This document shows, piece by piece, positions 1 to 64,000 of a DNA stretch of 64,000 bases. Positions within the stretch are counted from its first letter, which is position 1, and each line of letters starts with the position of its first letter. The notes beneath the pieces were generated by a model that was not told the DNA's origin, did not search any database, and saw only the letters and a program-made list of their open reading frames with translations. Origin of the DNA: Saccharothrix syringae (lineage in GTDB: Bacteria; Actinomycetota; Actinomycetes; Mycobacteriales; Pseudonocardiaceae); NCBI RefSeq assembly GCF_009498035.1, contig NZ_CP034550.1, forward strand, positions 4,898,001-4,962,000, read 5' to 3'. The position numbers and the translations under genes were made by a program.

Positions 1-462
1 GACCGCGCGGGCGAAGCGGGGCGCGTGCGGTTGGGCGGCGACGGCCGCGCGCAGCTCCGCGATCTTCGCGGCCACCGCGGCGGCGCGCCGGGCGAGCGCG
101 GCGCGCAGCCGTTCCGGCGGGATGACGGGCTGGTTCGCCAGTCCGACCAGGACGGGCGGGAACACCGGCCGCAGCCGCGCCACCGCCGCCTCGGCCGCCT
201 CCGCGCACGCCCGGCGCCCCTCCGGCGTCGGGCCGAACACCTTGCGCGCCCTGCCCCGGCCCGACCCGGGCGCGTCGACCTCGGCCACCAGGCCGCGGTC
301 GCGCAGCTTGGCCAGCAGGTAGTAGATGGAGCTGAACCCGATCTCGGTCCACTCCCGCATGCCCCGGGCGGTGATCACCTCGTCCAGCTCGTAGCCGTGC
401 CGCGGTCGTTCCACCAGCAGACCCAGCAGGGTCAGTTCGGCGGGGGTCAGTTCCGGGGGCAC
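1..462 (-). CDS. PadR-family transcriptional regulator (3' end cut by window edge)
   Basis: Reading leftwards from a GTG at 462, the product opens VPPELTPAELTLLGLLVE and continues with HGYELDEVI and SSIYYLLAKLRDRGLV. This is the winged-helix DNA-binding domain of the PadR family, with the tyrosine-rich recognition helix (residues about 1-75). It is followed by an alanine/arginine-rich helical part of the C-terminal dimerisation region. The frame stays open for 154 codons to base 1, so the C-terminus is missing. A 10-bp perfect palindrome (472-481) and a possible -10 (TAGGAT on this strand, about 470-475) lie only a few bases before the GTG, so the mRNA may be leaderless and self-repressed. 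PadR proteins usually repress an adjacent exporter or stress gene; the target is outside the window. Confidence 0.85.
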   Translation of the reverse strand, partial: MPPELTPAELTLLGLLVERPRHGYELDEVITARGMREWTEIGFSSIYYLLAKLRDRGLVAEVDAPGSGRGRARKVFGPTPEGRRACAEAAEAAVARLRPVFPPVLVGLANQPVIPPERLRAALARRAAAVAAKIAELRAAVAAQPHAPRFARAV

Positions 463-471
463 CCGCTTATC

Positions 472-481
472 CTAGTACTAG
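472..481. promoter_or_regulatory. Palindrome CTAGTACTAG before the PadR gene
   Basis: A perfect 10-bp palindrome sits 10 bases upstream of the PadR GTG and overlaps a plausible -10 hexamer on the minus strand. It is AT-rich against a very GC-rich background. An autoregulatory operator is the natural reading, but binding is inferred. Confidence 0.5.
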
Positions 482-496
482 AGCAATTCTGATCCG

Positions 497-2200
497 TCAG
501 GGCCACAGCAGTTCGCGCCAAGCCCCCTGGTAGCGCTCCAACTGCCTGCGGACCGCCTCGCTCGTGGCCCCGGCCGCCGCGCCGAGGGTGCGGTAGTTCT
601 CCACCCAGCCCACCTCGCCCCACGGCCGGTGCGGGCAGACCTCCTGGTAGTGCACCGGCTCGCGGGGCCGACCGCCGGGCGACCAGCCGCCGCCCGCCGC
701 GTCCGGGCAGCACGGCTCGGCCGGCGGACCCGACGCCTTCTGCACGAACTGCACCGGCGCCCGCACGCCGTGGGCGGCCACCAGCACCGCCTGCACGGCC
801 GCGCTGCGGTGCCCGCCCAGCAGCACGCGCAGGTGGGAGGTCACCAGCAGCACGGCGGGGCGGCGGCGCGTCCACAGCGGCGGCAGCGCGGAGAGGGTGA
901 CCAGGCGGGCGGCGGCCAGCGCGTCGTCGGTGACGTCGGCGGGGGCGACGGTGGCGGCCAGCCGGGCGGTGAGCGCCTGGAACCGGCTCTCGGGAACCCC
1001 GGCCGGCCGGGGCGGCCGCGACGCCGGTGCCCGGTCGAGCACGGCGGTGGCGACCCGCAGCCGGCGCACCAGCAGCGCCAGGTTCCGCGCCTCGTCGGGC
1101 ACCTGCTTGCCGTCGAGCCACTGGAGCAGGGGTTCGCGGGCGTCCGGGCCCGCGCCGCGGAACAGCGCGGCGATCAGCCAGCCCACCAGGTGCTCCACGT
1201 CCGGGCGGGTCTCGGTCGCCGACGACGGCGGGGGAGCGGAGCGGAAGTCCTCGACGACCACGTGGTCGGGCTTGTCGCCCAGGCCCAGGCGGTGGCTGAG
1301 CACCGAGTGCACCGCCTTGACCGCCCGGCGCCCGGCGGCGGTCCCGCACGCCTCGCCGAGGTGGCCCGCGTAGTGGCCGAAGGCCGACGCCACGTCGGGT
1401 TCGCCGGGACCGCGCCAGTGCGGCCCGCCGGCCGGGTGGTTCATCGCCCTGCGCAGGACGGCGACGAGGTCGTCCGCCGCCCGCCCGACCGCGTCCGCCG
1501 GCACGGCCGCGCCCCGGCGTTCGTCCAGGGCGACCCGGTAGGCGGCGATCCGCACCAGGAAGTCGGTGTTGCCGGCGACCGGGAGGCCCGTGCCGGTGGA
1601 CCGGCGGGTCGCCCGGTGGGCGGCCGCCAGCTCGGCGCCGCGGGCGAGCACGTCGAGCGCGGCGCCGACGAGCGCGGCACCCGCGTCCGGGCCGGCCGGC
1701 CGGTCCGGGCCCAGCGCGGCCACGATCGCCGGGACCACCATGTTGAGGATCAGCTCGGGTTCCTGGTCCGCGCCCGCCTCGGCCAGGCCGGCGCGCACCC
1801 GCAGGCTCAGCGCCAGCAGCGCGGCGGTCCGCTCGTCGTCGGGCACGACCCGGTCGGTGCGGACCAGGTAGTTGAGCGGCACGTCGACGAACCGCCGGTA
1901 GCGCAGGAACTTCCTCGCCGCGTGACCGCTGTTCCTGGCCACCCCGCCCCTGGTGCCGCTCCAGGTGAAGCAGGCGGCGACGAGCAGGTGGCACTCCCGC
2001 GGCCCCACCGCGTCGGCGGTGCCGGCGAGCCTGCGGACCACCGCCTCGGCCCGCTCGACCACCTCGTCGCGCAGCTCCGGCCGCGAGCCGGCCCCGGCCA
2101 CCAGCGCGGCGAGGTCGTCGGGGTCGAGCGCGTCGAACACCTCCTCGGCGCACGCCGCCAGCGCCTGCCTGAGCCGCTCGCGGTCCGGGTCCCGCCTCAT
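497..2200 (-). CDS. Large conserved-looking protein of unknown function
   Basis: 567 residues starting MRRDPDRERLRQAL, with no family I can name. It is mostly helical and rich in A, R, L and V, has no signal peptide or membrane segment, and carries scattered cysteines (including a CC pair near the C-terminus) and a C-terminal aromatic stretch (GWVENYRTL, YQGAWRELLW). The start overlaps the stop of the preceding gene by four bases (ATGA at 2197-2200), so the two are translationally coupled and probably act together. The pair is divergent from the CHAT/tubulin-like operon that starts at 3336 and may belong to the same system. The long open frames on the opposite strand here are codon-bias shadows. 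Confidence 0.75.
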   Translation of the reverse strand: MRRDPDRERLRQALAACAEEVFDALDPDDLAALVAGAGSRPELRDEVVERAEAVVRRLAGTADAVGPRECHLLVAACFTWSGTRGGVARNSGHAARKFLRYRRFVDVPLNYLVRTDRVVPDDERTAALLALSLRVRAGLAEAGADQEPELILNMVVPAIVAALGPDRPAGPDAGAALVGAALDVLARGAELAAAHRATRRSTGTGLPVAGNTDFLVRIAAYRVALDERRGAAVPADAVGRAADDLVAVLRRAMNHPAGGPHWRGPGEPDVASAFGHYAGHLGEACGTAAGRRAVKAVHSVLSHRLGLGDKPDHVVVEDFRSAPPPSSATETRPDVEHLVGWLIAALFRGAGPDAREPLLQWLDGKQVPDEARNLALLVRRLRVATAVLDRAPASRPPRPAGVPESRFQALTARLAATVAPADVTDDALAAARLVTLSALPPLWTRRRPAVLLVTSHLRVLLGGHRSAAVQAVLVAAHGVRAPVQFVQKASGPPAEPCCPDAAGGGWSPGGRPREPVHYQEVCPHRPWGEVGWVENYRTLGAAAGATSEAVRRQLERYQGAWRELLWP

Positions 2201-2994
2201 GCCGTCCTCCTGGTCTCGGAGCGGAAGCGCACGCTCACCGCCTCGTCGAAGCCGGTCAGCCGCGCGCGCAGCCCACCCGCGCCGTCCGCCTCGAACGGCA
2301 CCCAGCGCTGCGACCCGTCGTCCACCCCGGCCTGGAGCACCGCGCCGGCCGGTCGCCCGGTGGGCCGCGCCAGCAGCTCGACCACGGCACCGCCCGGTCC
2401 GCCGAGGCGCAGCTCCCACGCCACCTCCGGCGCCACCCCGACCGCCGCGGCGAGCGCGTCGGGCAACCGCCAGGTCCCCGACGGCACCCCGGTGGGCGGC
2501 GTGCCGTCCGAGCGGACCGGGCCCAGGGCGTGGGCCGGCTCGCCGAGGGACCGGAGCAGGTCGCGCCACCCCCGGACGCCCAGGCACGTCCACAGCTCGC
2601 CCGCCCACGACCCGAGCGCGCCCGACGTGGCCCGCGGCCCGCTCTCCAGCGCCACCCCCCGGTACGGCGCCCAGGCCGCGGCGAGGTCGTCGACCTCGAC
2701 CAGGTCGAGCTGGAGCCACCGCCCCCGACGGCCCGTCGCGAGCAGCTCCGCCACCGCCGCCGCCACCCGCGGGCCCAGCAGCGCCACCACGTCGTCCGGC
2801 AGCCGGCCGTCCTGCAACGCGGCCGCGACCGACGCGGGCGGGCCGTGCGGGTCGGCCGTGACGAACCCGGCCACCAGGCCGGCGCGCAGCCGCACCTCGG
2901 TCGCGGGTTCGACGGTGACCAGGGTCAGGGTCACCGTGCCCGCGTCCGCGAGGTGGTCGATGCGCAGGTGACCGTCCCAGGTGGTCATGACCAT
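2197..2994 (-). CDS. Unknown protein coupled to the 567-residue gene
   Basis: 265 residues from an ATG at 2994 (a second ATG two codons later, at 2988, is possible), opening MVMTTWDGHLRIDHLADAGT. A GGAGGGAG ribosome site lies just upstream. It is a soluble, mixed alpha/beta protein without a recognised motif; beta-rich segments such as VTLTLVTVEPATEVRLRAGL suggest a sandwich-like fold at the N-terminus. It overlaps the next gene by ATGA. It is transcribed away from the operon beginning at 3336 across a 341-bp intergenic region, so shared regulation with that operon is possible but unproven. Confidence 0.75.
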   Translation of the reverse strand: MVMTTWDGHLRIDHLADAGTVTLTLVTVEPATEVRLRAGLVAGFVTADPHGPPASVAAALQDGRLPDDVVALLGPRVAAAVAELLATGRRGRWLQLDLVEVDDLAAAWAPYRGVALESGPRATSGALGSWAGELWTCLGVRGWRDLLRSLGEPAHALGPVRSDGTPPTGVPSGTWRLPDALAAAVGVAPEVAWELRLGGPGGAVVELLARPTGRPAGAVLQAGVDDGSQRWVPFEADGAGGLRARLTGFDEAVSVRFRSETRRTA

Positions 2995-3335
2995 GCGGGA
3001 ACCGCTCCCTCCGAGCCGTTGACCCCGCACTGACGGACCGCGGTGCCGGGGCGCGTCTCGACAGGCGGCGACCGGTGGCGGCGGGTGGCCCCGAGGGCGG
3101 GTTGTCCGCCGGAACGCGACGCACCGCAACAGGGTTGCCCGGCCCCGACGACCACGACGGTCGCCGCGGACCCTGCCGGGACCGACCCGAAGGGAGCCCG
3201 TCATGCGCGGTGGATCAGACGACAACCCGTGATCGCGGCCGGTCCCGTCACCGGAACGCCGGAGCGTCCGGTGACGGTCCGTCAATGCGAGGGCATCCGG
3301 GGGACACCGGGTCTCGGCACCGAGGGGGAAGGCGG
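2995..3335. promoter_or_regulatory. Divergent intergenic region with a 33-bp interrupted palindrome
   Basis: No convincing gene lies in these 341 bases; only an 8-codon ATG frame near 3203 was seen. The striking element is at 3245-3277: a 10-bp arm CCGTCACCGG (3245-3254) matched perfectly by CCGGTGACGG (3268-3277), with a second inner pairing ACGC/GCGT around a CGGA loop. It lies about 60 bp upstream of the lipoprotein start. It could be an operator for the 15-kb operon or a leader hairpin; no run of T follows it. Confidence 0.5.
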
Positions 3336-6155
3336 ATGGGCGCAGCAGCCCGGGTACGGCGCTCGGCCGCCGCGTGCCTGGTCGCGCTGGTGGCGGTGGT
3401 GACCGGCTGCACCGACGCGGCACCCGGCCGCGGTGACCCGTCGTACCTCGTGGTCGGCTACCGCGACGCCGCCCAGCGGCTCGCCGCGCTCGACCCCCTG
3501 GAGGCCGGCGACCAGCTCGCGGACTGGGCCAGGCTCGGCCTGGCGGCGTCGCTGGGGATGAGCCGCGACCAGGTCGTCGACGCCCTCTACGACACCACCC
3601 CGGTGCGGGACCCGGGCTTCACCGACCTCGTCGACCAGCCCGTCGGACCGGGCCGCGGGCTGTTCGACGGCGAGACCCTGCACGTCCTGGTGGAGGAGGG
3701 CGACCCGCACGAGTCCAGGACCACCGGCCTGGTCCTGGACCAGTACCGGGCCGACGCCGGCGCCGACCCCGCGCGGGTCCGCCTGCACCACTACCGGGTC
3801 GACACCGGGCACCAGCGCGTCGAGCTGCGCCCCGACCCGCCGGCCGCCACCGCCGACGTGCGCCGGGACCACGGCTGGCGGGAGGCCCGGGTCGACCAAC
3901 CCGAGGGCCTGGCCGGCTTCCTGGCCGACACCGACCACCTGGCGCGCCTGGAGACCAGAGGTGGGGAGGTATGGGCCGGCGGGTGGCGCTGGGAGGACGC
4001 GCCCGCCGCCCGGATCACCCCCGACGACGTCGCCGTGCTCCAGCGCGGCTACGACCGGACCACCGGGCCGCTGCCCGGGTTCTCCCTGGACCCCGTGCCC
4101 CCGGCGGGCGTCGACGACATCCGCGCCGCCGTCCCCGACCTCGCGCCGGACCTGCTGGCGGCGATCGGCTCGGGGAACTGGGCGGGCACCGGCCACGCCT
4201 CGGCCGACGACCTCGCGGGTGCCGTGGAGCAGCAGCTCCTGCAACCGGGGGGACCGGCCGACGGGCTGCCGCAGGACCGCACGCAGCTGTGGGCGCTGCG
4301 CAGCGCCCTGACCGGCGGACCGCTGTTCAGCCAGGCCCGCTACGACGGCGGCCTGGCCGGCACGGAAGTCGGCATGACCCTGTTCTACACCGACCTGACC
4401 GCGAAGCTGTGGGTCACCGGGGTCGGCGACGGGGTGCCGTCGCCGGAGGTGCCCGGCTTCGTGCCCGACCCGGACGCGCCGACCCCGCCCGACCTGTGCC
4501 CCCGCCGACCGCGGCAGGAGCGGGGGAGGCTCTGGTACGGCCAGAACGACGCCGCGTTCGCCTTCTCCGACACCGGTGTCGACATCGGCGCGCAGGCGAC
4601 CCGCCTGTTCTCCCGCTCCAACGGCGCCGACGGCACCGAGGTGGAGCCGAGCTACGGCTTCGCGCGCGGGCTGCGGTTCTGGGACCGGCACTACCTGGAG
4701 GTCGCCGACTACGAACCCCAGTACCACCGCCTCGAACAGCTGATGAGGTGGAGCGGGGCCCTCGAGTGGCTCACCGCCAAGAGCACCGCCCGGCTGCCGA
4801 TGTCGCCGTCGGGCACGACCGACCCGTCCTTCGCCGACTGGTACGCCCGCCACACCGAGCTGCGCGAACGCGCGCCGCTGGCCCTGGTGGCACCGCCCTC
4901 GGCGCAGGGCGAGGCGGTGCTCGCGGTTCCCTCGAAGACCACCGCGGACTGCGACCTGCTGTCGATCTCCGGCGGTGTGTCGCTCGCGGACGGGCTGGCC
5001 CGCGCCGGGGAGACCCCGTCGGGCACCGCCGCGCTGCCCGCCGGGGCGCGGCGGGCGGACCCGGTCGACCCGGCCACCGTCCGGGTCGACGCCGCCACCG
5101 GCGCGCAGCACTTCGACCGGGTGGTGCGCGGCGGTGACGGCCGGGTCGGCGAGCGGTTCACCTTCGACCGGGCGCAGGAGCAGGACGCCACGTCGGTGCG
5201 GATCACCGGCGGTCCCCGGGAGTCGGTGCCGTTCGCCGACGCCCCGCTGCACACCCCGGGCGGCGAGCGGGAGTTCCGCACCGAGGTCCGCGCCGACGGG
5301 CCGAACCTCGTCTTCGACACCGAGTTCCAGCACGCCTCGTTCGCGTCCACGTGGGTGCGGGACGTGCCGGTCAGCGGCGCGCCGCACCGCCAGGTCGACA
5401 TCACCGTGCTCCCCGGCCAGCTCGGCCTGCTGGAGCGGGCCGCCGGGTACGTCAGGCAGGACCCGGTGAACGGCCTCGCCAACGCCCCCGAGCACGTCCA
5501 GCACTACACCGCGGGTGACGGGGAGGTCGTCTACCGCATCGGCGACGCGTGGGTGGCGGTCCACACCGGCCACCCGTCGTCGCGCGTGCTCGCCACCAGG
5601 GAGGTGGTGACGCCCGCCGGGGTCGTGCAGGTCAGCCTGGTCCTGCCGCGCCGGCTGACGGGCGAGGACGTCGGCTCGCTCCGACCGGTCGACGAGGGCG
5701 TCGCCCCCGCGGCCGAGATCCCCGGCAGGATCCCGGTGGGCGCCGCCGTCTACCAGGCGGACCCGGCGTCGGTGGTGGGCGCCGAACCGCCGGGCGCGGT
5801 GCCCGCGCCCATCCCGGCCGACGCCAGGGTGCGGTTCGTCGTCGCGCGCCCGACCCGCGAACCCGGCCCGGCACCGTCCCTCCCGCCGCGCCCGGAGTGG
5901 GTCCTCAGCGACGGCACCCGCTTCCCCGGCGGCCCCGCCGACGGCCGGGCCGACCCCCGGTTCGACCCCCGGACCGGCGCCTGGACCGGTGTCCGCGCCG
6001 ACCCGGCCGGCGGCCGGTACGGGGGTCGGCTCGGCAGCACCCTGCGCGGGCCCGGCGGGTGGGTCGTCCTGCTCACCGTCTGCTCGGAGGAGGAGCAGCA
6101 GTCGGCGCCGCCGTCGACCACCACCGCCGCGCCGCAGGAGGAGGTCTGCCGGTGA
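3336..6155 (+). CDS. Large secreted lipoprotein, first gene of the CHAT/vWA/tubulin-like operon
   Basis: 939 residues from an ATG at 3336, preceded by a GAGGGGGAAGG purine run. Earlier in-frame starts are less likely because this one gives a proper lipoprotein signal: basic MGAAARVRRS, hydrophobic AACLVALVAVV, then the lipobox TGC with the acylated cysteine at about residue 25. The mature part is hydrophilic, with many Trp/Tyr-containing stretches (for example LRFWDRHYLEVADYEP), and fits no family I recognise. The last 300 residues look beta-rich. It should be anchored outside the cytoplasmic membrane. It overlaps the CHAT gene by GTGA. I infer it is the surface or sensing component of the system, without direct evidence of a ligand. 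Confidence 0.8.
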   Translation: MGAAARVRRSAAACLVALVAVVTGCTDAAPGRGDPSYLVVGYRDAAQRLAALDPLEAGDQLADWARLGLAASLGMSRDQVVDALYDTTPVRDPGFTDLVDQPVGPGRGLFDGETLHVLVEEGDPHESRTTGLVLDQYRADAGADPARVRLHHYRVDTGHQRVELRPDPPAATADVRRDHGWREARVDQPEGLAGFLADTDHLARLETRGGEVWAGGWRWEDAPAARITPDDVAVLQRGYDRTTGPLPGFSLDPVPPAGVDDIRAAVPDLAPDLLAAIGSGNWAGTGHASADDLAGAVEQQLLQPGGPADGLPQDRTQLWALRSALTGGPLFSQARYDGGLAGTEVGMTLFYTDLTAKLWVTGVGDGVPSPEVPGFVPDPDAPTPPDLCPRRPRQERGRLWYGQNDAAFAFSDTGVDIGAQATRLFSRSNGADGTEVEPSYGFARGLRFWDRHYLEVADYEPQYHRLEQLMRWSGALEWLTAKSTARLPMSPSGTTDPSFADWYARHTELRERAPLALVAPPSAQGEAVLAVPSKTTADCDLLSISGGVSLADGLARAGETPSGTAALPAGARRADPVDPATVRVDAATGAQHFDRVVRGGDGRVGERFTFDRAQEQDATSVRITGGPRESVPFADAPLHTPGGEREFRTEVRADGPNLVFDTEFQHASFASTWVRDVPVSGAPHRQVDITVLPGQLGLLERAAGYVRQDPVNGLANAPEHVQHYTAGDGEVVYRIGDAWVAVHTGHPSSRVLATREVVTPAGVVQVSLVLPRRLTGEDVGSLRPVDEGVAPAAEIPGRIPVGAAVYQADPASVVGAEPPGAVPAPIPADARVRFVVARPTREPGPAPSLPPRPEWVLSDGTRFPGGPADGRADPRFDPRTGAWTGVRADPAGGRYGGRLGSTLRGPGGWVVLLTVCSEEEQQSAPPSTTTAAPQEEVCR

Positions 6156-8806
6156 GGACCGAGGAGTTCGAGGTCGTCGTGGGTTCGCCGCTGGCGCTGG
6201 CGATCTCCCGGGCGCGGGCGGCCGCGGAACGCCGGGACGCGGCCGGGATGGCCGGCGCGTACCCGGAGGCCGTCCGGTTGGCCCGCGCCTCGGCGGCGCT
6301 GCGCGACGCGCTCGCCGTCGAGCACGTCACCAGGCTGCGCGCGCTGGGCGACAGCGCCGGGGCGCTGGCCCACTGCGACACCTACCTGTCCGAGCACGGC
6401 GACAGCGCGGCGCTGCTGCTGGTGCGGGCCGAGACGGACCTGACGCGCGGCGACCACTCGCGCGTGCAGGACGACCTGGCCGCGGTCCGCCGGGTCGCGG
6501 GCGGGCGACCCCGCGGCGAGGCGGACGCGCTGCTGTCCAGGTTGGAGGGTCTGGCCGAAGCCCGTGGCGGCCGGCTCTCCTCGGCCGAACGGCACCTGCG
6601 CCGCGCCCACGGGCTGTACTCGGCGCTGGGGGACGAGGCGGCCACCGCCGTCGTCGCCGACGACCTCCGCATCGTCGCCGCACGGCAGGACGCGCGCTCC
6701 GCCGGGCGCACGCCGTCCACCGGGCGGCCGGCGGGTGCCGGGCGTGCGCCGTCCACCGGGCGTGGAACCCCCATGACACGCTCGCCGCACGCCCGGCTCA
6801 CCCGCTCCGAGGAGCTGCGCGTGGTCGGCCGCTACGAGGAAGCCCTCGCCGTGCTCGACCCCGCCCTGGCCGGGCCGCTCGACCCCGCGCTGCGGTTCTT
6901 CTTCCTGGAGGCGCGGGTCCGGCTCCTGCGGCTGCTGCGGGACGACGACACCGCCGACGGGGTTGTGCCGGAACTCCACCGCGCGGCCGGGGAGTCCGCG
7001 CGGCCCGCGGAGAACCGGGTCGCGGCCCGCCGCCTCGAACGGAGCCCGGGGCCCGAGGCCCTGGCCACCGGCGACCACCACCTGCAGCACATCCGGTGGC
7101 TGGTCAAGCACGGCGACCTCGCCGCGGCCGAGGAACTCCTGCCGGCCGCCGAGCACGTCCCGGCCGAACCCGACGAGCGCCACGCCGCCGAGTGGAACCT
7201 GGCGATGGCCGAGTTCCTGCACGCGGTCGCCCGCCGCACCGGCAAGGCCGAGATCGCCGGGCAGGCCGTCGCGCACGGCGAGCGGTGCCTCCGGTACGCC
7301 GACTCGGTCGCCCCCGTCCGGGTGGCGGCCCTGCGGCTGCTCGGCCACACCCACAAGGCGTTCGGCCGGCCGGAGGACGCGGTCAGGTTGTGGGCCGACG
7401 CGCACCGCGCGGAGGAGGCGGTGGCCGCGCTGCAGCCGAGCGACCACGTCCGGCTGCGCATGCTGCACGCGGTGCCCACCGAGTTCGACGAGCAGGTCCT
7501 GTGGGCCTGCGAGCAGGCCGCCGGGGCCGGCGGCCGGGCGGCGGCGCTGGTCGCGATCGCCGTGGAGGCGGCCAGGGGCGCGCAGGTGCTGCCCCGGGTC
7601 CGGCCGGACCACCCGCCGCGGGCGCTGCCCGAACCCGGTGACGTCGCGGGCGCCCGTCGCTGGGTCCGCCGGGCCGTGCGCGGGATGCCCCGCTCCCAGG
7701 TCGTGTGGATGCTGCACGCCACCCAGCACGACGTGCACCACGTGCTGGTCGAGCGGACGCCGTGGGACGTGCGCGTGCGGCACGAGGTCCGCCGCTGCGA
7801 CCGGCACCGGCTCGTCGACGCGATCGACGCGATGGCGGCGTGCCTGGCCGGCGGCGGGGCCCGGTGGCTGGCGGGGCAGCCGCCGGGCACGACGGAGTTC
7901 GACGACCGGCTGGTCGAGATCGCGGACCTGCTCGGCGTGCCCGGGTTCCTGGAGCTGCCCCGGCGCGTCACGCGGATCGCCGTGGTGGCCGGGGGCGAGC
8001 TGGCCGACATCCCGTTCGCGCTGCTGCCGCTGCCCGGCGCGGACGGCGCGCTGATCGGCCGCCGGTACGCCCTGTCCAGCCTGCCGTGCCTGGCGCTGCG
8101 GACCCCGCTGCGCCGCCGTGCGCGGGGGCAGCGCGGCACGTGCGGCGAGCAGATGCTGGTGCTGCGGGGCCCGGCGCGCGACGGGCAGCCGATCAGCCCC
8201 GCGGCGCACGTGCCGGGCCGGGTGGTCCTCGACGGCGCCGCCGCGACCGCGGCCGGGCTGCGCGCGGCGCTGGGCACCGGGGCGTTCCGGCAGGTCCGCA
8301 TCGACAGCCACGGCACCTTCGGCGACGACGCGTCGCAGGCGGCCCTGTTCCTGGTGCCCGGGGACGGCGGCGACGGCCGGCTGGGCCCGGGTGAGTTCCA
8401 GGGGATGGACCTCGGCGCCACCGGCACGCTCGCGCTGGGCGCGTGCGAGACGGGCATGGCCGAGCGGATCGGCCGCGACGAGCGGGCCGGGTTCGTGCGC
8501 GCCGGGTTCCTCTCGGGCGCGTCGGCGGTGCTCGCGGCCCGCTGGGAGGCGCTGGACGAGGTGGCCGCCCGCGTCCTGGACCGGTTCGAGCAGCTCCTCG
8601 ACCGCCACCCGCGCGACGTCGCGCTCTTCCTGGCCCAGCGCGAGGAGGACACCGCCGACGGCCACCCCACCCGGTGGGCCGCGCTGACCCTGCACGGCGA
8701 CACCGGTCACCAGACCGACAACGACCCGCTGGCGCGGTGGCACCGCCGCCGGTGGCCCCTGGCCGCGCCGACCGGCCCGGCACCGAACCCCGGGGAGCAG
8801 CGATGA
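6152..8806 (+). CDS. TPR-CHAT domain protease
   Basis: 884 residues from a GTG at 6152 that overlaps the previous stop and follows a GAGGAGG site. The N-terminal two thirds are alanine-rich helical pairs typical of tetratricopeptide repeats, interrupted by a low-complexity linker at about 180-210 (repeats of AGRTPSTGRP type). The C-terminal third is a CHAT (caspase HetF-associated with TPRs) peptidase. The histidine is in IDSHGTFG (H720) and the nucleophile in LGACETGMAERIGRDE (C765), followed by GFLSGASAVLAARW as in the family. CHAT enzymes are cysteine peptidases often used as effectors or in regulated proteolysis. Here the enzyme is cytoplasmic and translationally coupled to a vWA protein, so its activity is probably gated by the neighbouring components. 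Confidence 0.88.
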   Translation: MRTEEFEVVVGSPLALAISRARAAAERRDAAGMAGAYPEAVRLARASAALRDALAVEHVTRLRALGDSAGALAHCDTYLSEHGDSAALLLVRAETDLTRGDHSRVQDDLAAVRRVAGGRPRGEADALLSRLEGLAEARGGRLSSAERHLRRAHGLYSALGDEAATAVVADDLRIVAARQDARSAGRTPSTGRPAGAGRAPSTGRGTPMTRSPHARLTRSEELRVVGRYEEALAVLDPALAGPLDPALRFFFLEARVRLLRLLRDDDTADGVVPELHRAAGESARPAENRVAARRLERSPGPEALATGDHHLQHIRWLVKHGDLAAAEELLPAAEHVPAEPDERHAAEWNLAMAEFLHAVARRTGKAEIAGQAVAHGERCLRYADSVAPVRVAALRLLGHTHKAFGRPEDAVRLWADAHRAEEAVAALQPSDHVRLRMLHAVPTEFDEQVLWACEQAAGAGGRAAALVAIAVEAARGAQVLPRVRPDHPPRALPEPGDVAGARRWVRRAVRGMPRSQVVWMLHATQHDVHHVLVERTPWDVRVRHEVRRCDRHRLVDAIDAMAACLAGGGARWLAGQPPGTTEFDDRLVEIADLLGVPGFLELPRRVTRIAVVAGGELADIPFALLPLPGADGALIGRRYALSSLPCLALRTPLRRRARGQRGTCGEQMLVLRGPARDGQPISPAAHVPGRVVLDGAAATAAGLRAALGTGAFRQVRIDSHGTFGDDASQAALFLVPGDGGDGRLGPGEFQGMDLGATGTLALGACETGMAERIGRDERAGFVRAGFLSGASAVLAARWEALDEVAARVLDRFEQLLDRHPRDVALFLAQREEDTADGHPTRWAALTLHGDTGHQTDNDPLARWHRRRWPLAAPTGPAPNPGEQR

Positions 8807-11052
8807 GCACGTTCGGACCCGCCGGCCGGTGGTCGGCCCGGGTGGCGCTGGTGGCCGCCCTGCTGGCCGGGGCGGCGACCACCGCACCGGCCCGCGCGCA
8901 GGAACCGCCGCCGCAGCTCCAGCCGGTGCGGATCGTGGTCCTGGTCGACCAGTCGGGCAGCCTGACCGACGAGGACGTCGCCGCCGAGCGGGACGCGGTG
9001 CGCGTCATCGTGCAGGGCGAGCCGTCGCCGGGGTCGACGGTGTCGGTGGTCGGCTTCGCCAGCGCGGACCGGTCCGAGCAGTCGGCGGTCGACGTGGTCT
9101 GCCCGCCCACGGCGCTGGACACGCCGCAGCGCCGCCAGGTGCTCGCCGACTGCGTCGGCGGGCTGCGCAGGCGCACCGAGGCCGAGGGCGACGGCACCGA
9201 CCACGTGGCCGCGCTGAACACCGCGCTGGGGTACCTCGACGCTCCCGGCGCGACCGACCAGCGCAAGATCGTGTACCTGCTCACCGACGGCGAGCTGGAC
9301 GTCAGCGACAGCCCCGCGTACGGCCCCGGCCCCGGCGCGGACCGCAACGCCGCCGCGCTCGACCAGGTGCCCGGCCTGCTCGACCGGCTCGCCGCCGCGG
9401 GCGTGGCGGTGTGGCCGCTCGGGTTCGGCAAGGCCAACCCCGACCTGCTCGCCCGGTTCGCCACCGGCGGGGCGCAGGACCGCTGCGGCGTCCGGACCCC
9501 GGCACCCGGGGCGACCGTGGTCACCGGGTCGGCCGACCTGCTGCGGACCATCGGCGACGCGTCCCGGCGCGCGCGCTGCGCGAGCGTCGGCGACCCGGTG
9601 ACCGGCGAGCTGCCCGACGGCGGCAGCCTGGACCTGCGGGTGGACGTGCCGGCCATCGCCAGCGCGGGCTCGATCCTGGTCTACAAGCGCGACCCGCGGG
9701 TCGTGGTCGGCTACCTCGACCCGAACGGCGACCAGGTGCCCGTCAACGGCGGGTCGGGCGTGTCGCGCTTCGAGCTGAGCGGCCAGGGCACCGAGACCGA
9801 GGCGCTGCGCATCGTCAACCCGGAGCCGGGGACGTGGACCGTGCGGTTGTCCGCCCCACCGGGCGTGCCCACCCGCAACGTCGGCACGGTGGCGATCTTC
9901 CAGGGCGCGGTCCGCGCCGTCATCGGGCTCGACCCGCCCGCCCCCGAGGCCGGGGCCACGGTCGAGGTGACCATGCAGGTGCGCGGTTCGCGGGGCGCCA
10001 TCACCGACCCGGACCAGTTGCGGGGGCTGACGCTGACGGCCGAGCTGAGCGGCGACGGGTTCCCGCCGGTGCCGGCCGTGGAGCTGGCCGACGCGGCGGG
10101 CGACGGCCAGTACCGGGGCGCGCTGACCGTGCCGAGCAGCGCCACCGGGCGGCTGGACTTCCTCGGCAGCGTCACCGGCGTCGGGGTGAGCGGCGACCGC
10201 CGCCCCTACCCGACCCGGGTCTCCGCCGGCGCGGCCGGGCTGACCGGCGTGCTGACCCTGGCGGGTGAGGACGACGAGGTCGTGCCCGGTGAGTCGCTGG
10301 CGGGCCGCGCGGACGTCACCAACGCCACCGGCGAGGCGCGGGCGCTGCGGCTGGAGCTGGTCGACCCGAGCGCGGGCGCGGTGATCTCGGCCGAACCGGC
10401 GCTGTTGCAGGTGCCCGCGGCGGGCAACGCCGTGCTGGACTTCTCCGTCCGGTTCGACCCGGCCACCACCCTGGGCCCCAACCAGGCCCGGTTGCGGCTG
10501 GTGGACGAGGCGGACGGCGCCGTGGTCGCGGAGCTGCTGTTCGCCCGCGACCTGGTGCCGGTGCCGACCCTGTTCGAACGCCTGTGGTGGCTGTGGGCGC
10601 TGCTCGCGGTGGCGGTCGCCGCGGCCGCGGCGGTGGTGCTCCGGCGGGTGCGGCGCGCGCGGGCCGAGCGCGACGTGCGCGGCGTGCGGGTCGAGCTGCG
10701 CCGGCACGGGCAGACCGTGCAGTCGATGCGCGCCCAGCACCGGGGCGACGAGTTCCGCTTCGCCGTCCGCCAGGGGCCGGGTGCGGAGGTCGGCCTGACC
10801 ACCGGCGGCGGCGCGGCCCGGTACGCGGTGCGCCGCGACCGGGGCGGGGCCACCCTGCGCGGCCCGTCCGGGGCACCGGTCGCCCTGGGCCCCGGCGGGG
10901 TGCTCGACCTGGGCGACGGCGTCGAACTGGTCCTGCACGACCGCCCGGCGGCGGGCACCGCGCCCCGGCCGCGGCGCCGCGAGGACCCCTACGCCGCCAG
11001 CGGGTCGGGACGCCGGTCGAGCCGGCCGGAAGACCCCTACGACAACACCTGA
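8803..11052 (+). CDS. Secreted/membrane von Willebrand factor A domain protein
   Basis: 749 residues starting at an ATG that overlaps the CHAT stop. The order is: signal peptide ending near ARAQ (about residue 32); vWA domain with the MIDAS motif DQSGS (D49, S51, S53) and a later acidic segment LTDGELDVSD; a long beta-rich extracellular part; one transmembrane helix at about 592-616 (LWALLAVAVAAAAAVVL); a basic stop-transfer; and a cytoplasmic beta-rich domain of about 90 residues with an FHA-like feel but no signature I can confirm. The layout suggests a receptor that binds a metal-dependent partner outside and passes a signal to the cytoplasmic CHAT, tubulin-like and GTPase proteins. The ligand is unknown. 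Confidence 0.85.
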   Translation: MSTFGPAGRWSARVALVAALLAGAATTAPARAQEPPPQLQPVRIVVLVDQSGSLTDEDVAAERDAVRVIVQGEPSPGSTVSVVGFASADRSEQSAVDVVCPPTALDTPQRRQVLADCVGGLRRRTEAEGDGTDHVAALNTALGYLDAPGATDQRKIVYLLTDGELDVSDSPAYGPGPGADRNAAALDQVPGLLDRLAAAGVAVWPLGFGKANPDLLARFATGGAQDRCGVRTPAPGATVVTGSADLLRTIGDASRRARCASVGDPVTGELPDGGSLDLRVDVPAIASAGSILVYKRDPRVVVGYLDPNGDQVPVNGGSGVSRFELSGQGTETEALRIVNPEPGTWTVRLSAPPGVPTRNVGTVAIFQGAVRAVIGLDPPAPEAGATVEVTMQVRGSRGAITDPDQLRGLTLTAELSGDGFPPVPAVELADAAGDGQYRGALTVPSSATGRLDFLGSVTGVGVSGDRRPYPTRVSAGAAGLTGVLTLAGEDDEVVPGESLAGRADVTNATGEARALRLELVDPSAGAVISAEPALLQVPAAGNAVLDFSVRFDPATTLGPNQARLRLVDEADGAVVAELLFARDLVPVPTLFERLWWLWALLAVAVAAAAAVVLRRVRRARAERDVRGVRVELRRHGQTVQSMRAQHRGDEFRFAVRQGPGAEVGLTTGGGAARYAVRRDRGGATLRGPSGAPVALGPGGVLDLGDGVELVLHDRPAAGTAPRPRRREDPYAASGSGRRSSRPEDPYDNT

Positions 11053-11085
11053 TCGCCGCCGGGCGCCCGGAGTGAGGACACGACC

Positions 11086-14000
11086 ATGAAGATCCACCAG
11101 CCAGTGCTGTTCCTCGGCCTCGGCGGCACGGGGTGCCGCGTCGGCCGGGAGCTGGAGCGGGTGCTGCGCGAAGCGCTGTGCGGACCGGACGGCACCGAGC
11201 TGGTCGCGCGGATGCGCGGCCACGACTACCTGCCCTACCAGCTGCCGCCGTGCGTCCAGTTCGTCTACGCCGACCTCAGCCTCACCGAGCTGGGCAAGGT
11301 GCTGCCGAACGTGGTGCCCAGCGCCGACCACCACGCGGCCGCCCAGCACACCACGCACCTGATCGCCAACCTGGTGCCGCCCAACCACCACAACAGCGCC
11401 CAGCTCGCCCAGTCCCTGCGGATCACCCTGGACGCCGACGTGGTGGGCTGGCTGCCGCCGCCGAAGACCGACCCGCGGGTCGCGCCGCTGGACGCGGGCG
11501 CGGGCCAGCTGCCGACCGTCGGGCGCGCGGTGCTGTTCGAGACGATGCGCCAGGGCCGCGGCCCGAACGCCGTGCTGCACGGGGTGACCGCGGCGATGCA
11601 GCGGATCAACGCCTCCGGTGCCGCGATCCACGAGCTGGGCGGCGCCCTGGACAACACCCTGGACGTGTTCGTCGCCTTCTCGGTGGCCGGCGGCACCGGC
11701 TGCGGCATCTTCCTGGACTACCTCTACCTGGTGGGCGAGCACGTGCGCCAGACCGGCGCGCGCGCCCGCATCCACCCCCTGGTGCTGATGCCCTCGGCGT
11801 TCGAGGAGGGCATGGGCGGCGGCCGGGCCGCGGTGCTCAACTCCGGTTCCGCGCTGGTCGACCTGTTCCGCCTGGTCGACGACCAGAACGCGCAGGACGT
11901 CGAGGACGAGGTGGGGGAGGGGCGGCCGGAGCGGGGCCCGCTGTCGATCCGGCTGCCCGGCGAGCAGGGCCCGATCAGCCTGCGGCCCGCCACCGTGCAG
12001 ACCGCGTTCCTGTTCGGGCGCCCGGACGACGGGGTGAGCGGCGCGGACCTGGTGCGCTCCATGGTCTCGCTGATCACCGCGCTGGTCAGCGCGGGCCCGG
12101 AGGGCGGCACGTCGTTCGCCGAGCACTTCGTCAACACCACCACCAGCCGCTCGGCGCTGGCCGAGACCGGCATCGGGCGGCGCGGGGTGTCGACCGCGGC
12201 GGTGGCGTCGCTGACCATCCCGCTGGCCGTGCTCGCCGACGTGGTCAGCTCGCGGCTGCTGGCCGACGCGGTGCGGGCCATGCGCGTGACGCCCACGGCG
12301 GCCGGGGTGCAGAACCGCGACCTGCTCCAGCGCTTCGACATCACCTCCGGGCTGGAGGGCTTCTTCTCGTGCGCGCCGCTGGAGGACTTCGCGGAGGCGC
12401 CCGACGAGCCGGTCGGCTACGACGCGATCGTGCAGGCCCTCAACGCCCGCGCCCGCAGCATGCAGGACGGCCTGGAGCACAACGAACGCCTGCTCGGCCC
12501 GCACATGGGGCGGCTGGCCAAGGACTTCTCCCCGGTCCGGGCCGCCGAGGAGCTGTCGCGCACGGTCGACCCGTTCCAGCTCCGCCGGCTGGTGCGCGGT
12601 GACGCCGGCTACCCCGAACCGCTGGACCGGGGCGGTTTCGAGAAGGTCCTCACCGACCGGCGGGAACCCCACCGCGCCCCGGCCGGCTCCGACTTCGGCC
12701 TGCACCCGCCGCAGCCCGAGGCGGTGCGCAAGCGCCGCTCGCTGCGCAGGCTGCGCTGGACCGACCCCAGCGTCCAGGAGGCCGTCGACGAGCAGGACAC
12801 CTGGTACCGGTGGCGGGTGCGGCGGCAGTGGCACGAGGCGTGGGCCCGCAACGAGCAGATCTGGGGACCGCGCTGGCGCTCGTTCCGCGACCAGCTCACC
12901 GCGATCACCGACGAGTTCGTCGCCCACGTGGCCACCGACGACCGGCAGTTCGGCCTGCGCAGCGCCCAGCTGTTCGCGTCCCGGCTCGGCGTGTCCTACC
13001 TGCTGCCGCCCGACGACGGCGGCATGGCCGGCTTCTACCACCGCGTGCTGGCGAACCTGACCAACCGCCACCGCGCCCGGCTGGGCCCGAACCCCACCGC
13101 GGCCGACCTGGTCGCGCTGATCCTCGGCGAGGACGGCTGGCTCGACGCCTACCGCGCGGGCCGGGACCGGCCCGAGGCGGCCGTGCACCAGGTGCGCCAG
13201 CGCATCCGCAGCGCGGTGTCGGAGTGCTTCCGGCCGGGCGGCGGCGAGCGGCCGCTCATCCCGGCGATGCACGACCTGCTCTCCGCGGTGGTCGGCCGGG
13301 CCGACACCAGCGTCGACGACGCCGACGTCGCCCACTTCCGCAACAAGCTCGCCGGCCTGGTCCCCGGCGGGTACGCGCCCGCGGGCGAGGGCGAGCTGCG
13401 CGTGCTGATCACCTACCCGGCGGGTGCGCGCGACAGCGAGGTGGAGGCGTTCCTCCAGCGCGTGCTGCTGCTGCCCACCGACGCGCCGTCGGTGGAGTTC
13501 CGGCCCAGCGAGTCCGACTCGCTGGTCGTGGTGCTGTTCCGCACCGGCATGGGCATCACCCAGGTGCCCGAGGTGCGCGAGGCGATCCGGCTGCGCAGCG
13601 AGGCGCTGCGGCACGAGCGCCCCGGCGACCGGCTGCCGTGGCGGCAGCGGCTCGGCGACGTGTCCGGCTACCCGGCCTCCACGCCCGCCGACCGCGCGGT
13701 GGTGCTCCAGGGCTTCCTCAACGCCGCCTGGAACGGGTGGATCCGGGTCGAGGGCGCCGACGAGCGCAGCCCGCGCCGCATCCGCGTCCACATCGGACAC
13801 CCGGACGCCCCGCCGCTGTCGCTGCCGCTGACCCCGTTCCGGGAGCTGTCGTCCTGGGCGAGCCTGCTCCAGGCGTACGAGGAGTGGGCGCTCAGCGACG
13901 GCAGCAGCACCCGGCGCAGCCTCGCCGGCGAGCTGGTGCGGACGGTGCCGCACAACGTCGACCGCGACCCCGAGCCGCCCGCGCCGCTGTTCACCACCCT

Positions 14001-14217
14001 GTGCGAGCTGCCGGGCAAGGAGCTGCAACTGGTCGAGGAGCTGCGCGCCCGGCCCGGCATCGACTCGGCGCAGCAGATCGACCTGATGGAGGAGTTCTGG
14101 GCGACGACCTGGCCCGCCGCGTTCGACCTGCCGTTCCGGGGCGTCCAGTCGCCGTTCCCCAACCTGCGGGGCATGGCCGACTACTTCGCCCACGCGCTCC
14201 CGGCGGAGGGGCGATGA
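11086..14217 (+). CDS. Tubulin/FtsZ-like GTPase domain protein (Tubulin_2 type)
   Basis: 1,043 residues. The N-terminus has the Rossmann-like glycine turn LFLGLGGTGCRVGREL (about 8-23), equivalent to the first nucleotide loop of FtsZ/tubulin. The tubulin signature appears as FSVAGGTGCGIFLDYLYL with GGTGCG at residues 202-207. A predicted T7-like acidic region follows, and the long C-terminal half is helical and unlike canonical FtsZ. Such proteins belong to the large divergent bacterial tubulin-like group (about 1,000 residues, Pfam Tubulin_2), which tends to sit beside vWA and GTPase genes. It is the only gene of the operon with a gap before it (33 bp after the vWA stop) and is coupled to the next gene by ATGA. 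Polymerisation is known for relatives such as FtsZ; here it is inferred. Confidence 0.85.
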   Translation: MKIHQPVLFLGLGGTGCRVGRELERVLREALCGPDGTELVARMRGHDYLPYQLPPCVQFVYADLSLTELGKVLPNVVPSADHHAAAQHTTHLIANLVPPNHHNSAQLAQSLRITLDADVVGWLPPPKTDPRVAPLDAGAGQLPTVGRAVLFETMRQGRGPNAVLHGVTAAMQRINASGAAIHELGGALDNTLDVFVAFSVAGGTGCGIFLDYLYLVGEHVRQTGARARIHPLVLMPSAFEEGMGGGRAAVLNSGSALVDLFRLVDDQNAQDVEDEVGEGRPERGPLSIRLPGEQGPISLRPATVQTAFLFGRPDDGVSGADLVRSMVSLITALVSAGPEGGTSFAEHFVNTTTSRSALAETGIGRRGVSTAAVASLTIPLAVLADVVSSRLLADAVRAMRVTPTAAGVQNRDLLQRFDITSGLEGFFSCAPLEDFAEAPDEPVGYDAIVQALNARARSMQDGLEHNERLLGPHMGRLAKDFSPVRAAEELSRTVDPFQLRRLVRGDAGYPEPLDRGGFEKVLTDRREPHRAPAGSDFGLHPPQPEAVRKRRSLRRLRWTDPSVQEAVDEQDTWYRWRVRRQWHEAWARNEQIWGPRWRSFRDQLTAITDEFVAHVATDDRQFGLRSAQLFASRLGVSYLLPPDDGGMAGFYHRVLANLTNRHRARLGPNPTAADLVALILGEDGWLDAYRAGRDRPEAAVHQVRQRIRSAVSECFRPGGGERPLIPAMHDLLSAVVGRADTSVDDADVAHFRNKLAGLVPGGYAPAGEGELRVLITYPAGARDSEVEAFLQRVLLLPTDAPSVEFRPSESDSLVVVLFRTGMGITQVPEVREAIRLRSEALRHERPGDRLPWRQRLGDVSGYPASTPADRAVVLQGFLNAAWNGWIRVEGADERSPRRIRVHIGHPDAPPLSLPLTPFRELSSWASLLQAYEEWALSDGSSTRRSLAGELVRTVPHNVDRDPEPPAPLFTTLCELPGKELQLVEELRARPGIDSAQQIDLMEEFWATTWPAAFDLPFRGVQSPFPNLRGMADYFAHALPAEGR

Positions 14218-16367
14218 GCACGCGCGGAGTCGTCGTCCTGGACCTGCGCGAGGGCGCGTGCGACGTGCGGGACGCCCAGGGGTCGGTGCTGGTGCTCGAC
14301 CGCGCCGAGTCGGCCGCCGAGCACGACGAGGTCTACCAGGCGCTGCTGGGCAACCCCCTGGTGTCCGGGGTGATCTGCCTGGCCGTGGACGGCGGGCGGC
14401 CCGACGGGGAGGTGCGGGTGCGGCCCGCGCCGTCGCTGGCGCCGGTGGACCGGGCGGCCACGCTGTGGATCGGCGACCGGCACGGCGTCCGGTGGCGGCC
14501 GGCCGACCACTGCGCGCGGGGCGTGCGGCCGGCCGAACCGTCCGGGCTGGACCAGCTCGTCGACGCGCTGGCCGAGCCGGTGGTCTTCGACGCGGTGCTC
14601 AAGGCCGTCGGCGCGCTGCCCTTCAGCACCGCGGGCATCGGCCTGGCGCTGGAGCGCACCAGCCTGGGCGACGCCGAGCTGCGCCGGGTGCAGGACGAGG
14701 CCATCACCCACTTCACCGACCCGCTGGCCGGCCGCGCCACGCTGCCGGAGCCGCCGCGCGAGGAGTTCCGCGCGGCGGTGCGCGCGGTCATCGAGGTCAA
14801 CCGGGCCGAGGACGTGCTGGTGCCCGGCGGCGCGCTGGACGCGGCCCGCGCCCGCGCCGCCGCCACGATCACCGCGGCCAACCACGAGCTGACCCGGCTG
14901 AACCACCCGCTCGCGCCGCTGCCCCGGCAGCGCGCCGGCCTGGTCGTGGGCGCCGCCGTGGCCGAGGCCCGCGAGGCGGCGCGCGACCTGCACGACAAGG
15001 TGACCCGCCAACTGCTGCACGTCGACGACGCCCTGCGCGGCCGCGCGGCCGGGCCGGAACCCGGGCTCGGCGCGGTCGCCCCGGTGCCGGCCCGCCCCCG
15101 CCAGGTCCGCGACGACGCGCGCCACCTCGTCGAGGGCTGGTTGCGCCGGTACCGGTCGATCCCGCACCTGCTGGCCGACCTCGGCGAGGCCGGGGTGGAG
15201 CAGGAACCGCAGGGCTGCCTGGGGGCGCTCGAAGAGCTGGCGGGGCTGGCACCGCCGAAGGGCCCCGGTCCGGCGTTCGAGGTCCGGCCGCTCCAGTCGA
15301 CCGCGCTGCTGCTGGCCGTGTCCACCGCCGTGCTGACCGTGGTGGGCGCGGCCCCGGCGGTCTTCACCGGCGGCCTGGCGCTCGCCTGGTTCGGGCTCGG
15401 CTGGCTGCTGCACGCGCGGCGCCCGACCGCCACCGGCGAGGTCGGCCCGCGCCGGGGCTGGAAACCGGCGCTCGCGTGGGCGCTGCCGGGCCTGCTGACG
15501 TGGGTCGTGGTGCTCGTGCCGGGCGCGCCGGAACCGGCGCCCTGGGCCGCGCTGCCCACCCTGCTCGCCGTGCTGGTCTTCGCCTGGACGGCGCTGACGG
15601 GCTGGCGGCGCGCGGTGCGCCGGTGGCGGCGCGCCCTGGACCTGGACGACCTGCGCGCCCGCGTCACCGGGACCGAGCAGCTGCTGGACGCGGTGCTGCG
15701 CACCGAGTGGCGGCAGTCGTCCCGGCGGGCCCTGTTCGCCGAGGGGCTGCGCCAGGTGGGGGAGGGGCTGACCGCGATCAGGCAGGTGCTGGCCGACCGG
15801 GCGGACGACCTGTTCACCCCGCCCGCGGACCGGGACGACCCCGGGCACGACGACGGGCCGGAGCGCGACGTCTACGAGGAGGTGCGCGACGTGGTGGTCA
15901 CCGACCTGGTCGACCTGACCACCGCGGCGCTGCGGCCGTGCTGGGCGGGCATCGAGGCCGGGCGGCCGGGCGAGCGGGCCGACTTCGCCGCGCGGGCGGG
16001 CCGCCTGGTCGACACCTACCGCGGGCACGTGGAGGACCACGGCCTGCTGGCCGCGCCGCCGTTCGCCTCGCGCCGCGACCACGCCCACCGCGACACGCTC
16101 GCGACCAGGCTGTGGGCCGGGTCCCGGGTCGAGGAGGCGCTGTCGCGCGGCGTCGAGGACGAGATGACCCAGCTCTGCCACGCCCGGCACCTCGGCGCGG
16201 TGAGCGCCCTGGCCTCGGGGGCCCGGCTGGTGCGCTTCGCCTCGACCGCGGTCCGGGGCGTGACCCCGGACGCGGGCGGCCCCGGTCCCGCGGTCACCTG
16301 GACCGGGGACACCGAGATCGCGGGCACCCTGCGCCTGGTCCCGCTGCGCCAGGGGGTGTTCGGATGA
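14214..16367 (+). CDS. Two-helix membrane protein with large cytoplasmic helical arms
   Basis: 717 residues starting at an ATG inside the stop of the tubulin-like gene. Residues 1-350 are soluble and charged, and 230-330 look coiled-coil (AREAARDLHDKVTRQLLHVD). There are two hydrophobic hairpin-like segments, at about 363-405 (ALLLAVSTAVLTVVGAAPAV and ALAWFGLGWLL) and about 420-460 (WALPGLLTWVVVLV and LLAVLVFAWTALTG). The remainder is again soluble and helical. No family was recognised. Its place between a filament-forming candidate and a GTPase suggests a membrane anchor or scaffold, much as FtsZ needs anchors; that role is inference. It overlaps the downstream gene by ATGA. Confidence 0.75.
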   Translation: MSTRGVVVLDLREGACDVRDAQGSVLVLDRAESAAEHDEVYQALLGNPLVSGVICLAVDGGRPDGEVRVRPAPSLAPVDRAATLWIGDRHGVRWRPADHCARGVRPAEPSGLDQLVDALAEPVVFDAVLKAVGALPFSTAGIGLALERTSLGDAELRRVQDEAITHFTDPLAGRATLPEPPREEFRAAVRAVIEVNRAEDVLVPGGALDAARARAAATITAANHELTRLNHPLAPLPRQRAGLVVGAAVAEAREAARDLHDKVTRQLLHVDDALRGRAAGPEPGLGAVAPVPARPRQVRDDARHLVEGWLRRYRSIPHLLADLGEAGVEQEPQGCLGALEELAGLAPPKGPGPAFEVRPLQSTALLLAVSTAVLTVVGAAPAVFTGGLALAWFGLGWLLHARRPTATGEVGPRRGWKPALAWALPGLLTWVVVLVPGAPEPAPWAALPTLLAVLVFAWTALTGWRRAVRRWRRALDLDDLRARVTGTEQLLDAVLRTEWRQSSRRALFAEGLRQVGEGLTAIRQVLADRADDLFTPPADRDDPGHDDGPERDVYEEVRDVVVTDLVDLTTAALRPCWAGIEAGRPGERADFAARAGRLVDTYRGHVEDHGLLAAPPFASRRDHAHRDTLATRLWAGSRVEEALSRGVEDEMTQLCHARHLGAVSALASGARLVRFASTAVRGVTPDAGGPGPAVTWTGDTEIAGTLRLVPLRQGVFG

Positions 16368-18256
16368 CCGCGCCCACCCGCGTCCGCTGCCGGACCGTCG
16401 ACGGCACCCCGCACGTGCTGCACCTGACCGTCGTCGGCGAGGCGGGGACCACCGGGGAGCTGCCGGCCCGCCTGGTGTCGGTCGACGGCGGTCCGCCGCT
16501 GCTGCAGAAGTGGGTGCCGCGCACGCCCGCGGGGCGGCCGGGCCCGCTGGGCCCGCTGGACCGCGAGATCCGGGCGGTGCACCGCTTCGCCGAGGTGTTC
16601 CCGCCCGACGCCTACCCCGTCGAGCTGCCCCGGCTGCGGTACTACGACGTGGATGGCGAGGACCCGTTCGTGCTGCTCGACCCCTACCGCGGCGTGCCGG
16701 CGACCGAGGCGCTGCCGGGGCTGACCGCCCGGGACCGCTACCGGCTCCAGGTCGGGCTGCTGCGCGCGCTGCACCTGGCGGGCGCGGCGGGCATGGCGCA
16801 CGGGCGGGTGGGCCTGGACGTGCTGCGCTGGGACGCCGCCGCCGGGACCGCCCAGCTCGTCGACTTCGGCCACGCCGCGCCCGCCGCGCCGCACGCCGAC
16901 GTCCGCGCCGCCGGGCTGGCCCTCTGGCGCACCGCCCACCCCGGCGACGCGGCACCGGACCCCGCCGCGGCCGACGGCGCCCTGGGCACCCTGCTCGCCG
17001 GGGTGTTCGCCGACCCGCCCGCCACCCCGCCCACGCCCGGCGAGCTGCTGGCCCGGCTGCGCGAACCGACCGGCGGCCACGCCGCCGACCCGCACGCCCG
17101 GCTGGCCGCGGACGTCTACGCGTTCGAGGCGGAGGTGCGGCGCAAGCGCGCCCGCCGGGTCCCCGAGCGGGGGCCGGGCCGGTGGGACCGGCTGCGGCGC
17201 CTGGTCGGGCCCGCACCGGTGGAGCCCCCGGCGCCGGTGCGGTGCCCGGTGTGCCTGGACTCCTACCCGCCGCCCGACGACGGCCTGTGGCGCCGCGACG
17301 ACGACGGCAAGTACCACGAGCTGATCCAGGCGGGCGAGGACCCGCTGAAGCGGGGCGCGGACCTGGTCAACACCTACCGGCGGTGCCCCAACCCGTCGCA
17401 GGACACCGCCGAGCACTACCTCCCGGCCAACTACTTCGCCCACGACCCGCCGCTGGTGGTGGCCCTGGTCGGCAGGCCGGGCGCGGGCAAGACCCACCTG
17501 CTGGCCGCCATGGTCCGCGGCGTGGTCGAGCACAACGGCCTGACCCGCCACGGGCTCACCGCCGTGCCCATGGACCTGCACCGCCACGACGCCTACCGCA
17601 CGTCGTTCCTGGAACCGGTCGGCCGGGGCGAGCGGCTGCCGGGCACCCCGGAGCGGCTGACCGACCCCGTCGAGATCCTGCTGCTGCGCGGCGCGCGCGG
17701 CACCCGACCCCTGGTGCTGTTCGACGTGGCGGGCGAGGACCTCCAGGCGGTCGGCGACGGCGACCTGGCCCGGTTCCTCGTCGGCACGGACGCGCTGATC
17801 TTCGTGCACGGCCTGGAGCCCGTCCCCGACGGCCGCGGCGACCAGGCGCTGGAGATGTCCCTGGCCCGGCTGCAGGCCGTGCCCGACCTGGCACGCCTGC
17901 CCGCCGCGATCGTCGCGACCAAGGCCGACCGGCTGCGCTACCACGCCCCGGTCGACGGCTGGCTGCGCTTCGAGCACAGCGGCCCGGACGCGCCGGACCC
18001 GCGGGTGGTGCACCTGGAGAGCCGCGACGTGTACGCGTTCCTGCACCACCGGGGCGAGCACGGCGCGCTGGCCCCGTTCAGCGTCTTCGACCGCTGCACC
18101 CTGCACTTCGCGTCGGCCAGCGGCGGCGAGGCGGCCCCGGACCGGCCGGTGTTCCCGCGCGGCTTCGCCCCGTCGCGCGTCCTGCAACCGCTGGTGGCCG
18201 TGCTCGCGATGACCGGGGTCCTGGACGGGCCGGGGGTGGCGGAGGTGGGGAGCTGA
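16364..18256 (+). CDS. Kinase-like / zinc-knuckle / P-loop GTPase fusion
   Basis: 630 residues. The N-terminal 250 residues resemble a protein kinase that has lost catalytic parts: AHGRVGLDVLRWD stands where HRDLKPxN should be, while VDFGHA (D167-G169) keeps the DFG position, so this is likely a pseudokinase. A CPVC pair (C294, C297) and a later YRRCPNPSQ give a possible metal-binding knuckle. The C-terminal 270 residues are a P-loop NTPase with Walker A GRPGAGKT (370-377), Walker B-like LVLFDVAGED, and ATKADR, which fits the TKxD specificity motif of TRAFAC GTPases. It ends the six-gene operon. A GTPase switch working with the tubulin-like protein is plausible; the actual nucleotide and partner are not known. 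Confidence 0.8.
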   Translation: MTAPTRVRCRTVDGTPHVLHLTVVGEAGTTGELPARLVSVDGGPPLLQKWVPRTPAGRPGPLGPLDREIRAVHRFAEVFPPDAYPVELPRLRYYDVDGEDPFVLLDPYRGVPATEALPGLTARDRYRLQVGLLRALHLAGAAGMAHGRVGLDVLRWDAAAGTAQLVDFGHAAPAAPHADVRAAGLALWRTAHPGDAAPDPAAADGALGTLLAGVFADPPATPPTPGELLARLREPTGGHAADPHARLAADVYAFEAEVRRKRARRVPERGPGRWDRLRRLVGPAPVEPPAPVRCPVCLDSYPPPDDGLWRRDDDGKYHELIQAGEDPLKRGADLVNTYRRCPNPSQDTAEHYLPANYFAHDPPLVVALVGRPGAGKTHLLAAMVRGVVEHNGLTRHGLTAVPMDLHRHDAYRTSFLEPVGRGERLPGTPERLTDPVEILLLRGARGTRPLVLFDVAGEDLQAVGDGDLARFLVGTDALIFVHGLEPVPDGRGDQALEMSLARLQAVPDLARLPAAIVATKADRLRYHAPVDGWLRFEHSGPDAPDPRVVHLESRDVYAFLHHRGEHGALAPFSVFDRCTLHFASASGGEAAPDRPVFPRGFAPSRVLQPLVAVLAMTGVLDGPGVAEVGS

Positions 18257-18329
18257 GCGGGGTGCCCGGAGTTCCGCCCGCGACCGGTGCGGCCCGGTGA
18301 GCGACTCCCGGTGCCCGGCGGCGGTCGGG

Positions 18330-18358
18330 TTGGCGTGGACGTGTGGTGGGCGCATACT
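18330..18358 (+). promoter_or_regulatory. Sigma-70-like promoter for the M15 peptidase gene
   Basis: TTGGCG at 18330-18335 and CATACT at 18353-18358 are separated by exactly 17 bp. It lies in the gap after the 15-kb operon and would give a leader of about 160 nt before the GTG at 18523. The rest of 18257-18522 shows no gene. Confidence 0.5.
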
Positions 18359-18522
18359 GGCACCGGCCTCGTCGGGTCGGTTCGCGCGTGGCGGCCGAAC
18401 CCCACCGCGACGAGGCTTTCACGTCGATCTGCACCGGGTGCGGACAGAACTCCGGGCAACCTGCTTGGCGCGCGAGCCCGACGAATCCCACCCTGTCGCA
18501 GCGAGGACCGAGAGGGAGTCCT

Positions 18523-19212
18523 GTGAAGTCGAGAACCCGAGTTTTCGCGCTCATCGCGTTCACCGCGTCCCTGGCCCTGGTCGGTACCGCGCCGGCGTCC
18601 GCCACCGCCGCCCGGACCGTGGAACTCGCCGCACCGGCCGGCAGCGGCCTCCCGCCCTACGTCGCCGTCATCAAGCCGGTCACCGCCAAGCGGCTCGCCT
18701 CCAGCTGGCGCGAGGGCTGCCCCGTCGGACCCGGTCAACTGCGGCTGGTCAGCCTGAACTTCGTGGGCTTCGACGGTGCGGTGCACCGCGGCGAGCTGGT
18801 GGTCAACGCCGCTCTCGCGGTCGAGGTCGCCCGCGTCTTCGCCGACCTGTACTTCGACCGGTTCCCCATCCAGCGGATGGAGACGATCGAGAAGTACGAC
18901 TCCGACGACGACGCGTCGATGGCGGCCAACAACACCTCGGCGTTCAACTGCCGGCCGATCACCGGCGGCACCGCCTGGTCCAACCACTCCTACGGACGGG
19001 CCATCGACATCAACACCGTGCAGAACCCCTACATCTCCCGCAGCGGCGCGGTCTACCCGCCCAACGGCGCGCCCTACGTCGACCGCACCCAGGACCTGCC
19101 CGGCATGATCCACGCGGGCGACGCCACCGAACGGGCGTTCACCACCCGCGGCTGGACCTGGGGCGGCTCCTGGACCACGCCGATCGACTACCAGCACTTC
19201 GAAAAGCCCTGA
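18523..19212 (+). CDS. Secreted M15-family D-Ala-D-Ala-type peptidase
   Basis: 229 residues from a GTG at 18523 with a GAGGGAG site. A signal peptide runs VKSRTRVFALIAFTASLALV and is cleaved near ASA-TAA. The catalytic domain contains WSNHSYGRAIDIN, which is the SxHxxGxAxD zinc motif (H155, D162), and a final QHFE (H225) completes the ligand set of peptidase family M15. Two pairs of cysteines are present. It would cut peptidoglycan cross-links or stems outside the membrane. It is a single-gene unit; a strong hairpin (19325-19350) separates it from the convergent TerB-like gene. Confidence 0.85.
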   Translation: MKSRTRVFALIAFTASLALVGTAPASATAARTVELAAPAGSGLPPYVAVIKPVTAKRLASSWREGCPVGPGQLRLVSLNFVGFDGAVHRGELVVNAALAVEVARVFADLYFDRFPIQRMETIEKYDSDDDASMAANNTSAFNCRPITGGTAWSNHSYGRAIDINTVQNPYISRSGAVYPPNGAPYVDRTQDLPGMIHAGDATERAFTTRGWTWGGSWTTPIDYQHFEKP

Positions 19213-19324
19213 CACCGACCCGAGAAGTCCTCGACGCGCCGCACCGGGCAATACCGACAGCACCCGCGATCACCGCCGGAGCAGCGGCGCCGGTCCCGGG
19301 CGCCACGACGCCGTCCAGGACCGG

Positions 19325-19350
19325 CTCCCCGGGTGCGTCCGCACACCCGG
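19325..19350. terminator. Bidirectional hairpin terminator
   Basis: CCCCGGGTG (19325-19333) pairs perfectly with CACCCGGGG (19342-19350) around an 8-nt loop, between two convergent genes. No T run is present, as is usual in actinomycetes. Confidence 0.65.
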
Positions 19351-19365
19351 GGGCTGCCCGCCGGC

Positions 19366-19848
19366 TCAGGTGTCGATGCCGAACACGGCCTTGCGCATGT
19401 TCGTCAGGGCGTCCTCCGCGTCGACGAGCGCGTGCAGGGTCAGCACGGTGCCCCGGTCGACGCCGAGCAGTTCCGCGGCGCGGTCGACCTTCGCGCGCTC
19501 GGCCTCCCCGTAGGCGCCGTCGGCGCGGCAGATCCGGATGGCGTGGTAGACGAGGTGCCGCTCGGCCTTCCAGGTGGGCACGTCGACGCGGATGTCGGCC
19601 AGCAGCCGGTCGATGTCGGCGGCGCGGTGGTCGAAGGAGGCGTAGTCGTCCAGGACGTGCTGGGGCGCCCCGAACTTGCGCTGGTGGTGGAGCAGCCAGT
19701 CCAGTTCGGCGTGCGACACCTCGCCGTCGGCGCCGGCGATCGCCAGCAGCACGTACCCGTAGTTGCGCATCGCCGTCTCGGTCACCGCGTTGATGCCGTA
19801 GTCGTCGCGGGCGAACTCGCTCGCCGGGACCATGGATTCGGTAGTCAT
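19366..19848 (-). CDS. TerB-like (tellurite-resistance TerB family) protein
   Basis: 160 residues from an ATG at 19848 with an AGAGGGGAAG site; the longer upstream frame lacks a better start. The pattern VLLAIAGADGEVSHAELDWL followed about 80 residues later by YHAIRICRADGAYGEAERAK is the duplicated acidic AxADGxxxxxE helix of TerB-like domains. TerB-like proteins bind divalent metals and are stress- or envelope-associated; substrate and partners cannot be told. It is monocistronic, followed by the shared hairpin at 19325-19350. Confidence 0.8.
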   Translation of the reverse strand: MTTESMVPASEFARDDYGINAVTETAMRNYGYVLLAIAGADGEVSHAELDWLLHHQRKFGAPQHVLDDYASFDHRAADIDRLLADIRVDVPTWKAERHLVYHAIRICRADGAYGEAERAKVDRAAELLGVDRGTVLTLHALVDAEDALTNMRKAVFGIDT

Positions 19849-20001
19849 GACTTCCCCTCTCGCGTCGGCGTCCAAGTTCTCACGGCCGGGGGGACCGGAG
19901 GGCGACGACGCGGCGGCCTGACACCCGTCCGGGCGACAACTTTCGGGCCGGGTCCTCCTGGTGGCGTAGGCGAGGGGTGAACACCGGGCCGGCCGTACCC
20001 G

Positions 20002-20016
20002 CGGGTGGGTCACCCG
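20002..20016. terminator. Possible terminator after the SARP gene
   Basis: CGGGTG (20002-20007) and CACCCG (20011-20016) form a short perfect stem with a 3-nt loop, 30-50 bases past the stop of the minus-strand SARP gene. The stem is only 6 bp. Confidence 0.35.
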
Positions 20017-20049
20017 GCCGTCGGTGGTGAGGCCGACCTGGTGGAGGTC

Positions 20050-22755
20050 TCAGCCGGGCAGGTCCGCCAGCTTCCGCCGCACCCGGTCCGCCGCCTCGGC
20101 CAGGTTCTGCTCCCGGTACACCGCCAGCGCGCGGGACCAGGTGAGGTGCGCTTGCCCGTTGTCCCCCGAGGACACGTGGATACCGCCCAGGCGCTCCAGG
20201 GTGGTGGCCATCTCGAAGGCGTAGCCGTGGCGCTCGAACTCCTCGACGGCCTCCCGGTAGGCGGCCGCGGCGGCGGGGAGCTCGCCGGTCCGCTCGTGGA
20301 TGTAGCCGATGCTGTCCAGGGTTTCCGCGCGGGTGGAGCTGGTGCCGTAGCCCCCGGTGTCCAGGGCGGCCCGGCAGTGGGCCAGCGCCTCGTCGTACTC
20401 GCCGCGCAGGGCGGTGATCCAGCCGAGCTGGTTGAGCGCCGACGCCTCGTACTGCGGGCACCGGGCCTCCCGGTAGTCGCGCAGGGCGGCGGCGGCTTCG
20501 CGCTGGGCCCGGCGCAGGTCGCCCTGCTGGCCGTGGGCGCGGGCCAGGCCCAGGCGGGCGTGGCCCCGGCTGGTCGGGTCGTCGTCGGTGAGCTCGACGC
20601 AGCGCCGGAAGCAGCGCACGGACTCGGCGTTCAGGCCGGCGCGGGTGCCGGCGTGGCCCAGGTTGCACAGCAGCCGCACCTGGACCGCCACCTCGCCGGC
20701 GGTCTCCGCCGAGGTCAGGCCGGCGCGTAGCACCGCGACGTGGTCGGCGCTGCGGCCCTGCTGCCAGTGGAAGGAGTCCAGCGCCAGCGCCAGCTCCCAC
20801 ACCTTGTCGTGCCACCCCCGGTCGGCGGCCGTCGCCTGCGCCGCCAGCAGGGCCTGGTGTTCGGCGGTCAGCCAGGCGATGGCGTGCGCGCGGTCGGCCA
20901 GGCGGGTGCGCACCACGCCCGGCGCGGGCGGGCCGGCGGTGAACGGCGGGCGCGCGGGGTCCAGCAGGCGGTCGGCCGCGAGCGCGGTGTGCAGGAAGCC
21001 GTCCACCAGCCGGCGCAGGGCGTCCTCGTCGGGCGGCGCCTGCTCGGCCGCGTAGAGCCGGACCAGGTCGTGCAGCCGGTAGCGGCCGGGGGCCGACCTG
21101 GTCACCAGGTGGGCCGCTTCGAGGACGTCCAGCAGGTCCCCGACGTCGCCGCCCGCCAGCGAGGCGATGGCCTCCGGGGCCAGGTCCAGCGCGGGCGCGT
21201 GCCCGAGCAGGGCGAACAGCCGCGCCGCCGCCGGCGGCAGCGCCTGGTGGGACCACGACAGCACGGCCCGCAGGCTCAGGTTCGCCTCGCCGGTGTCGAG
21301 GGCGTCCAGCCGCGTGGTCAGCAGCGCCAGTTCGGCGGCGATCGCGGCGAGGCCCAGGTCGGGGCGGGTGGCCGCGCGAGCCGCCACGATGCCCAGCGCC
21401 AGCGGCAGGCCCGCGCAGTGCCGGACGACCGCGTCGGCCGCGCGCCCGGTCCGCGCCGCGCCCAGCCGCCGGGTCAGCAGCGCGTGGGCCTCGTCGTCGG
21501 AGAGCACGTCCACCGGCACCGGCAGCGCCCCGTGCACGGCGACCAGCCCGGTCATCGGGTTGCGGCTGGTGATCACGGTCGTGCACGCCCGGCCGCCCGG
21601 CAGCAGCGGCTCCACCTGCGCGGTGCCCACCGCGTTGTCCAGCACCACCAGCACCCGCCGGTCCGCGATCGTGCTGCGGTACAGCGCCACCTGCTCGTCC
21701 GGGTCGTCGGGCACCGCGTCGGGCGCGACGCCCAGCGCCACCAGGAACCCGCGCAGCACGGTCGTCGGCGCCACCGGGGCGGCCGTCGGGTCGAACCCGC
21801 GCAGGTTGGCGTAGAGCTGCCCGTCCGGGTACCGGGCCGCGTGCCGGTGCGCCCAGTGCACGGCCAGCCAGGTCTTGCCGATGCCGCCCGCGCCGCGGAT
21901 CGCCGAGATCACCACGGTCCGCTCACCACCCGCGAGGGCCGCGTCCAGCGCCGCCAGCTCCCGGGCGCGCCCCAGGAAGTGCCGGGGTGCGGGCGGGAGC
22001 TGGCGCGGCACCACGGGCGCGCCGCCGTCGTGGGCGGTGAGGACGCGCCGGAAGACCTCCTGCACCTCCGGCCCCGGGTCCACCCCGAGGTCGTCGGCCA
22101 GGTGGCGGCGCAGGGTGTCGTAGTGCGCGAGCGCCTCGGCCTGCCGGCCGCCGTCGGCCAGCGCGCGCAGCAGCAGGCACGCGACCCGCTCGTCCAGCGG
22201 CCGGGCCGCCGCCAGCGCCGTCAACGGCGCCACCGCCTCGGCGTGCCGGCCCAGGCGCACCCCGGCGGTGAAGCAGTCCAGGCTCGCCTCGACGTGCTCG
22301 GCCACCAGCGCCTCGCGCACCTCGGTCGCCCACGCCGAGTCCGCGCCGGTCAGCGGCTCGCCCGCCCACAGCGCGAGCGCGTCGCCCAGCAGGGCGGCCC
22401 TCCGCTCGTCGCCGGCGCCCGCGGCCGCCGCGGTCAACGCCCGGAACCGGTGCAGGTCCACGGTCACCGCGTCGGCTTCGAGGACGTAACCGCCTGCCCG
22501 CTTCACCAGGCGGGCCTCCGGCACCTCCGCCAGCGCCCCGCGCAGCCGGGACAGGTAGCTGTAGATCGCCTCGCGCGGCCGGCGCGGCAGCCGCTCACCC
22601 CACACGCGGTCGGCCAGCGCGTCCCCGGACACCACCTTGTTCACGTCCACCAGCAGCGCCGCCAACACGCACCGCACCCGCGCGTGCCTGATCACCACCG
22701 GCCGCCCGCCCACCGCGCCGACTTCGCCGAGCAGCCTGAACCTCAACTCCCCCAT
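20050..22755 (-). CDS. SARP-NB-ARC-TPR (AfsR-type) transcriptional activator
   Basis: 901 residues from an ATG at 22755 (MGELRFRLLGEV, the usual SARP opening). Domains in order: OmpR-like winged helix (about 1-95, ending KRAGGYVLEA), BTAD helical domain (98-243, with DLHRFRALT and HYDTLRRHLADDLGVDPGPEVQ), NB-ARC ATPase with Walker A GAGGIGKT (288-295) and VLVVLDNAV as Walker B, then TPR repeats to the end. Such proteins activate antibiotic or developmental genes from direct repeats. It is divergent from the lectin gene (95-bp gap) and separated from TerB by 201 bp. A second, independent paralogue lies at 57258-60008. The target is unknown. Confidence 0.9.
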   Translation of the reverse strand: MGELRFRLLGEVGAVGGRPVVIRHARVRCVLAALLVDVNKVVSGDALADRVWGERLPRRPREAIYSYLSRLRGALAEVPEARLVKRAGGYVLEADAVTVDLHRFRALTAAAAGAGDERRAALLGDALALWAGEPLTGADSAWATEVREALVAEHVEASLDCFTAGVRLGRHAEAVAPLTALAAARPLDERVACLLLRALADGGRQAEALAHYDTLRRHLADDLGVDPGPEVQEVFRRVLTAHDGGAPVVPRQLPPAPRHFLGRARELAALDAALAGGERTVVISAIRGAGGIGKTWLAVHWAHRHAARYPDGQLYANLRGFDPTAAPVAPTTVLRGFLVALGVAPDAVPDDPDEQVALYRSTIADRRVLVVLDNAVGTAQVEPLLPGGRACTTVITSRNPMTGLVAVHGALPVPVDVLSDDEAHALLTRRLGAARTGRAADAVVRHCAGLPLALGIVAARAATRPDLGLAAIAAELALLTTRLDALDTGEANLSLRAVLSWSHQALPPAAARLFALLGHAPALDLAPEAIASLAGGDVGDLLDVLEAAHLVTRSAPGRYRLHDLVRLYAAEQAPPDEDALRRLVDGFLHTALAADRLLDPARPPFTAGPPAPGVVRTRLADRAHAIAWLTAEHQALLAAQATAADRGWHDKVWELALALDSFHWQQGRSADHVAVLRAGLTSAETAGEVAVQVRLLCNLGHAGTRAGLNAESVRCFRRCVELTDDDPTSRGHARLGLARAHGQQGDLRRAQREAAAALRDYREARCPQYEASALNQLGWITALRGEYDEALAHCRAALDTGGYGTSSTRAETLDSIGYIHERTGELPAAAAAYREAVEEFERHGYAFEMATTLERLGGIHVSSGDNGQAHLTWSRALAVYREQNLAEAADRVRRKLADLPG

Positions 22756-22850
22756 GCAGGCCAGTGAACACCACCACGTGCCAGGTCCGTGCAAGGTCGG
22801 GCCGGCAACCTCCCGGGAGGCAGAAGGTCGAACCTCGACAAGGGGGATCA

Positions 22851-23291
22851 ATGAGGATCGGACGGGTCGCGGCACTGGTCGTCGCGATGGTGGCCGGGAT
22901 GCTCGGTGTGGTGGCGCCGTCGGCGTCGGCGGCGACGGTCTGGACGTGGCAGAGCGGCTGGGACAGCGGCTGCCTGGACCACAACTCCACCGACGGCGTG
23001 CACACCCGCACGTGCAACGGCGGCGACTGGCAGAAGTGGGAGGTGACGTCGTACCCCGACGGCACGAAGCGGTTCATGAACGTCGCGACGAAGATGTGCC
23101 TGGACAACAGCGAGTACGGCGTGCGCGGCTGGGGCTGCAACGACGGCGCCTGGCAGCGCTGGCGCATGGGCAACTGGGGCGGCGGCAAGTACGAGCTGGT
23201 CAGCCAGTGGAACAACCTCTGCCTGGACAACAGCGTCTACGGCGTCCGGACGGTGGGCTGCAACGGGCTGAGCTACCAGATGTGGTCGTGA
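22851..23291 (+). CDS. Small secreted ricin-type (R-type) lectin
   Basis: 146 residues with a signal peptide MRIGRVAALVVAMVAGMLGV cut near ASA-A. The mature part carries repeated CLDN(S)..GV..xCN..xQxW units (for example MCLDNSEYGVRGWGCN and LCLDNSVYGVRTVGCN), the beta-trefoil repeat of ricin B-type carbohydrate-binding domains. There is no attached enzyme, so it is a free-standing lectin. It is divergent from the SARP gene at 20050-22755 and is followed by a 14-bp perfect-stem terminator. The start has an AGGGGGA site. Confidence 0.85.
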   Translation: MRIGRVAALVVAMVAGMLGVVAPSASAATVWTWQSGWDSGCLDHNSTDGVHTRTCNGGDWQKWEVTSYPDGTKRFMNVATKMCLDNSEYGVRGWGCNDGAWQRWRMGNWGGGKYELVSQWNNLCLDNSVYGVRTVGCNGLSYQMWS

Positions 23292-23296
23292 GGTGA

Positions 23297-23333
23297 GCGC
23301 GGGCACCCCCACGGGCGCAGGGGGTGCCCGCGC
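23297..23333 (+). terminator. Strong hairpin terminator after the lectin gene
   Basis: A 14-bp perfect stem: 23297-23310 pairs with 23320-23333 around a 9-nt loop, beginning 6 bases after the lectin stop. Confidence 0.85.
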
Positions 23334-23393
23334 TGCCCGGCCGGGCCGTCACGAACGGGACCGGCACCGGGACCGTCCCGGTGGCCCGATGCG

Positions 23394-23528
23394 TTGGCGG
23401 GGCCGGGCCTGTACCGGGTGCGGGTGTGCGCGGGCTGCGCGGCGGTCGAGGCGGTGTGGCGGCTGTGCTTCCGGCCGGTGGCCGGGGTCGAGCGGTTCGG
23501 CGACGGCACGGGGCTGTGCCACCGGTAG
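23394..23528 (+). CDS. Possible small Cys-rich ORF (44 codons, weak start)
   Basis: Between the lectin terminator and the GNAT gene a frame ending TAG at 23526-23528 has strongly biased third positions. It encodes RVRVCAGCAAVEAVWRLCF and later FGDGTGLCHR, a spacing that could bind zinc. No good start exists: a TTG at 23394 or internal GTGs around 23420 are the only options, and no ribosome site is visible. It may be the tail of a gene whose front has been lost. Confidence 0.3.
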   Translation: MAGPGLYRVRVCAGCAAVEAVWRLCFRPVAGVERFGDGTGLCHR

Positions 23529-23567
23529 GCTCTGCGACCCGACCCAGCAGGAGTTCAAGGAGCCTTG

Positions 23568-24371
23568 ATGACGGACCTCGCGGCCTCGGTCGAATCGGTG
23601 GAGCAGCTCGCCCTGGTCTGGCGCGGCGCGGTCCTCGACCGGGACCCGGGTGCCGACGTGCGGGACCTGCCGGGCATCGCCGTCCGCTGGGCCGACTGCC
23701 GGTTCGCGTTCTGGAACTGCGTCACGCTGACCGAGGTCGGCATCGACGCGGACGTCCTCGACCAGCGCCTGGCCGAGGCGGCGGACGTGATGCGCTCGAA
23801 GCGGCACCCCGGTTTCCTGTGGCTGTTCGAAGACCTCCTGACCGACGGCGCCCGCACCGCCCTCGACGCGGCCGCCGACCGCGCGGGTCTCCGGCACGCC
23901 TTCCCCGGCACCGGCATGGCCGCCGAACCGCTGCCCGCCGCCGAACCGGCCCACCCCGACCTGACCTTCGAGCGCGTCACCACCGACGAGCAGTTGCGGG
24001 CCTACGCCGACCTCAACTCGCGCGCCTACGGCTTCCCCCTCGAAGACGGCCGCGACGGCCTCGTCCCCGGCTCCGCCCTGTGGAAGACCAGGGCGCACGC
24101 CTACCTCGGCCTGCGCGACGGCGTCCCCGTCACGTGCGCCGCGGCCGTCGAGGCGGACGGCCGCCTGTTCGTCGCCCTGGTCGCCACCGACCCGGACCAC
24201 CAGCACCGCGGCTACGGCGAAGCGGTCACCCGCAAGGTGATCCACGAGGGTGCCCGGGCCACCGGGCTGGACCGCGCCACCCTGCACGCCACCCCGGCCG
24301 GGGCGCCGGTGTACGCGCGGATCGGCTTCGAGCCGAACTCGACGGTGCACTTCTACGGCCTCAAGGGCTGA
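23568..24371 (+). CDS. GNAT-family N-acetyltransferase
   Basis: 267 residues. The ATG at 23568 is chosen over the adjacent TTG because AAGGAG (23557-23562) is then 5 bases away. The C-terminal half is a GNAT fold: VALVATDPDHQHRGYGEAVT holds the acetyl-CoA loop (R/QxxGxG type), and GAPVYARIGFEPNSTVHFYG is the C-terminal strand region. The N-terminal 130 residues are a second, degenerate acyltransferase-like domain (WADCRFAFWNCVTLTE). The substrate cannot be predicted. It is followed by a stem-loop that starts inside the stop region. Confidence 0.85.
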   Translation: MTDLAASVESVEQLALVWRGAVLDRDPGADVRDLPGIAVRWADCRFAFWNCVTLTEVGIDADVLDQRLAEAADVMRSKRHPGFLWLFEDLLTDGARTALDAAADRAGLRHAFPGTGMAAEPLPAAEPAHPDLTFERVTTDEQLRAYADLNSRAYGFPLEDGRDGLVPGSALWKTRAHAYLGLRDGVPVTCAAAVEADGRLFVALVATDPDHQHRGYGEAVTRKVIHEGARATGLDRATLHATPAGAPVYARIGFEPNSTVHFYGLKG

Positions 24372-24412
24372 CCCCGTCCGGTCCGCCGACCGCGGCGGGA
24401 CCGGGCGGGGTC
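24370..24412. terminator. Bidirectional hairpin between convergent genes
   Basis: GACCCCG and CCGGTCC in the left arm pair with GGACCGG and CGGGGTC in the right arm, with single-base interruptions. It lies between the GNAT stop and the convergent secreted-protein stop at 24421. Confidence 0.65.
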
Positions 24413-24420
24413 GATCCCCG

Positions 24421-25416
24421 TCAGGAACAGCGGTACTGCACGGGACGGCCCCCGTCGCTCCCGACGAGCGTGCCCTCGTCGTCGCTGATCCACCGCAGCG
24501 TGAAGGTCCACGGCACCGCGGAGAGCTGGTCGACCACCACCCCGTCGCGCCACAGCACCGTCCGCTGCCCCGAGCTCACGGACGTCCGGCCGCCCACGGT
24601 GCCGTTGCCGCCGATCGCCGACGCCGAGGTGGCACCCGGGAAGACGCGCACCAGCCCGCCCCGCGCGTTCCACTCGGTGGCGACGTGGCCGCTGTCCGTG
24701 CCCTGCGACCCCACCACACGACCGCCGCGGATGGCACTGGGGTTGGCGTACCCGCCGGTGCCCTGCGCGACCGGCACGCGCCACTGCCCGTCGGTGTCCC
24801 GCACCAGGGCACCGCCCGACGCCGAGCCGGTCAGGGCGAGGATCCGGCCCTGCTCGTCGACGTCGATGGGCTGGATGAAGGACACGTCCGGCGAGGGCAG
24901 CTCGCGGTACGTGCCGGGCGCCGAGGCCGGCCACACCACCACGACGTCCCGGGAACCGGCGTCCGCGTACCCGATGACGTCGCCACCAGCGGTGATCAGC
25001 TCGGCCGAGTACGCCTCCCACGCGGAGTTGCCCGGCAGCACGGTGGTCCGGCCGTCACGGGCCACGGTGACGGCGACGCGCCTGCCGTTGACCACGTCGT
25101 AACCGACGATCAGCCCGGCGGCGCTGACGTCGAGGTAACGCGTCGTCGTGCCGGTGGCCCGCAGCGCCACCTTCCCGTTGTCCCACAGCGTTCCGCGCGG
25201 GTCGGTCATGCCGGTGAACGGCACGTACCTGCCGGTCGTGCCCACCGCGTACCGGCTGCCGCTGTAGCCCTCCAGGATGCCGCCGTTGGCCTCGGCCGGC
25301 AGGTCCCACGTGGTGCCCTGCCACGTGCAGGCCGCCGCCTGGGCGGTCGGCGACACCAGGCCCAGGCCCAGCGCCACCGCCGCGGCGAGCACGTGTTTGT
25401 TCCGTCGAATCGACAT
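24421..25416 (-). CDS. Secreted repeat protein (beta-propeller/HAF-like)
   Basis: 331 residues from an ATG at 25416. The signal peptide MSIRRNKHVLAAAVALGLGL is cleaved near AQA-A. The mature chain has recurring units of about 40 residues with a loosely conserved I/V-x-G/A-x-G-x-V/I-x-G core (SAAGLIVGYDVV, TAGGDVIGYAD, DEQGRILALTG, IRGGRVVGSQG, GGNGTVGGRTS). This resembles HAF-type extracellular repeats that build a beta-propeller. One cysteine at each end could form a closing disulphide. No catalytic residues were seen. It is a monocistronic unit; function unknown. Confidence 0.75.
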   Translation of the reverse strand: MSIRRNKHVLAAAVALGLGLVSPTAQAAACTWQGTTWDLPAEANGGILEGYSGSRYAVGTTGRYVPFTGMTDPRGTLWDNGKVALRATGTTTRYLDVSAAGLIVGYDVVNGRRVAVTVARDGRTTVLPGNSAWEAYSAELITAGGDVIGYADAGSRDVVVVWPASAPGTYRELPSPDVSFIQPIDVDEQGRILALTGSASGGALVRDTDGQWRVPVAQGTGGYANPSAIRGGRVVGSQGTDSGHVATEWNARGGLVRVFPGATSASAIGGNGTVGGRTSVSSGQRTVLWRDGVVVDQLSAVPWTFTLRWISDDEGTLVGSDGGRPVQYRCS

Positions 25417-25534
25417 GCGAGGTCGTCCTTCCCCCAGGAATTCGGCAGCCGGATCCTGACAACCACCGGGGGACGGGGACAAGGAGCCGGGGCCGGCGAC
25501 CGCGCGACGGGTGCGTGAACCCGTACCCGCGCCG

Positions 25535-26017
25535 TCAGGGCACCAGGCCGCGCCGCAGGCACACCAGGTCGGGGCGCTCGTCCCAGGACTCGGTGACGGT
25601 GAAACCGAGCCGCTCGTACAGGGCGATGGCCCCGGTGCGCCACTTCCACACCGACAGCCGCGCCTCGCGCACACCGGCACGGGCCAGGTGATCCAGCGCG
25701 GCGGTGACCAAAGCGGACGCCACACCGCGCCCCCGGTGCCCGGGGTCGGTCCACAACCGCTTCACCTCGGAGGCGCCGTCGACCGGGGCGGTGACGACCA
25801 GGCAGCCGATCGCGGTGCCGCCGTCGCGGGCCAGGAGCACGACGTCGTCGTCGAACGCGGCGGCCGGGTCCGCGATCTCGGCGCGGTAGCGCTCGGGCAG
25901 GGCGTGCGCACCGTCCACCGGCACGCCCTTCTCCGCCTCGGTCCGCAGGTGGTAGGCGGTCAGCAGCGCGGTCAGCCCGGGGTCCGGCCCACCCCGCCAG
26001 CGCACGACGTCGGTCAC
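25535..26017 (-). CDS. GNAT-family N-acetyltransferase
   Basis: 160 residues from a GTG at 26017 (VTDVVRWRGG). The motif EVKRLWTDPGHRGRGVASAL is a textbook GNAT motif A (RGxGxA type), followed by LYERLGFTVTESW. The frame stays open upstream into the decayed P450 (residues of type EVRGGHHVRVRRPS), so the start is uncertain and may have been created by decay of the neighbouring gene. Substrate unknown. Confidence 0.75.
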   Translation of the reverse strand: MTDVVRWRGGPDPGLTALLTAYHLRTEAEKGVPVDGAHALPERYRAEIADPAAAFDDDVVLLARDGGTAIGCLVVTAPVDGASEVKRLWTDPGHRGRGVASALVTAALDHLARAGVREARLSVWKWRTGAIALYERLGFTVTESWDERPDLVCLRRGLVP

Positions 26018-26029
26018 CGGCCCATGATC

Positions 26030-26600
26030 ACACGACGGGCGCCGAACGCGGACGTGGTGCCCGCCACGGACCTCCGCGACGGGCACCGCGGTGCAGCCGG
26101 TCGAGGCCGCGCAGGGTGGCCGGGGGTGGCGGGCCGGCGCGCCGAGGACGGTGCGGGTGACCAGCAGGGCGAGGGGCGGGCCCGGGCATGCGTGGGGCCC
26201 GCGACCGAACCGGGGGTGCGGGTTGGGCCGGCGGTCGAGCCGCAGCGAGTCCGGCTCCTCGAAGACGCGCGTCCCGGTTGGTCGCCGCGATCAGGACGGT
26301 CACGACCTCACCGCGGCGGACCGGGTGCCCGTTGACCTCGGTGTCCTCGACGCACCCGCGTGCCTCGGCCCCGCGCACCGCACCAGCTCGGCCAGGGCGG
26401 CACGTCCCGGTTCGACGGTCTCCGGGCGCAGCGCGTAGTCCGTGGAGTCGACGATGTCCGCCGAGATCGCGGGGAACCGGTGGTCGTCGGGGGGAACCAC
26501 GCCGAGGAAGTCGGTGGTGGTGTGCAGGGACCAGCAGCGCTCGGTAGCGCGAAGCCCTTGGTGGGAGCAGGTTTTCGACCGGGTCGCGCACCGGTGAGCC
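26030..26600 (-). pseudogene. Decayed cytochrome P450
   Basis: Pieces of a bacterial P450 are readable in different frames of the minus strand. At about 26385-26500: PPDDHRFPAISADIVDSTDY and ETVEPGRAALAELV. At about 26265-26360: CVEDTEVNGHPVRRGEVVTV followed by LIAATNRDA. At about 26170-26265, shifted by one base: VFEEPDSLRLDRRPN and the heme-binding FGRGPHACPG. The I-helix and K-helix region (about 100 residues) is missing, and at least one frameshift lies between NRDA and FEEPDS. It is on the same strand as, and downstream of, the terpene synthase-P450 operon, so it may be the remains of a further tailoring gene. Confidence 0.75.
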
Positions 26601-26755
26601 GATCACGGGAACCTCCGGCTCCCGATCGGGAACACCGGTCAACACCGCACGACCCGGACAACCCCGAGCGCACCGCTTTCACCCGTCTGCGACCTCGACC
26701 GCCCACCTGCGGGTGTCCCGCACCACCGAATCCGCCACGGTCCGCGTCGCCGCGT

Positions 26756-26786
26756 CCCCCGACCTTCGCAAGACCGAAGTCGGGGG
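26756..26786 (-). terminator. Hairpin downstream of the EF-hand gene
   Basis: CCCCCGAC.TTCG (26756-26768, one bulged C) pairs with CGAAGTCGGGGG (26775-26786), about 75-105 bases past the stop of the minus-strand operon. A second small stem, GCGGTGGG/CCCACCGC, lies at 26812-26828. Nothing else was seen in 26601-26860. Confidence 0.55.
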
Positions 26787-26860
26787 CGGTGACGGCGGGC
26801 CGGGCGCCGCGGCGGTGGGACCCACCGCGGCCCGCGGCCCGACCCCGACCCGCGGGCGAC

Positions 26861-27415
26861 CTACAGCGGCCCGTAGAGCCAGTTGCCGTCGGCGTCGGGG
26901 TCCTCGCTGGTGAAGTACTCGACGGCGGCCGCGCGGATCTCCTCGACCCGCAGCCGGCCGTCCTGGTCGTGGTCGAGGCGCTGGAACGCCATCGCCATCT
27001 CTTGCGGGGGGATGCCGCCGATGGCCTGCCCCACCTGGATGTACTCGTCCACGCCGAGCAGGCCGTCCCCGTCGGTGTCGAACAGGGCGAACCAGGCGAC
27101 GACGGTGTCGTTCAGCGCGTCGACGAGGCCGGCGGAGTCCTCGGCGATCGCCGTCCGGACGCCGCGCTCGTACTCGGCGGGCTCCAGGCGACCGTCGCCG
27201 TCCGCGTCCATCCGGCACAGGTGGGCGTCCCAGATGTGGCGCAGCGCCCCGCGCAGCACCTCGACCTTCGCCGGCTGCGCGGAGAACGGCACGGCCAGGG
27301 CGTCGGCGAGGGCGGTCATGTCCTCGGCGGTGAGGTGGCCGTCGTGGTCGGCGTCGAGCATGTCGAACATGTGCCGCAGCTTGCGGGTCAGGATGGTGGC
27401 GATGTCGGTGGTCAC
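26861..27415 (-). CDS. Four-EF-hand calcium-binding protein
   Basis: 184 residues from a GTG at 27415 that overlaps the methyltransferase stop (GTGA), with AAGGAG upstream. Four canonical loops are visible: DADHDGHLTAED (21-32), DADGDGRLEPAE (70-81), DTDGDGLLGVDE (113-124) and DHDQDGRLRVEE (148-159). All keep Asp at 1, 3 and 5, Gly at 6 and an acidic 12th residue, so all four should bind calcium. It resembles calerythrin-type actinobacterial sarcoplasmic calcium-binding-like proteins. Coupling to a terpene synthase-P450 and a methyltransferase is unexpected and suggests a structural or regulatory part in that pathway. Confidence 0.92.
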   Translation of the reverse strand: MTTDIATILTRKLRHMFDMLDADHDGHLTAEDMTALADALAVPFSAQPAKVEVLRGALRHIWDAHLCRMDADGDGRLEPAEYERGVRTAIAEDSAGLVDALNDTVVAWFALFDTDGDGLLGVDEYIQVGQAIGGIPPQEMAMAFQRLDHDQDGRLRVEEIRAAAVEYFTSEDPDADGNWLYGPL

Positions 27416-28269
27416 AGCGGTTTCTCCTTGTCGGTCGGGCGGAACGGCCGGCGCGGCGCGGCGGTCGCGGTCTTGAGGGGTCGGGGGCGCGTGCCCCAGG
27501 CGGTCACCATGGCCACGGCGGTGGCCGTGAAGCCGGGGGTGCGGTGCAGGGCGCGCACGGCCTCGACGTCCTCGGCCCGGAGGGAGCCGGTGGCGAGGTG
27601 GGCGGGCACGGCCTGCTCGAAGGTCGCCGTCCAGAAGGCGTCCGCGGGGCTGCCGTCGCCGACGGTGCCCGGCGTGCTCAGGGACCGGACGTCGTGGAGA
27701 CCGGCGTCGCGCAACCGCTCCGGCAGGGCCCGCGCCCAGCGCAGGTCGGTGCCGACAGTGGCGCGGAGCAGTTCCTCGCCCGCCCGGGTGACCTGGCGGA
27801 GCAGCGGGTGGGCGGAGTCGTCGACCGGCTCCACGGTGAGGTCTTCGACGACGAGCCGGCCGCCGGGGCGCACCCAGCGCGCGGCCCGCCGCAGCACCCG
27901 GTCGCGGTCGGGCAGGTGGCTCAGCAGGGCGCGGGCGTGCACGAGGTCGAACGAGGCGGGCGGGAAGTCCTCGGTGACGACGTCGTGCCGCAGCACCCGC
28001 ACCGGCGCGGTGGGCGCGAAGCGGAGGAAGCGGGTGTCGGTGTCGGTGGCGACGACGCGCCCGTGGGGGCGGTGGGCGGCCAGCCAGGCGGCGACGGAAC
28101 CGGCGCCCGCGCCGAGTTCGAGGCAGACCGCCGTTTCCGGCAGGTCCAGGCCGTCGAGGACCCGGGTGGTGACGGGGTCGAAAGCGGCTTCGAGGGTGCC
28201 CAGGCGCGACCGCTCGCCCGGGACGTGGTGGGCCACGCAACTGGTGCCGTACGCGGGCGGGGTGCTCAC
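27412..28269 (-). CDS. SAM-dependent class I methyltransferase
   Basis: 285 residues from a GTG at 28269 overlapping the P450 stop (GTGA). Motif I is LELGAGAGSVAAWLA (about 49-63), then VVATDTDTRFLRF with the ribose-binding acidic residue, VLRHDVVTEDFPPASFDLVH, and RRAARWVRPGGRLVVEDL as the post-motif region. This is the small-molecule methyltransferase fold (Methyltransf_11/25 type). By position it most likely methylates the product of the upstream terpene synthase-P450 fusion or its precursor; geranyl-diphosphate C-methylation is one known precedent in actinobacterial terpenoid pathways. The substrate cannot be fixed from sequence. Confidence 0.88.
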   Translation of the reverse strand: MSTPPAYGTSCVAHHVPGERSRLGTLEAAFDPVTTRVLDGLDLPETAVCLELGAGAGSVAAWLAAHRPHGRVVATDTDTRFLRFAPTAPVRVLRHDVVTEDFPPASFDLVHARALLSHLPDRDRVLRRAARWVRPGGRLVVEDLTVEPVDDSAHPLLRQVTRAGEELLRATVGTDLRWARALPERLRDAGLHDVRSLSTPGTVGDGSPADAFWTATFEQAVPAHLATGSLRAEDVEAVRALHRTPGFTATAVAMVTAWGTRPRPLKTATAAPRRPFRPTDKEKPL

Positions 28270-30608
28270 AGGGCCACCTCCAGGCGCGGCGGGCAGCGCT
28301 TGACGAAGCCGACCGGCGCGGGGGAGAACCCGGGTGCCCAGCGCAGGTCGGGGAAGGCGTCGAGCAGCACGCGCAGGCCCGTGGTCAGCTCGGCGCGGGC
28401 CAGGTGGGAGCCGAGGCAGAAGTGGCGGCCCGCGCCGAACGCCAGGTGGGTGGACGCGGCGCCGTACTCGCGGTCGAGCCCGTCGGTGCGGTGCAGGTCG
28501 AACTCGTCCGGGCGGGAGAACCGGTCCGGGTCGCGGTTGGCCGACCCGATCAGGCAGGCGACCGTCGCCCCGGCCGGCACGGTCCCCGAGGGCAGCTCCA
28601 CCGCCTCGGAGGTCTGGCGCAGCACCAGCTGCATGGGCGCGTCGCGGCGCAGGGTCTCGGCGACGGCGCGGTCGAGCAGGTCGGGGTCCCGGCGGACGGC
28701 GTCGCGGACCCCGGGCTCGTCGAGGGCGTTGACGATGAGGTTGGCCAGCCCCGCGGTGCTGGTCTCGCTGCCGGCGGTGAGCAGGATGGCGCAGCAGCCG
28801 CGGACGTACTCCTCCGACAGCGGCCGCCCGTCCACGGTCGAGTCGAGCATCGCCGAGATGAGGTCGTCGCCCCGCCGTTCGCGGCGGGCGTCCAGGTGGG
28901 GTTGGAGGTAGGCGTAGAAGTCGTCGCGGTTGGCCGGGCCGCGGGTGAGCACGCCCGGGTCCTGGCGGTAGTTGCTGAGGTAGGCGAAACCGACGCGGGT
29001 CCAGCCGTGCAGGCGGGCGACCTGCTCGGGGGTGTCGGCGGGCAGGCCGAGCGCGCGGGCGATCACGCGGACGGGCAGCGGGGTGCCGAACTCCGCGACC
29101 AGGTCGGCCCGGCGCCGGCCGCGCAGCCTCTCGACCAGCGAGGTCGCCACCTCGGTGATGGAGTCGCGCAGGACGGCCAGGGCGCGGCTGCGGAACTCCG
29201 GCGTGAGCAGGGCCCGGTGCGCGGTGTGCTCGCCGCCGTCCATGGACACGATGCTGTGGCCCAGCAGCGGCGCGATCTGCCACCTGTAGTTGGCGTTGGT
29301 GAACCGGGGGTCGGTCAGGGCGGTGCGGACGTCGGCGTAGCGGCTCAGCAGCCACGTGTCGGTCGGCTCGTCGTAGGCGACGGGGAAGGTGGTGCGCAGC
29401 TCCGCGTACAGCGGGTGGGGATCGACCTCGAACCGGCGGGACTTCAACGTCGGCGGCGCCCCACCCACGCGCACCGGTCCGTCGTTGCCCGGTCCGTCGT
29501 TGCCCGGCCCGTCGTTGTCCGGTCCGTCGTCGCGCGGTCCGTCGTCACCTGGCCTGCTGTTGCCCGGCCTGCCGTCGCCCGGCCGCTCATCACCGCGCCC
29601 GTTGTCACCCGGCCGGTCGTCACCGCGCCCGTTGTCGCCCGGCCCGTTGTCGCCCTGTCCCGGGACCGCGGCCCGGAGGTGGTAGCGGGAGGTGGTGCGG
29701 TGCCAGTCCGCGCAGGCGCCCATCACCTGCTCCAGCCGACGCACCGCCCGGACGTCGACCCCGTGGCCGCGGTGTTCCCGCTCGACCGCGACGAACTCCC
29801 GCGCCGCCGCCATGAGCATCGCGTGCGCGGAGCCCACCGCCGACCGCGCGGTCAGCCCCCGCTCCCGCGCCAGCACCGTCACGAGGTTGAACCGCTCACC
29901 CAGCACCACGTCCTTGGCCACGGAGTGCAGGTCGTTGGTCCACGACACGACGTCGGCCGCCCGCTCGCGCAGCACCGCCCAGCACCCCCGCCCGCACGGG
30001 TCGGCCGGCGGCACCGCACCGTCGACCGCTTCGACCAGGTCGAAGAACAGCGGGGCGCCGAACGCGTCCCGGCGGGTGCGCACGTAGTCGTCGACCCCGA
30101 GGTCGCCCGCACCCACCAGGGCGCGCTGGGCGTCGAGGTGGCGCAGCAGGTTCCCGCGCAACCGCTCCGGCCACCCCCCGTCGGCCAGGGCGACCGTGCG
30201 CGGCCACAGGTCGTCGGCCAGCGCCGTCAGCATCGGATCGCGGACACCGACCCGGTCCCCACCGGTGATCGCGCCCACCTCGGCCGCGAACCGGTCCAGC
30301 ACACCGCCCTCGGCCCACGGCCCGTCGTCCACCCGGTCGTCCAGGACGACCGCCCAGAGGAACCAGTCCACCAGCACGGCCGCCCGCTCCGGCGGCGCCG
30401 CCCCCGTCAGCGCGATCCCCAGGCCCAGCAGCGAACTACCGGCCAACCGCGTCCCGCCCCGGGGCCCGATCAGCCCGTGCTCCTCACCCCACCGGATGGC
30501 GTGCGCCCGCAACCGCTCGGCGTCGGGCCGCGCGGTGGGCGCGTCGAACGGCAGGCGCACCAGGGGGATCGTGAACGGCTCGGATCCGATGAGGACTGGT
30601 GATGCCAC
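28266..30608 (-). CDS. Terpene synthase-cytochrome P450 fusion protein
   Basis: 780 residues from a GTG at 30608; a farther in-frame GTG at 30674 lacks a ribosome site. Residues 1-315 are a class I terpene synthase: metal-binding LDDRVDDG (D90, D91, D94, D95), the NSE/DTE triad NDLHSVAKD (N225, S229, D233) and the late RY pair (308-309). Residues 318-377 are a Gly/Asp/Asn/Pro linker encoded by twelve 15-bp repeats. Residues about 390-780 are a complete P450: I-helix LLTAGSETSTAG, K-helix ETLRR, heme loop FGAGRHFCLG (Cys near 731). A single enzyme would thus cyclise a prenyl diphosphate and oxidise the hydrocarbon. It heads a coupled operon with a methyltransferase and an EF-hand protein. The fold calls are firm; the product is unknown. 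Confidence 0.9.
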   Translation of the reverse strand: MASPVLIGSEPFTIPLVRLPFDAPTARPDAERLRAHAIRWGEEHGLIGPRGGTRLAGSSLLGLGIALTGAAPPERAAVLVDWFLWAVVLDDRVDDGPWAEGGVLDRFAAEVGAITGGDRVGVRDPMLTALADDLWPRTVALADGGWPERLRGNLLRHLDAQRALVGAGDLGVDDYVRTRRDAFGAPLFFDLVEAVDGAVPPADPCGRGCWAVLRERAADVVSWTNDLHSVAKDVVLGERFNLVTVLARERGLTARSAVGSAHAMLMAAAREFVAVEREHRGHGVDVRAVRRLEQVMGACADWHRTTSRYHLRAAVPGQGDNGPGDNGRGDDRPGDNGRGDERPGDGRPGNSRPGDDGPRDDGPDNDGPGNDGPGNDGPVRVGGAPPTLKSRRFEVDPHPLYAELRTTFPVAYDEPTDTWLLSRYADVRTALTDPRFTNANYRWQIAPLLGHSIVSMDGGEHTAHRALLTPEFRSRALAVLRDSITEVATSLVERLRGRRRADLVAEFGTPLPVRVIARALGLPADTPEQVARLHGWTRVGFAYLSNYRQDPGVLTRGPANRDDFYAYLQPHLDARRERRGDDLISAMLDSTVDGRPLSEEYVRGCCAILLTAGSETSTAGLANLIVNALDEPGVRDAVRRDPDLLDRAVAETLRRDAPMQLVLRQTSEAVELPSGTVPAGATVACLIGSANRDPDRFSRPDEFDLHRTDGLDREYGAASTHLAFGAGRHFCLGSHLARAELTTGLRVLLDAFPDLRWAPGFSPAPVGFVKRCPPRLEVAL
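29476..29655. repeat. Twelve 15-bp in-frame tandem repeats (interdomain linker)
   Basis: The unit is close to GGTCCGTCGTTGCCC on the plus strand, with twelve copies that drift toward GGCCCGTTGTCGCCC. On the coding strand each unit gives five residues of type G-D/N-D/N-G/R-P, so copy-number changes keep the frame. It joins the terpene synthase and P450 halves as a disordered, acidic linker. Confidence 0.85.
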
Positions 30609-30996
30609 AGAACCGCACGCTACCGCCGGTACACCCGCATTCGGAGAACCGGAAAGGGTGAAGCCCCGCGACACAAGGGTGAATCCGGACCGTCAGGTCC
30701 GGGGGAGCGGGGTGGTAGCGGGCCCACACGGCGCCGCCGTGGGGGTGTTGACCACGGCCTGCCCCCGGGCTTGGGCTGACCGCCTGTCACCCGGACAGGT
30801 GGTCGAGGAAACGCCGCAGCGCCGAGGAGAATCGATCAAGTTGTCCTTTGTGGACAAAACGTGACCCATCCCACAGACGGCTTTGCTTGGCAAGGCCCCC
30901 GAACTGTGACGGTGGACGCGCCCGGACGGCGGTAGGTCGACCCCTGCGCGCTCGACAGACTGAAGAGGTCCAGACCAATCGTGAAGTGGAGGACCT
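30609..30996. promoter_or_regulatory. Divergent intergenic region with two inverted repeats
   Basis: 388 bases without a supported gene between the terpene operon (minus) and a secreted protein (plus). CCGGACC/GGTCCGG at 30685-30702 is a 7-bp perfect hairpin with a 4-nt loop. TTGTCC/GGACAA at 30841-30857 is an AT-rich interrupted palindrome of operator type. No promoter hexamer pair stands out clearly. Confidence 0.4.
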
Positions 30997-31416
30997 GTGC
31001 GGAGTTCCGCCAGTCACAAGCTCACCACCCGGACCCTCGCCGCCGTTGCCGCGGCCGTCGGCGCGCTCACCCTCACGGCGGGCCCGGCCCTCGCCGCCCC
31101 GACCGGCGCCACCGCGGCTTCCGGCTGCACCACCACCGACATCCACCTCGACCCGGCCGCCAGGGAGGTCGGCTGGACGGTCGAGTGCACCGACCGCCGG
31201 TACGTGTTCGTCGACATCACGATCTTCGCCGGCGGGGTGGCGCACAGCAACCCGACCGAGGCGCGGTGGGTCGACGCGGGGGGCACCTGGCAGGACCTCA
31301 ACGTCTACCCGCAGACCAGCCCGGCCATCGACCACTTCTGCGCCCACCTGGTCAGCTACGTGGACCCGACCAACCCGCTGGAGCAGCCGCAGGTCATCGG
31401 CCACTCCTGCATCTGA
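30997..31416 (+). CDS. Small secreted protein of unknown function
   Basis: 139 residues from a GTG at 30997 with GGAGG six bases before. The signal peptide (LAAVAAAVGALTLTAGPALA) is cleaved near ALA-A. The mature domain is about 105 residues with four cysteines (in SGCTTTD, VECTDRR, HFCAHL and the C-terminal HSCI) that probably form two disulphides, and a WVDAGGTWQDLNVYP stretch typical of a small beta-sandwich. No family was recognised. It has its own leader region and no operon partner. Confidence 0.75.
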   Translation: MRSSASHKLTTRTLAAVAAAVGALTLTAGPALAAPTGATAASGCTTTDIHLDPAAREVGWTVECTDRRYVFVDITIFAGGVAHSNPTEARWVDAGGTWQDLNVYPQTSPAIDHFCAHLVSYVDPTNPLEQPQVIGHSCI

Positions 31417-31517
31417 CGGGCGCGACCCGCTGACAGGTGCGCCCCGCCGGCAGCGCGCCGCGGCCGACCCGGTGGGGGCCCCGGGTCGGCCGCGGCACCC
31501 CGTGCCGCGCCGGGACC

Positions 31518-32993
31518 TCACTCCCGCGCGACGCCCAGGAGGTGGTGGTGCCAGGGCGGCAGGGACACGAACAGCCCCTCGTCGGCGAGTTCGTCCCCGT
31601 CGCGGTAGAAGGTCTCCTCGCGCAGCAGCTCGGTCAGGCCGTGGCGGTGCCCGCGCAGGTCGGACCACGGCAGCGGGACGCGGGCCTGGGACGGCGTCCC
31701 CGACAGGTTCACCACGACCAGGTGGCGCCGCCCCCCGAGCGCGGTCCACGACCAGGCCAGCACGTTGTGGTGGGTCTGGTTGTCCGGCCAGCCGCGCGGC
31801 TCGGCCAGGCGCCACGTCCCCGTGCGCACCTCCTCGGAGGCCACGGTGAACACCAGCTCGTCGTACCACTCGGCCAGCTCGCGGTCGACCGGTTCGCCGG
31901 GTGCCCGGCGCAGGAACACCGGCAGCCGCGTGCGGCGGCCCTCGAACTGGCCCTCGTGCCACAGCGTCGCGCCCGGCAGGGTGGCCACCGCCACCGCCGC
32001 CGCCCGCCCGGCCTCCCGCGGGAGCCGCTCGGCGACCCGCGGTTCGTCGTGGTTCTCCAGGAAGCGCAGGAGGTGGTCCTGGTGGTCGACGTCCGCGCGC
32101 AGGTGGTCGCGCACGCCGCCCGGGTCGAGGCCCACCAGGCGGTCGTAGAGCCGCTTGTCGTAGCAGTAGTCGAAACCCTGCTGCCGCAACGCCCACTCCA
32201 TGTCCCAGTACACCTCGCCGATGAGCACCACCCCGGGGTGCCGGTCGCGCACGGCGGCCAGCACCGCTGGCCAGAAGTCCTCGGCCGGCGCGGGCCCGGC
32301 GCGGTCGCCCCACGTCCGGGCGAACACCTCGTTGGTGGGCAGCATCGCCATGTCGCAGCGGATGCCGTCGCACTGGTCGGCGATGTCGGTCAACGCCTCC
32401 ACCGCCGCCGCGCGCGCCGCGGGCGAGAAGGCGTCGAGCTGGACGACGTCCGGCCACGGCGGGAAGTACGGGTCGCGGCCGCGGGCGAGCACCTGGTCCC
32501 CGACCACCAGCCAGGCCGCCGGGTCGGCGACCAGGTCGTCCCGGTCGCCCCGCACGAACGCCTCCGGGCACTGCGCCACCCACGGGTGGTCGGGCGCGAC
32601 GTGGTTGGGCACGTAGTCCAGCACCAGCCGCGCACCGCGCTCCGCCAACGCCGAACGCGCCGCCGCCAGCCCCGCCGGGCCGCCGAGCGCCGCGTCCGCC
32701 ACGTACCGGCGCACGCAGTACGGCGAGCCCACCACGTCCTCCTCCCGCAGGTCGGGCAGCGCCTCCCGCAACGACGCCCGGGTGTCGGCGTCGACCAGGT
32801 CGAGGCCCGCCCGGCTGCGCTCCCACACCCCCATCAGCCACACCGCGTCGACGCCGGGCCGGGCCACCGCGTCCCACTCGTCCTCCGGCACGTCGCCCAG
32901 CGTCACGGCGCGCCCGGCGGCGCGGGACAGCCCGGCCAGCCACGCCGCCGTGTTCACCTCGTAGACCACCGGCCGCGCGGGCCACCCCGTCAT
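31518..32993 (-). CDS. Alpha-amylase-family (GH13) glycoside hydrolase
   Basis: 491 residues from an ATG at 32993 overlapping the upstream GH63-like stop. The four GH13 regions are present: LVLDYVPNH (I), GIRCDMAML with the nucleophile D214 (II), VVLIGEVYWD with E260 as acid/base (III), and FLENHDEPR with H315-D316 (IV). The chain lacks a signal peptide, so it acts on intracellular alpha-glucans or glucosides such as trehalose, glycogen or glucosylglycerate. It ends a four-gene minus-strand operon (AI-2E-type permease, DUF7144, GH63-like, GH13). The exact substrate is not readable. Confidence 0.88.
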   Translation of the reverse strand: MTGWPARPVVYEVNTAAWLAGLSRAAGRAVTLGDVPEDEWDAVARPGVDAVWLMGVWERSRAGLDLVDADTRASLREALPDLREEDVVGSPYCVRRYVADAALGGPAGLAAARSALAERGARLVLDYVPNHVAPDHPWVAQCPEAFVRGDRDDLVADPAAWLVVGDQVLARGRDPYFPPWPDVVQLDAFSPAARAAAVEALTDIADQCDGIRCDMAMLPTNEVFARTWGDRAGPAPAEDFWPAVLAAVRDRHPGVVLIGEVYWDMEWALRQQGFDYCYDKRLYDRLVGLDPGGVRDHLRADVDHQDHLLRFLENHDEPRVAERLPREAGRAAAVAVATLPGATLWHEGQFEGRRTRLPVFLRRAPGEPVDRELAEWYDELVFTVASEEVRTGTWRLAEPRGWPDNQTHHNVLAWSWTALGGRRHLVVVNLSGTPSQARVPLPWSDLRGHRHGLTELLREETFYRDGDELADEGLFVSLPPWHHHLLGVARE

Positions 32994-35656
32994 CGCCGCA
33001 CCCCCGACCGCTCCAGGCCGCGGAACAGCAGCGGCAGCAGCGCCACCGTGCCGGTCCACCCGGTCTGGTGGCTCGCGCCGAGCCCGGTGCCGTCGTCGCC
33101 GTGGAAGTACTCGTGGAACAGCACCAGGTCCCGCCAGTGCGGGTCGTCGCGGAACAGCGCCCGCCTGCCGTTCGCCGGTCGCGCGCCGTCGGGGCCGGGC
33201 AGGAACAGGCGGGTGAGCCGGTCGCCGATCTCCCGGGCCACCTCCCGCAGCGTCATCGACCGCCCCGAGCCGGTCGGGCACTCCACCTCGAACCCGTCGC
33301 CGAAGTAGGCGTGCAGGTTCAGCAGGCCCCTGATCAGCATGACGTTGACCGGGAACCACACCGGACCACGCCAGTTGGAGTTGCCGCCGAACATGCCGCT
33401 GTCGGACTCGGCGGGCAGGTACCCGACGCGGTGCTCCCGACCGTCCACGGAGAACACGTACGGGTGATCCAGGTGCCACCGCGACACCGAGCGGATGCCG
33501 TACGGGCTGAGGAACTCGTCCTCGTCGAGCACCCGCGCCAGGATCCGCCGCAACCGCTGCTCGTCGAACAGGGCGAACAGCGCCGGGCCGGACCCGTGCG
33601 CCTGCCCGCCGTGCGCCCACAGCGCGGCCGTGACGGCCGGGTGCCGGTCGAGGAAGTCGGCCGCGCCCCGGACCAGCCCCGGGAACCGGGTGCGCACCGC
33701 GCCGTCCACGACGGTCGCCGCGGCCAGCGGCACCAGCCCCACCACGGACCTGACCTTCAGCGGCACCGAGGTGCCGTCGGGCAGCCGCAACACGTCGTAG
33801 AAGAAGCCGTCCTCCTCGTCCCACAGGCCGACGCCGTCCGCGCCGACGTGGTTGGTGGCCGCCGCGATCCAGGCGAAGTTCTCCAGCAGCACCTGCGCCT
33901 GCTCCAGGTACGCCGGGTCGTCCTCGGCCAGCTCCAGCGCGATCCGGACCAGGCTCTGCGCGTAGAGCGCCATCCACGCGGTGCCGTCGGCCTGGTCGAT
34001 GCGGCCCCCGGTGGGCAGCGGCGCGTTGCGGTCGAACACCCCGATGTTGTCCAGGCCGAGGAACCCGCCCTGGAAGACGTTGCGCCCGTCGGCGTCCTTG
34101 CGGTTGAGCCACCAGCCGAAGTCGCGCGTCAGCTTGGCGAAGGCGTCGACCAGGAACGCCCGGTCGCCCTCGCCCCGCGTCGCCTTCTCCAGCTCGTGCA
34201 CGAACAGCACCGCCCACGCGTGCACGGGCGGGTTCGCGTCCCCGAAGTTCCACTCGTAGGCGGGCACCTGGCCGTTGGGGTGCAGGTAGCGCCGGTCGAG
34301 CAGCAGTTCGAGCTGGCGCTTGGCGAACGCGGGGTCGACCACGGCCAGCGCCACCGCGTGGAAGGCCAGGTCCCACGCGGCGAACCACGGGTACTCCCAC
34401 TTGTCGGGCATGGAGATGACGTCCTCGGCGACCAGGTGCCGCCAGTCGTGGTTGGGCAGCGGCGAGGTGGCCAGCGGGTCCGCGCCCCGCTCGGTGAGCC
34501 AGCGCTCGACGTCCAGCGCGTAGTACTGCTTCGACCACAGCATCCCGGCCAGCGCCTGGCGCACCACCGCGCGCTCGTCGTCGGTGAGGTCGCCCGCGGT
34601 GATCTCGGCGTAGAACTCGTCGGCCTCCGCGCGCCGCGCGCCCAGCACGCCGTCGAAGTCGCCGAACACGTCCTCGACCTGGCCCAGGCCCGCGCGCGGC
34701 GAGTCGGTCAACCGCACCCGCACCGACGCGCTGCCCCCGGCGGGCACCCGGAACGCGCAGTGCACGGCCGCCTTGGTGCCGATCCCGCTCGGGTCGATCC
34801 CCGACATGTCCCCGTGCACGACCGCGCGGCCGATGCCGTCCTTGACGTACGGGGTGGCGTTGGGCGAGCCGAACACCCGCTCCTCGTCGGTCTCGTTCCC
34901 GGTCACCAGCACCGGCGCGGCGCGGTCGACGTAGAGCCGGCGGCTGCCCAGCTCGGCGCTCTCCGCGCGCACCACCGCGGGCCCCGCCGACCCGGCGACC
35001 GCGCCGAGCACGGGCCGCTCCGCGCCACCGGCCCACGACCAGGTGTGCCGGAACCACAGCGTCGGCAGCACGTGCAGGTCGGCGGCCACGGGACCGCGGT
35101 TGTGCGCGGTGACGAGCATGAGCACGTCGTCCGGGCCGGCCTTCGCGTACTCCACGACCACGTCGAAGTACCGGCCGCCGTCGAAGACCCCGGTGTCGAG
35201 CAGCTCGTACTCGGGGTCGGACCGCCCGCGCACCCGGTTCGTCGCGACCAGGTCGGCGTAGGGGAACTCGGCCTGCGGGTACTTGTAGAGCATCTTCAGG
35301 TACGACGAGGTGGGGGTGGCGTCGAGGTAGAAGTAGCACTCCTTGACGTCCTCGCCGTGGTTGCCCTCGCCGTTGGCCAGGCCGAACAGCCGCTCCTTCA
35401 GGATCGGGTCGGCGCCGTTCCACAGGGCGGGCGCCAGGCACAGCAGCTGCCGGTCGTCGCAGATCCCGGCGAGCCCGTCCTCGCCCCACCGGTAGGCCCG
35501 GTAGCGCGCCTGCTCGTGGGTGAACGACGACCAGGCGTCGCCGCCGCCCAGGTCCTCGCGCACCGTGCCCCACTGCCGCTCGGCCAGGTAGGGGCCCCAG
35601 CGGCGCCAGGGCACCCCCGCCGCGGCCTCGTCGAGCCGCCGTCGTTCCGCTCGCAT
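32990..35656 (-). CDS. GH63-like (mannosyl-oligosaccharide glucosidase-type) hydrolase
   Basis: 888 residues from an ATG at 35656 with GAGGAG upstream. It opens with WGPYLAERQWGTVREDL. The (alpha/alpha)6-barrel half includes EYPWFAAWDLAFHAVAL, LHPNGQVPAYEWNFGDANPP, the WLNRKDADGRNVFQGGFLGL segment, and GPVWFPVNVMLIRGL. Bacterial GH63-like enzymes of this length hydrolyse alpha-glucosides such as glucosylglycerate or related compatible solutes. No signal peptide is present. It overlaps GH13 downstream by ATGA and follows DUF7144 after 23 bp. An intracellular role in mobilising storage or osmotic glucosides is inferred. Confidence 0.85.
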   Translation of the reverse strand: MRAERRRLDEAAAGVPWRRWGPYLAERQWGTVREDLGGGDAWSSFTHEQARYRAYRWGEDGLAGICDDRQLLCLAPALWNGADPILKERLFGLANGEGNHGEDVKECYFYLDATPTSSYLKMLYKYPQAEFPYADLVATNRVRGRSDPEYELLDTGVFDGGRYFDVVVEYAKAGPDDVLMLVTAHNRGPVAADLHVLPTLWFRHTWSWAGGAERPVLGAVAGSAGPAVVRAESAELGSRRLYVDRAAPVLVTGNETDEERVFGSPNATPYVKDGIGRAVVHGDMSGIDPSGIGTKAAVHCAFRVPAGGSASVRVRLTDSPRAGLGQVEDVFGDFDGVLGARRAEADEFYAEITAGDLTDDERAVVRQALAGMLWSKQYYALDVERWLTERGADPLATSPLPNHDWRHLVAEDVISMPDKWEYPWFAAWDLAFHAVALAVVDPAFAKRQLELLLDRRYLHPNGQVPAYEWNFGDANPPVHAWAVLFVHELEKATRGEGDRAFLVDAFAKLTRDFGWWLNRKDADGRNVFQGGFLGLDNIGVFDRNAPLPTGGRIDQADGTAWMALYAQSLVRIALELAEDDPAYLEQAQVLLENFAWIAAATNHVGADGVGLWDEEDGFFYDVLRLPDGTSVPLKVRSVVGLVPLAAATVVDGAVRTRFPGLVRGAADFLDRHPAVTAALWAHGGQAHGSGPALFALFDEQRLRRILARVLDEDEFLSPYGIRSVSRWHLDHPYVFSVDGREHRVGYLPAESDSGMFGGNSNWRGPVWFPVNVMLIRGLLNLHAYFGDGFEVECPTGSGRSMTLREVAREIGDRLTRLFLPGPDGARPANGRRALFRDDPHWRDLVLFHEYFHGDDGTGLGASHQTGWTGTVALLPLLFRGLERSGVRR

Positions 35657-35679
35657 GCTCTGCTCCTCGTCTCCGCGGG

Positions 35680-36123
35680 TCACCGGGTGCGCGCGACTTC
35701 CGAGCCGTGCACCACGACGGCCCACACGACCACGACACACAGTCCGATCACGACGGTCGACCACACCGGTTGCAGGGCCACGAAGCCGATCTGCACGATC
35801 GCGTTGGCCGCCGCGAACACCACCGCGACGACCCGCGCCCACGCCGCACCGGTGAACAGCGCCGCCCCCGAGATCGCGATCAGGCAGCCGAGCACCAGGT
35901 GCGTCCAGCCCCACCCGGTCAGGTCGAGCACCAGCACCTGCTCCGGGCCGACGACGTAGAAGTCGTCGTCGAACAGCGCCACCACGCCCTCGATGACGCC
36001 GAACACCCCGATGATGATCATCATGATGCCCGCGAAGCCGATCCAGCCGCTCCACGGGCTGTACCGGGGAGGCCGGCCCTCCCACGAGTGGTAGCCGGTC
36101 GCGCGGCCCGCGTCCTCGGTCAT
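35680..36123 (-). CDS. DUF7144-type four-helix membrane protein
   Basis: 147 residues from an ATG at 36123 overlapping the permease stop. It has four hydrophobic segments: WIGFAGIMMIIIGVFGVIEG, VLGCLIAISGAALF, VVAVVFAAANAIVQIGFVAL and VVIGLCVVVVWAVVV. The opening SGWIGFAGIMMIIIGVF followed by FDDDFYVV is typical of the small actinobacterial family DUF7144. Function unknown; the family is often found among stress-induced genes. It is in an operon with an AI-2E-type permease and two glycosidases. Confidence 0.82.
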   Translation of the reverse strand: MTEDAGRATGYHSWEGRPPRYSPWSGWIGFAGIMMIIIGVFGVIEGVVALFDDDFYVVGPEQVLVLDLTGWGWTHLVLGCLIAISGAALFTGAAWARVVAVVFAAANAIVQIGFVALQPVWSTVVIGLCVVVVWAVVVHGSEVARTR

Positions 36124-37274
36124 GTCGGTTCCTTCCGTCCTGATCCGCCGTTGCCCCGACCACGCTGGTCGTCGGGCGGCGGGACCTCTTCCCCCGCGGC
36201 GGACGACCCGCCGTCGTCGCGGGTGAACCGCGAGCGCGACCTCAGCAGCGCGGCGACCCACCCCGCTCTCGGGTCCACGTCCACCAGCACGGCGGTGACC
36301 AGCAGCGTCGCCGGGACCGCGAGCAGCATCCCCAGCGGCCCGAGCACCCAGCCCCAGAACACCAGCGCCACGAACGCGGTCGTCGCCGACAGGCCCACCG
36401 CGTCCCCGGTGACGCGCGGCTGCACCAGCGACTGCGCGACGAAGTTGACGACCACGTACACCGCGCACACCACCAGCGCCTGCCGCACCCCGGCGCCGAG
36501 CAGCGCCAGCAGCGCGGGCGGCACGAGCCCCAGCAGGAAACCGATGTTGGGGATGTAGTTGGTGACGAAGGACAGCAGGCCCCACAGCAGTGCCAGCGGG
36601 ACCCCGATCACCGCCAGGGCGACGGTGTCGGCCACCGCGACCAGCGCGCCGAACAGCGTGGTGACCGCCAGGTACCGGCGCGTCCGGACGGCGAACGCGC
36701 GCAGCGCGCCGCCGAGCAGGGGCCGGTCGACGGCGATCTCGGCCAGCCGGGCGTCGAAGCCACCCGCCTCGGCGCTGAGGAACAGCAGCAGCGCCAGCAG
36801 GAACACCAGGTTCGTCGTCAGCCCGGCGAGCCCGCCGAGCAGCGAGCCCAGCGACGACAGCACCCGCACCGGGTCGACGTGCTCGACGACCTCGCGCAGC
36901 CGGCCGGGATCGCCCGCGACGCGCCCCAGCAGGTCCGCGCCACCCACCACGAGCCGCCGCCCCCGGTCCGCGTACCTGGGCAGCAGCGCGCCGAGCCGGG
37001 CGACGGACACGACCACCACCAGCCCGAAGGACACCAGCACCCCGTACACCACGACGACCGTCGCCGTCGTCGCGGCCCACGACGGCACGCCGCGCCTGCG
37101 CAACCGGTGGTGCACCGGGGCGGCCGCGACCACGACCAGCAGCGCCAGCAGGACCGGCGCGAGCAACCAGGCGGTGGCCCGGATGCCGGCGACCACCACG
37201 ACCGCCGACGCGCAGCCCAGCAGGACCACCAACCCGCGCGGTGCCACTCCGCGCTCCACGAGGTTCTCCGCCAC
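36120..37274 (-). CDS. AI-2E-family (PerM-like) membrane transporter
   Basis: 384 residues from a GTG at 37274 with GGAGG nearby. It has six to eight hydrophobic spans; the family hallmark is the C-terminal region LLWGLLSFVTNYIPNIGFLL followed by FWGWVLGPLGMLLAVPATLL. The central soluble part (RGRRLVVGGADLLGRV) is typical. Members move small molecules or ions (autoinducer-2 and Na/H antiport have been reported for relatives), so the substrate here is open. The acidic/hydrophilic tail is unusual but common in actinobacteria. First gene of the minus-strand operon. Confidence 0.85.
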   Translation of the reverse strand: MAENLVERGVAPRGLVVLLGCASAVVVVAGIRATAWLLAPVLLALLVVVAAAPVHHRLRRRGVPSWAATTATVVVVYGVLVSFGLVVVVSVARLGALLPRYADRGRRLVVGGADLLGRVAGDPGRLREVVEHVDPVRVLSSLGSLLGGLAGLTTNLVFLLALLLFLSAEAGGFDARLAEIAVDRPLLGGALRAFAVRTRRYLAVTTLFGALVAVADTVALAVIGVPLALLWGLLSFVTNYIPNIGFLLGLVPPALLALLGAGVRQALVVCAVYVVVNFVAQSLVQPRVTGDAVGLSATTAFVALVFWGWVLGPLGMLLAVPATLLVTAVLVDVDPRAGWVAALLRSRSRFTRDDGGSSAAGEEVPPPDDQRGRGNGGSGRKEPT

Positions 37275-37299
37275 GACGCCTCCGTCCGTCCGGGGAGGA

Positions 37300-37335
37300 C
37301 ACCGTGGCACGCCGTCGAACCGGCGTTCTTCACCC
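37300..37335 (-). promoter_or_regulatory. Candidate promoter motif GGGTGA-N21-GCCACGGTG (copy 1)
   Basis: On the minus strand GGGTGA (37335-37330) and GCCACGGTG (37308-37300) are separated by exactly 21 bases, 26 bases before the permease GTG. The same two blocks with the same spacing occur before the MFS gene (41614-41579). An inverted repeat ACCCGCCGG/CCGGCGGGT (37332-37361) overlaps the first block. Confidence 0.4.
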
Positions 37336-37412
37336 GCCGGGGGCGAAGGGCTCCGGCGGGTCACCCCGTCCGTGCGGGGTCGGGGGAGCACGCGCCGCGC
37401 AGGGTGGTCGGC

Positions 37413-39275
37413 ATGGAGACCCCACAGCAGCAGGACCACCCGCGGATCGCCGACCACGGCCTCATCGGCGACCTGCGGACGGCGGCCCTGGTGGCCACCG
37501 ACGGCACCGTCGACTGGTGGTGCGTGCCGCGCTTCGACTCGCCCACCGTGTTCGCGGCGCTGCTGGACCGCGACGGCGGCCACTGCCGGATCCGCCCCGC
37601 CCGGTCCCGGGCGCCCGGCAGGCAGCTCTACTTCCCCGACACCGCCGTGCTGATCACCCGGTTCACCACCGACGAGGGCGTCGGCGAGGTGGTCGACTTC
37701 ATGCCGCCCTCACCCGACCCGGCCACCGCCACCCCGAGGTGGCTGGTCAGGATGGTGCGCTGCGTGCGCGGCCGCGTCGAGTTCACCCTCGACGTCGCGC
37801 CGCGCTTCGACTACGGCCGGGCACCGCACCGGACCACCGTCACCGACGAGGGCGCGCTGTTCGAGGGCCCGGACACCGCCGTGGTGCTGCACACGGTCCG
37901 CGAACCGGGCGACACCGGCGCGGCCGAGGTGCGCCTGGACGGCGGCGGTGACCTGCACGCCGGGTTCACCCTGGGCACCGGGCAGGTGCGCGGCATCGTG
38001 CTGGAGCCGAACCCCGCCGGCCCGCCGCGGGCGCTGCGCGTGGCCGAGGTCGAACGCGCCTTCCGGGACACCGCGCGGTTCTGGCACGACTGGCTGGCCC
38101 GCTCCACCTACCGGGGCCGGTGGCGCGAGGCGGTCGACCGGTCGGCGGTGACCCTCAAGCTGCTCACGCACGCGCCCAGCGGCGCCCTCGTCGCCGCGCC
38201 GACCGCGGGCCTGCCCGAGCAGCTCGGCGGCGAGCGCAACTGGGACTACCGCTACACCTGGGTCCGGGACGCGTCGTTCGCCGTGTCGTCGCTGCTGGAC
38301 CTCGGCTTCACCGACGAGGCCGCGGCGTTCGCCCGGTGGCTGGCCGACCGCTACGAGGAGGCCGGGACCGGGCCGGGCGGCCCGCTGCGCGTCCTCTACC
38401 GCGTCGACGGCTCCGCGGACGTGCCCGAGCACGTCCTCGACCACTGGGCGGGCCACCGGGGCTCGGCGCCGGTCCGGATCGGCAACGCGGCGGGCGACCA
38501 GCTGCAGCTCGACGTCTACGGCGAACTGCTCGACGCGCTGCACCGCGCCCACGGGCGCGGCCTGCGGATCGGGCACCGCGGCTGGCAGGCGCTGCGCGGC
38601 GTCCTCGACTGGCTGGCGGACAACTGGGACCGGCCCGACGAGGGGATCTGGGAGACCCGCGGCGGCCGGCACGACTTCACCTACGGCCGGGTGATGAGCT
38701 GGGTGGCCTTCGACCGCGGCCTGCGCCTCGCGGCGGACCAGGGCCTGCCCGCGCCGGTCGAGCGGTGGCGCGAGGCCAGGGACCTGGTGCACGACCAGGT
38801 GTGGCGGCGCGGCTGGAGCCCGCGGCGGCGCGCGTTCACCCAGCGCTACGGCGCCGACGTGCTCGACGCCTCGCTGCTGCGCATGGCCCGCGCCGGGTTC
38901 GTCGCGCCCCACGACCCGGCGTGGCTGGCCACGCTCGCGGCCGTGGAGCGCGACCTGGTCGTGGACGGCCAGGTGCTGCGCTACGACCCGGTCGCGTCCC
39001 CGGACGGCCTGGCCGGGGCCGAGGGCACGTTCTCGCTGTGCACCTTCGACTACGTCTCGGCGCTGGCCCGCAGCGGGCGGGTTCCGGAAGCCCGGCTGCT
39101 GTTCGAGAAGGCGCTCACCCACGCCAACCACCTCGGCCTGCACGCCGAGGAGATCGGGCCGACGGGCGAGCAGTTGGGGAACTTCCCCCAGGCGTTCACC
39201 CACCTGGCGCTGATCGACGCCGCGATCACGCTCGACGGCGGGGTGGCGGGGGAGCGGTCGTGGGTGCCGTGGTGA
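37413..39275 (+). CDS. GH15 glucoamylase/trehalase-like hydrolase
   Basis: 620 residues from an ATG at 37413. The N-terminal super-beta-sandwich starts IADHGLIGDLRTAALVATDG and DWWCVPRFDSPTVFAALLD, which is highly characteristic of GH15 trehalase/glucoamylase-type proteins. The catalytic barrel carries GERNWDYRYTWVRDAS, the acid region DEGIWETRGG and the base region EEIGPTGEQLGNFPQAFTH. The enzyme is cytoplasmic. Actinobacterial members include acid trehalases, so trehalose or glycogen breakdown is likely. It is divergent from the permease operon and coupled (GTGA) to a DUF1269-like gene and then an ion channel. Confidence 0.9.
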   Translation: METPQQQDHPRIADHGLIGDLRTAALVATDGTVDWWCVPRFDSPTVFAALLDRDGGHCRIRPARSRAPGRQLYFPDTAVLITRFTTDEGVGEVVDFMPPSPDPATATPRWLVRMVRCVRGRVEFTLDVAPRFDYGRAPHRTTVTDEGALFEGPDTAVVLHTVREPGDTGAAEVRLDGGGDLHAGFTLGTGQVRGIVLEPNPAGPPRALRVAEVERAFRDTARFWHDWLARSTYRGRWREAVDRSAVTLKLLTHAPSGALVAAPTAGLPEQLGGERNWDYRYTWVRDASFAVSSLLDLGFTDEAAAFARWLADRYEEAGTGPGGPLRVLYRVDGSADVPEHVLDHWAGHRGSAPVRIGNAAGDQLQLDVYGELLDALHRAHGRGLRIGHRGWQALRGVLDWLADNWDRPDEGIWETRGGRHDFTYGRVMSWVAFDRGLRLAADQGLPAPVERWREARDLVHDQVWRRGWSPRRRAFTQRYGADVLDASLLRMARAGFVAPHDPAWLATLAAVERDLVVDGQVLRYDPVASPDGLAGAEGTFSLCTFDYVSALARSGRVPEARLLFEKALTHANHLGLHAEEIGPTGEQLGNFPQAFTHLALIDAAITLDGGVAGERSWVPW

Positions 39276-39718
39276 GCGGGGGAGCGGTGGTGGTGTGGGG
39301 TTTCGGCACCGAGGACGGCGCCCGGGAGGCGTTGGAGCTGCTGGAGGAGCGGTGGGCGGCGGGTGGACCGGCGTTGTGCGACGCGGTGGTGGTGCGGTGG
39401 CCGAGCAGTGGTCGTCGGGCCGTGGTCCGGCGGCCGGGGCGGGTGGTGGGTGATGCCGTGCTGGGGGGTGCGGCCTGGGGCGTGCTGCTCGGGTTGGTCG
39501 TCCCCGGGCCCCTGCTCGGGGTGGTGGTGGGCGCGGGTGTGGGTGCCGGGGTCGGTGGGCTGGTCGCCTTGCTGACGCGGCCGGGCATCCCGGTCGGCGC
39601 GGTCGACGAGGTGCGCCGGCGGGTCGTGCCGGGGACGTCCGCGCTGGTGCTGCTGCCCGCCGACGCCGCCGACCGGTTGTCACGGGCCAGTGGCGCGGAA
39701 CCGGGCCGGCACCCGTGA
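39272..39718 (+). CDS. DUF1269-like membrane-inserted protein
   Basis: 148 residues from a GTG at 39272 overlapping the GH15 stop; a GTG one codon earlier is possible. The order is a ferredoxin-like N-terminal piece (VVWGFGTEDGAREALELLEE), a glycine-zipper hydrophobic hairpin (GGAAWGVLLGLVVPGPLLGV and VGAGVGAGVGGLVALL), then VDEVRRRVVPGTSALVLLPA. It is a paralogue of the gene at 43611-44102. The family is stress-associated and of unknown function. It overlaps the downstream channel by GTGA. Confidence 0.75.
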   Translation: MSGGAVVVWGFGTEDGAREALELLEERWAAGGPALCDAVVVRWPSSGRRAVVRRPGRVVGDAVLGGAAWGVLLGLVVPGPLLGVVVGAGVGAGVGGLVALLTRPGIPVGAVDEVRRRVVPGTSALVLLPADAADRLSRASGAEPGRHP

Positions 39719-40329
39719 TCCGCTGGGTCGGGACGGTGGCCGCCGTCGTCGTCCTGGTGGCCGCGTACCGCTGGTTGCCCGACGCCGGGCCGACCGCCCC
39801 CGGCGTCGGCGTCCGGTGGGCGATCGGCCTGGCGGTGGTGGCCGTCGTCCTGGCCTGGCAACTGCGGGCCGTCGCCCGGTCCCGCCACCCCGTCCGGCGG
39901 GGCCTGCGGGCGCTGGTGCTCGTGGTCGCGCTGTTCCTGCTCGTCTTCGCCAAGAGCTACCAGCTGCTGGCGCTCGCGCACGACGGCGCGTTCTCCGAGC
40001 CCCTGGACGAGGACGACGCCCTGTACTTCACCGTCACGGTGTTCGCCACCGTCGGCTTCGGCGACCTCGTCCCGCTCTCCCCGCCCGCGCGGCTGCTCGT
40101 CACCCTCCAGATGCTGGGCGACCTGGTGGTCGTGGGCGGCGCGGCGCGGCTCCTGGTGATCGTGGCGCGCAACCGGTCACGAGGGCTGGGCACCGGACCG
40201 CCGGGGCAGCAGCAGCGCCACGCCGAACCCCGCGACCGCCACGCCCCCGAGCACGGCCAGGGCCGCGGCGAAGGTCCTCCCGTCCGCCGACCCGGCCACG
40301 ACGGACCCGGCCAGCGCGGTACCGAGTGA
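39715..40329 (+). CDS. Two-pore-helix ion channel (K+ channel-like)
   Basis: 204 residues from a GTG at 39715. Hydrophobic spans lie at about 4-18, 35-50, 66-86 and 124-150; the pore loop contains TVGFGDLV (112-119), the potassium-channel selectivity filter with F in place of Y. There is no voltage-sensor pattern. The last 50 residues after ARNRSRG are low-complexity and lie on the opposite strand of the MFS C-terminus, a 153-bp convergent overlap, so they may be a run-on tail with little function. Part of the GH15/DUF1269-like/channel operon. Confidence 0.78.
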   Translation: MIRWVGTVAAVVVLVAAYRWLPDAGPTAPGVGVRWAIGLAVVAVVLAWQLRAVARSRHPVRRGLRALVLVVALFLLVFAKSYQLLALAHDGAFSEPLDEDDALYFTVTVFATVGFGDLVPLSPPARLLVTLQMLGDLVVVGGAARLLVIVARNRSRGLGTGPPGQQQRHAEPRDRHAPEHGQGRGEGPPVRRPGHDGPGQRGTE

Positions 40330-41550
40330 CGCGCCCAGGTTCGACGCGCTGCGGGAGACCCCGGAGATCGCGCCCTGCGCGTCGGGCGGCCACGCCGACT
40401 GGACCAGCGTCACCGACGCCGTGAGCATCGTCCCCAGCCCGGCGCCGAGCACCAGCAACCCGGGGACGAACGACAGCAGCGTGGTGTCCTTGCGCACCAG
40501 CGCCAGCAGCAGCGCCACGCCCGCGACGGTCGCCGCGAACCCGATGCGGATCAGCCGCCGCTGGGGGTGCCCGCGCGCCGCCCGCTCCGCCACCGCCGCC
40601 GCGAGCAGCACCCCGGCCGTGGCCGGCAGCAGCACCAGGCCGGTGCCGATCGCGTCCAGCCCGCGGACCTGCTGGAGGTACACCGAGACCACGAAGAACG
40701 CGCCCTGGAGCACCAGCCACTGCACCAGTTGCGTGACCAGGCCGAGGTTCGACCCGAGGTCGCGGAAGACCCGGGACGGGCACAGCGGGTCGCGGCCGGC
40801 GCGCTCGCACGCCCGGACGTGCCGGGAGAAGCACCACAGCACCACGACGCCCAACCCCACCGACGACCACACCCGCCACGAGGACCAGCCGTGCGCCCCG
40901 GTCCCCAGGACACCGATCACGACCAGGGCCAACCCGGCCGCCGACAGCACCGCGCCCCGCACGTCGAACCGCGGCCGGGGCCCGCGCGGCACCGGGTCGG
41001 TGACGCGCCGGGACCACACCAGGACCACCACCACGACGGCCACCTGGAGCAGGAACGACGCCCGCCACCCGACGCCGCTGGTGACCAGCCCGCCGATCAG
41101 CGGCCCGGCCGCCGCGCCCAGCCCGCCCGCGGCGCTGACCACCCCGAAGTTGCGGGCCCGCGCCGCGAGGTCGTCGAACAGGACCGTGACGAGGATGTAG
41201 ATCGGCGGGATCATCAGCGCCGAACCGACGCCCTCCAGCACCGAGTACCCGAGCGTCATCAGCCACGGCCCCGGCGCGAGCGCGGCGAGCAGCGCGCCCG
41301 CCCCGTACACGACGAGCCCGCCGACGAAGCACGCCTTGCGGCCCAGCACGTCGGTCAGCCTGCTGCCGGGCACCATCAGGGCGGCCATCGTCAGGGTGAA
41401 CAGCGTGATCGTGGTCTGCACGCCGGCCACCGTCGTGCCCAGGTCCGCGGCGATCGCGCTGATCGACACCGTCATGGTGGTCGCCGCGTAGCTCGCGATG
41501 AACTGCGCCAGCGCCAACGGCGCCACCACCGCACGTCCCCGTTCCGTCAC
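40177..41550 (-). CDS. MFS drug exporter (EmrB/QacA-type, about 14 TM)
   Basis: 457 residues from a GTG at 41550 (VTERGRAVVAPLALAQFIAS). Motif A appears as GSRLTDVLGRKACFVGG between TM2 and TM3, and motif C-like GVVSAAGGLGAAAGPLIGG in TM5. About 14 spans are predicted, so it belongs to the DHA2 family of proton-driven multidrug exporters. It is divergent from the Rv2629-like gene and shares a two-block promoter-like motif with the permease operon at 37300. The substrate is unknown. Confidence 0.88.
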   Translation of the reverse strand: MTERGRAVVAPLALAQFIASYAATTMTVSISAIAADLGTTVAGVQTTITLFTLTMAALMVPGSRLTDVLGRKACFVGGLVVYGAGALLAALAPGPWLMTLGYSVLEGVGSALMIPPIYILVTVLFDDLAARARNFGVVSAAGGLGAAAGPLIGGLVTSGVGWRASFLLQVAVVVVVLVWSRRVTDPVPRGPRPRFDVRGAVLSAAGLALVVIGVLGTGAHGWSSWRVWSSVGLGVVVLWCFSRHVRACERAGRDPLCPSRVFRDLGSNLGLVTQLVQWLVLQGAFFVVSVYLQQVRGLDAIGTGLVLLPATAGVLLAAAVAERAARGHPQRRLIRIGFAATVAGVALLLALVRKDTTLLSFVPGLLVLGAGLGTMLTASVTLVQSAWPPDAQGAISGVSRSASNLGASLGTALAGSVVAGSADGRTFAAALAVLGGVAVAGFGVALLLPRRSGAQPS

Positions 41551-41578
41551 ACCGGCCTCCCGTCCGCGTCGATGACCC

Positions 41579-41614
41579 CACCGTGGCACCGGGCCGCGCA
41601 CCGCCTCGTCACCC
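41579..41614 (-). promoter_or_regulatory. Candidate promoter motif GGGTGA-N21-GCCACGGTG (copy 2)
   Basis: Minus strand: GGGTGA at 41614-41609 and GCCACGGTG at 41587-41579, spacing 21 bases, 29 bases before the MFS GTG. It is identical in both blocks and spacing to the copy at 37300-37335. Confidence 0.4.
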
Positions 41615-41719
41615 GCGGCGGGCGACCCACCACCCGGTTTCACCTGCGGCGGGTGTCGTCCGCGCCGGCGCCCGCGGGTGACCCTCCAGGTCCGCAGTCG
41701 AGCACTGGAGAGGAGATCC

Positions 41720-42709
41720 GTGCGCACACCAACCCTTGTGGACGGCCGTGACCTCGTCGACGTGGTGCGCCCCGTTCACCCGGTCGCGTCCGCCTACCTC
41801 GGACCACCGCCCGACCTGCCGTGGCGCACCCGGCTGGGCGCCCTGGTGGACCGCCTGCGCGAGGACGGCGCCGACGAGCCGACGGTCGACGACGTGGTGG
41901 CCGCCCTGCCCGACGAGCCCGGCACGCCCCTGGCCGTGTTCGCCGACGGCGGGCACGTCCCGGCGGTCTTCGCCACCCCCGGCTCCACCGGCCCCGACCT
42001 CGTGCGGGTCGGGGGCCCGGCGCACGTGCTGCCCCTGCTCGCGTGGGCGCAGGACCGGCCCTCGTGCGTGCTGGTGGTCGAGGGGCGCGCGGCGGTGCGG
42101 GTGGCGGTGTTCCCGGGCCACCTGGAGCAGGCGGTCGCCGCCGAACCGGTGCGGTGCGCGCCGGGCGCCACCGTGGACGTGTGCCGCGCGGCCCTGGGCA
42201 GGTCGCGCTCGCGGCTGGTCGCGGTGCGCGGCGGCGTGCGGCTCGTCGAGCGGATCAGGACCGCGTTCGCCCCGGACGTCACGGTCCGGCCGGTGCGCAC
42301 GCCCTCCGCCGAGCGCCTGGCCGAGGTCGCCCGGACCACGGCCGCGCTGTGGAGCGCGCAGAGCGTGGCCGACCTGGCGGACCAGGCGCGCCTGCCGGGC
42401 CACGCCGCCCAGGGCGTCGACGCGACGCTGGACGCGCTCGCCCGCGGCACCGCGCGGGAACTGCTCGTGACGACCGGGCCCGGCAGCGGCGCGACCGCGT
42501 GGTTCGGCCGCCGGGCCGAGCAGGTGCGCCCGGACGACCCCGTCCCGCCGCCGTGGCCGGCGCGGCGCGGTGCGGCGGTCGACGTCGCCGTCCGCGCGGC
42601 CCTGCTCGGCGGTGTCGCGGTCCGGGTGCTGCGCCCCGGCCTGCCCGGCGCGCCCGCCGGTGGCCTGGGCGCGCTGTGCCGCTTCCCGTTGAGCGTGGTG
42701 CGACCGTGA
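41720..42709 (+). CDS. Rv2629-like (archaeal/bacterial eRF1-related) protein
   Basis: 329 residues from a GTG at 41720 with GGAGAGGAG. The chain reads VRPVHPVASAYLG at the start, then FADGGHVPAVFATPG, and a C-terminal half with LVAVRGGVRLVERIR and ARGTARELLVTTGPGS. That fits the bacterial peptide-release-factor-like family typified by mycobacterial Rv2629, a dormancy-regulon gene. Relatives are implicated in ribosome hibernation or rescue. No GGQ motif was found. It is coupled by GTGA to a DivIVA-like coiled-coil gene. The family call is moderately firm; the role is inferred. Confidence 0.65.
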   Translation: MRTPTLVDGRDLVDVVRPVHPVASAYLGPPPDLPWRTRLGALVDRLREDGADEPTVDDVVAALPDEPGTPLAVFADGGHVPAVFATPGSTGPDLVRVGGPAHVLPLLAWAQDRPSCVLVVEGRAAVRVAVFPGHLEQAVAAEPVRCAPGATVDVCRAALGRSRSRLVAVRGGVRLVERIRTAFAPDVTVRPVRTPSAERLAEVARTTAALWSAQSVADLADQARLPGHAAQGVDATLDALARGTARELLVTTGPGSGATAWFGRRAEQVRPDDPVPPPWPARRGAAVDVAVRAALLGGVAVRVLRPGLPGAPAGGLGALCRFPLSVVRP

Positions 42710-43572
42710 CCGCCGACCTGGTGCCGCTGCACACCGACTTCGACGTGGCGTGGCGTGGTTACCGCCGCGGCCAGGTGCGGCGGTACGTGCGCGAGGTCGA
42801 AACCGAGCTGCGCCTGGTCACCGCGGACCGCGACGCCACGGCCGAATCCCTCGACCTGGTGGTCGCCGGGCTGGCGGCGGCCCGACGCGAGAACCACGAG
42901 CTGCGCGAACGCCTCGACCGGGTCTGCCGCGCGCCCGTCGACCCCGCCGGGACCTCCGAACGCCTGCGCCACCTGGTGGACCTGGCCCACGAGGAGGCGG
43001 CGGAGATCACCCGGCGGGCGCGGGCCGCGGCCGAGCGGTCCTGGGCCGGCCTCCGCGCCGCCGAGGCCGGCTACCGCCGCCGCCACGAGTGGCTGCTCGC
43101 GCAGTTGGAGGCGCAGCGCGCGCACGCCGAGACCGAGCACCGCGCGGCGCTGCACCGCACCTGCGCGGCGCTGGCCGTCCTCACCCGACAGGCCGAACAG
43201 CGGCGCCGCGAGCTCGACGCGCGGGCCGAGCGGCTGCGCGAGCAGGTCCGGCTCGACTTCGACCTGGCGATGTCCGGCCGCCGCGCCGAGGCGTTGCGCG
43301 CGCTCGACGCCCAGCGGACCGCCGCGCGCGAGCACGCCGAGCGGATCGTGCGCGCGGCCGAGGAGCGGGTGACCGTCCTCACCGGCCGTCGCGACCGGAT
43401 CGCCGCGGACCTGCGGGCCGTCGGCCGGCTGCTCGTCCGCGCCCAGGCGGTGCTCGGACCGGGGCCGGACCCGCTCGGTTCGGCGAGGCCCGAGTTGCCC
43501 GGCCCGCGCGAAGGGCACCGCCGATCGCCCACGCCGGATGATGCGCCGGCACCCGCGCTCCCAGTGGACTGA
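42706..43572 (+). CDS. DivIVA-like coiled-coil protein
   Basis: 288 residues from a GTG at 42706 in the previous stop. The first 40 residues (DFDVAWRGYRRGQVRRYVRE) resemble the DivIVA/Wag31 N-terminal signature FxxxRRGYRxxQVDxYL, followed by long coiled coil (about 45-60, 90-250; Arg/Glu/Ala heptads such as EEAAEITRRARAAAERSW). DivIVA proteins sense membrane curvature at poles; the shortened N-terminal motif means this may be a cytoskeletal cousin, not the essential polar protein. It is in an operon with the Rv2629-like gene. Confidence 0.7.
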   Translation: MTADLVPLHTDFDVAWRGYRRGQVRRYVREVETELRLVTADRDATAESLDLVVAGLAAARRENHELRERLDRVCRAPVDPAGTSERLRHLVDLAHEEAAEITRRARAAAERSWAGLRAAEAGYRRRHEWLLAQLEAQRAHAETEHRAALHRTCAALAVLTRQAEQRRRELDARAERLREQVRLDFDLAMSGRRAEALRALDAQRTAAREHAERIVRAAEERVTVLTGRRDRIAADLRAVGRLLVRAQAVLGPGPDPLGSARPELPGPREGHRRSPTPDDAPAPALPVD

Positions 43573-43610
43573 CCTCCGTCCCCACACGACGAGACACAGG
43601 AGACGGTGGC

Positions 43611-44102
43611 ATGGCTACCTTGACCATCTGGCGGTTCGACACGGCCGCCGGCGCGGACGACGCCGCGAGGGTGCTGGCGACCCTGGCCCGGCGCGAGCTG
43701 ATCAAGATCCACGACGCGGCCGTGGTCGCGTGGCCGGCCGACCGCAAGAAGCCGAAGATCCGCCAGGTCAACGACCTGCGGGGCCGCGGCGCGCTCACCG
43801 GCGCCTTCTGGGGCACCCTGCTGGGCCTGCTGTTCCTGATGCCCCTGGTCGGCGCGGCGGTCGGTGCCGCGGCCGGCGCCCTGACCGCCGGGCTGGCCGA
43901 CTTCGGCATCGACGACGACCTCATCAAGGAGGTCCGCTCCCGCGTCACGCCGGGCTCGTCGGCGCTGTTCGTGCTCAGCTCCGACGCGGTGATCGACAAG
44001 GTCCGCGACGTGTTCGCCGGGGGAGAGCAGCCCGAACTGCTCTACACCAACCTCTCCGAGGAGCAGGAGAGGGCGTTGCGCGAGGCGTTCGCCGACGACT
44101 GA
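43611..44102 (+). CDS. DUF1269-family membrane-inserted protein
   Basis: 163 residues from an ATG at 43611. The N-terminal domain MATLTIWRFDTAAGADDA and the following VNDLRGRGALTGAFWGTLLG, hydrophobic hairpin LLFLMPLVGAAVGAAAGALTA, then IKEVRSRVTPGSSALFVL are diagnostic of DUF1269. The paralogue at 39272-39718 has the same plan. Function unknown; the family often co-occurs with dormancy and stress genes in actinobacteria. It is followed by a 13-bp perfect-stem terminator. Confidence 0.88.
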   Translation: MATLTIWRFDTAAGADDAARVLATLARRELIKIHDAAVVAWPADRKKPKIRQVNDLRGRGALTGAFWGTLLGLLFLMPLVGAAVGAAAGALTAGLADFGIDDDLIKEVRSRVTPGSSALFVLSSDAVIDKVRDVFAGGEQPELLYTNLSEEQERALREAFADD

Positions 44103-44115
44103 CCACCCACCACCC

Positions 44116-44154
44116 GCGTGCCGCCCCCGTTCGTCGGGGGCGGGGGCGGCACGC
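44116..44154 (+). terminator. Strong hairpin terminator
   Basis: GCGTGCCGCCCCC (44116-44128) pairs perfectly with GGGGGCGGCACGC (44142-44154); the loop is 13 nt, starting 14 bases after the DUF1269 stop. Confidence 0.85.
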
Positions 44155-44191
44155 ACCCCCGCACCGATCGGTACACCCGAACGGAGTCCAC

Positions 44192-44455
44192 ATGAGACGC
44201 AAGACCAACCACCAGAGACGGCTGGTCGTGTTCTGCTTCCTGCTCGTGCTCGTCCCGCTCACCACCCAGCGCGCCCAGGGTGGACCGCCCTGCCGGACCA
44301 CCGGCGCGGAACTGCTCGCGGCGCTGTTCCTCCCGCTGGCGGTGCCCAGGTCGGCGTGGCGGTTGGCCCGCCTGGCGGAACTCGTTCCAGGGCACGTGGC
44401 CGAGCGGTCGGAGCCGGACCGGGGAGGCGAACCGTGCCCGACGGGGAAGCCGTAG
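44192..44455 (+). CDS. Small membrane or secreted peptide
   Basis: 87 codons from an ATG at 44192 with ACGGAG upstream. It has a basic start (MRRKTNHQRR), a hydrophobic segment VVFCFLLVLVPLTT, and a second hydrophobic patch LLAALFLPLAV. No family was recognised. It overlaps the next gene by 22 bp, which suggests coupling. The C-terminal third is low-complexity, so the true end may matter less than the first 50 residues. Confidence 0.5.
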   Translation: MRRKTNHQRRLVVFCFLLVLVPLTTQRAQGGPPCRTTGAELLAALFLPLAVPRSAWRLARLAELVPGHVAERSEPDRGGEPCPTGKP

Positions 44456-45153
44456 CGGTGCCGCGCCGGCGGCTGCTCGACGTGCTCGACGGCTGCCTGT
44501 CGCGGACGGGCACCCCGCCGGTCGCGGTGGTCTGCGCGCCCACCGGCGCCGGGAAGACGGCCCTGCTGACGACGTGGGCCCGGCACCGCGCGGACCCGGA
44601 CGCGCCGCGCACCGCCTGGGTGACGCTCGACGCGCGGCACGGTCACGCGGACCACCTCCGGTCGGCCATCCGCGACGCCGTGCTGCCGACCGCGGCACCG
44701 GGCGGGTTCTCGCCGGTCTGCCTGGTCCTCGACAACGCGCACGAGCTGTCCGGGCGCCCCGCTGCGCGGGAGCTGGCCCGCCTGGTCAGCCGCGCGGAGG
44801 TCCGGCTCGTACTGGCCGGCCGGTTCCCGTTCCCGCTGTCGCGGCAGTGGCTGCGGGACCGCGGCAGGCTCCGTGAAATCGGCCCCGAAGACCTGGCCTT
44901 CACCGCGCCGGAGGCCGCCGAGCTGCTGGGGGCCCACGGCATCCGGCTGCCCCCGGCCGAACTGGACGTGCTGCTGCGCTGCACGAAAGGGCAGGCCGCC
45001 CGGTTGCGCCTGGCCGTGACGTCCCTGGTGGCGCGGGGCAGGCCGGTCATGGGCGCCCCGGTCGCGGTGCCCGTGCCGAGGCGGTCGCCCGCGGGGGCCA
45101 CGACTGTGAACCCGGCCACCCCGCTCGGCGTGGCCCGCGCCCGAGGTCTGTGA
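44434..45153 (+). CDS. Isolated STAND (MalT/LuxR-type) ATPase domain
   Basis: 239 residues from a GTG at 44434 with GGGGAGG. It has Walker A CAPTGAGKTALLTTWA (K41, T42), Walker B-like VCLVLDNAHEL, and LVLAGRFPFPLSRQWLRDRG, matching residue for residue the order seen in the full-length regulator just downstream (GPAGSGKTTALATWA, CLVVDDVHVL, LVLAGRSTPPLRLSRLRLEG). It stops soon after the ATPase, with no TPR-like arm and no HTH. It may be a truncated duplicate or a dominant partner of the neighbour. Confidence 0.72.
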   Translation: MPDGEAVAVPRRRLLDVLDGCLSRTGTPPVAVVCAPTGAGKTALLTTWARHRADPDAPRTAWVTLDARHGHADHLRSAIRDAVLPTAAPGGFSPVCLVLDNAHELSGRPAARELARLVSRAEVRLVLAGRFPFPLSRQWLRDRGRLREIGPEDLAFTAPEAAELLGAHGIRLPPAELDVLLRCTKGQAARLRLAVTSLVARGRPVMGAPVAVPVPRRSPAGATTVNPATPLGVARARGL

Positions 45154-45322
45154 ACATCGGCCCGCATCCGTCACCCACAGCGGATGAGGACCGTTCGGCT
45201 TCACCACCTCCATGATCGGTACGGCCCCCACCGCCGGACCCCGCTCCGGGCGGAACCGGCGATCGCGGTGACCCGCGCACCTGACGGTTTCGAACGCATC
45301 GCGGATCAGGAGGACATCGAGC

Positions 45323-47962
45323 ATGGCTGACCGGCAAGCCCCGTCGGAACCCGACCCCGCCCGTACGGTGGCGCCGCCCAAGCTCCGCGTGCCGACCCCG
45401 GCCCCGCCGGTGGTGAAGCGGGACCGCCTGCTCCGGGCGCTGGACGAGCACACGTCGGCCGGGTCCGCGCCACCGCCCATCACCGTGGTGACCGGTCCCG
45501 CCGGTTCGGGCAAGACCACCGCCCTGGCGACCTGGGCGGCGCGGCGCGCGGCGACGAACCCGGTCGGCTGGGTGAGCCTGGACGCGCACGACAACGCGCC
45601 CGCCTACCTGTGGACCGCCATCACCGAGGCGTTGCGGACGGTCGTGCACCCCCCGAACCACCCGGCGTCCCTGCCACCCGCGACCTCGGCGGCCGAACCG
45701 GACCACCCCGCCGCCGTGATCGCCGCGCTCGACCGGGCCACCACACCGGTGTGCCTGGTCGTGGACGACGTGCACGTGCTGACCGACCGCACCGCCCTGC
45801 GCGGCCTGGAACTGCTCGTGCGGCACACCCCGGCGCAGCTGCGGCTGGTGCTGGCCGGTCGCAGCACGCCCCCGCTGCGGCTGTCCCGGCTCCGGCTGGA
45901 GGGCAGGCTGCGCGAGGTCGACGGGCGGCAGCTCGCGTTCACCAGGCAGGAGGCCGAGGCGCTGTTCACCGGCCACCACGTGGAACTGGCACCGGACGAC
46001 GTGGACCTGGTGCTGCGGCGCACCGACGGGTGGACCGCGGGCCTGCGGCTCGTCGCCCTGTCGGTGGCCGCCGCCGGGTCGGGTGAGGACACCCCGCTGC
46101 AGGGCGCCGTGCCGATGGTCTCCGAGTACCTGGCCGAGGAAGTCCTCGGCCGCCAACCGGAGCACGTCCGGGAGTTCATGGTGAGCACCAGCATCTGCGA
46201 CACCGTCTGCGCGGACCTGGCCGCCGCCGTGTCCGAGCAGCCCGGCACCGGACCCCTGCTGCACGACCTGAGCCGCGCCAACTCGCTGGTGACGGCCGTG
46301 GAGGGCGCCGAGGGCTGGTACCGCTACCACCCCATGCTGCGCGAACACCTCCTGGCCGAACTGGACAGGTCGAGACCGCGGGACCGCCCGCGGCTGCACC
46401 ACATCGCCGCGACGTGGCACCGCGACGCGGGAAGACCGCTGACCGCTCTGGAGCACGCCGTCCAGGCCGAGCACCCGGACCTGATCGGCGACCTGGTCGG
46501 CGCGGCCGGCCTCGGCGAGATCCTGCGCAGCGACGGCGACCGCCTGCACGACCTGCTCAAGCTCATGCCAGCCACCGCGTTCGGCCGCCCCGTCGTGGCG
46601 CTGATCGCGGCGTTCGCCGCGCTGGAGCGGGGCAACGTCCCGCTGGCCGACTGGCTGACGGCCCAGGTCGACAACCCCGCCCGCGCGCTGAAGAGCGACC
46701 ACGCCCGGGCGCTGCACGCCACCGTCCGCCTGCGCCGCGCCCGGTTCGACGGCGAGTGCGCCGAAGCCCTCGCCGCCATGCGCACGACCACGGCGGGCCG
46801 GACCGGCGACCTCGACCTGGACGTCGCCGCCCGCCTCAACCGGGGCATCGCCGAGCTGTGGCGGGGCGAGCACGAGGCCGCCGACGAGGACCTGTACCAG
46901 GGCCTGAGGCTGGCCGCGGAACAACGGCTCGACCACGCCGTCCTGCTGAGCCTGGTGCACCTCGCGGCGCTGGCGTGCGCCCGCGGCGACCTCGCCGTCA
47001 TGGTCGAGCACGCGAGCCGGGCGGTCGAGTTCGCGGTGGAACGCCACTGGGAGCGCAAACCCGGCACCGCCCTGGCGTACGCGCTCCTCGCGGTCGCGGC
47101 GCACCAGCGCCTGGACGACGTGGAGGCGTCCCGCTTGGCGTCGCTGGGCGCGGAGGTGCTGTCCGAACCGACCGATCGCACGGTGGAGCTGACCGTGGCC
47201 AGCGCGCACGCCGTCACCGCCTTCCAGGACGCCGGCGACCCGCACGCCGTGGTGGCCGCCCTGTGGCGGCAGTGGGACGGTTTCCAGCAGCCTTTTGTCG
47301 CGGCGCACCTGGTCGCGTCCGTGGCGCCCGCGGTCCAGCGCATGGCGCTGCGGGTGGGGGAGCACCAGTGGGCGGGCGCGATGGCGCCGAGGATCGAGGC
47401 GGCACTGGGTCCCTGCGGGGAGCACGCGCTGCTGTCGGCCACGGTGCAGTCGCACCGGGTCGGCCAGGCCCGCAAGCTGATCGAACCCGTGCTCAGCGGC
47501 GAACTGCCCTGCGTCGCCGCGTCGACCCTGATCGACGTGTGGCTGCTCGAAGCGACGCTGGCGGAGCGCGAAGGCGCCGCCCAGCAAGCGCACGAGGCCG
47601 TGCGCAGGGCGTTGAGCGCCGCCGAACCCCTCAACGCCGTCCGCCCGTTCCTGGAGGCGGGCAAACCGATCCGCGACCTGCTGGCCACGGGCGCCGGGCG
47701 GTTCGGCAGGTTGGACCGCTACGCCACCACCGTGATGCTGGCCCTGCCGACCGCCGGCACGGGCACGGTCGACGGCCTGACCGTCCGGGAACGCGACCTG
47801 CTGGTGGAGTTGCCGTCGATGCGCACCGCCGAGGAGATCGCCAACTCGATGTTCGTGTCGGTCAACACGGTCAAGACCCACCTGCGCGGCATCTACCGCA
47901 AGCTCGGCGTCAGCCAACGCCGGGACGCCGTGGTCGTGGCCCGCCAACGCGGGTTGATCTGA
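45323..47962 (+). CDS. Full-length MalT/LAL-type LuxR-family regulator
   Basis: 879 residues from an ATG at 45323 with AGGAGG. It has an N-terminal STAND ATPase (Walker A GPAGSGKT, about 58-65; VCLVVDDVHVL), a winged-helix spacer (LQGAVPMVSEYLAEEVLG), a long helical TPR-like sensor arm (about 340-800), and a C-terminal LuxR HTH (LTVRERDLLVELPSMRTAEE through VNTVKTHLRGIYRKLGVSQR). Such large ATP-dependent activators respond to a small inducer. The 169-bp upstream gap shows no clear operator. It follows a paralogous ATPase fragment. Confidence 0.9.
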   Translation: MADRQAPSEPDPARTVAPPKLRVPTPAPPVVKRDRLLRALDEHTSAGSAPPPITVVTGPAGSGKTTALATWAARRAATNPVGWVSLDAHDNAPAYLWTAITEALRTVVHPPNHPASLPPATSAAEPDHPAAVIAALDRATTPVCLVVDDVHVLTDRTALRGLELLVRHTPAQLRLVLAGRSTPPLRLSRLRLEGRLREVDGRQLAFTRQEAEALFTGHHVELAPDDVDLVLRRTDGWTAGLRLVALSVAAAGSGEDTPLQGAVPMVSEYLAEEVLGRQPEHVREFMVSTSICDTVCADLAAAVSEQPGTGPLLHDLSRANSLVTAVEGAEGWYRYHPMLREHLLAELDRSRPRDRPRLHHIAATWHRDAGRPLTALEHAVQAEHPDLIGDLVGAAGLGEILRSDGDRLHDLLKLMPATAFGRPVVALIAAFAALERGNVPLADWLTAQVDNPARALKSDHARALHATVRLRRARFDGECAEALAAMRTTTAGRTGDLDLDVAARLNRGIAELWRGEHEAADEDLYQGLRLAAEQRLDHAVLLSLVHLAALACARGDLAVMVEHASRAVEFAVERHWERKPGTALAYALLAVAAHQRLDDVEASRLASLGAEVLSEPTDRTVELTVASAHAVTAFQDAGDPHAVVAALWRQWDGFQQPFVAAHLVASVAPAVQRMALRVGEHQWAGAMAPRIEAALGPCGEHALLSATVQSHRVGQARKLIEPVLSGELPCVAASTLIDVWLLEATLAEREGAAQQAHEAVRRALSAAEPLNAVRPFLEAGKPIRDLLATGAGRFGRLDRYATTVMLALPTAGTGTVDGLTVRERDLLVELPSMRTAEEIANSMFVSVNTVKTHLRGIYRKLGVSQRRDAVVVARQRGLI

Positions 47963-47994
47963 CCCGCCGGGCGCGGATTCCCGCGCCCGGCGGG
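47963..47994. terminator. Bidirectional terminator between the LuxR gene and leuA
   Basis: CCCGCCGGGCGCG (47963-47975) pairs perfectly with CGCGCCCGGCGGG (47982-47994) around a 6-nt loop, between convergent stops. Confidence 0.88.
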
Positions 47995-47998
47995 CCCG

Positions 47999-49768
47999 TC
48001 AGACCTCCTTGGCGCGGTTGACCGCGGCGACGACGGCGTTGACCGACGCGGTGAGCACCGAGGTGTCCCACCCGCACCCCCACCACGGCGCACCGTCCAC
48101 TTCGCACCGCGCGTACGCCGCGGCGTGACCGTCCGAACCCCCAACGGAGTGCTCGCGGTAGTCGAGGACGTCGACGGTCACACCGATCCCGCGCAACGCG
48201 TCGGTCAGCGCCGACAGCGGCCCGTTGCCGATGCCCTCAACAGAGTGCTCGACCCCGTCGACGCGCAACCGGCAGGTGAAGCGGTGCACGCCCGGCGAGA
48301 CTTCCGCGGTGGACCAGGGGGCCACGGTGACGCGACCCTCCAGACCGGGGACGACGTAGGTGGCCCGGAACAGCTCCCACAGCTCCTCACGGGTCAGCTC
48401 GCGCCCGGTGGCGTCGGTGACCCGCTGCACCGCCCGGGCCAGCTCCGGCCGCAGGGCGGGCGGCAGCTCCAGGCCGCGGTGGGCGTGCAGCAGGTGCGCG
48501 ATGCCGCCCTTGCCGGACTGCGAGTTGATCCGGATGACCTCCTCGTAGGTGCGGCCGATGTCACCGGGGTCGATCGGCAGGTACGGCACGGCCCACGGCG
48601 CCTGCTCCGGCGGGACGCCCAGCTCCGCCGCCTGCTTGGCGTGGTGGGCCAGGCCCTTGGCGATGGCGTCCTGGTGGGTGCCGGAGAAGGCGGTGTGCAC
48701 GAGGTCGCCCGCGTAGGGGTGGCGGGGGTGCACGGGCAGCCGGTTGCAGTGCTCGACGACCTCGCGGACGGTGTCGATGTCCGAGAGGTCGACCATCGGG
48801 TCCACGCCCTGGGCGTGCAGGTTCAGCGCCAGGGTGACCAGGTCGACGTTGCCGGTGCGCTCGCCGTTGCCGAACAGGCAGCCCTCCACCCGCTGCGCCC
48901 CGGCCAGCACGGCGAGTTCGGCGCACGCCACCCCGGTGCCCCGGTCGTTGTGCGGGTGCACGGACAGGATCACCGAGTCCCGACGGGCCAGGTGCCGGTC
49001 CGCGTACTCGATCTGGTCGGCGTAGACGTTCGGCGTGGCGACCTCCACCGTGGCGGGCAGGTTGTGCACCACGGGCCGGTCGGGGCTCGCGTCCCACAGT
49101 TCGGTGACGCTGTCGCAGACCTCCAGCACGTAGTCCGGTTCGGTGAGGTTGAAGACCTCGGGCGAGAACTCGAACCGCACGCCGGGCCGGTCCCCGACCC
49201 GGCGCAGCAGGTGCCCGGCCGCGTCCAGCACGAGCCGGTGGAGTTCGGCGCGGGAACGGCCGAGGACGACGTCCCGCCAGACCGGCGCGGTGGCGGTGTA
49301 GAGGTGGATCAGTACGCGGGGCAACCCCTGGACGGCCTCGGCGGTCCGGTCGATCAGGTCCGCGCGGGCGGCGGTGAACACCGAGACGGTGACGTCCTCG
49401 GGCAGGTCGTCACGCTCGGCGAGGTGCCGCACGAAGTCGAAGTCGGTCTGGCTGGCCGAGGGGTAGCCGACCTCGATCTCCTTGTAGCCCATGGCGACCT
49501 GGAGGTCGAACAGGCGGCGCTTGCGCGCGGTGTCCATCGGCTCGGCCAGCGCCTGGTTGCCGTCGCGCAGGTCGACCGGCACCCACAGCGGGGCGCGCTC
49601 GATGCGCCGGGCGGGCCAGGTGCGACTGGAAGACGGAAGCGGCACGCGCTCGTGGACGGGCAGGTAGCGGTGGCTGGGCATGGAGCTGCGCCGTTGCGGG
49701 TTCCAGGCGGGCGCGTCGGCGGGCACGTCCCCGGCAGGGGTGCGCACCGTGGGGAAGGTCGCGGTCAT
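47999..49768 (-). CDS. leuA: 2-isopropylmalate synthase
   Basis: 589 residues, the usual actinobacterial length. The TIM-barrel shows [11 protein letters not shown] (metal/substrate loop), [31 protein letters not shown] (HxH metal ligands) and [20 protein letters not shown]. The C-terminal leucine-binding regulatory domain includes [20 protein letters not shown]. The enzyme condenses acetyl-CoA with 2-oxoisovalerate in the first step of leucine synthesis, in the cytoplasm, and is feedback inhibited by leucine. The start at 49768 has GAAAG upstream. Its leader holds a short ORF with leucine codons and a long hairpin. It is divergent from a FadR-type regulator. Confidence 0.97.
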
Positions 49769-49812
49769 CGGTGGTTCTTTCCGTCGATCGGGGGACCGGC
49801 GCAGCCGTGAAC

Positions 49813-49877
49813 CCGCTGCGAGGGGCCGGTCTGGGTCAGACCCCGCAGCGGCAACCGAGGAGGGCGGTCAAGCGCAC
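49813..49877 (-). promoter_or_regulatory. Putative leuA leader: 13-residue leader ORF plus strong hairpin
   Basis: On the leuA strand a GTG at 49877 opens a 14-codon frame ending TGA at 49836 ([13 protein letters not shown]), with three Leu codons (TTG, CTC, CTC). Its end overlaps a hairpin at 49813-49851 with a nested stem: CCGCTGCG paired with CGCAGCGG, and GGTCTG/CAGACC around GGT. The layout is that of ribosome-mediated attenuation used for leuA in actinobacteria. The ribosome site for the leader is poor, and an anti-terminator pairing was not worked out. Confidence 0.45.
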
Positions 49878-49883
49878 GACCGG

Positions 49884-49914
49884 TACACTAACAACTCCTC
49901 AGACAAGTAGACAA
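49884..49914. promoter_or_regulatory. Overlapping divergent promoters of leuA and the GntR gene
   Basis: Minus strand: TTGTCT (49914-49909) and TAGTGT (49890-49885), 18-bp spacer, for leuA. Plus strand: TACACT (49884-49889) could be the -10 of the GntR gene. The AT-rich spacer holds a direct repeat AGACAAGTAGACAA (49901-49914) that could serve as a regulator site. Confidence 0.45.
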
Positions 49915-49932
49915 CCTGAGAGGTTGACGCGG

Positions 49933-50622
49933 ATGCCCCTGGACCCCCTGCGCCCCGCCCCGCTGGTCGAACAGGCCGCCGCCCGCCTGCGAGCCCACAT
50001 CGCCGACGGCGAGTGGGCCGTCGGGACGAAGCTGCCCGGCGAAACCGCACTGGCCAAAGCCCTGGGCGTGGGCCGCTCAACCGTGCGGGAGGCGCTGCGC
50101 GCCCTGGCGGGTGCCGGGTTGGTGCGGGCCAGGCAGGGCGCGGGCGTGTTCGTCATCGCCACCGAGCCGCTGGAGGACTGGCCGACCCGCCTGCGCCGCT
50201 CGGCCGTCGCCGACGTGTACGAGGTGCGCATGATGATCGAGGTGCAAGCCGTCCGACTGGCCGCCGCCCGCCGCACCGACGCCGACATCACCGCGATCCA
50301 AGCCGCCCTGGAGGCACGCCGCGCAGCAGGCGCCCTGGACGACGACCAGTTCGTCCGAGCCGACATCGCCCTGCACGCCGCCGTGGTGGCCGCCGCGCAC
50401 AACACCGTCCTCGACGACCTGTTCGCCGAGTTCGTCCCGGTCCTGCACCGCGGCCTGGTCGATTTGGTGACCCTGCTCGACCTGCGTGCGAAGGAACCGG
50501 ACTGCGGGGACCGGTCCCATACCGCCCTGGTCACCGCGGTCGTCGCGGGCGACGCCGAGGTGGCGGGCCGCGTACTGGACGAGGAGCTGCGCAACACCCT
50601 CGCGCTGATCACCGCGAGCTGA
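49933..50622 (+). CDS. FadR-type GntR-family regulator
   Basis: 229 residues from an ATG at 49933 with GAGAGG. It has an N-terminal winged helix (LVEQAAARLRAHIADGEWAV, GTKLPGETALAKALGVGRST, VREALRALAGAGLV) and a C-terminal all-helical FCD domain (VADVYEVRMMIEVQAVRLAA, ADIALHAAVVAAAHN, SHTALVTAVVAGD; Asp and His residues that usually bind a metal or a carboxylate effector). It is divergent from leuA, with promoters that overlap, so cross-regulation is plausible. The effector is unknown. Confidence 0.88.
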   Translation: MPLDPLRPAPLVEQAAARLRAHIADGEWAVGTKLPGETALAKALGVGRSTVREALRALAGAGLVRARQGAGVFVIATEPLEDWPTRLRRSAVADVYEVRMMIEVQAVRLAAARRTDADITAIQAALEARRAAGALDDDQFVRADIALHAAVVAAAHNTVLDDLFAEFVPVLHRGLVDLVTLLDLRAKEPDCGDRSHTALVTAVVAGDAEVAGRVLDEELRNTLALITAS

Positions 50623-50977
50623 CGTTCGCGTTGGCCGGTCCTGGGCAGCCGAGGGACGCACACCGCACCGGTGTCCACCGTCCGATACGCCATCATGTAG
50701 GCGACCTGGTACTTTCGGCTCAATAAAGGACCGCAAACAGCGTGTTACGGCGGACCCGGGCGGCAGCGGGCTGGTCTGTCCGGTCGCGGTGGTCGTGAAC
50801 CATTCGGTCCGGGTTGGCGACACGGCATAAGCTATTACATTTCCCATGGTCATCCGGCATGTCGGCCGTGACTCCCTTCGGTCTATTCCGGCGGAACAGG
50901 GTGCGGGCTAGCCTGCCCTGGTCGAAATCCCTCAGTGCGACCTGCGGACTGCTCGCGGTCGAGGAGGTCGGGTAGGC
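50623..50977. other. AT-richer 355-bp gap before the peptide cassette
   Basis: This stretch is visibly poorer in GC than its surroundings (for example CTCAATAAAGGACC and GGCATAAGCTATTACATTTCC). It holds no supported gene. It ends with a GAGGAGG ribosome site for the HTH gene at 50978. A change in base composition at the edge of a cassette fits acquisition by transfer. Confidence 0.45.
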
Positions 50978-51382
50978 ATGACATCCAATGCGGCGCGTTC
51001 ATTGGGCGAGGAGCTGCGGCGGGTTCGGGTGGCCGAAGGTCTTTCGCTGCGCGCCATGGCCAGGCGGTTGGGATTGAGCGCCCACAGCGCTCTGGTCGAC
51101 TTCGAGCGGGGGCAGCGGGTGCCGTCGCCGGCGGTGCTGGCGGGGTATGTGCGGATCGACGGCGTCGACGCGGCGGTGCTGCGGACGATGCGGGAGGCGG
51201 TGGTCCGCGAGCGGCTGCGGGAGCGGTCGGGTGAGCCGGTCGTCGTGGTCGGGTCGCAGGTCGGCGGTCGTGTCGGCGGTCTGTGCGCGGTGCTGCGCGC
51301 GGCGGCGCGCCTGCTGTCGCGGTGCGCGGCGTGCGTGGAGGCCGCGGCGCGGTGGTTCGAGAAGCGCGGCGGCCGGGTGTGA
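50978..51382 (+). CDS. Cro/C1-type HTH regulator
   Basis: 134 residues from an ATG at 50978. The first 65 residues are a helix-turn-helix of XRE type (LGEELRRVRVAEGLSLRAMA, LGLSAHSALVDFERGQRVPS, LAGYVRIDGVD). The remainder is a predicted helix with Arg, Val and Cys residues, of unknown role. It sits directly upstream of the short-peptide gene and is followed by a small stem-loop, so it is the likely switch of the cassette. Confidence 0.8.
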   Translation: MTSNAARSLGEELRRVRVAEGLSLRAMARRLGLSAHSALVDFERGQRVPSPAVLAGYVRIDGVDAAVLRTMREAVVRERLRERSGEPVVVVGSQVGGRVGGLCAVLRAAARLLSRCAACVEAAARWFEKRGGRV

Positions 51383-51388
51383 GCCGCC

Positions 51389-51411
51389 CGGCTAAACCCA
51401 TTTTTTAGCCG
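51389..51411 (+). terminator. Rho-independent-like terminator after the HTH gene
   Basis: CGGCTAAA (51389-51396) pairs with TTTAGCCG (51404-51411); the loop side carries a run of T (51401-51406). It is 7 bases after the HTH stop. Confidence 0.6.
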
Positions 51412-51477
51412 TTCGCGCCGGCGCGCCCGGTGGTGTTCTGCGTCGTTCCGGACTTGTTCTGTTCCTGCTTCGCCCCG

Positions 51478-51507
51478 TTGAGAACGACCGAAAGGCGCTG
51501 TTAGGAA
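51478..51507 (+). promoter_or_regulatory. Candidate promoter of the peptide gene
   Basis: TTGAGA (51478-51483) and TAGGAA (51502-51507) with an 18-bp spacer, about 70 bp before the peptide ATG. Confidence 0.45.
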
Positions 51508-51574
51508 TTCGTTCCAGGCGTCCCGAGCGCGTTCGGGCGTCGCAGTGGGGAACGATCGCAAATGGGGGTGAACC

Positions 51575-51664
51575 ATGAAGAAGATCACCATGCGCAAGGT
51601 GGGCACGGTCAAGCTGACCAGCGCGGCGACCGCGCTGTACGGCGGCGGCCCCTGCCCGGTCTGA
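51575..51664 (+). CDS. Short peptide gene, candidate RiPP precursor (29 residues)
   Basis: An ATG at 51575, preceded by GGGGGTG, opens a 30-codon frame. The product starts MKKITMRKVGTVKLTS and ends AATALYGGGPCPV. It has a basic leader with no hydrophobic core, so it is not a signal peptide, then a triple-glycine boundary and a tiny Pro-Cys-Pro-Val tail with the only cysteine. It stands alone between its own promoter and a 15-bp-stem hairpin, directly before a membrane metalloprotease that carries an RRE/PqqD-like N-terminus. This is the usual arrangement of a ribosomally made, post-translationally processed peptide. Product identity and modification are unknown. Confidence 0.6.
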   Translation: MKKITMRKVGTVKLTSAATALYGGGPCPV

Positions 51665-51683
51665 TCCGGGAGCTTCCCGATCG

Positions 51684-51718
51684 CGCCGGCGGCGGGTCCG
51701 CGCGACCCGCCGCCGGCG
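51684..51718 (+). terminator. Strong hairpin between precursor and metalloprotease genes
   Basis: A 15-bp perfect stem (51684-51698 with 51704-51718) and a 5-nt loop, starting 20 bases after the peptide stop. It would let the peptide be made in excess of the downstream enzymes, as in many RiPP operons. Confidence 0.75.
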
Positions 51719-51739
51719 TCCGTCCCGGTCCCGGCACCC

Positions 51740-51769
51740 GAGCAGGAGCACACCGAGCAGGAGCACACC
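51740..51769 (+). repeat. Perfect 15-bp tandem duplication carrying the ribosome site
   Basis: GAGCAGGAGCACACC is repeated twice without mismatch (51740-51754, 51755-51769) and abuts the metalloprotease ATG at 51770. It duplicates the purine-rich ribosome site. Confidence 0.8.
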
Positions 51770-52966
51770 ATGCCGGAGAACGCGACCCACCCGGACGACG
51801 CCGCGCTGCGGTTCCACGCCCTGGTGTTCCACGACGAGGCCGACGGCGAGGTCACCGTGGGCCGGGTCGACACGGGGTCGTTCGTGGTGCTGCCCGCCGA
51901 CGGCGCGGCGCTGTTGCGGCGGCTGGTGGGCGGCGCGCCGCCGGCGGAGGCCGCCCGCTGGTACGCCGAGACCTACGGCGAGCCGGTCGACGTGGTCGAC
52001 TTCGCCGCGGACCTGGCGGAGCTGGGCTTCGTGCGCGGCGAGGGCGAGGCCGCCGCGACGCCGGCGCCGCTGCGCTGGACCCGGTTGGCGCGCGTGCTGT
52101 TCTCCCCCGGCGCGGCCGTCGCCTTCGTCGCGCTGCTGGCCTGCTGGGCGTGGGCGATGGCCGTCGACCCCGATCTGGTGCCGGGTTACCGGCACCTGTT
52201 CTTCACCGACTACCTGGCGGTGGTCGTGGTGACGATGTACCTGGGCCAGCTCCCGCTGATCCTGCTGCACGAGGCCGCGCACGCGTTGGCCGGTCGGCGG
52301 CTGGGGCTGCCCTCGACGCTGTCGATCGGGCGGCGGCTGCACTTCGTGGTGTTCCAGACGACGTTGAACGGCCTGGTGGGGGTGCCGCGCCGCAAGCGGT
52401 TCGTGCCGTTGTTGGCGGGCCTGTTCACCGACCTGGCCGTGATGGCGGCGTTGACGCTGTTCGCGTCGTGGGCCCGCCACCAGGGGCCGGCGCTCGCCAC
52501 GGCCGCGGGCGTGGCCCTGGGCCTGGTGTACCTGACCCTGCTGCGGGTGGTGTGGCAGTTCTGGTTCTTCCTGCAGACCGACGTGTACCACCTGATCGTC
52601 ACCGTGCTGGGGTGCGTCGACCTGCACACCACCGCCCGGCAGGTGCTGGCCAACCGCGTGGCCGCCGCGCTGGGGCGGCCACGTCCGCACGACCCGGCGT
52701 CGTGGCACCCGCGTGACCGCGCGGTGGCCCGCTGGTACTCGGTGCTGGTCGTGGCCGGGTACGCGTTCATGGTCACCGTGCTGGTGACGACGCTGCTGCC
52801 CGCGGCGGTGCACGCCACCGGGACCGTGGTGCTGCGCCTGGTCGACGGCGGCCAGGGCCCGGGGCTGCTCGTGGACAGCCTGCTGTTCCTGCTGTTCAGC
52901 GTCGGCGAGGTGGCGCTCGCCGGGTTCCTGTACCTGCGTGAGCGGCGCCGGGCGCGTCGCGCATGA
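51770..52966 (+). CDS. PqqD/RRE-like domain fused to a membrane HExxH metalloprotease (M50-like)
   Basis: 398 residues. Residues 5-90 (VFHDEADGEVTVGRVDTGSF, LPADGAALLRRLVGG, WYAETYGEPVDVVDFAADL, LGFVR) have the winged-helix pattern of PqqD/RRE-type peptide-binding domains. Seven or so hydrophobic spans follow from residue 108. The second contains LILLHEAAHALAG, a zinc HExxH motif (H167, E168, H171), and FTDLAVM near residue 219-225 offers a possible third ligand (D221). The plan resembles the peptide zinc metalloproteases of YydH type that act in modified-peptide pathways. It probably cuts or exports the 29-residue peptide at the membrane. It is coupled to the next gene by ATGA. Confidence 0.78.
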   Translation: MPENATHPDDAALRFHALVFHDEADGEVTVGRVDTGSFVVLPADGAALLRRLVGGAPPAEAARWYAETYGEPVDVVDFAADLAELGFVRGEGEAAATPAPLRWTRLARVLFSPGAAVAFVALLACWAWAMAVDPDLVPGYRHLFFTDYLAVVVVTMYLGQLPLILLHEAAHALAGRRLGLPSTLSIGRRLHFVVFQTTLNGLVGVPRRKRFVPLLAGLFTDLAVMAALTLFASWARHQGPALATAAGVALGLVYLTLLRVVWQFWFFLQTDVYHLIVTVLGCVDLHTTARQVLANRVAAALGRPRPHDPASWHPRDRAVARWYSVLVVAGYAFMVTVLVTTLLPAAVHATGTVVLRLVDGGQGPGLLVDSLLFLLFSVGEVALAGFLYLRERRRARRA

Positions 52967-55077
52967 CCACCCGGAGGCACCCCATGCCCGAACGTCCGAC
53001 CGGCCACGTGCTGCTGCTGGGCGGCCTGCGCCGCGACCGCGCCGAGGCCGCGGCCCGGCTGCCGCTGCCCGAGCCGTTGACGGGACCGATCTCCGCCGAC
53101 CGCCGCACCCGCGGCCCCTACACCGCCGCCGGGCACCTGCTGCGGCTGCTCGTTCCCGACGCGGTGCGCGAGCAACCCGACCTGGTGCGCGCCCACGAGG
53201 TGGAGATCCTCAGCGTCGCACCGGAGTTGCGCGACCTGGTGCCGGCGTCGGTGCGCACGCTCACCTCGCTGGCGGTGCCCGAGGAGCGCACCCGCTTCTA
53301 CTCGCGGATGCGGACGCTGCGCATCGCCCACGGCCTGGTGGAGTTCCTGCGCGACCGCCTGGCCGCGCTGGGCCGGCCGCGCTCGGTGGTGGTCGAGGAC
53401 CTGCACGCCGCCGACCCGACCGACCGGGAGTTCGTCTCGGTCCTGGTCCGCCGGGTCGACCCGGCGCTGCTCACCGTCGTGGTCGGCGCGGCGTCGGGGG
53501 ACTCCGGGCCCGAACGCGCCGACGCCGCGTCGGCGGAGACCGCGCGGTGGTGCCGGACCGTGCGGGTGCGGACCGTCGCGCGCCCGCCCGAGGCGGACCC
53601 GGCGACCCTGGCCGAGCGCTACGTCGCCGCCGACACCGCCGAGGACGACCCGCACGCCGTGGCCGCCTACGCCGCGCTGCCCGACGACGTGCGCCGCGCG
53701 TTGCACGACCGGCGGGCCGACGAGTTGACCGCGCAGGGCGGCTCTCTGCTGTGGGGCGCGGTGCCGCTGCACCGCCGCCTGGGCGGCGACCCGCTGGGCG
53801 CGGGGGTCAAGGCGCTGCTGTTCGCGTTGGACGACTGCATGAAGCTGGGTTTCTACGAGGCCACCGTCGAGCTGTGCCACCAGGGCCGGGCGCTGGTCGA
53901 CGCCGCCGAGCACCCGGACCTGTGGTGGTCGTTGACCACGAAGCTGCCCACGTCGCTGTCGGCGCTGGGCCGCGCCGCGGAGGCCGAGGCCGTCTGCGAC
54001 GAGGCCAGGGCGAACAGCGTGCGCACGGGCATCCACCTGCAGTGCGCCTACGCCACCGCGATGCTCTACACGCGACACCACGAGCCCGAGCGCCGCGACC
54101 ACGACAAGGCGCTGGGGTGGATCAACGAGGCCATCGTCATCGCGTCCCTGCTGCCCGACCCGGCGCAACGCGCGTTCAGCCAGGTCTTCCACCACAACGG
54201 CCTGGCACTGATCGAGGCGCACCGCGGCCGGCCGCTGGTCGCGCTGGACCTGGTCACCCGCGGCATCGCCGAGCTGGACCGCGCGCTGGGCGCCGACGAG
54301 CACCAGTTGCACCGGTCGGTGCTGCGCTACAACCGCGCCCAGGTCCTGGTGGGGCTGGGGCGGCTGGAGGAGGCGGCGGCGGAGTACCGGGCGGTGATCG
54401 CCGCGGACCCCGACTACCCGGAGTACCACTTCGACCTGGGCACGGTCCTGCGCCGGCTGGGCGACCTGGACGGCGCGATCGCCGAGTACACCGCGTGCAC
54501 GCGCCTGGGGCCGCCGTTCCCCGAGGTGTTCTACAACCGCGCCGACACCTTCGCCGAGGCGGGCGAGCACGCGCGGGCCGTCGCCGACTTCGAGTACGTG
54601 CTGGAGCTGGAGCCCGACCGGGTGGAGGCGCACCTCAACGTGGCGGCGCTGCACCTGGAGGCCGGCGACCCGCCCGCCGCGCGGGCGGCGGCCGAGCGCG
54701 GTTTGGGGCACCACCCGGAGCACGCGGGCCTGGTGGCCGTCCTGGCGCAGGCGCACGCCGACCTGGGCGACCCGGTGGCCGCGCGCCGCGGCTTCGACCG
54801 GGCGTTGGCCGCCGATCCCGACCTGGTCACGGCGTTGTCGGGGCGTGCGGCGCTGGCGCACGACACCGGTGACCGCGACACCGCGCTGGCGGATCTGGGG
54901 CACGCGATCGCGTTGGAGCCGGAGGACCCGGTGCTGCGGTTCAACCGGGCCTACGTGCACGTCCAGGCCCAGGAGTGGGACGAGGCGCTGGCGGACCTGG
55001 ACGAGGCGGTCCGGCTCGCGCCCGGGGACCCGGACATCGCCGCCGCCCGTGCGGACTGCCTGGCGCGCCTGTCCTGA
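52963..55077 (+). CDS. TPR protein with a degenerate ATPase-like N-terminus
   Basis: 704 residues from an ATG at 52963 inside the metalloprotease stop; a second ATG at residue 8 is possible. Residues 15-190 look like a STAND/AAA-type domain in which a Walker B-like segment VVVEDLHAADPTD remains but the P-loop is absent (LLLGGLRRDRAEAAARL). The C-terminal half has at least eight clear TPR units (for example AAAEYRAVIAADPDYPEYHF and ALADLDEAVRLAPGDPDIAA). It is likely a peptide- or partner-binding scaffold for the cassette. No HTH is present. Confidence 0.8.
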   Translation: MTTRRHPMPERPTGHVLLLGGLRRDRAEAAARLPLPEPLTGPISADRRTRGPYTAAGHLLRLLVPDAVREQPDLVRAHEVEILSVAPELRDLVPASVRTLTSLAVPEERTRFYSRMRTLRIAHGLVEFLRDRLAALGRPRSVVVEDLHAADPTDREFVSVLVRRVDPALLTVVVGAASGDSGPERADAASAETARWCRTVRVRTVARPPEADPATLAERYVAADTAEDDPHAVAAYAALPDDVRRALHDRRADELTAQGGSLLWGAVPLHRRLGGDPLGAGVKALLFALDDCMKLGFYEATVELCHQGRALVDAAEHPDLWWSLTTKLPTSLSALGRAAEAEAVCDEARANSVRTGIHLQCAYATAMLYTRHHEPERRDHDKALGWINEAIVIASLLPDPAQRAFSQVFHHNGLALIEAHRGRPLVALDLVTRGIAELDRALGADEHQLHRSVLRYNRAQVLVGLGRLEEAAAEYRAVIAADPDYPEYHFDLGTVLRRLGDLDGAIAEYTACTRLGPPFPEVFYNRADTFAEAGEHARAVADFEYVLELEPDRVEAHLNVAALHLEAGDPPAARAAAERGLGHHPEHAGLVAVLAQAHADLGDPVAARRGFDRALAADPDLVTALSGRAALAHDTGDRDTALADLGHAIALEPEDPVLRFNRAYVHVQAQEWDEALADLDEAVRLAPGDPDIAAARADCLARLS

Positions 55078-55092
55078 GCGGCTGTTCCCGAC

Positions 55093-55850
55093 CTACTGGG
55101 ATTGGGTGAGTCGGCGGCTGGTGATGCGGATCATGGACCAGCGGACCATGGCCTCGTGGTGGCGAGGCAGTCGTTCGTCGTCGCGGACGCAGCGGCGGTG
55201 TCCGGTGACCCACGCCAACGTGCGCTCCACCGCCCATCTGCGGGGCAGCACGGTGAAGTGGGGCAGCGTCTCCCGGCGGTGTCGCGCATCCGGCGCGGCA
55301 GGCTGCGGGCGGCGACCCGGTCCTGCGTCGAGGCCGGGGTCACCAACACCGCCACCAGCAGGCCCAGGGTGTCCACGACGATGTGCCGCTTGCGGCCCGC
55401 GACCTTCTTCCCGCCGTCCCAACCTCGGGTGGCCTTCCCGACGGTGGCGGCGGCGCGCGCCGATCGGGAGTCCACGCCGGCCCTCCACCAAGCGGACGCG
55501 GTCACGCACCGCGTCGAGCAGTCGCTGCGACGCACCAACCTTCTTCCGGGCGGCGAAACGCTGGTAAACCGTGGTCCAGGGCGGGAAGTCCACGGGCAGC
55601 GCCCGCCATTTGATCCCGTTGCCGACCACGTACGGGATCGCGTCCACGATCACCCGACGGCAGGGCTTCTCCCACCGCCCGCCCCGACCCGCCAGGCACG
55701 CCGGATCGGGCAGCAGCGGGTCCCGCTCGGCCCACCGGGCGTCGGTGGGATACCGCGCCGCCCGCACGGCGGGCCGGTGGGACGCGGCCAGGCGGCAGCA
55801 GGGGGCACCCACGGTGGACCCGCCCGCGGGCATCGGGCACGACAACAACG
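55093..55850 (-). pseudogene. Decayed IS5-family (DUF4096/DDE) transposase
   Basis: Three collinear pieces on the minus strand. (a) About 55475-55735: RWAERDPLLPDP, CRRVIVDAIPYVVGNGIKWR, ALPVDFPPWTTVYQRF. (b) About 55275-55480, shifted frame: SARAAATVGKATRGWDGGKK, GRKRHIVVDTLGLLVAVLV. (c) About 55093-55264, back in the first frame: LPRRWAVERTLAWVTGHRRC. Two frameshifts and a missing middle part of the DDE domain make it non-functional. It lies 16 bp after the TPR gene. Confidence 0.85.
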
Positions 55851-55901
55851 GAACTCCTGGCAGAGCGGCGCTTCGACAACGTCCGATCTACCAGGAGTTC
55901 C
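55850..55901. repeat. 11-bp perfect inverted repeat at the IS remnant edge
   Basis: GGAACTCCTGG (55850-55860) and CCAGGAGTTCC (55891-55901), 30 bp apart, just upstream of the transposase remnant. It could be an IS-internal hairpin or end; no target duplication was identified. Confidence 0.5.
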
Positions 55902-55956
55902 CCCGTCTACGCACCAAAGGCCCTTCATCTGCCCAAGCCCGGAAACGGCCACTAAG

Positions 55957-56190
55957 AACACCTACGTCCCCGAGTCGACCGCGCACCCGGCGGACACGTC
56001 GTCATCACCATCCGCGCCTGGCGCGAACACGCCGAACTGATCGACCCACCCGCCCAGATCCTCGCCTGCGGCCGGACCTCCGGACTCATCCCCGTCGAAC
56101 ACAACGTCGCCCTGCTCGCCCGCGGCAGCTTCTTCCAACGCGACTTCATCCGCACACCAGGCCACCGGCGGGTCCGCGGCGTGCACGACC
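55957..56190 (+). pseudogene. Start-less gene fragment of unknown family
   Basis: One plus-strand frame with coding-like codon use gives GGHVVITIRAWREHAELIDP, PAQILACGRTSGLIPVEHN and VALLARGSFFQRDFIRTPGH. There is no start codon, and after about 56190 it dissolves into low-complexity sequence. I cannot name the family. It is probably the remains of a gene cut by transposition. The rest of 55902-56306 shows nothing further. Confidence 0.4.
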
Positions 56191-56306
56191 GACCGAGAGC
56201 AGCGCCGCTCGACACGGGCACGGAACCGAGCCGCACGACCCGGCGCCGTCCATCCCGGCCGTCCGGTGCGCAAGCGACACCTCCGTTCGTTCTCGCCGCA
56301 CCCTGG

Positions 56307-56780
56307 TCAGTCCGCGAGGGGAAGCCAGTCCCCCGTTCGGCGATGACGACCAAGCCCGACCGCGTCGAACTCGTCGAAGTGGCCGCCCCTGGCGACACCG
56401 AGCCGCCGCAGTGCCCGAGAGATCGGATTACCCTCAGCGGGGTGTGGTTCGTCCTCCACGTGCAGAGGACCGAGGACCACTTCTCCCCGTTCCCAGACCT
56501 GCGCGGACTGCACTCCGACCCCGCCGAAGAACTCCGCCTCGACATAGGCCACAGGGCCGACCGCCGAGCACGCCGCCAGCACGGCCTCGAAGCCGGCGGG
56601 GATCTTCCGGAATCCGTCGAGCCGGGGAGCCCCGGCGACGGTGACCGCGTCGGAGAACGCGTCGGTCATCGGCAGCAGCGACACGTGCCCGTCCAAGGCG
56701 ACGATGCGAGCCTGCCGCACGGAACCGGCCAATTCGCGGAGCACCGCTTCACCGGCGACGACCGCTTCCAGGCAGTACAT
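56307..56780 (-). CDS. Conserved hypothetical (157 residues), intact among IS debris
   Basis: From an ATG at 56780: MYCLEAVVAGEAVLRELAGS, then HVSLLPMTDAFSDAVTVAGA, VAYVEAEFFGGVGVQSAQVW, ISRALRRLGVARGGHFDEFD. It has even composition, no membrane spans and sensible codon use; the acidic, tyrosine- and glycine-containing pattern resembles small immunity-like actinobacterial proteins I remember only as uncharacterised. It stands alone between transposase remnants. Confidence 0.7.
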   Translation of the reverse strand: MYCLEAVVAGEAVLRELAGSVRQARIVALDGHVSLLPMTDAFSDAVTVAGAPRLDGFRKIPAGFEAVLAACSAVGPVAYVEAEFFGGVGVQSAQVWERGEVVLGPLHVEDEPHPAEGNPISRALRRLGVARGGHFDEFDAVGLGRHRRTGDWLPLAD

Positions 56781-57039
56781 GTCCTCATTCTCGTCCGGCC
56801 GCGGGAATCAGCGGGAACAGGGGGTACGGGGACCCACCGGCGCGCCGCCGGTCACCTGGTCGACCTCGACCGCCGTGCGCGGCCGTGCGGAAGACCGCGG
56901 GACGTCCACGACACCGGCGGGGACAAGTCTTCGGGCATCGCGACGGACTGCGGTGTCCGTCTGTGCCGTCGTCGGGTCGCGGTGGCCGAGCAGGAACGCG
57001 GCAACGCCAAGCCCGTCTCCAACGACAGAGCCTCCACGC
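56781..57039. other. Gap with no recognisable gene
   Basis: About 260 bases of scrambled, coding-like sequence leading into the IS630-like fragment. It may contain the wrecked N-terminal part of that transposase; nothing definite was readable. Confidence 0.4.
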
Positions 57040-57200
57040 CAGGCCCTACCGTGTCCTCGGTCTCTACGACCACCCGCCGGACAACGGACGCGTCATCTGC
57101 GTCGACGAGTTCGGCCCGCTGCGCCTCCAACCACGCCCGGCCCACACCCAACCCCGCCGCCACGGCGTGATGTACGTGCGCCGCGCTCGACCTGACGCCG
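57040..57200 (+). pseudogene. IS630-family transposase fragment
   Basis: The plus-strand frame reads YRVLGLYDHPPDNGRVICVD followed by EFGPLRLQPRP. The VICVDEFGPLNLQP block is the first catalytic Asp region of IS630-type DDE transposases. Both ends are lost. It abuts the SARP stop at 57258. Confidence 0.65.
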
Positions 57201-57257
57201 CCATCGCCGCCTACATCCACCGACCCAACGACCAGACCTCCGGGACCGACGGGATCG

Positions 57258-60008
57258 CTACTCGGCGAGTCCGGTGGTCCGGGCGGGTCGGGTTCCGCCG
57301 AGGTCGTCGAGTCGCCGCTGGACGCGGTCGGCGTCGGTGTCACGGCCCTGCTCCCGGTACAGCTCCAGGGCCGCCCGCCACGCCGTGCGGGCCCGGTGGG
57401 GTTGGTCGAGCGCCGAATGGGTGTGCCCGAGGCGTTCCAGGGTGTCCGCCGCCTGGTGGGTGTTGTCGGTTTCCCGGAACAGGGCCAACGCCTCGGTGTA
57501 GCGGTCCAGCGCGGCCTCGTGGCGGCCCGTGGAGCCGGCGGTGGTGCCGAGGACGCTCAGCGTGGACGCTTGGCCGGTGTGGTCGCCGTGCTGCCGTTGC
57601 ACGCTCAGCGCCCGGGTGCAGCGGCTCTCCGCCGCGCGGTGGTCGCCCGCGACGCCGCGGAGTTCGCCCAGCAGGGCCAGGGCCGCGGCCAGGCGCACCG
57701 GCTGTCCGACGTGGCGGTAACCGCGCACCGCGTGCCGGGCGTGGACGAGGCCGTTGGCCACGTCGTGGTGGCGCAGGGCGGCTTCGGCCAGGGCGTAGTG
57801 GGTGTGGGTCCGCTGGACTTCGTCCGGTGCCACCAGCAGCGAGCTGCGGAGGTGGACGAGTGCGTCGGCGTAGCCGCCGGTGTGCGAGTGGGCCAGGCCG
57901 AGACCGCGCAGGGTGGTGACTTCGCCGGTGGGGTCGTCGGAGTGCGGTGCCGCGGCGTGGCCGACTTCCCACGTGGTGAGGTGGTCGTCGAGCAGGCCGC
58001 GGCGCAGGAGGTACTTCCCGAGGACGACGGCGAGCTTCCAGGCGTGGTCGTGTTCTCGTTGGTCGAGCGCGTGGCGCTGGACGGCGAGCAGCGTCGGGTG
58101 TTCGGCGTCGAACCAGCGCATCGCCTCGGCGCGGGTGCTCGCGGGGTACAGCGGAGCCGATCCCGTGGTGGGAGGTGTGAGTGGGACGGGGTCCCGGGTG
58201 GGCGCTAAGGCGCGGTAGGCGTTGTGCGCCGTGTGCAGGTAGAAGTCGAACACCCGGTGCAGTGCGGCCTGCCGGGTCGGTTCGGGCAGCTCCCGGGCGG
58301 CGGTGATGGCGTAGGCGCGGACGAGGTCGTGCATGCCGTGGCGACCGTTCGGGCGGCGCTCGACCAGCGAAGCGTCCTCCAGGGCGCGCAGCACCTTGCG
58401 GGTTTGCGGGACGGACGCCCCGATGAGCGAGGCCGCGGCCGCGAGCCCGTGGTCCGGTCCGGGTGCGATGCCCAGCAGCGCGAAAGCGGTGCGCTGCTCG
58501 TCGGTGAGGTGGCGCAGCGACCAGGACAGCACCGCGGGCAGGCTCGCCGTCGGGTCGTCGTCGTCCAGCGCGTCGAGCCCGGTCTCGCGCAGCTCGGCGG
58601 CCAACTCGGCCAGTTCCCGGCCCGTGCGGGCCGTGAGGATGCCCAGGGCCAGCGGGAACCCGCCGCACAGCGCGATCAGCTCGTCGGCGGCCCGCTCGTC
58701 GGCGGTGACGCGGTCGGCGCCCAGCAGCGCGCGGGACTCCGCCGCGGTGAGCACGTCCAGGGACAGCGCCCGGGCACCGTGGCGCGCCACCAGCGTCGGC
58801 AGCCGGTGGCGGCTGGTGACCAGCACCGTGCAGGAGGCGGTGCCGGGCAGGAGCGGGACGACCTGGTCGGCGGTGGCGGCGTTGTCCAGCACGATCAGCA
58901 TCCGCCGGTCGGCGACCAGGCTGCGGTAGCGGGCGGCCTGGGCGTGCGGGTCGACCGGTAGGTGGGCGGGGGTCACGCCGAGCGCGTCGAGGAACCCGCG
59001 TACCGCCACCGCCGGGTCCATGGGCGGCCCGTCGGGGCTGAAGCCGCGCAGGTCGACGAACAGCTGCCCGTCGGGGAAGCGGTCGATGTTGCGGTGGGCC
59101 CAGGTCAGGGCGAGCCAGGTCTTGCCGATGCCGCCGGCGCCGCCGATCGCGGAGATCACCGTCGTGCCGCGGTCGTCCAGGGCCGCCAGCTGGTCGGTGC
59201 GGCCGATGAACGAGCGGGGGACGGAGGGCAGTTGCCGCGGTACGGCTGGGGCCTCGGTGTCGGCGGGGGACAGGGCGGGGTCGGCGGTGAGGATGCGCTG
59301 GTGCAGCTCTTGCAGCGCCGGGCCGGGATCGGTGCCCAGTTCGTCGGCCAGATGTCGTCGGACGCGGTGGTAGTGGGACAGGGCGTCGGCCTGGCGGCCG
59401 GACCGGTACAGCGCCAGCACCAGCCGCCCGGCGACCCGTTCGTCCAGCGGCTCGGCCTCGGCCCGCGCGACCAGTTCGGGCAGCAGTTCGTGGTGACGGC
59501 CGCAGGCCAGCGCCCAGTCGGCCCGGTCCGCCTCGGCGGCGTCCCGGTCCCGGCGCAACCGCTCCCGGACCGCTTGCGCCCACGGGGTGTCCAACTCCGC
59601 CAGGGGCTCGCCCCGCCACAGCTCCAGCGCGTCCTCGACCTGGCCCAGGGCGGTGTGGGGGTCCGGCTGCCGGCGGGCCGAGGCCAGCAGCCGGTGGAAG
59701 CGGTGCAGGTCGACGGTGTCCGGGCCGGTGTCCAGCAGGTAGCCGCCGTCCCGGCGGAGGATGGCGAGCCCGGTCGGGGCCAGGGTTCGGCGCAGGTGGG
59801 TCAGGTACGTGCGCAGGGTTGAGCGGGCCCTGACCGGTGGCCGCTCACCCCAGACGCGGTCGACCAGCACGTCCGCTGGTAGCAGGCGCCCCGCGTCGAC
59901 GGCCAGTGCGGCCAGCACCGACCGTCGTCGGGCGTGGCCCACCGGGAGTTCCCGGTCTCCCTGCCGGGCCTCCAGCGTGCCCAGGACGCCGACCACGACA
60001 CGGTGCAC
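57258..60008 (-). CDS. SARP-NB-ARC-TPR (AfsR-type) regulator, second copy
   Basis: 916 residues from a GTG at 60008 preceded by GGGGGA; a GTG four codons on (59996) has better spacing and is equally possible. Winged helix VVVGVLGTLEAR to LRRDGGYLLD, BTAD (DLHRFHRLLASARRQ, HYHRVRRHLADELGTDPGPA), NB-ARC with Walker A GGAGGIGKTWLALTWAHRN and MLIVLDNAATADQVVPLLPG, then TPR repeats to the C-terminus. It has the same architecture as the gene at 20050-22755 but is clearly diverged. It is divergent from the LOG gene with a 137-bp gap. The target genes are not obvious. Confidence 0.9.
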   Translation of the reverse strand: MHRVVVGVLGTLEARQGDRELPVGHARRRSVLAALAVDAGRLLPADVLVDRVWGERPPVRARSTLRTYLTHLRRTLAPTGLAILRRDGGYLLDTGPDTVDLHRFHRLLASARRQPDPHTALGQVEDALELWRGEPLAELDTPWAQAVRERLRRDRDAAEADRADWALACGRHHELLPELVARAEAEPLDERVAGRLVLALYRSGRQADALSHYHRVRRHLADELGTDPGPALQELHQRILTADPALSPADTEAPAVPRQLPSVPRSFIGRTDQLAALDDRGTTVISAIGGAGGIGKTWLALTWAHRNIDRFPDGQLFVDLRGFSPDGPPMDPAVAVRGFLDALGVTPAHLPVDPHAQAARYRSLVADRRMLIVLDNAATADQVVPLLPGTASCTVLVTSRHRLPTLVARHGARALSLDVLTAAESRALLGADRVTADERAADELIALCGGFPLALGILTARTGRELAELAAELRETGLDALDDDDPTASLPAVLSWSLRHLTDEQRTAFALLGIAPGPDHGLAAAASLIGASVPQTRKVLRALEDASLVERRPNGRHGMHDLVRAYAITAARELPEPTRQAALHRVFDFYLHTAHNAYRALAPTRDPVPLTPPTTGSAPLYPASTRAEAMRWFDAEHPTLLAVQRHALDQREHDHAWKLAVVLGKYLLRRGLLDDHLTTWEVGHAAAPHSDDPTGEVTTLRGLGLAHSHTGGYADALVHLRSSLLVAPDEVQRTHTHYALAEAALRHHDVANGLVHARHAVRGYRHVGQPVRLAAALALLGELRGVAGDHRAAESRCTRALSVQRQHGDHTGQASTLSVLGTTAGSTGRHEAALDRYTEALALFRETDNTHQAADTLERLGHTHSALDQPHRARTAWRAALELYREQGRDTDADRVQRRLDDLGGTRPARTTGLAE

Positions 60009-60133
60009 TTCCCCCACCGTTCTTGGATACCGGCTGTTACCGGGGACTTCAACTGGGGGTGTCGGCGACGCACACACGATCGCCCGATCAGGTCCACCGG
60101 AACCGTCGCCCACTCGTCCGGGCGTTGTGGCCC

Positions 60134-60148
60134 TAGGTTGAAGCCATG
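60134..60148 (+). promoter_or_regulatory. Probable leaderless start of the LOG gene
   Basis: TAGGTT (60134-60139) lies 6 bases before the ATG at 60146 and no ribosome site precedes it, which suggests transcription and translation begin at the same base. Confidence 0.4.
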
Positions 60149-60727
60149 CGCGTGTGCGTCTACTGCGGTTCCTCCAGCGCCGGCCCCGTCTACCTCGCGG
60201 CCGCCCGTCAGGTAGGGGCCACCCTCGCCCGCCGGGGCATCGAGCTGGTCTACGGCGGCGCCCGCGTTGGCACCATGGGCGCGGTGGCCGACGGTGCCCT
60301 CCAAGCCGGTGGTCGGGTGATCGGGGTGATCCCGCAGTCCCTGACGACCTGGGAGCTGGCCCACAACGGCCTGACGGAACTGCGCGTCGTAGCAGGTCTG
60401 CACGAGCGCAAGGCGACGATGACCGAACTGTCCGACGCCGTCCTGGCGTTGCCGGGTGGAGCGGGCACGCTGGACGAGTTGTTCGAGGCGTGGACGTGGG
60501 CACAGCTGAAGGTGCACACCAAACCGGTCGGGGTGCTCAACGTGGCCAACTTCTTCGACCCGCTGCTGGCGATGGTGGACCACATGGCGGCCGAGGGGTT
60601 CCTCAAGCCCGCCTACCGGGAGATGCTGCTGGTCGACGACGACGTGGACCGCCTGCTGGACCGCTTCGCCGACTACCGCCCACCCGACTACACCTGGTCG
60701 GACGACCCGGTGGACGCCGGCCGGTAG
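60146..60727 (+). CDS. LOG-family cytokinin riboside 5'-monophosphate phosphoribohydrolase
   Basis: 193 residues. It opens with the Rossmann-like MRVCVYCGSSSAGP, then ELVYGGARVGTMGAVADGAL, the HERK segment GLHERKATM, and the catalytic/phosphate loop PGGAGTLDE (103-111, PGGxGTxxE). LOG enzymes cleave the N-glycosidic bond of N6-modified AMP, releasing a cytokinin-type base and ribose 5-phosphate. In bacteria they are often mis-annotated as lysine decarboxylases. The gene is monocistronic and divergent from a SARP regulator. Confidence 0.92.
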   Translation: MRVCVYCGSSSAGPVYLAAARQVGATLARRGIELVYGGARVGTMGAVADGALQAGGRVIGVIPQSLTTWELAHNGLTELRVVAGLHERKATMTELSDAVLALPGGAGTLDELFEAWTWAQLKVHTKPVGVLNVANFFDPLLAMVDHMAAEGFLKPAYREMLLVDDDVDRLLDRFADYRPPDYTWSDDPVDAGR

Positions 60728-60822
60728 CCGGCCCGGGCCTGCTCCCGGTCGTCGAACGCCAACTCGGCCCGTTTCGTCCCATTCGCGGCGCAAGTCCGCT
60801 TGGTTACTCCATCCGGGCGTAG

Positions 60823-60861
60823 AAGTGGTCTAGACCTGAATCTAGCGTGGTCTGAACCATG
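60823..60861 (+). promoter_or_regulatory. Two DasR-type operator (dre) sites before the chitinase gene
   Basis: AAGTGGTCTAGACCTGAA at 60823-60840 contains the DasR core TGGTCTAGACC. A second, weaker copy TGGTCTGAACCA is at 60848-60859. The repeats are 22 bp apart, two helical turns. The same pattern controls chitinase genes in Streptomyces through DasR, a GlcNAc-6-phosphate-responsive GntR-family repressor. Confidence 0.75.
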
Positions 60862-60881
60862 CTGCCAGCACGAGGAGAACC

Positions 60882-62186
60882 ATGTCGATGAAGAGGTGGG
60901 GGGCCGCCTTCCTGGCCGGCGCCCTGTCCGTCGGGTTGTCGGTCGCCGCGTCACCGGCACAGGCCCACGACCGCCACGGCGGCAGCGCCGTTCGCACCGT
61001 CGGGTACTACACGCAGTGGAGCTTCGCCGATCGCGGCATCCCGGTCCGCTACCTCGTCGAGAACGGCACCGCGGCCAAGCTCACCCACCTCAACTACGCC
61101 TTCGGCCTCCTCGACGAGCAGGGCCGGTGCGTCAGCTCCGACCCGGTGGCCGACTACCAGCGCCAGATCCCGGCGGACCAGGCCGTCAACGGCCGCGCCG
61201 ACCGGCCCGGCCAGGCGCTGGCGGGCAACCTCAACCAGCTCAAGCAGCTCAAGCAGAAGTTCCCGAAGCTGCGCGTCTACATCTCGCTGGGCGGCTGGAC
61301 CGGCTCGGCGTACTTCTCCAACGCCGCGCTCACCCCGCAGTCGCGTGCCGCGCACGTGAAGTCCTGCATCGACCTCTGGCTCAAGGGCAACCTGCCCGGG
61401 GCGCCCGCGGGCGCGGCCAAGGGCGTGTTCGACGGCATCGACCTGGACTGGGAGTGGCCGTCCACCGAGGGCAACGCCGGCAACGTCGTGCGCCCCGAGG
61501 ACAAGCAGAACTTCACCGCGCTGCTGCGCGAGTACCGCACGCAGCTGTTCAAGCAGGGCCTGAAGGACCGCAAGGTCTACGACCTCACCGCGTTCCTGCC
61601 CGCCAACCGCGACGCGCTCGACCGCGGGTACGAGGTCGCCGAGGTCTACCGGCTGCTGACCTTCGCCACCGTGCAGGGCTACGACTACCACGGCACCTGG
61701 GAGAGGACCACCAACCAGCAGTCGGCCCTCCGGGTGCCCGAGGGCGACCCGACCACGCCCCCGGACAGCGGCGAGATCGTCGTCGACGCGCACATCCAGC
61801 GCGGGGCGCCCCGCCACAAGATCACGCTCGGCGTGCCCTACTACGGTCGCGGCTGGACCGGCGTGACCAACCGGAACAACGGCCTGTTCCAGCAGTCCAC
61901 CGGCGCGGCCCCGGGCACCTACGAGGCGGGCTTCGAGGACTACCGGACGCTCAAGACCCTGCTGGCCGGCGGCACCTACCGGTTGTACCGCGACCCGGAG
62001 GCCGGTCACGCCTGGCTGTTCGACGGCACCACGTTCTGGAACTACGACGACCCGATCGAGCTGGAGCGCAAGGGCCGCTTCATCCGCGACCGCAAGCTGG
62101 GCGGCGCGATGATCTGGTCGCTGGACGGCGACACGCCGCAGGGCGAGCTGATCAACGGGCTGCACGCCGGTCTGCACCGGCGCTGA
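60882..62186 (+). CDS. Secreted GH18 chitinase
   Basis: 434 residues from an ATG at 60882 (ATG at 60888 also possible) with GAGGAG. The signal peptide (MSMKRWGAAFLAGALSVGLS) is cut near AQA-H. The GH18 barrel has SLGGWTGSAYF and the catalytic DxxDxDxE motif in FDGIDLDWEW (D184, D187, D189, E191). Later strands include ATVQGYDYHGTWE, LGVPYYGRGWTGVTN and GGAMIWSLDGD. There is no chitin-binding or fibronectin module, so it is a single-domain enzyme. Expression should follow N-acetylglucosamine through the upstream dre sites. Confidence 0.95.
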   Translation: MSMKRWGAAFLAGALSVGLSVAASPAQAHDRHGGSAVRTVGYYTQWSFADRGIPVRYLVENGTAAKLTHLNYAFGLLDEQGRCVSSDPVADYQRQIPADQAVNGRADRPGQALAGNLNQLKQLKQKFPKLRVYISLGGWTGSAYFSNAALTPQSRAAHVKSCIDLWLKGNLPGAPAGAAKGVFDGIDLDWEWPSTEGNAGNVVRPEDKQNFTALLREYRTQLFKQGLKDRKVYDLTAFLPANRDALDRGYEVAEVYRLLTFATVQGYDYHGTWERTTNQQSALRVPEGDPTTPPDSGEIVVDAHIQRGAPRHKITLGVPYYGRGWTGVTNRNNGLFQQSTGAAPGTYEAGFEDYRTLKTLLAGGTYRLYRDPEAGHAWLFDGTTFWNYDDPIELERKGRFIRDRKLGGAMIWSLDGDTPQGELINGLHAGLHRR

Positions 62187-62200
62187 GCGGCACCGCGGTC

Positions 62201-62230
62201 GTGGGGCGGGCCCGCGGTGGCCCGCCCCAC
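62201..62230 (+). terminator. Terminator after the chitinase gene
   Basis: GTGGGGCGGGC (62201-62211) pairs perfectly with GCCCGCCCCAC (62220-62230), loop 8 nt, 14 bases past the stop. Confidence 0.85.
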
Positions 62231-62487
62231 GTTCGTCTTCACGGGCAGCGCATCCGCAACCGCCGACCTCGACACGGATGGCGAGTGGCCCCGCCCGCCC
62301 CCCGGTGTGAGGTTGGTCGGGACCGTGCCTCGCATTCGCCCTCGTCGCCGGAGGTGGGGCCTGGTGGCAGGTGGACCTGCCGGCTCGCTCGCCGACTCGT
62401 TCGGCACGCGCGCGTCGGCGGCGGCCCTCAGGGTGCTCGTCCACGCCGAGCGGGCACCGGACCCCCGGGACCACCAGCGCCAGCACA
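62231..62487. other. Gap with no supported gene
   Basis: No frame with convincing composition and start was found. A short plus-strand stretch ending near 62504 (ALRVLVHAERAPDPRDHQRQ) is the only protein-like piece and has no start; it may be debris. Confidence 0.4.
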
Positions 62488-62823
62488 TCAGGGACCTGCG
62501 GTGACCGGAGCCGGTCGGCGGCCCGGAGGGGCACCACCCCGCGATCGGGGCGGTGGGTCGCCGCCCGGCGGTCCGAACGCCGTCGCTCGCTGCCACAACC
62601 GTTGAGCCTGCTGCCGCTTCGCCCGGGCGAGTGCCCGCATCCGCTCCCGGTGCTCCACCGGCCAGCGGAACTGCTGCCCCCGGACCTGCACGGACCACGC
62701 GAGGTCGTCGTGGATCAACGCCATCTCCGCGCTCGCGGCGGCCCGACTCATCAGTTCCAACGATCGCCGCAGGGCCTCGGCCGGTTGCCTCGCCGCCGGC
62801 GACCGCCTCGATGCCTGTGTCAC
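62488..62823 (-). CDS. Small hypothetical protein, weakly supported
   Basis: 111 codons from a GTG at 62823. The core SLELMSRAAASAEMALIHDD, LAWSVQVRGQQFRWPVEHRE and RMRALARAKRQQAQRLWQRA is helical and plausibly coding; the last 25 residues are Pro/Gly/Arg low complexity. No ribosome site is evident and no family is known. A 22-bp-period repeat lies just upstream of its start (62856-62897). Confidence 0.4.
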   Translation of the reverse strand: MTQASRRSPAARQPAEALRRSLELMSRAAASAEMALIHDDLAWSVQVRGQQFRWPVEHRERMRALARAKRQQAQRLWQRATAFGPPGGDPPPRSRGGAPPGRRPAPVTAGP

Positions 62824-62855
62824 GGCACGAGTTTCGACGATGGTGCGGTGGGTGG

Positions 62856-62897
62856 ACAGCGCCAAAGCGAACACCGCACAGCGCCAAAGCGAACACC
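62856..62897. repeat. 20-bp exact direct repeat, 22-bp period
   Basis: ACAGCGCCAAAGCGAACACC occurs at 62856-62875 and again at 62878-62897. It is AT-richer than its surroundings. It lies in a stretch without clear genes, 33 bp upstream of a possible minus-strand start. Confidence 0.8.
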
Positions 62898-63028
62898 CGC
62901 GCCCGGGCCTGCCCGAGCGGCGGATCGGCATCGGCGTCCCCGCCGAGCGGTTGCGCCGTCCCGAGCGGGTCGTCGCACCCGACCTGGCCTCACCACCGGG
63001 AATCCCCGCCGACAACGGTTCCGCGGCG

Positions 63029-63148
63029 TCAGGGCGTGCCGTGCGGCGTCTGGGGCGTCGCCGCCCTGCACCACCTGGTCGCGCTGCACCGGACCAGGGC
63101 GAACACCATGCCGCCCGTCATGGGGCCGTAGCCGTAGTACCAGTGCAT
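63029..63148 (-). CDS. Small 39-residue ORF, probably truncated membrane protein
   Basis: ATG at 63148 with GAGAGGAG upstream; a GTG one codon earlier is also possible. The product begins MHWYYGYGPMTGGMVFALV, which resembles the start of small SHOCT-type membrane proteins, but the hydrophobic segment breaks off and the tail is unrelated. Likely a frame-shifted or truncated remnant. It follows the DUF6544-like gene by 37 bp on the same strand. Confidence 0.4.
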   Translation of the reverse strand: MHWYYGYGPMTGGMVFALVRCSATRWCRAATPQTPHGTP

Positions 63149-63185
63149 CACCACTCCTCTCGGATGCGGTCGCGTCGGTCGCCCG

Positions 63186-63917
63186 TCACGACCCGTGGGT
63201 GACGTCGGCGTTGAGGTAGTCGAACTGGGCGTAGGTGAACGGTTCCCCGGGCAGGTGCCACACGGCCGTGGCGCGGCGGGGGCGGATGCGCCCGGCGACC
63301 AGGCACCAGCCGTCGACCGGGGTGGACCAGCGGGTCCTGACCAGGCCGCCGGGCAGGTCGGCCCAGCGGTCCTCGGTGGTGAACTCGCGGGGTGCGCCGC
63401 GGTGGTCGACGGTGACGCGGGCGGTGACGGTGTTGTCGTGGTCGGTCAGCGCCAGCTCGAAGGTGTGGTCGTCGACGCCGGTCCACCGGACGGGCAGCCG
63501 GAGCAGCATCGACGGGGCCAGCAGCACGGCGTCGTCGAGGAAGGTGACCAGTTCGCCCAGGTCGAACTCGGGGCCCTGGCCGTCGGCGAGGGTGAACACG
63601 CCCAGGGCGGTGGCGTGCATGCGGCCGTGCCCGTGCGCGTAGACGTCCGTGGCCTGGACGGGGACCAGGTGGGCCATCTTCAGGCGCATCCGGAACTCGC
63701 GGGTGAGGTCGTCCGCGCTGTTGTGCTGCTCGCTGACGCAGGCCAGCCAGTTCTGGTCCGGGCGCAGCCGGAAGTAGCCCGGCACGGTCGCGCGGAACCA
63801 CCGGTCGGCGGGGCGGCCGGGCACGCGCGTGAACCCCAGGTAGCGCCGCGCCGGTTCGGGCAGGTGGGCGAGGTCGTCCTCGGTGATCGGCTCGGCCCGC
63901 GTGTCGATGTGCGTCAT
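63186..63917 (-). CDS. DUF6544/DUF6920-type protein
   Basis: 243 residues from an ATG at 63917 with GGAGGTG upstream. It has LPEPARRYLGFTRVPGRPAD near the start, then FRLRPDQNWLACVSEQHN, VYAHGHGRMHATALGVFTLA, GELVTFLDDAVLLAPSML and a C-terminal APREFTTEDRWADLPGGLVR. The P-x-R-Y followed by a beta-barrel-like series, with GELVRFLDDAVLLP-type text, is characteristic of the uncharacterised DUF6544-type family. No signal peptide. Function unknown; 63918-64000 contains only its upstream region. Confidence 0.75.
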   Translation of the reverse strand: MTHIDTRAEPITEDDLAHLPEPARRYLGFTRVPGRPADRWFRATVPGYFRLRPDQNWLACVSEQHNSADDLTREFRMRLKMAHLVPVQATDVYAHGHGRMHATALGVFTLADGQGPEFDLGELVTFLDDAVLLAPSMLLRLPVRWTGVDDHTFELALTDHDNTVTARVTVDHRGAPREFTTEDRWADLPGGLVRTRWSTPVDGWCLVAGRIRPRRATAVWHLPGEPFTYAQFDYLNADVTHGS

Positions 63918-64000
63918 GGTGCACCTCCGCCTCCCAGGCTGTCCGAGGCGGCGGGGGCGTGGCAGGGCCGAAGGCAACGACCGGGCAGGGACCTCCGGCT

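Follow-up and report, generated by a model that had tools for sequence, protein, structure and literature searches.

Downstream of an HTH gene in Saccharothrix syringae lies a very short gene, and behind it stand the genes for a membrane metalloprotease and a tetratricopeptide repeat (TPR) protein. Does this arrangement encode and process a ribosomal peptide and, if it does, would that peptide belong to a class already described? An earlier note on the 64,000-nucleotide stretch of DNA analysed here (the window) had answered with a candidate RiPP cassette that included all four genes. Comparison with related loci makes it probable that the last three form a new, minimal RiPP-type family and shows, at the level of sequence, a precursor family, a kept Tyr and Cys, and a constant TPR neighbour. 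Genes were called with a GC-frame script, whose start codons are guesses; the four ORFs of the note were confirmed at their coordinates, and the features of the region are as follows:

50978..51382, + strand: XRE-type HTH protein, a probable local regulator and accessory (HTH_31, E 4.7e-10)
51575..51664, + strand: precursor-like peptide gene, 29 aa, MKKITMRKVGTVKLTSAATALYGGGPCPV, with leader MKKITMRKVGTVKLT and core SAATALYGGGPCPV
51665..51769, + strand: GC-rich hairpin between the peptide and protease genes (folding energy and shuffles)
51770..52966, + strand: site-2-type membrane metalloprotease (about residues 101-398; HExxH at 167-171) with an RRE domain (about 8-99) fused in front
52963..55077, + strand: TPR protein whose N-terminal domain resembles an AAA/STAND ATPase without Walker A (TPR and weak AAA_16 Pfam matches)
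55093-55848, - strand: IS4/5-type transposase ORF, local

All 94 fetched loci with a close metalloprotease homologue (90 distinct, given the duplicates L030/L086, L032/L123, L035/L090 and L040/L126) have, upstream of the protease gene, a short ORF with the leader MKKIxVRKxGxVRLT, and together they hold 107 peptides in which the leader is constant and the core variable. Peptide finding required the leader motif, which was widened after listing the ORFs of L028, L053, L083 and L125 that earlier patterns had missed, so the conservation of the leader is partly due to selection. No condition was set on Tyr or Cys in the core, and both are kept in 87 of 87 distinct cores, with exactly one Tyr in 76; closely related species among the loci are not independent. 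A strict form of the motif precedes the protease in 79 of the best 80 of 93 confirmed loci (a sample favouring close relatives), matches elsewhere in the 2.52 Mb of those loci five times, always in tandem paralogues, and matched 0 of 4000 mononucleotide-shuffled windows. Precursor genes occur in tandem in L088 (8), L094 (6) and L065 (2). When a peptide profile that includes the window peptide was run against the 10.9-Mb genome, with 150 of 335 candidates scored, it found a single place at E 3.8e-15, the next best being 0.49; by its score, this match exceeds chance. What defines a RiPP precursor is present: an encoded short peptide with a conserved leader, a variable core and adjoining processing genes. 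The earlier note had staked its proposal on finding a conserved short ORF near homologous metalloproteases, and that ORF was found at all 94 loci. Its GGGPCPV-like tail was rejected as the mark of the family, the tail varying among the relatives' peptides; conserved instead are the leader and, further along, a Tyr and a Cys of the core.

The same peptide-protease pair and its third gene recur in many soil actinomycetes, with 23 genus names among the best 80 of 93 loci. Across 25 congeneric genomes, a strong peptide match (E < 1e-9) and a strong protease match (E < 1e-70) fall in the same six. Four congeners keep the peptide and the TPR protein without this protease, and their peptides lack Tyr in four of four cases, Cys in one of four and the leader LT in three of four. 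A class-wide draw scoring at most nine candidates per genome found the protease at E 0.001 in 10 of 197 genomes, four of them at group A strength. With about 8000 candidates scored for each, 930 protease and 898 TPR homologues reached E 0.001 or better, numbers that possibly include wider relatives, and the product names given to the top 120 of each list are mainly hypothetical, PqqD family and tetratricopeptide repeat protein. No published description of the peptide-protease-TPR family was found in the open-licence literature, among the top-ranked entries where listings were long; absence there is not proof. If the peptides are made, a three-gene cassette of well-studied Streptomyces and Kitasatospora has so far gone without a description that we could find, and it would, if the reading is true, offer a clean system for studying minimal RiPP machinery, the role of an RRE-bearing membrane protease and the reason for the kept Tyr and Cys.

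The protease gene lies where the earlier note had placed a PqqD/RRE-like HExxH membrane protease, and both folds appear in its structure model. The front half resembles a RiPP recognition element, matching TbiB1, TfuB1 and PqqD, and the back half a site-2 protease, matching RseP and SpoIVFB, with the HExxH in a membrane helix as in M50 site-2 proteases; H167, E168 and H171 are invariant in a 63-row alignment. None of the Foldseek matches of the model reached E 0.001, and a BFVD search gave one weak match, to a phage M50 protein. At the level of profiles, the window protease scores 17.1 bits against the PqqD Pfam model, below the 23.4 cut-off; PqqD matches at E 0.01 in only 4 of 63 homologues, and the NCBIfam lasso PqqD model at E 0.1 in 6 of 63. 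The RRE-like segment, which the earlier note had exposed to profile and structure tests, passed the structure test, and the sequence test only weakly. Comparison of the predicted structure shows RRE and site-2 protease folds joined in one protein.

The TPR gene follows directly after the protease gene in 80 of the best 80 of 93 loci, and the ATGA overlap by which the earlier note had seen the two coupled was borne out. The protein is modelled with a pLDDT of 94.4, no Walker A pattern occurs in any of 55 homologues, and no DNA-binding family was detected in it by Pfam; a search for defence families returned the HTH and weak TPR matches only. In L029 and L098 the gene was called in pieces, and in L116 as a fragment. 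Since TPR homologues without protease or peptide are present in other genomes, and since four congeners have the TPR gene without this protease, the protein may have a separate role.

On the preferred reading, the short gene would encode a precursor, and the RRE domain at the front of the protease would bind its basic N-terminal leader, MKKIxVRKxGxVRLT. The site-2-type active site (the HExxH with a downstream TD.Y motif) would then cut the leader at the membrane, probably near the LTSAA region, setting free a core of about 10-25 residues with its Tyr and Cys, which could then be exported. The TPR protein, dead-ATPase-like and presumably co-transcribed, would probably scaffold the precursor or product or hand it over, and a flavin-reductase-like protein, encoded at roughly one locus in three, would probably contribute a redox step. 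Its gene follows the TPR gene in 28 of the best 80 of 93 loci and is present in 32 of them; in the window no remnant of it was convincing (best E 0.22), and its presence showed no link with the position of Cys relative to Tyr (Fisher p 0.53). The only gene groups in more than seven of the best 80 of 93 loci are the protease, TPR, flavin-reductase-like and mixed regulator genes, a grouping that could miss divergent families, and some loci stop at contig ends, which undercounts absent neighbours. The preferred reading also draws on SARP-type regulators, which make up 27 of the 373 genes lying no more than three positions from the TPR gene (in 24 of the best 80 of 93 loci) and 3 of 467 farther away. 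No universal modifying enzyme was found across the loci. Given that no known one is universal, the finished peptide may be unmodified. It is possible, if rather doubtful, that the cassette represents a new actinomycete RiPP class in which the core Tyr and Cys are joined or altered by the RRE-protease, the TPR protein and sometimes the flavin-reductase-like protein, through chemistry outside the known RiPP enzymes.

Several known systems share parts of this architecture, and one alternative is that the locus is a divergent cluster of a known class using site-2 or M50 proteases, namely a daptide, epipeptide or pearlin cluster. By architectural analogy, the nearest known relative is MpaP of the daptides, described as an intramembrane site-2 protease that carries an RRE at its N-terminus and is proposed to remove the leader, with short precursor genes nearby, sometimes several (PMC10036551). 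The model and fold matches place the same fusion in the window, and the resemblance is one of architecture; the leader motif is another one, the ELExMEAP-like leader being absent by eye among the listed peptides, and the TPR partner here is constant. Moreover, the C-terminal Thr invariant in daptides occurs in 1 of 107 peptides, the window peptide ending in Val. EpeP of epipeptides and TglG/TmoG of pearlins (PMC10885120) are likewise membrane proteases of the M50 type whose substrates are ribosomal precursor peptides; here, an RRE is fused to the protease, and neither a radical SAM epimerase nor a peptide aminoacyl-tRNA ligase was found among the window genes scanned. By Pfam, the called genes at 42-64 kb (except two) hold no radical SAM, YcaO, lanthipeptide or graspetide family, just as the earlier note had said, and none of the oxidative decarboxylase (dehydrogenase), aminotransferase or methyltransferase genes of daptides. 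A known class in divergent form is scarcely credible on this evidence. The lasso proteins TbiB1 and TfuB1, which the RRE domain matches best in structure, recruit a leader for a leader peptidase; in contrast, the protease here is a membrane metalloprotease, and no lasso cyclase was found among the window genes scanned. Related too are the group B RRE-M50 proteins of related genomes, which are 25-36% identical and homologous over most of the protein. A related short ORF, for example MKKLVVRRLETVKTSAATSCSVVVA, is present at six of the 11 group B loci examined; these loci differ in having no TPR gene called alongside, with a ThiF-like gene instead in five of 11 (Pfam on one of the five).

Two further readings would keep the genes and change their purpose. 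TPR proteins serve as peptide receptors in the Rap/Phr pairs of Bacillus, and the peptide might be an unmodified signal, trimmed by the protease and secreted, with the TPR protein as receptor and a nearby HTH or SARP-type gene responding. The TPR array could conceivably bind a peptide, although its match to Rap structures is a generic TPR match. We regard such signalling as unlikely. Alternatively, the short ORF could be a translated attenuator, in which ribosomes that stall at Cys or Tyr codons determine how the hairpin folds and hence protease-TPR expression. Cys-rich attenuator ORFs occur in mycobacteria, and the layout of a Cys-bearing short ORF followed by a hairpin is conserved. The window hairpin folds at -57.5 kcal/mol (z -3.1), none of 200 dinucleotide shuffles folding as well, and z falls below -2 in 62 of 75 post-peptide stretches of relatives (mononucleotide shuffles), compared with 11 of 142 places picked at random and 8 of 75 intergenic stretches elsewhere in those loci. 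The conserved hairpin counts in favour of the RiPP-type reading as well. No intrinsic terminator was found after the peptide gene, however, and the hairpin is not terminator-like; the conserved part of the peptide is its N-terminal leader (partly by motif selection), up to eight tandem copies carry different cores, and the adjoining RRE-type protease has no place in the model. Attenuation is very improbable, and the RiPP-type cassette is the reading preferred here.

The earlier note had given the peptide gene its own promoter and a strong hairpin; the hairpin stands, and the promoter was not confirmed, with no sigma-70-like site at 51370-51800. A motif search of 101 upstream regions returned mostly ribosome-binding-site and start-codon words, with TGTTCTG in nine, and Rfam gave no match at 50600-55400. 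The AT-richer upstream gap proved real, GC being 64.2% before the HTH gene and 63.0% before the peptide gene, compared with 75.3% for the window. Together with the patchy occurrence (six of 25 congeners) and the one IS4/5-type transposase ORF, these gaps agree with the note's signs of mobility, and mobility of the cassette itself is only suggested; the transposase has no clear pair of terminal inverted repeats, with one 19-nt hairpin at 55850-55901. Lastly, the HTH gene, which the note had counted as a cassette member, was rejected as a core part and is better regarded as local: it occurs in 4 of the best 80 of 93 loci and in 5 of 13 nearby relatives, and stands in the same arrangement in Actinokineospora enzanensis (L064).

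All four ORFs of the RiPP cassette proposed in the earlier note were borne out when the sequence was re-checked, and a family scan placed a large regulator beyond them:

50978-51382, plus strand, HTH protein, XRE-type (HTH_31, E 4.7e-10)
51575-51664, plus strand, 29-residue precursor-like peptide
51770-52966, plus strand, 398-aa RRE-like and site-2-type (M50) membrane metalloprotease
52963-55077, plus strand, 704-aa TPR protein
57261-60008, minus strand, large SARP/AfsR-type regulator

Sequence comparison indicates that the peptide gene is real. A protease query against 99 genomes gave matches in 21, splitting by score into group A, which comprises the window and 13 other places (protease identity 42-51%) with a common-leader short ORF 5′ of the protease gene, and the more distant group B (25-36%). 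A further 80 named loci, the best 80 of 93 confirmed, came from scanning a public collection of genomes. The proposal that a conserved short ORF accompanies homologous metalloproteases was upheld, as at least one such peptide occurs at each of the 94 loci (90 distinct) formed by the window, the 13 relatives and the best 80 of 93. Together these loci hold 107 peptides with the leader consensus MKKIxVRKxGxVRLT. Their 87 distinct cores span 10-25 residues, and all 87 contain both Tyr and Cys, neither of which was demanded by the search; exactly one Tyr occurs in 76, and the first Tyr stands seven residues past the leader end (LT) in 57.

A strict leader motif was present upstream in 79 of the 80 named loci (best 80 of 93) and in 0/4000 shuffled windows; elsewhere in 2.52 Mb, both strands, it matched five times, always as further-upstream copies in L088 or L094. 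A peptide-profile search of the window's own genome returned a single strong match (E 3.8e-15; next, 0.49). Leader substitutions favour the third codon position (5693, 2830 and 9139 at positions one to three, over 2219 non-independent pairs). Precursor genes number eight in L088, six in L094 and two in L065; L088 and L094, with their tandem arrays, are good candidates for product discovery. These arrays carry a leader variant with TET replacing xGx, and their tails are varied and often Gly-rich.

The TPR gene is the constant partner of the protease gene, directly following it in 80/80 named loci (best 80 of 93), where the 4-base overlap seen in the window recurs 17 times and the two lie within 50 bp 55 times; they are also adjacent in the 13 relatives. 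The TPR structure model is confident (pLDDT 94.4). Besides TPR, the protein gave a weak AAA_16 match (20.5 bits against a cut-off of 32.6), and since a Walker A pattern was found in the first 260 residues of 0/55 homologues, the front domain, if related to ATPases, is probably inactive. Other genomes of the class have TPR homologues near which no protease or peptide was found (L132-L140). Three chromosomal settings recur among them, and part of them align to the TPR half alone; perhaps these reflect an older role of the family. By our reading of the adjoining genes, some lie beside ftsY and smc, or beside purU.

The RRE-like segment proposed for the protease fared less evenly: one predicted model places an RRE fold beside the site-2 fold, while the Pfam PqqD match is weak and under cut-off (E 0.007) and an NCBIfam scan gave zero matches. 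By analogy with RRE biology and with MpaP, the RRE-site-2 protease of daptides, the RRE domain would bind the leader, the protease would cut it at the membrane near LTSAA, and the core would then be set free. Such a fusion is described for daptides (PMC10036551), so the protease architecture is not new. The cassette differs from daptides in its precursor, in its TPR partner and in having no daptide enzymes among the window genes scanned; no description of the family was found in open-licence literature. Were a modification found, the cassette could represent a new class.

Two rivals to this leader-cleavage scheme are peptide signalling without modification and a divergent member of a known RiPP class. 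The earlier claim that standard RiPP enzymes are absent held, with zero modification families among genes scanned at 42-64 kb, a range taken without the small called genes at 44192-44452 and 44458-45150. Another rival makes the short ORF a translated attenuator. The strong hairpin reported 3′ of the peptide gene proved genuine (z -3.1 against dinucleotide shuffles; 0/200 equally good), and post-peptide stretches of relatives reach z < -2 in 62/75 cases, against 11/142 random places and 8/75 other intergenic stretches. Since the window's post-peptide stretch holds no terminator-like site, the hairpin may determine how much peptide message there is relative to protease message.

Among 25 congeneric genomes, a strong peptide (E < 1e-9) and a strong protease (E < 1e-70) occur in the identical six, with weak peptide-profile matches (E 1.4e-4 to 0.043) in nine more, and TPR (E < 1e-80) occurs in ten. 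In the other four of these ten (G009, G011, G019, G023) a peptide-like short ORF abuts the TPR gene, with no protease gene in between; that of G011 was located by reading ORFs, the others being weak profile matches. All keep MK(K/S)IRIR, none has Tyr, one lacks Cys and three have an altered LT. G009 and G023 carry a group B protease elsewhere. The simplest reading of these sequences is a single protease loss followed by core decay, which would tie the Tyr to a protease-dependent function; the four count as one event, as they possibly share one ancestor.

Flavin-reductase-like genes were found in 32/80 named loci (best 80 of 93), in 28 of them on the same strand and no more than 400 bp past the TPR gene; that of L054 matches PF01613 at E 4e-37. 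None was seen in the window. SARP-type regulators are encoded by 27/373 genes lying no more than three positions from the TPR gene, versus 3/467 farther away. Counterparts of the window HTH occur in 4/80 named loci (best 80 of 93) and 5/13 relatives, two loci being counted twice. Actinokineospora enzanensis (L064), the closest relative among the matches listed (protease 69%, TPR 73%, HTH 56%), shares the order HTH-peptide-protease-TPR. It also shares TTCTGTTC and GTTGxGAAC stretches 5′ of the peptide gene (window, upstream of 51575; L064, 7680-7826), perhaps an operator or promoter. TGTTCTG was found again in 9/101 upstream regions.

Among the other genes at 42-64 kb are those for a LuxR-type and a GntR regulator, an isopropylmalate-synthase-like protein, a family-18 glycosyl hydrolase and an IS4/5-type transposase; in one family scan 2/9 neighbouring proteins had no family. 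Immediately beyond the transposase ORF, at 55850-55901, lies an inverted repeat of 19 nt whose loop is 14 nt long.

Among group B, L042, L044, L046, L048 and L049 have a ThiF-like gene preceding the M50 gene, and no leader-motif peptide was found in them; for L042, the only one of the five put to Pfam, the ThiF match has E 3e-50. Six RRE-M50 loci (L041, L043, L045, L047, L050, L051) lack the TPR gene and have a related-leader short ORF upstream, for instance MKKLVVRRLETVKTSAATSCSVVVA in both L050 and L051. These ORFs may form a sister peptide family. Near the M50 gene, L043, L045 and L047 have genes read as HMG-CoA-synthase- or ketosynthase-like, and L045, by our own reading, acyl-carrier-like and hydrolase-like genes as well.
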